Source: a virus. From it: a stretch of 20,348 nucleotides of DNA. Numbering within the stretch: the stretch's first letter is position 1; every line of letters begins with the position of its first letter. This document shows positions 1-20,348 of this stretch, one piece after another. The stretch is taken from positions 1 through 20,348 of IMG/VR virus record IMGVR_UViG_3300021091_000515. One strand, written 5' to 3'. Below the pieces are notes generated by a model. It was not told the DNA's origin, did no database searches, and saw nothing but the letters and a program-made list of their open reading frames with translations. Both the position numbers and the translations under genes were made by a program.

Positions 1-20
1 AAATCCAGAACAAAAGATGA
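1..20 (+). CDS. Possible 3' end of an upstream gene (partial)
   Basis: In the frame whose codons begin at base 3 the sequence reads I-Q-N-K-R followed by TGA at 18-20. That stop overlaps the ATG at 17-19 in an ATGA arrangement typical of translationally coupled phage genes. In T4-like order the gene upstream of this region would be the portal protein gp20, but five codons cannot identify it. The frame of the next gene is also open to the window edge, so this reading is only one possibility. Confidence 0.3.
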
Positions 21-355
21 AGTTTCAAAATACTCTTAAAGGAATACTACAAAGACTATCTGATATAAAAAAAGACCACGGAATTAAAGCACCACATAGA
101 GAAAGTGTAAACGAAAATCGTTGGATTGCTTTAAAAAAAGAAGATTCGCCCGCAACTACAAAAGTAAATAGAGGTATTTCAAATATAAATAAACAACTTG
201 CAGAAATTGAAAAATTTTTAGGTTGGTATGGAAAATTGAAGCAAGAAAGTGGATTTTCCAATGAGTCTTTTTGGAAAAGAACAAATAGTAATATTTATAA
301 GATAAAAGAAAGACTTATAAGATTAGAACAAAAAATTAGAAAAATATCTGAATAA
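17..355 (+). CDS. Small helical basic protein, unknown function (gp67/gp68 position)
   Basis: A 112-residue protein that I do not recognise as a family. It is Lys/Arg-rich and probably all helical, with a coiled-coil-like C-terminal half (about residues 50-112, including VNRGISNINKQLAEIEKFL and IKERLIRLEQKIRKI). It has no signal peptide or membrane segment. It sits two genes upstream of the prohead protease, where T4 keeps the prohead-core genes 67 and 68, so a head-core role is possible but rests on position alone. ATG 17 is chosen because it may overlap an upstream TGA (ATGA), but the frame stays open to base 2 (N-P-E-Q-K before the Met), so the real start could lie outside the window. The next gene begins one base after the stop. 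Confidence 0.65.
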   Translation: MKFQNTLKGILQRLSDIKKDHGIKAPHRESVNENRWIALKKEDSPATTKVNRGISNINKQLAEIEKFLGWYGKLKQESGFSNESFWKRTNSNIYKIKERLIRLEQKIRKISE

Positions 356-356
356 A

Positions 357-758
357 ATGAAATTATCTCAATTAAAAGAATTTATCAAACAAATCGTTAA
401 AGAGGAAAACGATTATCAGCAAATGTTTAAAGTAATGTTAGACAAGACTGGTAAATCACTTCCTTCTATGAGTGATACAGAAAAGAAAGCATTCTTTAAC
501 GCCGTAGATAAAGCCGCTAAAGCTAAATCTGAAGGTAAGTTAAGAGGATATAATGAAAATGAACCATCAATAGATACTAGTTCAATACAATCAGATGTAG
601 ATGGACAGGTTTCAAGCGAATTTAGTAAAGCTCTTAGTAATGTGGCTGAGTTGACTGACAAACAAAAGCAAATTGATGTTGATAAAGATGGTGAAATTGA
701 AGGTTCTGATTTAGCACAATTGAGAGCTAAAAAAGAAGGCCGTCAAAAAAAAAAGTAG
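357..758 (+). CDS. Head-region protein with EF-hand-like loop; ends at a slippery A-run
   Basis: A 133-residue protein. The N-terminus (MKLSQLKEFIKQIVKEE) is a short amphipathic helix like the N-termini of many small T4-like structural proteins. Next comes a conserved-looking segment around residues 20-65 (QQMFKVMLDKTGKSLPSMSD, then KAKSEGKLRGYNE). Near residues 109-120 there is a calcium-loop pattern, D-V-D-K-D-G-E-I-E-G-S-D, with acidic residues at loop positions 1, 3, 5 and 12, Gly at 6 and Ile at 8. The C-terminus is strongly basic. The last codons lie in a run of ten A's (745-754) giving A AAA AAG at 749-755, immediately before TAG. The next frame lacks a good start, so this product may also be made as a longer -1 frameshift fusion. 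It lies just upstream of the prohead protease, so a head-core or internal head role is plausible but inferred. Confidence 0.75.
   Translation: MKLSQLKEFIKQIVKEENDYQQMFKVMLDKTGKSLPSMSDTEKKAFFNAVDKAAKAKSEGKLRGYNENEPSIDTSSIQSDVDGQVSSEFSKALSNVAELTDKQKQIDVDKDGEIEGSDLAQLRAKKEGRQKKK
749..758 (+). promoter_or_regulatory. Candidate -1 ribosomal frameshift site (A AAA AAG then TAG)
   Basis: In the frame of the upstream gene the final codons are AAA (750-752), AAG (753-755) and TAG (756-758). With A749 this makes the canonical X XXY YYZ heptamer A AAA AAG. A purine-rich AGAAGG lies at 734-739, nine bases before the heptamer, about the spacing of the stimulatory SD in E. coli dnaX. After a -1 slip the ribosome would read GTA GTT AAT GAA and continue to 1174. 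I see no strong stimulatory hairpin downstream. Ten A's is also a classic place for a sequencing or assembly indel: one extra A would fuse the frames outright. Confidence 0.5.
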
Positions 759-1174
759 TTAATGAAGGTGTAGTTGAAGGAATACTTTTAACTATATCTT
801 TTGCTATATTGGGTAAAGTAGTTATCTATTTTTTTAATGAATTAGTTAAAAAAGTAGGTAGTTATATAAATGGTGATAGTGAATATAGAAAAGCTGTTAC
901 CAAAATATTAGAATCTATATCTAATAATAAACAAGCTATGAATGATATAGCTAAATTATTAAACAGCAACGATGGAATAAATAACGGAGTTGCTGATAGA
1001 ATTTTAAAAATGGGATTTGTACAAACTCAAATAGTAAAAATGAGTGATAGTGCAAACGGAAAATTGGATGAAACTGAATTAAAAAACCATATAAAAACCG
1101 CATTATTAAAAGCGTGGGAAGATAAAGGATTAACGGATAAAGCGGTAGAAAAGGTAAAAAAAGATATAAAATAA
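755..1174 (+). CDS. Membrane-helix protein, probably the -1 frameshift extension of the preceding gene
   Basis: The frame is open from the A-run to the TAA at 1174 and has no ATG. The only conventional start inside it is TTG at 809, which would give 121 residues. That start falls in the middle of a hydrophobic stretch encoded at about 776-835 (EGILLTISFAILGKVVIYFF), so using it would cut a likely membrane helix. Reading through from the slippery site gives 139 residues joined to the 133 upstream, 272 in all. After the hydrophobic helix the protein is soluble and helical, with a basic C-terminus (VEKVKKDIK). Function is unknown. It touches the prohead protease gene directly (stop 1174, ATG 1175). 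If it really is separate, the TTG start is weakly supported. Confidence 0.55.
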   Translation, partial: VVNEGVVEGILLTISFAILGKVVIYFFNELVKKVGSYINGDSEYRKAVTKILESISNNKQAMNDIAKLLNSNDGINNGVADRILKMGFVQTQIVKMSDSANGKLDETELKNHIKTALLKAWEDKGLTDKAVEKVKKDIK

Positions 1175-1765
1175 ATGAATAAGGGATTATTAATAGAGAC
1201 ACATTTGTTTGAAGCCAAAATGGTTGAACAAGATAATGGTACTTATTTAGTTAAGGGTATCCTACAAAGAGCAGGTGCACCTAATCAAAATAATAGAAGA
1301 TACCCAAAAGAAATCTTACAAAGAGAGTGTAAAAAATACGAACAACTTATAAAAGAAAGAAGAGCATTGGGTGAGTTGGACCATCCAGATTCCCCTGTTA
1401 TTAACCTTAAAAATGTTTCTCATAATGTTAGAGAAATAGCTTGGGATGGCGATGATGTGGTAGGTATAGTAGAAGTACTTTCAACACCATCCGGTAATAT
1501 CCTTAGAGAATTATTAAAAAATAATATTCGTTTGGGTATTAGTAGTAGAGGGTTAGGTTCTGTAAAAGAACTTAATGATGGCACATTAATGGTTCAGGAA
1601 GATTTTGAATTGGTAGGTTGGGATTTTGTATCAAACCCATCTACACATGGTGCATTTATGGCACCAATAAATGAATCAAAGCAGTGGGCTAAAGTTGCAG
1701 AAGAATGTGGTAAGTGGTGTAAATCACAAGACCTTATGAGAGAAATTATAATTGAATTAAACTAA
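1175..1765 (+). CDS. 21: Prohead core protease, T4 gp21-like
   Basis: A 196-residue serine protease of the T4 gp21 family (peptidase U9/S77 type, HK97-protease-like fold). In the prohead it digests the scaffold core and trims the capsid protein N-terminus during maturation. Visible hallmarks, in order: NNRRYPKEILQRE (about 39-51); GELDHPDSPVINLKNVSH (about 66-83) with the likely catalytic His70; a hydrophobic strand with STPSGNIL (about 103-110); and GISSRGLGSV (121-130) carrying the nucleophile Ser (123/124). A DFELVGWDFVSNPS segment follows (about 143-156), matching the family's IDIV..PS region. Length is close to T4 gp21 (about 212). An L-F-E/A site at residues 11-14 fits self-processing. 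It is followed by helper genes and then by its substrates, the scaffold and capsid protein. Confidence 0.93.
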   Translation: MNKGLLIETHLFEAKMVEQDNGTYLVKGILQRAGAPNQNNRRYPKEILQRECKKYEQLIKERRALGELDHPDSPVINLKNVSHNVREIAWDGDDVVGIVEVLSTPSGNILRELLKNNIRLGISSRGLGSVKELNDGTLMVQEDFELVGWDFVSNPSTHGAFMAPINESKQWAKVAEECGKWCKSQDLMREIIIELN

Positions 1766-1770
1766 TAAAA

Positions 1771-2034
1771 ATGGCAAAGTTAATAAATCTTATACCTAGT
1801 AAAAAAATCAATCCAAAAGTAATAAAAGAAGATTTAGAAGATATGGATGTAGCAATTCCATCTAAAGTCGAAAGATTTTTAGATAGAGCATTAAACGTTA
1901 TCAAATCATATAACTTAGGTAGAAGAAAAGAACAATTGGTAATTGCAAAATTAGTAGATGCATTGGGTATGACTCCACAAGAATTAGCACAGGCCGTTCA
2001 AAGATTAAAAAAATATAAAATTGTAAAGAGATAA
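1771..2034 (+). CDS. Small basic helical protein, unknown
   Basis: An 87-residue protein with no family I can name. It is predicted helical, with a basic C-terminal half (about 50-87: RRKEQLVIAKLVDALGM, then TPQELAQAVQRLKKYKIVKR) that superficially resembles a small helix-turn-helix or winged-helix segment. Nothing else supports DNA binding. The A-rich start context (aataaaaATGG) is typical of this genome. It lies five bases after the prohead protease and two bases before the next gene, so it is co-transcribed with the head genes. A minor head or assembly factor is the contextual guess; function is unknown. Confidence 0.7.
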   Translation: MAKLINLIPSKKINPKVIKEDLEDMDVAIPSKVERFLDRALNVIKSYNLGRRKEQLVIAKLVDALGMTPQELAQAVQRLKKYKIVKR

Positions 2035-2036
2035 TT

Positions 2037-2465
2037 ATGATAAAGTTAAAAGACCTTTTGAATGAGGAAGAAGAATTTCAACAACTTCCTACCGAAATCA
2101 AAAAACACTTTTTAGAAATAATTTCTACATTTGGTCAATTTAGAGAGCAAATGACTAGAAAATCCGATATCAGAACTATTGCAGAAACGTTGGGTGGTAT
2201 TGCTGATGCGGCACAAGAATATACTTTAAGAGAAGGCGGTGATTGGTTTGATAGAGTGACTATTAAAAGAAATATGAAAGAGTTAAAGGCTTTGCATGAA
2301 AAATTCCAAAAGGAATCATTAGAAGCAAAAGCACAAGAACAAAGAATGGAAGCTCTTTATGAAGATATGGGACACGTTCTTAATAGATATTTTGAAATAG
2401 CAGATGTTTCGGAAGAAGTTATGAGAAACAGATTAGGATTAAAAGAATCTAAAAAGAAAAAATAA
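2037..2465 (+). CDS. Putative internal head protein with capsid-targeting-like N-terminus
   Basis: A 142-residue, charged, largely helical protein ending in a Lys-rich tail (KESKKKK). No family is recognised. Its N-terminus, MIKLKDLLNE followed by an acidic EEEEF stretch, resembles the short capsid-targeting sequences of T4 internal head proteins. Those are about 10 residues long and end in an I/L-x-E site cut by gp21; here L8-N9-E10 would be that site. The gene lies between the prohead protease and the scaffold, which suits a core or internal protein. Coiled-coil propensity is high at about residues 75-120. The internal-protein role is inferred from the N-terminal pattern and position only. 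Confidence 0.7.
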   Translation: MIKLKDLLNEEEEFQQLPTEIKKHFLEIISTFGQFREQMTRKSDIRTIAETLGGIADAAQEYTLREGGDWFDRVTIKRNMKELKALHEKFQKESLEAKAQEQRMEALYEDMGHVLNRYFEIADVSEEVMRNRLGLKESKKKK

Positions 2466-2470
2466 TAATA

Positions 2471-2842
2471 ATGGAAGAATTAGCATCCTTATTATTACAA
2501 AGTAGAACACAAGCACATTCATTCCATTTAGGTGTTAGAGGTGTAGGAGCATATTCGGCACATGTTGCATTGGGTGAATATTATGATTCTATCGGTGGTT
2601 TAATTGATGGGTTGGTAGAAGTATATCAGGGTAAAGAAGGATTGATTCAATTATCTGGCATAGGAGTATTAGATAAAAACAACGATATTAAAAACATAAT
2701 TAACTATTTTGAAAAATTATGTAGTATGGTTGCAAAGTTAAGACAAAATTCAAAATTACAAGATAGTTGGATTCAAAACGATATTGATACAGTAGTATCC
2801 CTATTATATAGAACAAAATATAAGTTAGTAAATCACCAATAA
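2471..2842 (+). CDS. Dps/ferritin-like four-helix protein
   Basis: A 123-residue protein resembling a minimal Dps/ferritin-like fold and a group of short phage proteins of this type (possibly Pfam DUF5856; name from memory). The diagnostic stretch is residues 14-55: a first helix with QAHSFHLGVRG, then AHVALGEYYDSIGGLID and a Glu in VEVYQG. This H-x6-YYDxIxxLIDxLxE pattern is the Dps ferroxidase/helix B pattern (compare HxxxxxxYxxxxxxxDxxAE). A second half of two helices follows (about 75-120). Dps proteins bind iron and protect DNA; whether this one oxidises iron is untested, and it is shorter than bacterial Dps (about 150-170). It sits in the head operon directly before the bS21 gene, seven bases away. 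I am fairly sure of the fold, not of the activity. Confidence 0.7.
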   Translation: MEELASLLLQSRTQAHSFHLGVRGVGAYSAHVALGEYYDSIGGLIDGLVEVYQGKEGLIQLSGIGVLDKNNDIKNIINYFEKLCSMVAKLRQNSKLQDSWIQNDIDTVVSLLYRTKYKLVNHQ

Positions 2843-2848
2843 AAAGTT

Positions 2849-3046
2849 ATGTTGATTATTGATGTAAAAGATGGAAACATCGAAAGAGCATTAAAAGCTT
2901 ACAAAAATAAAGTTAAAAGCGTAAAGCAAATCGAACAACTTAGAGATAGAAAAGAGTTTGAAAAACCATCTGTAACTAAGAGAATCAAGATACAAAAGGC
3001 AATAAGAAAAGAGAAATTACAAAATATTTTTGATAAAAACAAATAA
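2849..3046 (+). CDS. rpsU: Phage-encoded ribosomal protein bS21
   Basis: A 65-residue protein matching small-subunit ribosomal protein bS21 over its whole length. It opens MLIIDVKDGN, close to the Bacteroidota bS21 opening (MLII.VKDGE), and continues with IERALKAYKNKV, EQLRDRKEFEKPSV and a basic helical tail. The F-x-KPS followed by basic residues is the bS21 signature, and length is normal for the family. bS21 sits on the 30S platform near the 3' end of 16S rRNA and the anti-SD, where it affects initiation. Phage-encoded bS21 is known from metagenomic phages and is thought to replace the host protein late in infection. The gene closes the head-core transcription unit, 43 bases before a terminator. 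No SD-like sequence precedes its ATG. Confidence 0.9.
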   Translation: MLIIDVKDGNIERALKAYKNKVKSVKQIEQLRDRKEFEKPSVTKRIKIQKAIRKEKLQNIFDKNK

Positions 3047-3088
3047 TTTCTTTAGTTTTCTAAAAAATTTATATATTTATTTTCGAAT

Positions 3089-3113
3089 ATCCTATTCTAT
3101 ATAGGATTTTTTT
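3089..3113 (+). terminator. Rho-independent terminator after rpsU
   Basis: A seven-base-pair stem, ATCCTAT (3089-3095) with ATAGGAT (3101-3107), has a five-base loop and is followed by a run of T's to 3113. It separates the head-core unit from the scaffold/capsid unit. The stem is short and AT-rich, so it may be leaky. Confidence 0.75.
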
Positions 3114-3230
3114 ATAAAACTTAGTTGGTTAATGAATACCCTTCTCTATAAGGAGTGACCGAACAACCGACAAAATATCATTGAAGTTCCACAATACAAT
3201 AACTTCACAGGAACAAAATACATTTTAAAA
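3114..3230 (+). promoter_or_regulatory. Structured 5' leader of the scaffold-capsid unit, with a mini-ORF
   Basis: This is part of the longest gene-free stretch here. Two foldable elements are visible. GTTGGTT (3124-3130) can pair with AACCGAC (3165-3171, one G-T wobble), enclosing a small CCTT/AAGG hairpin (3140-3153). TGAAGTT (3182-3188) can pair with AACTTCA (3201-3207), in competition with GTTCC (3186-3190) pairing to GGAAC (3210-3214). The first element holds an eight-codon reading frame, M-N-T-L-L-Y-K-E with TGA (3132-3158), and an SD-like AAGGAG (3150-3155) that does not serve gene 22. I see no convincing promoter boxes. A regulatory role is inferred from the structure. Confidence 0.35.
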
Positions 3231-4433
3231 ATGGCAAATTCAAAATTGTTAAAAGAAGCAATCGCAGATGCTAAAGCGGTTAAGGAAACTGCATTGGCTA
3301 ACGCAAAGCTTGCTCTCGAAGAAGCCTTTACACCAAGACTTCAGTCTATGTTAACTCAAAAATTAAGAGCTGAAGCTGAGATGGAAGGTGATGAAAAGCA
3401 AGTTGATGAAGAATTAGATTCAACAGAAATCGGTTCTTCAACTTCTAATCCTGATTTGGAAGCACATACTGAATTCGAAGGTGGTTCTACTGAAACTACA
3501 TCTGGTGAGCCAGGAGCTCAAGTTGCAGATTATAAAAAAGTAGCAGACATCAATGAAGAAGAGGAAGCAGAAGAAAAAATGGATGAAGAAGAATCTGACA
3601 AGGACAAAGAAATCGCTGAACTAAGAGCTAGATTAGCAGAATTAGAAGGCGAAGAAGAAAATCCTATGGAAGAAGAAGATGATGAAATGAACATGGGCAT
3701 GGATTCAGAAGAAGGTGATGGTGAAGAGTACGATGTAACCGGTGAAGAAGAAGAAGATACCGAAGATGACATGGACTTAGAAGCAATCATTAGAGAATTA
3801 GAAGCACAATTAGGAGAAGAAGAAGGTTCTGAAGAAGAATCTCCAATGGATGAAGCAGAAGAGGAAGAAGAAGCTAAGAACGAAAACTTAGCAGATGGTT
3901 CTGAAGCTGGTACAGACAAAGGCGAAGACCCTAAAGTTGTTGTAACTAATGAAGAAGAAGAATCAGATGAAGTTGACTTAGAAGAAATTTTAAGAGAAAT
4001 GGAAGCTGATATGAAAAAAGATGATGAGAAAGTAGATGAAGCTGAAGAAACCGAAAAAGACAAAGAAATCGAAGAAGCTTACAAAACTATCAAATCATTA
4101 CAAAAGACTATCAACGAAGTGAACTTATTGAACGCTAAGTTGTTATTCGCAAACAAATTATTCAGAGCACACAACATGACTAACGAACAAAAAGTCAAAG
4201 TGATTGAAACTTTGGATAGAACAAAATCAGTTAGAGAGGTTAAATTGGTATTCTCTACATTAGCAGAGAACTTCAAATATACTTCAACTAACAAAGTGGC
4301 TAAAAAAGCAATCAAAGAAGGAATCGCAAGTAAAGTAGTTAAATCTACAAAACCTGCAGCAGCTAAGCAAGTAATTGCAGAATCTGCAGATTTCGCTAAT
4401 AGATTTAAAAAATTAGCTGGTATTTTAAAGTAA
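3231..4433 (+). CDS. 22: Prohead scaffolding core protein, T4 gp22-like
   Basis: A 400-residue scaffold protein. The prohead shell assembles around a core of this protein, which the gp21-type protease then degrades. Residues 1-50 are helical (ALANAKLALEEAF). Residues about 50-280 are extremely acidic and Glu-rich with long GAA/GAG runs and several L-x-E protease-like sites. Residues about 283-355 carry the most recognisable segment, INEVNLLNAKLLFANKLFRA, followed by EQKVKVIETLDRTKSVREVK and LVFSTLAENF, a pattern typical of scaffold proteins in environmental T4-like phages. The C-terminus is basic. It is longer than T4 gp22 (269), mostly through the acidic region. The capsid gene follows after 27 bases. 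The acidic stretch gives a long antisense Ser-rich frame that is not a gene. Confidence 0.88.
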   Translation: MANSKLLKEAIADAKAVKETALANAKLALEEAFTPRLQSMLTQKLRAEAEMEGDEKQVDEELDSTEIGSSTSNPDLEAHTEFEGGSTETTSGEPGAQVADYKKVADINEEEEAEEKMDEEESDKDKEIAELRARLAELEGEEENPMEEEDDEMNMGMDSEEGDGEEYDVTGEEEEDTEDDMDLEAIIRELEAQLGEEEGSEEESPMDEAEEEEEAKNENLADGSEAGTDKGEDPKVVVTNEEEESDEVDLEEILREMEADMKKDDEKVDEAEETEKDKEIEEAYKTIKSLQKTINEVNLLNAKLLFANKLFRAHNMTNEQKVKVIETLDRTKSVREVKLVFSTLAENFKYTSTNKVAKKAIKEGIASKVVKSTKPAAAKQVIAESADFANRFKKLAGILK

Positions 4434-4460
4434 TTAAGAAAAATTAAAAAAATAACAAAA

Positions 4461-6080
4461 ATGGACTTAAAAAAATTAATGACCGGAGCAAACCCTCAAA
4501 GCATTATGCTTGAGCAAACTCGTGGTTTAAAATCAAAATGGGAAAAGACTGGCCTTTTAGAAGGTGTAAAGTCTGAAACAACTAAGCACGGAATGGCAGT
4601 GTTGTTAGAAAACCAAGCAAAACAATTATTGGATGAAGCAACTAAAACTGGTGTAGCTTCAGGTTCAGAAGAGTGGGCTGGTGTAGCATTACCTTTAGTA
4701 AGAAGAATTTTTGGTTCAATTGCAGCGAAAGAATTCGTTTCAGTTCAACCAATGAACTTACCTTCAGGTCTTATTTTCTACATGGACTTCAAATACGCTA
4801 CTGACCAAGCTGGTACTCCATCTTTCTCTGGCTCATCTTTATTTGGTAAAGGTGGTGCTTTCGGTAAAGATTCATTAGATTCTAACGCAACTAAATTGGG
4901 TTCTACTCAATTTGCTCAAGAAGGTCTTTACGGAGCAGGTAGATTTGGATACACAATCAACGATTCGTCTGTAGCTTTAGATGCAACTGTAGCATCTGCT
5001 TCTTGGGTAGATGTTAACTTTGATGCTGATTTATCAGCTTCTTTAGCAGCAGGTAAAGTAAAGAAAGTTGTTGTAGCAACTCCATCTGATGCAGATTTCA
5101 ACGGCGTAAGAGCTTTCGAAATTGCACAATCTGGTTCTGCAACTGCAGGATATTTCCCTCAATACACTAAGATTAATGGTTCTAACGTAGAATTCATCGT
5201 ATCTGGTTCAGCAGGTGGTATTAACGCAGGTGGTGCGACTTTATCTTACCACAAGCAACCAACTGATATTAGTAGAGGTGATTTCGAAGATAGAAACGCT
5301 GATTTCACATCAAACATCGGTATTCCAGAAATCGAATTAGAATTGAAATCAGAGCCTATCGTTGCTAAGACTAGAAAGTTAAAAGCAGTATGGACTCCTG
5401 AATTGGCGCAAGACTTGAACGCTTACCATTCAATCGATGCAGAAGCTGAATTAACTCAAATGTTATCTGAATATATCTCTTTAGAGATTGATTTAGAAAT
5501 CTTAGAAATGTTACAAGCTAACGCATTCACAACTGATTATTGGTCAGCAAGAGTTGGATACGATTTCAACACAGCTACAAACAGCTTTGAAATCGATTCT
5601 TCAGCAGCAGCGGCTTCAGCTTACGTTAAGAGTACTTGGTTTCAAACTTTAGGTATCAAATTACAAAAAGTATCTAATAAGATTCACCAATTGACTATGA
5701 GAGGTGGTGCAAACTTTATAGTAGTATCTCCAAACGTAGCAACTATCTTAGAATCAATGAATGGTTTCTCTGCAAATCCTGGTAAAGACGCTTTACAATT
5801 TGCTGCAGGTGTAACTAACATTGGTACAATTTCAAATAGATACGAAGTTTACAAAAACCCTTATATGACTGAGAACGTAATCTTATTAGGTTTCAAAGGT
5901 TCTAACTTCTTCGAAACAGGAGCAGTTTACGCACCATATGTACCATTGATTATGACTCCATTGGTTTATGACCCAATGAACTTCACTCCGAGAAGAGGTG
6001 TGATGACTAGATACGCTAAGAAAATCGTAAGACCAGAATTTTACGGTAAGATTATCGTTGATGGTATCAATACTTTATAA
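4461..6080 (+). CDS. 23: Major capsid protein, T4 gp23-like
   Basis: A 539-residue HK97-fold capsid protein of the T4 gp23 family (T4: 521). Recognisable segments are FVSVQPMNLPSGLIFYMDF (about 93-111), aligning with T4 VQPMNSPTGQVF, and the spine-helix region VAKTRKLKAVWTPELAQDLN, AYHSIDAEAELTQMLSEYIS and LEIDLEILEML, closely matching T4's TRALKAEYTVELAQDLKAVH region. The C-terminal shell strands include YKNPYMTENVILLGFKG and PRRGVMTRYAKK. The stretch at about 165-270 (small, Ser/Gly/Ala-rich, beta) corresponds to the insertion domain. The N-terminus has several L-x-E sites; L57-D58-E59/A60 lies where T4 is cut (E65/A66), so the mature protein probably begins at Ala60. It is followed by a strong terminator, as expected for the most abundant virion protein. 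Confidence 0.95.
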   Translation: MDLKKLMTGANPQSIMLEQTRGLKSKWEKTGLLEGVKSETTKHGMAVLLENQAKQLLDEATKTGVASGSEEWAGVALPLVRRIFGSIAAKEFVSVQPMNLPSGLIFYMDFKYATDQAGTPSFSGSSLFGKGGAFGKDSLDSNATKLGSTQFAQEGLYGAGRFGYTINDSSVALDATVASASWVDVNFDADLSASLAAGKVKKVVVATPSDADFNGVRAFEIAQSGSATAGYFPQYTKINGSNVEFIVSGSAGGINAGGATLSYHKQPTDISRGDFEDRNADFTSNIGIPEIELELKSEPIVAKTRKLKAVWTPELAQDLNAYHSIDAEAELTQMLSEYISLEIDLEILEMLQANAFTTDYWSARVGYDFNTATNSFEIDSSAAAASAYVKSTWFQTLGIKLQKVSNKIHQLTMRGGANFIVVSPNVATILESMNGFSANPGKDALQFAAGVTNIGTISNRYEVYKNPYMTENVILLGFKGSNFFETGAVYAPYVPLIMTPLVYDPMNFTPRRGVMTRYAKKIVRPEFYGKIIVDGINTL

Positions 6081-6101
6081 TCGTTAGTGATTATTTAATA
6101 G

Positions 6102-6132
6102 AAAAGGGAAGTAAAAATACTTCCCTTTTTTT
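6102..6132 (+). terminator. Strong rho-independent terminator after the capsid gene
   Basis: A twelve-base-pair perfect stem, AAAAGGGAAGTA (6102-6113) with TACTTCCCTTTT (6118-6129), has an AAAA loop and a T tract. It ends the scaffold-capsid transcript 22 bases after the stop codon. Confidence 0.93.
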
Positions 6133-6174
6133 ATTACTAAGATTCATTTATAAATTTTTCACCTATTTTTTATT

Positions 6175-6188
6175 CTTATATTTATAAG
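6175..6188 (+). promoter_or_regulatory. Intergenic inverted repeat containing ATATTTATAA, candidate promoter element
   Basis: CTTATA-TT-TATAAG is a perfect inverted repeat 20 bases before the neck-protein ATG and after the capsid terminator. It contains ATATTTATAA, which recurs exactly or nearly in other gaps of the window (3073, 11047, 14697, 15517, 18395). Because the preceding unit is terminated, a new start of transcription is expected hereabouts. The motif is the reverse complement of a T4-late-like TATAAAT, so its orientation is unclear. AT-richness makes chance matches possible. Confidence 0.35.
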
Positions 6189-6207
6189 TAAATATAATTC
6201 GAATAAT

Positions 6208-7404
6208 ATGTCTTTAAATTTAAAATGGGATGGATTCCCAGCTGCTATATCCGGTTCAACTCCATTTGGAATATATGATACCGATGCTCACTTTATAATA
6301 GATGGGCCAAAAACTGCTGATTGGTGTGCAAAAAGATTAGGATATCCAATAGTAGATATTGAGCTTATAGATGTTCAATTTTATGCTTGTTTCGAAGAAG
6401 CAGTTTCAGAATATTCATCGCAAGTTAACCAATTTAACCTTAGAAACAACTTAGATATCCTAAAAGGACAACCCAAAGAATCAGCAGGTGGTATAGGGAA
6501 TTATTCTCAAACATTGGTAGAAGGTTCATTTTTACCGACAGCGGTCCGTATGTCTCAACAATATGGCACATTAGCAGGAGTTGGTGGTAATACTGAAATA
6601 AAAAGAGGGTATATAGAAACAACAGAATCTGTCCAGCGATATAATTTAATGACTGAGGCTTATGATTTGAGTACATCTGCATCCTTTGCAACCACATACG
6701 TTAGTGGTTCTACAATTGATGTAATGAGGGTTTACTATGAAGCAACTCCAGCTATTCAAAGATTTTTTGACCCATATTCAGTAGGTGGTCAAGGTACATT
6801 AAACCTTATGGATGAAATGGGGTTTGGTCAATATTCACCCGCAGCACAATTTTTATTGATGCCTATATATGAAGATATATTAAGAATGCAATCTATTGAA
6901 TTTAATGACCAAATTCGCAAATCACAATATACGTTTAATATAGTTGATAATAAATTAGAAATATTCCCAATACCAACAAATAGAACACCTGAAAGGATAT
7001 ATTTTGATTATATAAGTAGAGATGAATTTGAAGAAGATTCACAAATAATTCAATCAGATGCACTTTCAGATTATTCGGATATACCATATGATTTTATTCT
7101 ATACTCAAAAATAAATGATGTTGGTAAACAATGGATTAGAAAATATACGCTTGCACTTTCAAAAGAATTGTTAGGTGCTATTAGAGAAAAATACTCATCA
7201 GTTCCAATTCCAGATGGTGAAATATCTTTGGATGGAGCAGCATTGAGAGCTGAGGCACAGGTGGAAAAGGATGCTCTTATAACACAATTAAGAGAAAATT
7301 TAGAGGAATTAAGTAGAAAAAATGTGATGGAAAATAAAAAGAATGAGGCAGACCATCATCAGGATATGTTAAGAAAAGTACCTTTAAAAATATATGTAGG
7401 ATAA
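6208..7404 (+). CDS. 13: Neck protein, T4 gp13-like
   Basis: A 398-residue protein resembling gp13 neck/head-completion proteins of T4-like phages. The most telling segment is CAKRLGYPIVDIELIDVQFY, followed by ACFEEAVSEYSSQVNQ (about 40-75), matching the family's LG-x-P-V-x-(I/V)-E-(L/V)-x-D-x-Q-(I/L)..AhxxY motif. A central part (about 195-260) has QFLLMPIYEDILRM and YTFNIVDNKLEIFP, the family's helical plus beta pattern before the C-terminus. The C-terminal tail (about 345-390) is a charged coiled coil. It is longer than T4 gp13 (309). It opens the gp13-gp14-gp15 series, spaced by one and seven bases, which reinforces the call: gp13 and gp14 seal the portal vertex after packaging and prepare it for the tail. 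Confidence 0.68.
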   Translation: MSLNLKWDGFPAAISGSTPFGIYDTDAHFIIDGPKTADWCAKRLGYPIVDIELIDVQFYACFEEAVSEYSSQVNQFNLRNNLDILKGQPKESAGGIGNYSQTLVEGSFLPTAVRMSQQYGTLAGVGGNTEIKRGYIETTESVQRYNLMTEAYDLSTSASFATTYVSGSTIDVMRVYYEATPAIQRFFDPYSVGGQGTLNLMDEMGFGQYSPAAQFLLMPIYEDILRMQSIEFNDQIRKSQYTFNIVDNKLEIFPIPTNRTPERIYFDYISRDEFEEDSQIIQSDALSDYSDIPYDFILYSKINDVGKQWIRKYTLALSKELLGAIREKYSSVPIPDGEISLDGAALRAEAQVEKDALITQLRENLEELSRKNVMENKKNEADHHQDMLRKVPLKIYVG

Positions 7405-7405
7405 T

Positions 7406-7882
7406 ATGCCAAAGTTCTTATCAGATAGAGATATAGCATTTTTTAGAGGAGTAGCTAGAGAATTAGTAGATGTAGTAATAGAAAACGTTTGCGTTTTATT
7501 TAAAATTGATTTAAGAGAAACCAAAGTTAATATTTACGGAGAATCTATGAATAAGTCTTGGCATCCTGGTGTTGAATTGTATGTATTGATTGATAAAGAA
7601 ACCGAATCTTCTGTATATGAAGGATTTGGTTCAGATACTCAACAAAATATTGTATTCAAATTCGATCGAGAAATGTGTGAAGAAAAAAATACATATCCAG
7701 AAATAGGTGATATTATTTATTTTAATGATGGATATTTTGAAATAGATAACACAAATGAAGTTCAGTTTGTTGGTGGTTTACCAGGTCAAACTATTTTTGG
7801 AAATGATAAAAATTGGAGTATTGTTTGTTCAACATTTATGGTTTCCAAATCAAATCTTAATATAGAACACAGAGTAAAATAA
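7406..7882 (+). CDS. 14: Neck protein, T4 gp14-like (short form)
   Basis: A 158-residue protein. Recognisable gp14-like features are an N-terminal helix, a central beta-rich part with ESMNKSWHPGVELYVLID, and FKFDREMCEEKNTYPEIGDI followed by IYFNDGYFEIDNTNEVQFVG (about 90-125). The PEIGDIIYF..GYFEI element matches the gp14-type motif (P-x-x-G-D-L-I-Y-x-P..x-x-F-E-I) in environmental T4-like phages. It is clearly shorter than T4 gp14 (256), so some peripheral regions are missing. It lies between the gp13-like and gp15-like genes, the T4 order. It probably forms part of the head-to-tail neck ring with gp13. Confidence 0.68.
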   Translation: MPKFLSDRDIAFFRGVARELVDVVIENVCVLFKIDLRETKVNIYGESMNKSWHPGVELYVLIDKETESSVYEGFGSDTQQNIVFKFDREMCEEKNTYPEIGDIIYFNDGYFEIDNTNEVQFVGGLPGQTIFGNDKNWSIVCSTFMVSKSNLNIEHRVK

Positions 7883-7889
7883 TAAATAA

Positions 7890-9005
7890 ATGTCAGTAAA
7901 CCCAATAAGACCTGGCAATAATAGGGCCAACGAAATAAAATCTACAAAAGGAGACCTAAAAAGAAGTGTAACTCTTTTTGATATAGATTATGCTATGATG
8001 TCTTATTTGGAAGATACTGTTCTTCCAACTTTAAAAGATGCAAATGGTGTAGGAGTTAGAATACCTGTAATTTATGGTAATTCAGAAAGATGGAATGGAG
8101 CAAGAAGGCAAGGAGTTTATAGAGATAGTAAAGGTAAAGTTCAATTACCAATAATGATGTTAAGAAGAACATCCATTGCAAAGGATGAAACTATGCCAAT
8201 GCTAAATAGACACGTTTCATACCCATCTATTACAAAATATTCAAAAGATAATCGATACGATAGATTCACAGCATTAGGAGGCGCAGTTAAACCTAAAAAA
8301 GAAATTTTCAATATAACAATGCCCGATTACGTTGAAGTGAACTATGAGTGTATGTGTTGGACATCTTATACAGAACAACTTAATGAAGTAATTGAACATT
8401 TAAACTTTACATCATCATATTGGGGAGATAAAGAAAAATATAAATTTAGAACTTCAATTTCTGATTTTAATGTAATAAATGAAGTAGGTGAAGGAGCTGA
8501 AAGAATTAATAGAGTTGAGTTTTCTGTAAATGTAAAAGCTTACTTATTACCAGAAAAATTCGATGGAGAACTTACTACTAAAAAATCTATGTCAGTTAAA
8601 AGATTAGTTGTATCGGCAGAAGTTGATATGACAAGTGGAAGTAATAGATTAGAGGGATTCCTTACAACACCATCGCCATATTATGATAATAAAGACCTTA
8701 TTGATTTTTTATCATTAAATAATAGTATGGTTGAAGCTGGAGCAGAAACTACTATATTTTCAAATATTAAATTAATAAAAGCACCTGACCAATTAGCAGG
8801 AGTTATCACTGCTGGATTAAATGTTAGCGGTAACTCATACGATATAAAAGTTTATATAAATGGTGTTAGATATTATCAAAATACACATTTTACAGCTACC
8901 GTTAGTTCTAATAGTTTATCTTTAACTTTTAATATTGCAAATTTGGGATTTGTGGTTGATAGTAATGATGAAGTTTCTATAACAGGTAAATTTATTAATT
9001 TATAA
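7890..9005 (+). CDS. 15: Tail terminator/sheath-stabilising protein, T4 gp15-like, with extra C-terminal module
   Basis: A 371-residue protein. Residues about 28-222 match the T4 gp15 core: VTLFDIDYAMMSYLEDTVLP, then the basic-flanked V-R-I-P-V-I-Y-G-N-S-E-R-W (56-68; T4 has IRVPITYASKEHF), PMLNRHVSYPSI (103-114), MPDYVEVNYECMCWTSYTEQ and the final strand RVEFSVNVKAYLLPE. gp15 caps the tail tube and sheath and joins the tail to the neck. T4 gp15 is 272 residues; the excess lies after residue 225, a beta-rich extension ending in a small module (316-368, YDIKVYINGVRYYQNTHF to EVSITGKF) that reappears at the C-termini of the next two proteins. Its stop overlaps the next ATG (TAATG). Confidence 0.75.
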   Translation: MSVNPIRPGNNRANEIKSTKGDLKRSVTLFDIDYAMMSYLEDTVLPTLKDANGVGVRIPVIYGNSERWNGARRQGVYRDSKGKVQLPIMMLRRTSIAKDETMPMLNRHVSYPSITKYSKDNRYDRFTALGGAVKPKKEIFNITMPDYVEVNYECMCWTSYTEQLNEVIEHLNFTSSYWGDKEKYKFRTSISDFNVINEVGEGAERINRVEFSVNVKAYLLPEKFDGELTTKKSMSVKRLVVSAEVDMTSGSNRLEGFLTTPSPYYDNKDLIDFLSLNNSMVEAGAETTIFSNIKLIKAPDQLAGVITAGLNVSGNSYDIKVYINGVRYYQNTHFTATVSSNSLSLTFNIANLGFVVDSNDEVSITGKFINL

Positions 9006-9334
9006 TGAAAAGAACTCTTTTAGATATAACTCAAAAAATAAGTAGAAAGCTCAATAATGTTCAATTAATCCCAAAAGATTTAAATAATGAAATATATTGG
9101 ATATACGAAGCGAGGGGATGGAAATTTGTTGATTTATTAAGAGAAATAGAATATAGAACAACACAAGATAGATTAAGAGTTGTTGTTAATACTCAATTTA
9201 TATCAACAGAAGATTATATTATAGAACAAACAAGTGATGGTTTATCAATCAAATTTATAAAAAATAATTTTGAATTTGATTTAGATGATGATGATTATAT
9301 TGAAGTAACAGGTGATATAGAACAATATGCTTAA
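9005..9334 (+). CDS. Small tail-region protein with gp15-type C-terminal beta module
   Basis: A 109-residue protein, not a family I can name. Residues 1-50 are helical and basic then mixed (MKRTLLDITQKISRKLNNVQ). Residues about 55-107 look like the module at the end of the gp15-like protein: DRLRVVVNTQFISTEDY, then GLSIKFIKNNFEFDLDDDDY and IEVTGDI. The shared pattern is a beta hairpin, an aromatic/Tyr turn, a hydrophobic strand and an acidic loop leading to V-x-G. The ATG overlaps the preceding stop and its own end overlaps the next gene by eight bases, so all three are likely translationally coupled. A tail or baseplate-associated structural part is plausible; direct function is unknown. Confidence 0.65.
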   Translation: MKRTLLDITQKISRKLNNVQLIPKDLNNEIYWIYEARGWKFVDLLREIEYRTTQDRLRVVVNTQFISTEDYIIEQTSDGLSIKFIKNNFEFDLDDDDYIEVTGDIEQYA

Positions 9335-9815
9335 TAGATTTAATTCAAATGCTAAAAAATTAAAAAGGATTGTTTCAAAAATAAATCCTAATAATTTAAA
9401 TGATGAATTATACATCACAGGCAGCTTATTGAATATAGAACAACCAACTACGAATAAATTTAATTCAACAACAAAATCAAATCCTAATCCTATAAAATTA
9501 GTAAATAATAAAAATAGAATTGAATCATTTTATAATGAAATTTTACAATTTAGTGGAAGAATGGTATCTAAAGGTATAGATACATTTGATAATACTGGGT
9601 TTGGTACATTAACTATTTATAGTTCATCATTAGATTATGGAACAGAAGGAGCTTCACCGGAAAACTTTGAAATATTAGTATATGGATTACATTTGCCCGG
9701 TGAATATACAATTAAAGAGCAAAACGGAAATGTTATAATAACTTTATTAGATAATTATATAGATTACGATTCTGTAACAATAAATGATATTTATGTTATA
9801 GGTAAATTTAAATAA
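9327..9815 (+). CDS. Small tail-region protein with shared beta module
   Basis: A 162-residue protein with no recognised family. The N-terminal 60 residues are Asn-rich and basic (MLNRFNSNAKKLKRIVSKIN). A linker and beta strands follow. The C-terminus (about 112-162: ENFEILVYGLHLPGEYTIKE, NVIITLLDNY, then INDIYVIGKFK) fits the same module as the two preceding proteins. The gene overlaps its upstream neighbour by eight bases and is followed seven bases later by the LamG-type protein. It therefore sits at the join between tail-completion and adhesion genes, and could be an adaptor for fibres. That role is inference. Confidence 0.62.
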   Translation: MLNRFNSNAKKLKRIVSKINPNNLNDELYITGSLLNIEQPTTNKFNSTTKSNPNPIKLVNNKNRIESFYNEILQFSGRMVSKGIDTFDNTGFGTLTIYSSSLDYGTEGASPENFEILVYGLHLPGEYTIKEQNGNVIITLLDNYIDYDSVTINDIYVIGKFK

Positions 9816-9822
9816 AAAAAAA

Positions 9823-10560
9823 ATGGGAATACAAATTACAAACGGATTTACAATAGAAAAAAATAGTAGTGAATACACAAATACTGCTGCAATATATTAT
9901 GACCCAGGTAATACATCATCGTATCCTGGAACGGGAACAGTATTAACAAATATTGGAACAGATGGTAACGTCGCAGGGACCAGTGGTACATTGAGCGGTG
10001 TTGAATATGAAAGTGCAACGGCTCAAGGTGTCTTTAATTTCGATGGTGTTCTCGATAAAATTTCATTTAGTAGTTATAATTTTGGAAATACAATTACAAC
10101 AACAGCTTGGGTATATCCAAGAACCGAATTCAGCATAAATTGTTTGATGTCCAATTGCGGTGCCAACACTGCAACAAACGGATTCAAAATGGCTTGGAAT
10201 AATTGGAATACAACAAATCTGGCAATGACTTTTGAAGGGGGTAATGGTAGTTCGGGTGGAACTCAATCAACTGCAATAAATACAATTACTGAAAATCAAT
10301 GGCAACATATTGCATATGTTTTTGATAAAACAAATAGAACTATTAAGTTTTACAAAAATGGCACCGAAGTTGCAACTGCAAGTGGAGGAACACCGGTAGC
10401 TAATATAGGAACTAACCAAACTTGGTTTATTGGGTCAATTGGGGGTAGTTCATTTTTTATGGATGCCAATTTAGGTCAATTCAGAATTTACAAATCATTA
10501 AGAACTACATCTGAAATTTTAGATGAATATAATAATACAAAATCTAGATACGGATTATAA
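9823..10560 (+). CDS. LamG/concanavalin A-fold lectin-like virion protein
   Basis: A 245-residue protein, mostly one jelly-roll domain of the LamG/concanavalin A-like type (Laminin_G_3 kind), about residues 65-235. Seen features are an opening strand FNFDGVLDKISFSSYNF, TTTAWVYPR, the hallmark ENQWQHIAYVFDKTNRTIKF followed by YKNGTEVA, and the closing GQFRIYKSLRTTSEILDEYN. Residues 1-60 are a Gly/Thr-rich region that may be the virion attachment part. Such domains bind carbohydrates or proteins on cell surfaces and occur often in adhesins of phages and bacteria of the Bacteroidota. No catalytic glycosidase residues are evident. It starts the adhesion locus, and its stop overlaps the next start (TAATG). 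Confidence 0.82.
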   Translation: MGIQITNGFTIEKNSSEYTNTAAIYYDPGNTSSYPGTGTVLTNIGTDGNVAGTSGTLSGVEYESATAQGVFNFDGVLDKISFSSYNFGNTITTTAWVYPRTEFSINCLMSNCGANTATNGFKMAWNNWNTTNLAMTFEGGNGSSGGTQSTAINTITENQWQHIAYVFDKTNRTIKFYKNGTEVATASGGTPVANIGTNQTWFIGSIGGSSFFMDANLGQFRIYKSLRTTSEILDEYNNTKSRYGL

Positions 10561-10997
10561 TGGCAAACTTAATTAGATTAAAACAAATAGAAAGTGGTTC
10601 AGCATTGCAAGTATCAGCAGAAGTTGGTGCAGATTTCAGTGCTTCAGTAAATGATATTGTATCACAATCAATACAAACGACTTTTTCGGCATCAATAGTT
10701 CAGATTATTACTAATAATGTTGGAGCAGTTTTACCAGATGGAGTTATATCCTCATCAGCTCAATTAGATGGAACTACTTTTAGAAATATTACAATAGCAC
10801 CAATAAATTCAGATGGTTATTCACTTATAGTTAGTGGCGCTTTAGGAGTTGTTGATGCAACAAATTTATCAGAAGGTGGATTTGGAGATATGGATTCTAC
10901 TGTTCCAGGTCAGATTTCAGTCAACGGACAATTACCTTCAGACCCATCTACAAACAATACACCACTTGCAAATGTGATTGACCAAGGAGAATGGTAA
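10560..10997 (+). CDS. Short Ser-rich fibre-type protein
   Basis: A 145-residue protein with low Lys and high Ser/Thr/Ala/Asn. The N-terminus (MANLIRLKQIESGSALQV) is like a reduced version of the fibre N-termini further on. A middle motif PDGVISSSAQL resembles the VVSGSSQI element in two long fibre proteins of this window. The C-terminus, ending NVIDQGEW, echoes the DGG(S/T)F ends of two downstream fibres. It probably is a short fibre, spike or fibre-attachment subunit. It has no enzymatic motifs. The ATG overlaps the LamG gene's stop. After it comes a 95-base gap. Confidence 0.65.
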   Translation: MANLIRLKQIESGSALQVSAEVGADFSASVNDIVSQSIQTTFSASIVQIITNNVGAVLPDGVISSSAQLDGTTFRNITIAPINSDGYSLIVSGALGVVDATNLSEGGFGDMDSTVPGQISVNGQLPSDPSTNNTPLANVIDQGEW

Positions 10998-11092
10998 TTT
11001 TTTTTTTTATAATGCAAAAAAAACAATACGATTAGATATAAATTAAATATTTATTAGAGAATTCACAAATCAAATCAGAATAAAAACCAAAT
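10998..11092 (+). promoter_or_regulatory. Gap before the first long fibre gene; T-run and ATATTTATTA motif
   Basis: The stop is followed by a run of T's (about 11000-11009) without a clear stem, so no confident terminator can be called. ATATTTATTA at 11047-11056 is a near match (9/10) to the motif recurring in other gaps. The start context is A-rich (ccaaatATGG). A promoter here is possible but unproven. Confidence 0.25.
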
Positions 11093-13969
11093 ATGGCACA
11101 AATTATTAAACACAGACGTGGTAGTTTAGAAGCCCTATCGGCGGTAACATCATCCCTTCAGAAAGGTGAGATAGTAATCGCATCAGGCTCATCCAACTTA
11201 TCAGTATCTAATGGAGCATCGATTGTATTCGCAGTTCCAGAAAACGGACAGGTACAAGCGGTAAATAGAGTACTTAGAGGTACTGCCGCTCCATCCAACT
11301 TTGCTTCAGCAACTTATAATGGATTAGTAGATGGTGTTCCTTACTACGCAAGTGGTAGTTCTACCTTATTTTTACTTGGTTCAGATGGGAATGAAGCTAT
11401 AAACTTAGTTGGTAATATTCAACCCTTCTCCACTTCAGTAAATAGTAGATTAGGTACGATTGAGACATCACTTGGCGGTGGTGGTTCAATCGGAACAAGG
11501 GTTTCAGCATTAGAAGCAACTTCAGCATCATTAAATTCATTTACTCAATCATTTTCACAAAGTGTTGCAAGTGATTTGAGTTCGAGTAACGCTGCTACCG
11601 CAGCTAACCTATCTTCGTATAGTGCTTCAGCAGCATCTTCATTAGCAAATACAGATGCAAATATATCATCTTTATCAACATCAATTGATGGTAGAGTAGA
11701 TAAATTAGAAGCATCTCAATCAGCATTTGATAATGCAGTTATAGTAAGTGGACAAAATGTAACAATTAATGGTAATTTTGTTGTAAGTGGTACTACAACT
11801 ACTGTGGATTCAACAACCGTTAGTATCGGAGATAATATTATTTCTCTTAATGGTACTGGCGGTGCATATGGTGGTATTGAGGTAAAAGACCCAACGGCAC
11901 CAAATACGGTATCAGGTTCTTTATTGTGGGATACTGCACATGACCGATGGATTGCAGGCCCTAAAGGCGCTGAATCTAATATTTTATTAGCAGGTGGTGA
12001 TAATGTAGTTTCTGGTTCATCTCAAATCACAATTTCTTCTACTACTGGATTCTCTGATTTCTCTTCTTCATTAGCAGCTAAAGATGCACAATTATTCGCA
12101 TCTGCATCTGACCACGAAAGTAGAATTGATACAATAGAAGCTTCACTTGGTGGTGGCGGTTCAATAGGAAGTAGAGTATCTAATTTGGAAGTTCACTCTG
12201 GCTCTATAAATTCATTCACTCAATCATACTTCACCGATTCAGCATCATTCGATACAAGAATCGATAATGTAGTAAGTGATTTAAGTTCAGTATCAGGCGC
12301 ATTCGCAGTAAGTGTTTCAGCATCTAAAGCAGAATACACAGCATTTAGTGCAAGTGCAGCAAGTAATCTGAGTGCAGTTAGTGGAGCATTCGCTTCAACT
12401 GTTGCTAACTTAAATTCGACATTCGCAACTGATGCAGAATTAAGTACTGTTTCTGGTGCATTCGCTACAACAATATCAAACTTAGGTTCAACATTCGCAA
12501 CCGATGCAGAATTATCAGCAGTATCAGCAGCAGTAGCAGTTAGAGATGCAGGACAGGATACAGTAATAACAAATTTAAGTTCATCTGCAAACGCAAGATT
12601 AACTTCATTAGAAAATAAATCAGGTAGTTTAGCAACTACTGGTTCAAATACATTCATCGGAACTCAAACTATAAGTGGTTCATTAAATGTTAGTGGTTCA
12701 ACTAACTTTAACGGAGCCGTAGCAGTTAATGATGCTAATATGAACTTGACAAATAGTTCTTCATTGAACTTAACTTCAGGTTCTTCAATTTATGTTAGTG
12801 CAGAAGGTAGTATTAGTGGTTCTATCGCAGGTATTGGAAATGTAACAACATTTAGTTCATCAGTAAATAGTAGATTATTAACAAACGTAGATTCAGCAGC
12901 TGGAGCATTCGCAAGTGCAAGTGCACATAGTGCTAGTTTAGCATCTACAATCAATACTTTATCAACATCAGTTGATAGTAGATTAGATACAATCGAAACT
13001 TCACTTGGTGGAGGCGGTTCTATTGGTGCAAGAGTATCTTCATTAGAAGCAACTTCAGCATCGTTAAACGCATCCGCTTCTAACCACGAAGGTAGAATTG
13101 ATATCTTAGAAGCATCACAATCAGCATTTGATTCCGCTATTACTTTAAGTGGACAAAACGTAACTATTGCTGGTAATTTGACAGTAGCTGGTACACAAAC
13201 AATTGTAGACTCAACAACTGTTCAAATAGGTGATAATATTATCGAATTGAATGGTACGGGAGCACAAAATGGTGGTTTATTGGTTAAAGATGTAACCGCA
13301 CCAAACACTGTAAGTGGTTCATTACTTTGGGATTCAACAGGTGACTTCTGGAAAGCAGGAGCATTAAATTCAGAACATAGAATTTTAACTGTAAATGATG
13401 GCGTAGTAAGTGGTTCATCACAAATTACAATTTCATCAACAACAGGTTTCTCAACGTTTGATACCGCAATTTCAACTTCGTTTAGTGCAAGTAATGCTTC
13501 AATCGCAGCAAATTCAGCGAGTATAGCAAGTAGTTTAAATTCTGTTAGTGGAGCATTTGCAACATCAGTTTCAGCAAGTAATGCATCAATAACATCACTA
13601 TCTTCATCAGTAGCAACTTCATTTAGTGGAAGTTCAGCTAGTGTTACCGCATTAAGTAGTTCAGTAGCAACTTCATTTAGTGCAAGTGAAGCTAGTGTAA
13701 CTTCACTAAGTACTTCAGTAGATAGCAGATTAGATGTATTAGAGGGTAATGTAGGACAGGCGTTAAACACAAATAGTAATGTAACATTTAATAGTGTAAC
13801 TGCATCTGTTAACTTAGGCTCAGCAGCAGGAAACACAAAGAGAATAGCATTTAGAAATACAAATGGTAATTTAGATTTAGTACCAACAGCATCGGTATCG
13901 GGTGATTTATTACAATGGAACGGAAGTGACTTTGTAATGAGTAATACAATCGATGGTGGTTCATTCTAA
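11093..13969 (+). CDS. Long repetitive tail fibre protein 1 (958 aa)
   Basis: A 958-residue Ser/Ala/Thr-rich fibre. Residues 1-70 form an RRG-type N-terminal domain (IIKHRRGSLEALSAV then LQKGEIVIASG), the probable virion-anchoring part shared by the fibre family here. Then alternating coiled-coil-like segments and beta blocks follow. ETSLGGGGSIG-type units are at about 124, 348 and 636. A block of about 115 residues occurs twice, at about 214-330 and 682-795 (S-G-Q-N-V-T-I to SGSSQITISSTTGF). A TDAELSAVSAAVAVRDAGQD cassette lies near 470. The C-terminus repeats SVSGAFAxSVSAS units and ends IDGGSF. It has no S74 chaperone. It likely trimerises and contributes to host binding. Confidence 0.82.
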   Translation: MAQIIKHRRGSLEALSAVTSSLQKGEIVIASGSSNLSVSNGASIVFAVPENGQVQAVNRVLRGTAAPSNFASATYNGLVDGVPYYASGSSTLFLLGSDGNEAINLVGNIQPFSTSVNSRLGTIETSLGGGGSIGTRVSALEATSASLNSFTQSFSQSVASDLSSSNAATAANLSSYSASAASSLANTDANISSLSTSIDGRVDKLEASQSAFDNAVIVSGQNVTINGNFVVSGTTTTVDSTTVSIGDNIISLNGTGGAYGGIEVKDPTAPNTVSGSLLWDTAHDRWIAGPKGAESNILLAGGDNVVSGSSQITISSTTGFSDFSSSLAAKDAQLFASASDHESRIDTIEASLGGGGSIGSRVSNLEVHSGSINSFTQSYFTDSASFDTRIDNVVSDLSSVSGAFAVSVSASKAEYTAFSASAASNLSAVSGAFASTVANLNSTFATDAELSTVSGAFATTISNLGSTFATDAELSAVSAAVAVRDAGQDTVITNLSSSANARLTSLENKSGSLATTGSNTFIGTQTISGSLNVSGSTNFNGAVAVNDANMNLTNSSSLNLTSGSSIYVSAEGSISGSIAGIGNVTTFSSSVNSRLLTNVDSAAGAFASASAHSASLASTINTLSTSVDSRLDTIETSLGGGGSIGARVSSLEATSASLNASASNHEGRIDILEASQSAFDSAITLSGQNVTIAGNLTVAGTQTIVDSTTVQIGDNIIELNGTGAQNGGLLVKDVTAPNTVSGSLLWDSTGDFWKAGALNSEHRILTVNDGVVSGSSQITISSTTGFSTFDTAISTSFSASNASIAANSASIASSLNSVSGAFATSVSASNASITSLSSSVATSFSGSSASVTALSSSVATSFSASEASVTSLSTSVDSRLDVLEGNVGQALNTNSNVTFNSVTASVNLGSAAGNTKRIAFRNTNGNLDLVPTASVSGDLLQWNGSDFVMSNTIDGGSF
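12491..12562 (+). repeat. Fibre cassette copy 1 (TDAELSAVSAAVAVRDAGQD type)
   Basis: A stretch of about 70 bases encoding the ATDAELSAVS...VRDAGQDT cassette. Closely similar copies occur in two other fibre genes at 17651-17722, 19250-19320, 19717-19786 and 19957-20026. A partial copy (ATDAELSTVSGAF) lies just upstream, near 12425-12465. The shared sequence could be a recombination point between fibre genes. Confidence 0.8.
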
Positions 13970-13976
13970 AAAATAT

Positions 13977-14008
13977 AACCCTCCTCTCCGAAAGGGGGAG
14001 GGTTTTTT
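13977..14008 (+). terminator. Rho-independent terminator after fibre 1
   Basis: AACCCTCC (13977-13984) pairs with GGAGGGTT (13997-14004). The apical part can extend to CC-GAAA-GG, a GAAA tetraloop, and the T tract runs to 14008. This is one of the few GC-rich stretches in the window. It ends the transcript containing the first long fibre, 8 bases after the stop. Confidence 0.92.
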
Positions 14009-14038
14009 AAATTTCTAAATTCTATAATAAAATAAAAA

Positions 14039-14674
14039 ATGGCACAAGAAAACAAAACAATTTTACTTCAAAGAAGGTCCGCAGTTTCGGGTTCAAGACC
14101 GACAACAGGTTCTTTAATTGTTGGTGAAATAGGTTTAAATACCTACGATGGTAAGGCTTTTATACACAAATCTGGTTCAGTTGATGAAGTAGTAGATATC
14201 GTTGTTGCAGGCTCCAATACAAGTGGTAATATTAATATATTAGGTACAGGTTCGTTTGGAGAAGTAAACGTAACTAACGATATAAATATAAGCGGCAGTA
14301 TATATGTAAATAATGATATTGTAGGTTTAGGAGATATTGATTTAGTAGGAGCAGTAACCGCTTCATTCTTTGTCGGTGATGGTAGACACTTAACAGGTGT
14401 TACTGCATCAATGAGACCTGATGATTTTGATTTTAATTCCGAACCATTTGCAGGAACAATCGGATTTATACAGGCAACAGGTTCTCTTTACAAAGTTGCA
14501 ACTACAAGCGATGCAGTAGAATTTAGATATAATGACGTAGTTAAAGGAACATTTACAAACGCAAACGGATTTAGTGGTTCTCTTTATGGAATTGGGGATG
14601 TTTTAGCATTTAGCGGGTCGGTAGCAACTAGACTGGCCGCAGTAGAAGCTGGTATGGATGGTGGAACATTCTAA
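14039..14674 (+). CDS. Short tail fibre protein 2 (211 aa)
   Basis: A 211-residue fibre-type protein. Its N-terminal domain (about 1-50: ILLQRRSAVSGSRPTTGSLI, then VGEIGLNTYDGKAFIHKSG) is clearly paralogous to the next gene's. A beta-repeat region follows (GTGSFGEVNVTNDINISGSI, then NDIVGLGDIDLVGAVTAS) with the FFVGDGRHLTGV element common in phage fibres. The C-terminus ends AGMDGGTF, close to the end of fibre 1. It has no chaperone domain and no enzymatic motif. Terminators bound it on both sides (13977 and 14705), so it appears to be its own transcription unit or at least separately adjustable. Confidence 0.8.
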   Translation: MAQENKTILLQRRSAVSGSRPTTGSLIVGEIGLNTYDGKAFIHKSGSVDEVVDIVVAGSNTSGNINILGTGSFGEVNVTNDINISGSIYVNNDIVGLGDIDLVGAVTASFFVGDGRHLTGVTASMRPDDFDFNSEPFAGTIGFIQATGSLYKVATTSDAVEFRYNDVVKGTFTNANGFSGSLYGIGDVLAFSGSVATRLAAVEAGMDGGTF

Positions 14675-14696
14675 TTTACGATAAACAAAATTTTTT

Positions 14697-14706
14697 ATAT
14701 TTATAA
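14697..14706 (+). promoter_or_regulatory. Recurring intergenic motif ATATTTATAA
   Basis: An exact copy of the decamer also found at 6178 and 15517. It abuts the left arm of the terminator palindrome at 14705 and lies 66 bases before the next gene's ATG. It could be part of a promoter or a processing signal; the function is not established. Confidence 0.3.
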
Positions 14707-14731
14707 AGGTACTATATAGTACCTTTTTTTT
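14705..14731 (+). terminator. Perfect palindrome terminator after fibre 2
   Basis: AAAGGTACTAT (14705-14715) is followed directly by its reverse complement ATAGTACCTTT (14716-14726), then more T's to 14731. The transcript can form a hairpin with a small AT loop and a U tract, so it fits a rho-independent terminator. A 22-base perfect palindrome could also bind a dimeric protein. Confidence 0.85.
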
Positions 14732-14762
14732 GTTATAGAAATTTATAATAGGGACCATAAAT

Positions 14763-15515
14763 ATGGCGCAAACAATTGTATTAAGGCGTTCTGCTCAACC
14801 CGGCAAAATACCAGACACGGGTTCATTAAACTTAGGTGAATTAGCAATTAACACCTATGATGGTAAAATATTCTTTGCCAAATCTGGCTCGTCAAATACA
14901 ATAGAGCAGATTGTAACTACAAACACAACAACAAGTGGTTCAATCACCATAGTTGGTACAGGTTCCTTTGATGAATTGGTTGTAACAAATGATGTACAAA
15001 TAAACAATAGTTTATATGTAGTATCTGATATAGTTGGTAATGGGGATTTAGATGTATTAGGAAGTGTATCAGGTTCAGAATTAAGAATAACTGGTACAGG
15101 TTCATTCGAATCCCTTCAAGTAAACGATACTCTAATTGTAAATCACGGTAGTACAATAATAAGTGGTTCTCAATTAGTAACTTCCGATTTGACCGTTTTA
15201 GGACAAGTTAACGCAAGACAATTCAATATTTCAATAATATCTTCATCGGTATTATATGAAAGTGGTAGTTCAAACTTCGGTAATTCTTTAGATGATACAC
15301 ACACATTTACAGGTTCACTTAATATAACAGGAAGTGTAACTGCATCTTATTTTGTAGGCGATGGTGGTGGATTAACTAATTTATCAGTAGATTTATCAAC
15401 GGCTCAATTAAACAATGTTGATGGAAATGATATTCCTAATCGTTCATTTGCAGAATTATATTTAGCATGTGCTACATCAACGGCAATAGAAGTAGATTTG
15501 GATTTTAATATTTAA
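14763..15515 (+). CDS. Tail fibre protein 3 (250 aa)
   Basis: A 250-residue fibre protein paralogous to fibre 2. The N-terminal domain has IVLRRSAQPGKIPDTGSLNL followed by GELAINTYDGKIFFAKSG. It shares the GTGSFDELVVTNDVQINNSL and GDLDVLGSVSGS beta repeats, adds a GTGSFESLQVNDTLIV unit and a VLYESGSSNFGNSLDDTHTF unit, then TGSLNITGSVTASYFVGDGG. The C-terminus differs, ending with NRSFAELYLACATSTAIEVD and LDFNI, which lacks the DGG(S/T)F end and may be a distinct tip. It likely forms a short beta-rich fibre or adaptor between longer fibres. The next fibre gene begins 26 bases later without a terminator between them. Confidence 0.8.
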   Translation: MAQTIVLRRSAQPGKIPDTGSLNLGELAINTYDGKIFFAKSGSSNTIEQIVTTNTTTSGSITIVGTGSFDELVVTNDVQINNSLYVVSDIVGNGDLDVLGSVSGSELRITGTGSFESLQVNDTLIVNHGSTIISGSQLVTSDLTVLGQVNARQFNISIISSSVLYESGSSNFGNSLDDTHTFTGSLNITGSVTASYFVGDGGGLTNLSVDLSTAQLNNVDGNDIPNRSFAELYLACATSTAIEVDLDFNI

Positions 15516-15516
15516 G

Positions 15517-15526
15517 ATATTTATAA
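15517..15526 (+). promoter_or_regulatory. Recurring intergenic motif ATATTTATAA before fibre 4
   Basis: An exact copy of the decamer in the 26-base gap between fibre 3 and fibre 4, 15 bases upstream of the ATG. This is too close to leave room for a normal -10 promoter plus leader, so if functional it may be an mRNA or translation signal here. Confidence 0.25.
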
Positions 15527-15541
15527 AAAAGAATAAAATAG

Positions 15542-18394
15542 ATGGCATCAATTTTTAAATTAAGGCGAGGTTCAGGTTCCGTAGATTTGGAAGAAGGCGA
15601 ATTGTATGTAAATTACAGTAGTTCTTTACAATACGGAGATTTGGATGATGTAGAGGTTACATTATTACCATTATCAAAATCAGTATCGGGTGATATAAAC
15701 TTAACAGGTAGTATTAATTTAAGCGGAAGTTTAAGCGCATCTTATGTTTATATTACCAACGATTTATATGTATCCGGTAATTTATACTTAGGTAACGAAA
15801 CAACCGATAAAATTGAAGCGAAGGGAGAATTCCAATCACATTTGATACCAAACCCAACTGAAACATATGATTTAGGTTCTCAAAGTAAAAAATGGAAAAA
15901 TTTACATGCAAATAGTGTAACCGCATCTATAAGTGGTAGTATTAATAATATTGATATAACATTATTTTCTACATCAGTAGACGGTAGATTAAATTTGGTA
16001 GAGGTAACTGCTTCGTATTTAAATAATACATTTAGTTCTTCAGTAAATAGCCGTTTAGATTTAGTAGAATCTACATCATCTTACTTAAATACAACATTTT
16101 CAACTTCGGTAGATTCGAGATTGAATGTAATAGAAGGACCATTTTCAACTTCGGTAGATGCAAGATTGAATGTAATAGAAGGACCATTTTCTACATCCGT
16201 TGATAGTAGATTGTATTTAGTAGAAGTAACTGCATCCTACTTAAATACAACATTTAGCAGTTCAGTAGATGAAAGATTGGGTTTAGCAGAATCTACATCA
16301 TCTTACTTAAATAATACATTTAGTTCTTCAGTAGATAATCGTTTAGAATTAGTAGAAGCAACCGCATCCTATTTAAATACAACATTTAGCACTTCAGTAG
16401 ATAGTAGATTAGAAACACTAGAAAATGCGGCAACTTCCGATGATGGTAGATTAGATGCTTTAGAAGCATATTCGGCATCTTTAAAAACCGCCATATCAGC
16501 AAGTGGACAGGATTTAATTGTTTATGGTAACCTAACTGTGCAGGGTACACAAACTTCATTAAATGTAAATGAAGTATTTATTGAAGATAAAACATTAACA
16601 TTAGCAAGTGGTTCAGCAACTGCGGCAGCAGCTGATGGGGCTGGTATCCATATAGCTGGCGCAAATGTTACAATGAGTTGGGATAATAATAATAGTAGAA
16701 TAAACTTAAACAAATCATTCTATGTAAATGGCGATTTAAGTGGTTCTACATTAATTGGTATTGGAAATGTAACAACTTATTCAACATCAGTAGATGCTAG
16801 ATTAAATGTAGTTGAAGCAAGTGCATCTTTATATATTGAATTTTCAACTTCAGTAGATAGCCGTTTAGAATTAGTAGAGGTAACTGCTTCGTATTTAAAT
16901 AATACATTTAGTTCTTCAGTAGATAGCCGTTTAGAATTAGTAGAAGCAACTGCATCAGCACTAAATACAACATTTAGTAGTTCAGTTAATTCAAGATTAA
17001 ATTCTTTACAATCATATACTGCTAGTGTTTCAACATCGGTTGGATTATTAGAAGCTACCGCATCCTACTTAAATACAACATTTAGTAGTTCGGTAGACAG
17101 TAGATTAGATTCAGTAGAAGCATATACCGCATCTGTTTCAACATCAGTTGGATTATTACAATCAACTGCATCATATTTAAATACAACATTTAGTACTTCA
17201 GTAGATGCTAGATTAGATGGGTTAGAAATAGAAAGTGCAAGTTTCAAAACATTTACAGGTTCAGTATTTTATCCTTTCTCAACATCAGTTGATAGCCGTT
17301 TAAATTTAACTGAAGCAACTGCCTCTTATTTAAATACAACATTTAGTACTTCAGTAGATGCGAGATTAGATAATATAGAATTTTCAACAGCTTCATTAAG
17401 TAGTTGGACTGGTTCTACTTTTAATACATTCTCCTATTCTGTAGATTTAAGATTGGATGGTGTAGAATATACTGCATCATTATTTGGTGGAGGATTGATT
17501 GCACAATTAGATGTAATTAATAATGCAACCGCATCATTACAATTAGTAAGTGCATCTTTACTTACCTTTACTTCTTCATACTATACTGATTCGGCATCAT
17601 TTAATGGTAGAATAGTTACGTTAGAACAATTTAGTTCATCATTAAACGCAACATTTGCAACTGATGCAGAATTAAGTGCAGTATCTGCGGCAATAGCAGT
17701 AAGAGATGCTGGACAAGATACATCCATTACAACATTATCATCTTCAGTAGATGCTAGATTAGATTTATTAGAAGAAAAAGATATTATAATAAATTTAGGT
17801 GGAGATTTAAGTGGTAGTGGTGTTTCTACAAACTTAGGAACTGTTACATTAAATGGATATATAACGGCAGATTCAGTAGCATTAGGTACTGATACATCTG
17901 GCAGCTATGTACATACTATCGTAGGTACTGCAAATCAAATAACAGTAGCAGGTTCTGGTGTAGAAAAAGCTGATATTACATTATCGTTACCACAAAATAT
18001 ACACACATCTGCAAATCCACAATTTAATTCATTAGGTATAGGAACTGTAGCATCGACAACGGCGGGTGAAATTAGAGCAACAGGCGATATTACTGCGTTC
18101 TATTCATCGGATGAAAGATTAAAACAAAATATCGTTTCTATTCCAAACGCTTTAGAAAAAGTACATCAAATTAGTGGTAATACATTTAATTGGAAAGAGG
18201 GGTACGATGAAATTCATTCTCACAAAGGAAATGATGTTGGGGTAATAGCACAAGAAATTGAACAAATACTTCCTCAAATTGTAACAAATAGGGATAACGG
18301 ATTCAAAGCAGTTCAATACGAAAAAATTATTCCATTATTAATTGAAGCAATAAAAGAATTATCAGAAAAAGTTAATAGTTTAGAAAATAAATAA
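15542..18394 (+). CDS. Long tail fibre protein 4 with C-terminal S74 intramolecular chaperone (950 aa)
   Basis: A 950-residue fibre. N-terminus: SIFKLRRGSGSVDLEEGELY, the shared anchor type. The P-x-x-TYDLGSQSKKWKNL motif sits near 105-125. Residues about 140-305 and 412-640 hold many copies of a repeat of about 22 residues (TFSSSVDSRLELVEATASYL-N-x), separated by a beta block (about 320-405). One TDAELSAVSA cassette lies near 705. The C-terminus is a peptidase S74 chaperone: S856-D-E-R-L-K861 with the Ser/Lys pair five apart as in endosialidase tailspikes, then GNTFNWKEGYDEIHSHKGND, VGVIAQEIEQILPQIV, YEKIIPLLIEAIKELSEKV. By family knowledge it trimerises the fibre and cuts itself off before Ser856, releasing about 95 residues. 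Confidence 0.9.
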   Translation: MASIFKLRRGSGSVDLEEGELYVNYSSSLQYGDLDDVEVTLLPLSKSVSGDINLTGSINLSGSLSASYVYITNDLYVSGNLYLGNETTDKIEAKGEFQSHLIPNPTETYDLGSQSKKWKNLHANSVTASISGSINNIDITLFSTSVDGRLNLVEVTASYLNNTFSSSVNSRLDLVESTSSYLNTTFSTSVDSRLNVIEGPFSTSVDARLNVIEGPFSTSVDSRLYLVEVTASYLNTTFSSSVDERLGLAESTSSYLNNTFSSSVDNRLELVEATASYLNTTFSTSVDSRLETLENAATSDDGRLDALEAYSASLKTAISASGQDLIVYGNLTVQGTQTSLNVNEVFIEDKTLTLASGSATAAAADGAGIHIAGANVTMSWDNNNSRINLNKSFYVNGDLSGSTLIGIGNVTTYSTSVDARLNVVEASASLYIEFSTSVDSRLELVEVTASYLNNTFSSSVDSRLELVEATASALNTTFSSSVNSRLNSLQSYTASVSTSVGLLEATASYLNTTFSSSVDSRLDSVEAYTASVSTSVGLLQSTASYLNTTFSTSVDARLDGLEIESASFKTFTGSVFYPFSTSVDSRLNLTEATASYLNTTFSTSVDARLDNIEFSTASLSSWTGSTFNTFSYSVDLRLDGVEYTASLFGGGLIAQLDVINNATASLQLVSASLLTFTSSYYTDSASFNGRIVTLEQFSSSLNATFATDAELSAVSAAIAVRDAGQDTSITTLSSSVDARLDLLEEKDIIINLGGDLSGSGVSTNLGTVTLNGYITADSVALGTDTSGSYVHTIVGTANQITVAGSGVEKADITLSLPQNIHTSANPQFNSLGIGTVASTTAGEIRATGDITAFYSSDERLKQNIVSIPNALEKVHQISGNTFNWKEGYDEIHSHKGNDVGVIAQEIEQILPQIVTNRDNGFKAVQYEKIIPLLIEAIKELSEKVNSLENK
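15968..16430 (+). repeat. First block of 22-residue (66-base) fibre repeats
   Basis: Tandem copies of a unit reading (T/P)F(S/T)(T/S)SV(D/N)xRLxxxE followed by xTxSYLN(T/N)T. Full units are 22 residues, or 66 bases. Near 16105-16200 two shortened 15-residue units (FSTSVD.RLNVIEGP) occur in a row. The DNA copies are similar but not identical. Twenty-two residues is two hendecads, which suggests a stalk of three-stranded coiled coil. Confidence 0.85.
16778..17480 (+). repeat. Second block of 22-residue fibre repeats
   Basis: More copies of the same unit, here mixed with YTASVSTSVGLLEATASYLN variants near 17015 and 17125. The block is separated from the first by a beta-rich insert (about 16500-16770), so the fibre probably has two stalk segments with a globular node between them. 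Confidence 0.85.
17651..17722 (+). repeat. Fibre cassette copy 2
   Basis: A copy of the cassette encoding ATDAELSAVSAAIAVRDAGQ, followed by a conserved continuation SVDARLDLLEEKDI and TADSVALGTDT. The same continuation recurs in the final gene of the window after its last cassette. Confidence 0.8.
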
Positions 18395-18445
18395 ATATTT
18401 ATACACATACAATAACATTAACGTACTAAAAAAAAGGTAAACTAA
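18395..18445 (+). promoter_or_regulatory. Gap before fibre 5 with ATATTTATAC motif
   Basis: ATATTTATAC (18395-18404) directly follows the stop codon and matches the recurring decamer at nine of ten positions. AAGG at 18435-18438, seven bases before the ATG, is one of the few weak SD-like sequences in the window. No terminator separates fibres 4 and 5. Confidence 0.25.
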
Positions 18446-20348
18446 ATGGCACTTAAATTTAGACGTGGGACGACCGCACAAAAATCAGGTTCGTTAGCAT
18501 TCGGAGAACCATATGTAAATACTTCATTAGGAACATTACAAATTGGTGGCGATTCCGGAGATATTACATTGTCAACAACAGGCGATGGTTCTGCATTTGT
18601 AGGCGCATCTGTATCGGCATCATCTTTTATTAGTGGTTCGGCATTAAAAATAACCGGAAACGCAGTAATTGATGGTAATTTAACATTAGGTGGAGCAATC
18701 ACAATTGGTGATGCAAGTGCTGATACTGTTAATGTTGTCGCAAGTTTGAGTTCTTCACTTATCCCATCAGTAAATAACGCATTTGATTTAGGTTCTCCTT
18801 CTAAAATTTGGAGAGACCTATATATTTCAACAGGATCAATCAAATTTGTTGGAGCAAGTGGAATAAGTGCATCCATTGAATCTAATGGTAGTAGTCGTGT
18901 CAAAATAAATGATGCTGAAATAGGTACAGTTTCTGCATATGGAAGTAATAACAATGGTGACCCAATTATCATTATAAAAAATTCATCCGCTAGTAACGGA
19001 TTAACAATTAATCCTAATGAATTAGGAAATTTTTCATATTTTTATCCTAGCGGATTAGTTAGTTTAAATAGCCTTAATGTAAGTGGTGCAGTAAGTGCAT
19101 CTACTATTACCGGTTTAGGAAATTTAACTACATATTCATCTTCAGTAGCAAGTAGATTAGTAGTTGTTGAAGCAGTTTCAGCATCTGCGGAATCCGCATT
19201 AAATAGTGTAAGTGGAGCATTTGCTTCATCCATTTCTTCATTAGGAAGTACTTACGCAACTGATGCAGAATTATCAGAAGTATCTTCAGCAGTAGCTGTG
19301 AGAGATGCAGCACAAGATGTTCTTATTTCATCTTTACAATCAAATATTTTAAGTGCATCAGTACATACCGCATTCTCAACTTCAGTAAACAGTAGAATTT
19401 CTACTGAAAAAGATAGAGTTGATGCAATCTTATTAGCAGCAGATGCAGATAAAGATTCATTTGCAGAAATTGTAGCATTAATTAATTCGGTTGATACTAC
19501 AAACGATACCGCATTTGCATCATTTTATACATCAAGCAACGCCACAAATACGGCACAAAATGCAAGATTAAATTCATTAGAAGCAGCGACTGGTTCTTAT
19601 GAACTTAAAGGAACAGGAATTGTTAGTGGTTCTTCACAAATTACAATTTCATCCACAACAGGGTATTCAACATTTAGTTCATCAATAGCAACTACTATTG
19701 CAAACTTAGGTTCTGATTATGCAACGGATGCAGAATTATCAGCAGTATCATCAGCAGTAGCAACGAGAGATGCGGCACAAGATGTATTAATTTCATCTTT
19801 ACAATCAAACATTTTAAGTGCATCTGTATTTAATACATTTTCAAATTCAGTAGATAGCAGATTAGACTCAGTAGAGTTGGTATCAGCATCAGCAGCTGGA
19901 GCATTAAATAGTGTTAGTGGAGCATTTGCTTCAACTGTTTCTAACTTAGGAAGTACCTACGCAACCGATGCAGAACTATCAGCAGTATCAGCAGCGGTAG
20001 CTGTAAGAGATGCAGGACAAGATACAACTATATCAACATTATCTTCTTCTGTAAATAGTAGACTGGGTACATTAGAAACAAAAGATATCACAATTACTCT
20101 AACAGGCGATGTGACCGGTACGGGAACAATTACTGATTTGGGTAACGTATCATTTGCTACAACTGTAGCGGCTGATTCAGTAGCATTAGGTACTGATACA
20201 ACAGGTGATTATGTAGCATCATTAGGTAGTGGAACGGGTGTGACTATCGCTTCAAATAGTGGTGAAGGTTCAACACCTACAATTGCAGTAAACTATGGTT
20301 CTTCTGCAAACACGGCAGTGCAAGGTAATACTACTTTAGCATTTGCAG
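18446..20348 (+). CDS. Long tail fibre protein 5, incomplete at the window end (at least 634 aa)
   Basis: The frame opens at ATG 18446 and is uninterrupted to the last base, so the 3' end is missing. N-terminus: ALKFRRGTTAQKSGSLAFGE followed by PYVNTS, the shared fibre anchor. A P-x-x-x-x-FDLGSPSKIWRDLY element (about 108-130) is the counterpart of the YDLGS..KKW motif in fibre 4. Three TDAELS(A/E)VS..AV..RDA cassettes follow, separated by ISSLQSNILSAS and SVSGAFAS segments, and one GIVSGSSQITISSTTGY unit links to fibre 1. The last visible part (KDITITLTGDVTGTG, TTVAADSVALGTDTTG) is paralogous to the section before the S74 domain of fibre 4, so an S74 end is likely downstream of the window. 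Confidence 0.88.
   Translation, partial: MALKFRRGTTAQKSGSLAFGEPYVNTSLGTLQIGGDSGDITLSTTGDGSAFVGASVSASSFISGSALKITGNAVIDGNLTLGGAITIGDASADTVNVVASLSSSLIPSVNNAFDLGSPSKIWRDLYISTGSIKFVGASGISASIESNGSSRVKINDAEIGTVSAYGSNNNGDPIIIIKNSSASNGLTINPNELGNFSYFYPSGLVSLNSLNVSGAVSASTITGLGNLTTYSSSVASRLVVVEAVSASAESALNSVSGAFASSISSLGSTYATDAELSEVSSAVAVRDAAQDVLISSLQSNILSASVHTAFSTSVNSRISTEKDRVDAILLAADADKDSFAEIVALINSVDTTNDTAFASFYTSSNATNTAQNARLNSLEAATGSYELKGTGIVSGSSQITISSTTGYSTFSSSIATTIANLGSDYATDAELSAVSSAVATRDAAQDVLISSLQSNILSASVFNTFSNSVDSRLDSVELVSASAAGALNSVSGAFASTVSNLGSTYATDAELSAVSAAVAVRDAGQDTTISTLSSSVNSRLGTLETKDITITLTGDVTGTGTITDLGNVSFATTVAADSVALGTDTTGDYVASLGSGTGVTIASNSGEGSTPTIAVNYGSSANTAVQGNTTLAFA
19250..20026 (+). repeat. 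Three cassette copies within fibre 5
   Basis: Copies at 19250-19320, 19717-19786 and 19957-20026 encode YATDAELS(A/E)VS(S/A)AVA(V/T)RDA. The first two are followed by QDVLISSLQSNILSASV at near DNA identity, indicating a duplication inside this gene of roughly 470 bases spacing. The third is followed by a different continuation, matching fibre 4. Confidence 0.85.

Follow-up and report, generated by a model that had tools for sequence, protein, structure and literature searches.

A bS21 gene within a phage head-gene cluster

The window, by which we mean the whole 20,348-bp stretch of viral DNA analysed (IMG/VR record IMGVR_UViG_3300021091_000515), contains a single match to ribosomal protein bS21, in an ORF that opens with ATG, closes with TAA and lies among prohead and capsid genes (Table 1). 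Residues 4–55 of the product align to positions 2–54/55 of the Pfam profile Ribosomal_S21 at 49.1 bits (cut-off 27, E = 4.5e-13), which upholds the first-pass annotation of the protein as a full-length bS21, and PHROGs likewise labels it ribosomal protein S21. In a phmmer search of PDB chains its best sequence matches are two Bacteroidota-type bS21s, 9i5v_9 (8e-12) and 7jil_z from F. johnsoniae (1.7e-11). AlphaFold2 predicts two helices (pLDDT 82.7, pTM 0.38), and the seven Foldseek matches to this model all come from mitochondrial ribosome entries and include several chains named S21, at non-significant scores (best E 0.58). We consider it near certain that the product is bS21.

Among cellular proteins the window bS21 is nearest to those of Bacteroidia (53.7 bits), in line with the Bacteroidota-like start first noted for it, whereas bS21s from the same phylum that carry Arg at position 54 score at most 33.7 bits. 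Judged by these matches, the protein is of the Bacteroidia type apart from residue 54. The gene is under purifying selection, with a median dN/dS of 0.163 over 169 pairs and a value of about 0.017 between the window and relative L003.

Table 1 Features of the bS21 locus, in window coordinates
Feature	Position	Strand	Basis
Prohead core serine protease, Peptidase S77	1175..1765	+	PF03420 3.1e-30; phrog_207 1.6e-52
87-aa protein, function unassigned, kept in cluster	1771..2034	+	synteny
142-aa protein, just upstream in all syntenic groups	2037..2465	+	synteny; phrog_368 weak, 0.003
DUF5856 protein, directly before bS21	2471..2842	+	PF19174 3e-13; synteny
Phage-encoded ribosomal protein bS21, 65 aa	2849..3046	+	Pfam PF01165; 7jil alignment; further alignments
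Promoter-like motif ATATTTAT, 26 bases past the bS21 stop codon	3073..3080	+	strand bias, recurrence
Hairpin TCCTAT/ATAGGA, then T7 at 3107-3113	3090..3106	+	two covarying pairs
Two-helix leader element: outer stem 3124-3130/3165-3171, inner stem 3137-3143/3150-3157	3124..3171	+	covariation
Third leader helix GTTCC/GGAAC	3186..3214	+	sequence invariant, no covariation signal possible
Inferred prohead scaffold, acidic, 400 aa, between protease and capsid genes	3231..4433	+	position, synteny
Major capsid protein Gp23	4461..6080	+	Pfam PF07068 1.4e-77

The genes 5′ of bS21 run in the same direction as it, with spacing near zero. A viral scan for bS21 recovered 61 loci. The order S77 protease, 87-aa protein, 142-aa protein, DUF5856 protein, bS21, scaffold, capsid and neck is shared by 34 relatives, judged only as far as each contig reaches and with a few gaps; with the window these form the 35 IMG/VR loci that we refer to as the core set. 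In all 35 the bS21 gene shares its orientation with the S77, scaffold and Gp23 genes, extending the co-linearity with prohead genes that had been noted in the window. The DUF5856 gene is missing from L030–L032, showing that its linkage to bS21 is not strict, and the scaffold candidate gave no profile match and no PHROG hit. The genes for terminase (terL) and portal lie upstream in the 180-kb relative L034.

A second syntenic group (L046–L061) retains the S77, 142-aa, bS21, scaffold and capsid genes; its bS21 is longer and has the N terminus MNKKQKQH... In a further ten loci (L036–L045) bS21 is found in other surroundings. A close relative of the window, L308 (protease 91% and capsid 80% identical), has no bS21 and yet its neighbouring genes are intact, indicating that bS21 is dispensable.

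Farther along the window, positions 11093–20347 are occupied by large repeat-rich, Ser/Thr-rich tail-fibre-like genes. Those at 11093, 15542 and 18446 match one another, and the C-terminal end of the 15542–18394 gene product resembles an S74-type intramolecular chaperone.

A candidate promoter and structured leader follow bS21

Within intergenic DNA the promoter-like motif ATATTTAT has sense-to-antisense counts of 26:0, 14:1 and 13:1 in three long relatives and of 6:3 in the window, and in relatives it stands at fixed places upstream of the portal, scaffold and neck genes. Its strand bias and recurrence make it a good candidate for a phage promoter element. Further sense-strand copies in the window are found at 6178, 11047, 14697, 15517 and 18395, and the motif also occurs in the long relatives G001, G002 and G004. 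It precedes neck and tail genes, as a candidate late promoter of the phage group, and its longer form, TATTTATA, matches the T4 late motif TATAAATA read as the reverse complement.

The first-pass annotation had the operon closed by a terminator after bS21. A hairpin with a T-run is indeed present at 3090–3113; it was not listed by our terminator scan because the scan requires three G–C pairs and the stem has two. That it closes the operon is doubtful, however, since it lies 10 nt downstream of the promoter-like motif and within the conserved leader of the next genes, which weakens the terminator argument. In L016 and L017 the T-run is broken and the stem retained. The hairpin is more likely to form a 5′ stem in the transcript of the next genes, and possibly acts also as a terminator or attenuator that ends some transcripts. 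The motif in the second syntenic group is preceded by a strong terminator and followed by hairpins.

The two-helix element downstream surrounds an invariant AATGAATACC. Three compensatory pairs occur in its inner stem, and the outer stem shows one-sided changes that preserve pairing; the third helix overlaps an alternative TGAAGTT/AACTTCA pairing. Mean identity over the 185-bp stretch between bS21 and scaffold is 91%, compared with 72–82% at the third positions of identical-residue codons in the neighbouring genes. The leader fold as a whole has five compensated pairs, a count reached in none of 500 shuffles, and 99.6% of its cells are paired, as against 43–56% in slid controls. The leader (3081–3230) is conserved in L003–L035 and in L308, where it is retained despite the absence of bS21. 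No Rfam family matched in the window, and the leader had no match among phage records.

Because the motif precedes the hairpin, and because the stretch is conserved, covarying and kept in L308, the region between bS21 and scaffold is likely to comprise a promoter and a structured 5′ leader of the scaffold–capsid genes. A short possible ORF at 3132–3158 begins within the conserved ATGAATACC and would encode MNTLLYKE in the window and MNTLLL in relatives with an extra T. In the Microcystis phage Mel-JY01 the promoter-like motif is followed by a similar stretch, ATGAATACTC...GTGA. The frame could specify a leader peptide, or it could be only a hairpin.

Head genes share both the cluster and the promoter-like motif with bS21, and in other phages transcript data reveal late co-expression of bS21 and head genes (PMC9723584). 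By analogy, bS21 is most likely made from the head-gene cluster late in infection, as had first been suggested from the gene arrangement.

Residue 54 is mostly arginine in the core phages

In F. johnsoniae the bS21 substitution Y54A raises the in vitro translation of a Shine–Dalgarno (SD)-bearing reporter about 3-fold and makes SD-less initiation weaker (PMC9976891); Tyr54 is thus an experimentally tested contributor to the disregard of SD sequences by Bacteroidia ribosomes. The published view is that phage bS21s retain an aromatic-type residue here, all 61 of those examined by Chen et al. (2022) having Tyr, His or Phe as residue 54 (PMC9723584). Alignment of the window bS21 with 7JIL requires a one-residue gap near Gly9, is gap-free thereafter and pairs Tyr54 with Arg53 (codon AGA), a non-aromatic residue, confirming the placement made in the first-pass annotation. 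Of the 35 core loci, 25 have Arg as the equivalent residue (13 distinct sequences), nine have His and one has Tyr, and the window lineage is an exception to the Tyr/His/Phe rule. In the second syntenic group the residue is Phe; among cellular relatives from a similar scan, 45 of 46 have Tyr54.

The bS21-gene tree has only 65 columns and leaves many forks open, and for this reason the distribution of residue 54 was read from a tree built on four head-cluster proteins. There Arg is found in the deepest core branch and in most others, while His and Tyr together make up one nested, supported clade. The single Tyr54 member, L035, is placed differently in the two trees, and its protein stops four residues past Tyr54 through a CAA to TAA nonsense change.

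This distribution bears on the simplest account of the gene, in which phage bS21 serves only to keep 30S subunits complete once the host rpsU mRNA has been lost and residue 54 is drifting. Such a dosage effect would be compatible with the variability of position 54 among phages (R, H, Y and F), with the late assembly and exchangeability of bS21 (PMC9976891) and with a phage gene that has no strong SD. Arg is nevertheless kept across the 13 distinct sequences and in the deep L033/L034 branch, and the residues track clades, which argues against free drift. We consider an effect of dosage alone unlikely.

A Phe occurs eight residues beyond position 54 (Phe61) in all 34 core proteins with Arg or His, and is lost with the tail in the Tyr54 protein of L035. 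This pattern, a single lineage contrast, hints that the contact has been relocated, and Phe61 may partly compensate for the lost Tyr54. Taken further, a phage bS21 without Tyr54 could have rebuilt its contact to the 16S 3′ tail from Arg53 and Phe61, giving phage-specific ribosomes with an anti-SD grip and a choice of mRNAs unlike those of the host; we offer this extension tentatively and think it rather unlikely. The Arg lineage, its His sister clade and the one Tyr member form a natural mutant series, which makes testable both the effect of phage bS21 on translation and the dependence of the anti-SD pocket on Tyr54.

Genes of the Arg-bearing phages are poor in Shine–Dalgarno signals

If Arg in place of Tyr54 stopped the diversion of the 16S 3′ tail, late ribosomes would favour SD-bearing mRNAs, and the behaviour of the Y54A mutant is consistent with this. 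A late shift of that kind was implied in the first-pass annotation. SD signals would then be expected in the phage genes, because Arg53 would free the anti-SD for phage mRNAs.

Ahead of their starts the 475 core-phage genes analysed lack a G peak (0.04–0.14 at −20 to −1) but have one of A between −13 and −11, which is also seen in Bacteroidia cells; the genes of the Flavobacterium phage vB_FspM_immuto likewise lack a G peak. Each ORF was assumed to start at its first ATG; individual starts may therefore be wrong, but all groups were handled alike. Arg-group genes have an SD motif at −19 to −3 in 4.3% of cases (control windows 0.7–1.4%), and 3.1% of them reach a pairing energy of −6 kcal/mol or lower, compared with 4.3% for shuffled upstream DNA. 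No strong SD precedes rpsU in the core phages by computed pairing (−3.4 to +2.1 kcal/mol, as against −6.5 to −13.5 kcal/mol for five cellular rpsU start regions). G peaks are present in the Arg54 cellular genomes, in Mel-JY01 and in the second syntenic group, where SD use is clear (21% of genes versus 0% in control windows) and residue 54 is the aromatic Phe, the opposite of the prediction.

On these grounds we rejected an association of Arg54 with SD use among phage genes. A late shift towards SD-bearing mRNAs finds no support in the Arg-bearing phages' own genes, and an opening of the anti-SD by Arg53 appears improbable.

Arg54 in cellular genomes and the likely host

The relatives come from metagenomic collections and the window record is a fragment, and we infer the host. 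Genomes of the same GTDB phylum were searched with an Arg54 pattern validated on known loci, and 111 of the 395 fitted it, at least one of them by chance. The notion that Arg54 is unknown among cells of the phylum was accordingly rejected, as the residue is common in part of it; the result agrees with a report of Chlorobia without Tyr54 (PMC9976891). The bS21s translated from a sample of these genomes form a type apart ('VGI' or 'MLGVEV'), and the genomes themselves appear to belong to non-Bacteroidia classes.

The phage residue might then be mimicry, the hosts being themselves Arg54 organisms like these other members of the phylum. The abundance of Arg54 in part of the phylum would allow this, as would Mel-JY01, an isolated phage that has an Arg-type bS21 and uses SD signals. 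The core-phage bS21s are, however, far nearer to the Tyr54 proteins of Bacteroidia, and the phage start regions are Bacteroidia-like and unlike those of the SD-using Arg54 genomes. We regard matching to an Arg54 host as highly improbable. The hosts are probably Bacteroidia, as argued from the SD-less, Bacteroidia-like starts of the phage genes. The closest cellular relatives, mostly Saprospiraceae, were rejected as proof of host because the query patterns were taken from the phage protein and are biased, leaving a hint at class level only.

A proposed role for phage bS21

We favour a mechanism in which phage bS21 replaces host bS21 late in infection and supports SD-less initiation, and we give it as a whole an even chance of being correct. 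A lineage of T4-like phages, probably infecting Bacteroidia, would supply its Bacteroidia-type bS21 to 30S subunits, where it would take the place of the loosely bound host protein. The subunits would thereby stay competent for the SD-less initiation needed by phage mRNAs, and the supply of bS21 would come from an SD-less mRNA, outside the SD-based autoregulation of some host rpsU genes. Loss of Tyr54 would alter the hold on the 16S 3′ tail, probably without releasing it for general SD use, and Arg53 (or His) and the conserved Phe61 may assume part of the contact to the tail.

As described by Mizuno et al. (2019), the bS21 of pelagiphage HTVC008M enters E. coli 70S ribosomes and brings their activity down to about 5% (PMC6375957). 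By analogy this value is as compatible with poisoning as with helping, and phage bS21 might oust host bS21 so that host mRNA is poorly translated, with late phage mRNA escaping, for example by way of the structured and conserved scaffold–capsid leader. The HTVC008M test was nevertheless made in a foreign host, whereas the window bS21 is near to Bacteroidia bS21s; the phage itself needs translation late, and the leader is retained in L308 without bS21. Shut-off of the host through bS21 strikes us as decidedly unlikely.

Comparison with known systems

The occurrence of phage bS21 beside virion genes is already known (Chen et al. 2022; Mizuno et al. 2019). What is new here, as read from sequence, is that a phage bS21 of Bacteroidia type is placed co-linearly and has a residue 54 that is not aromatic. 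Clades a–e of Chen et al., huge phages of freshwater Bacteroidetes, also carry a Bacteroidetes-like bS21 near terL, portal, prohead protease and capsid genes, and a late ribosome swap has been proposed for them (PMC9723584). Their bS21 is encoded on the strand opposite the head genes, whereas that of the window runs in the direction of its head genes and immediately precedes scaffold and capsid; at position 54 the core loci have mostly Arg, or His, unlike the 61 of 61 with Tyr, His or Phe.

The survey of Mizuno et al. (PMC6375957) likewise describes phage bS21 under purifying selection, mostly in aquatic phages; in the parts consulted we found no discussion of Tyr54 or the anti-SD pocket. The HTVC008M protein described there is of alphaproteobacterial type, unlike that of the window lineage.

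By capsid protein the nearest isolates are Microcystis phage Mel-JY01 and Flavobacterium phage vB_FspM_immuto. Mel-JY01 (PP395634.1, RpsU WWT39311.1; capsid 57% and protease 61% identical) has a similarly placed, co-linear bS21 with an aligned Arg, but the protein is divergent, more akin to those of Arg54 cells and of the second syntenic group, and the genes have SD-like G peaks. The Mel-JY01 bS21 gene (L195) lies at 5185–5412; because its product resembles Arg54-type Bacteroidota proteins and the gene starts are SD-like, the listed host, the cyanobacterium Microcystis elabens, may deserve checking. vB_FspM_immuto (Immutovirus) has a similar head-gene order, a capsid about 52% identical, SD-less starts and the promoter-like motif before scaffold, but unlike the window it has no bS21 between protease and scaffold. 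Finally, the F. johnsoniae bS21 (7JIL; PMC9976891) aligns with the phage protein over its full length and shares the N-terminal MLII..KDG; the phage protein differs in having Arg53 for Tyr54 and one residue deleted after Gly9, and its gene in being without an SD.
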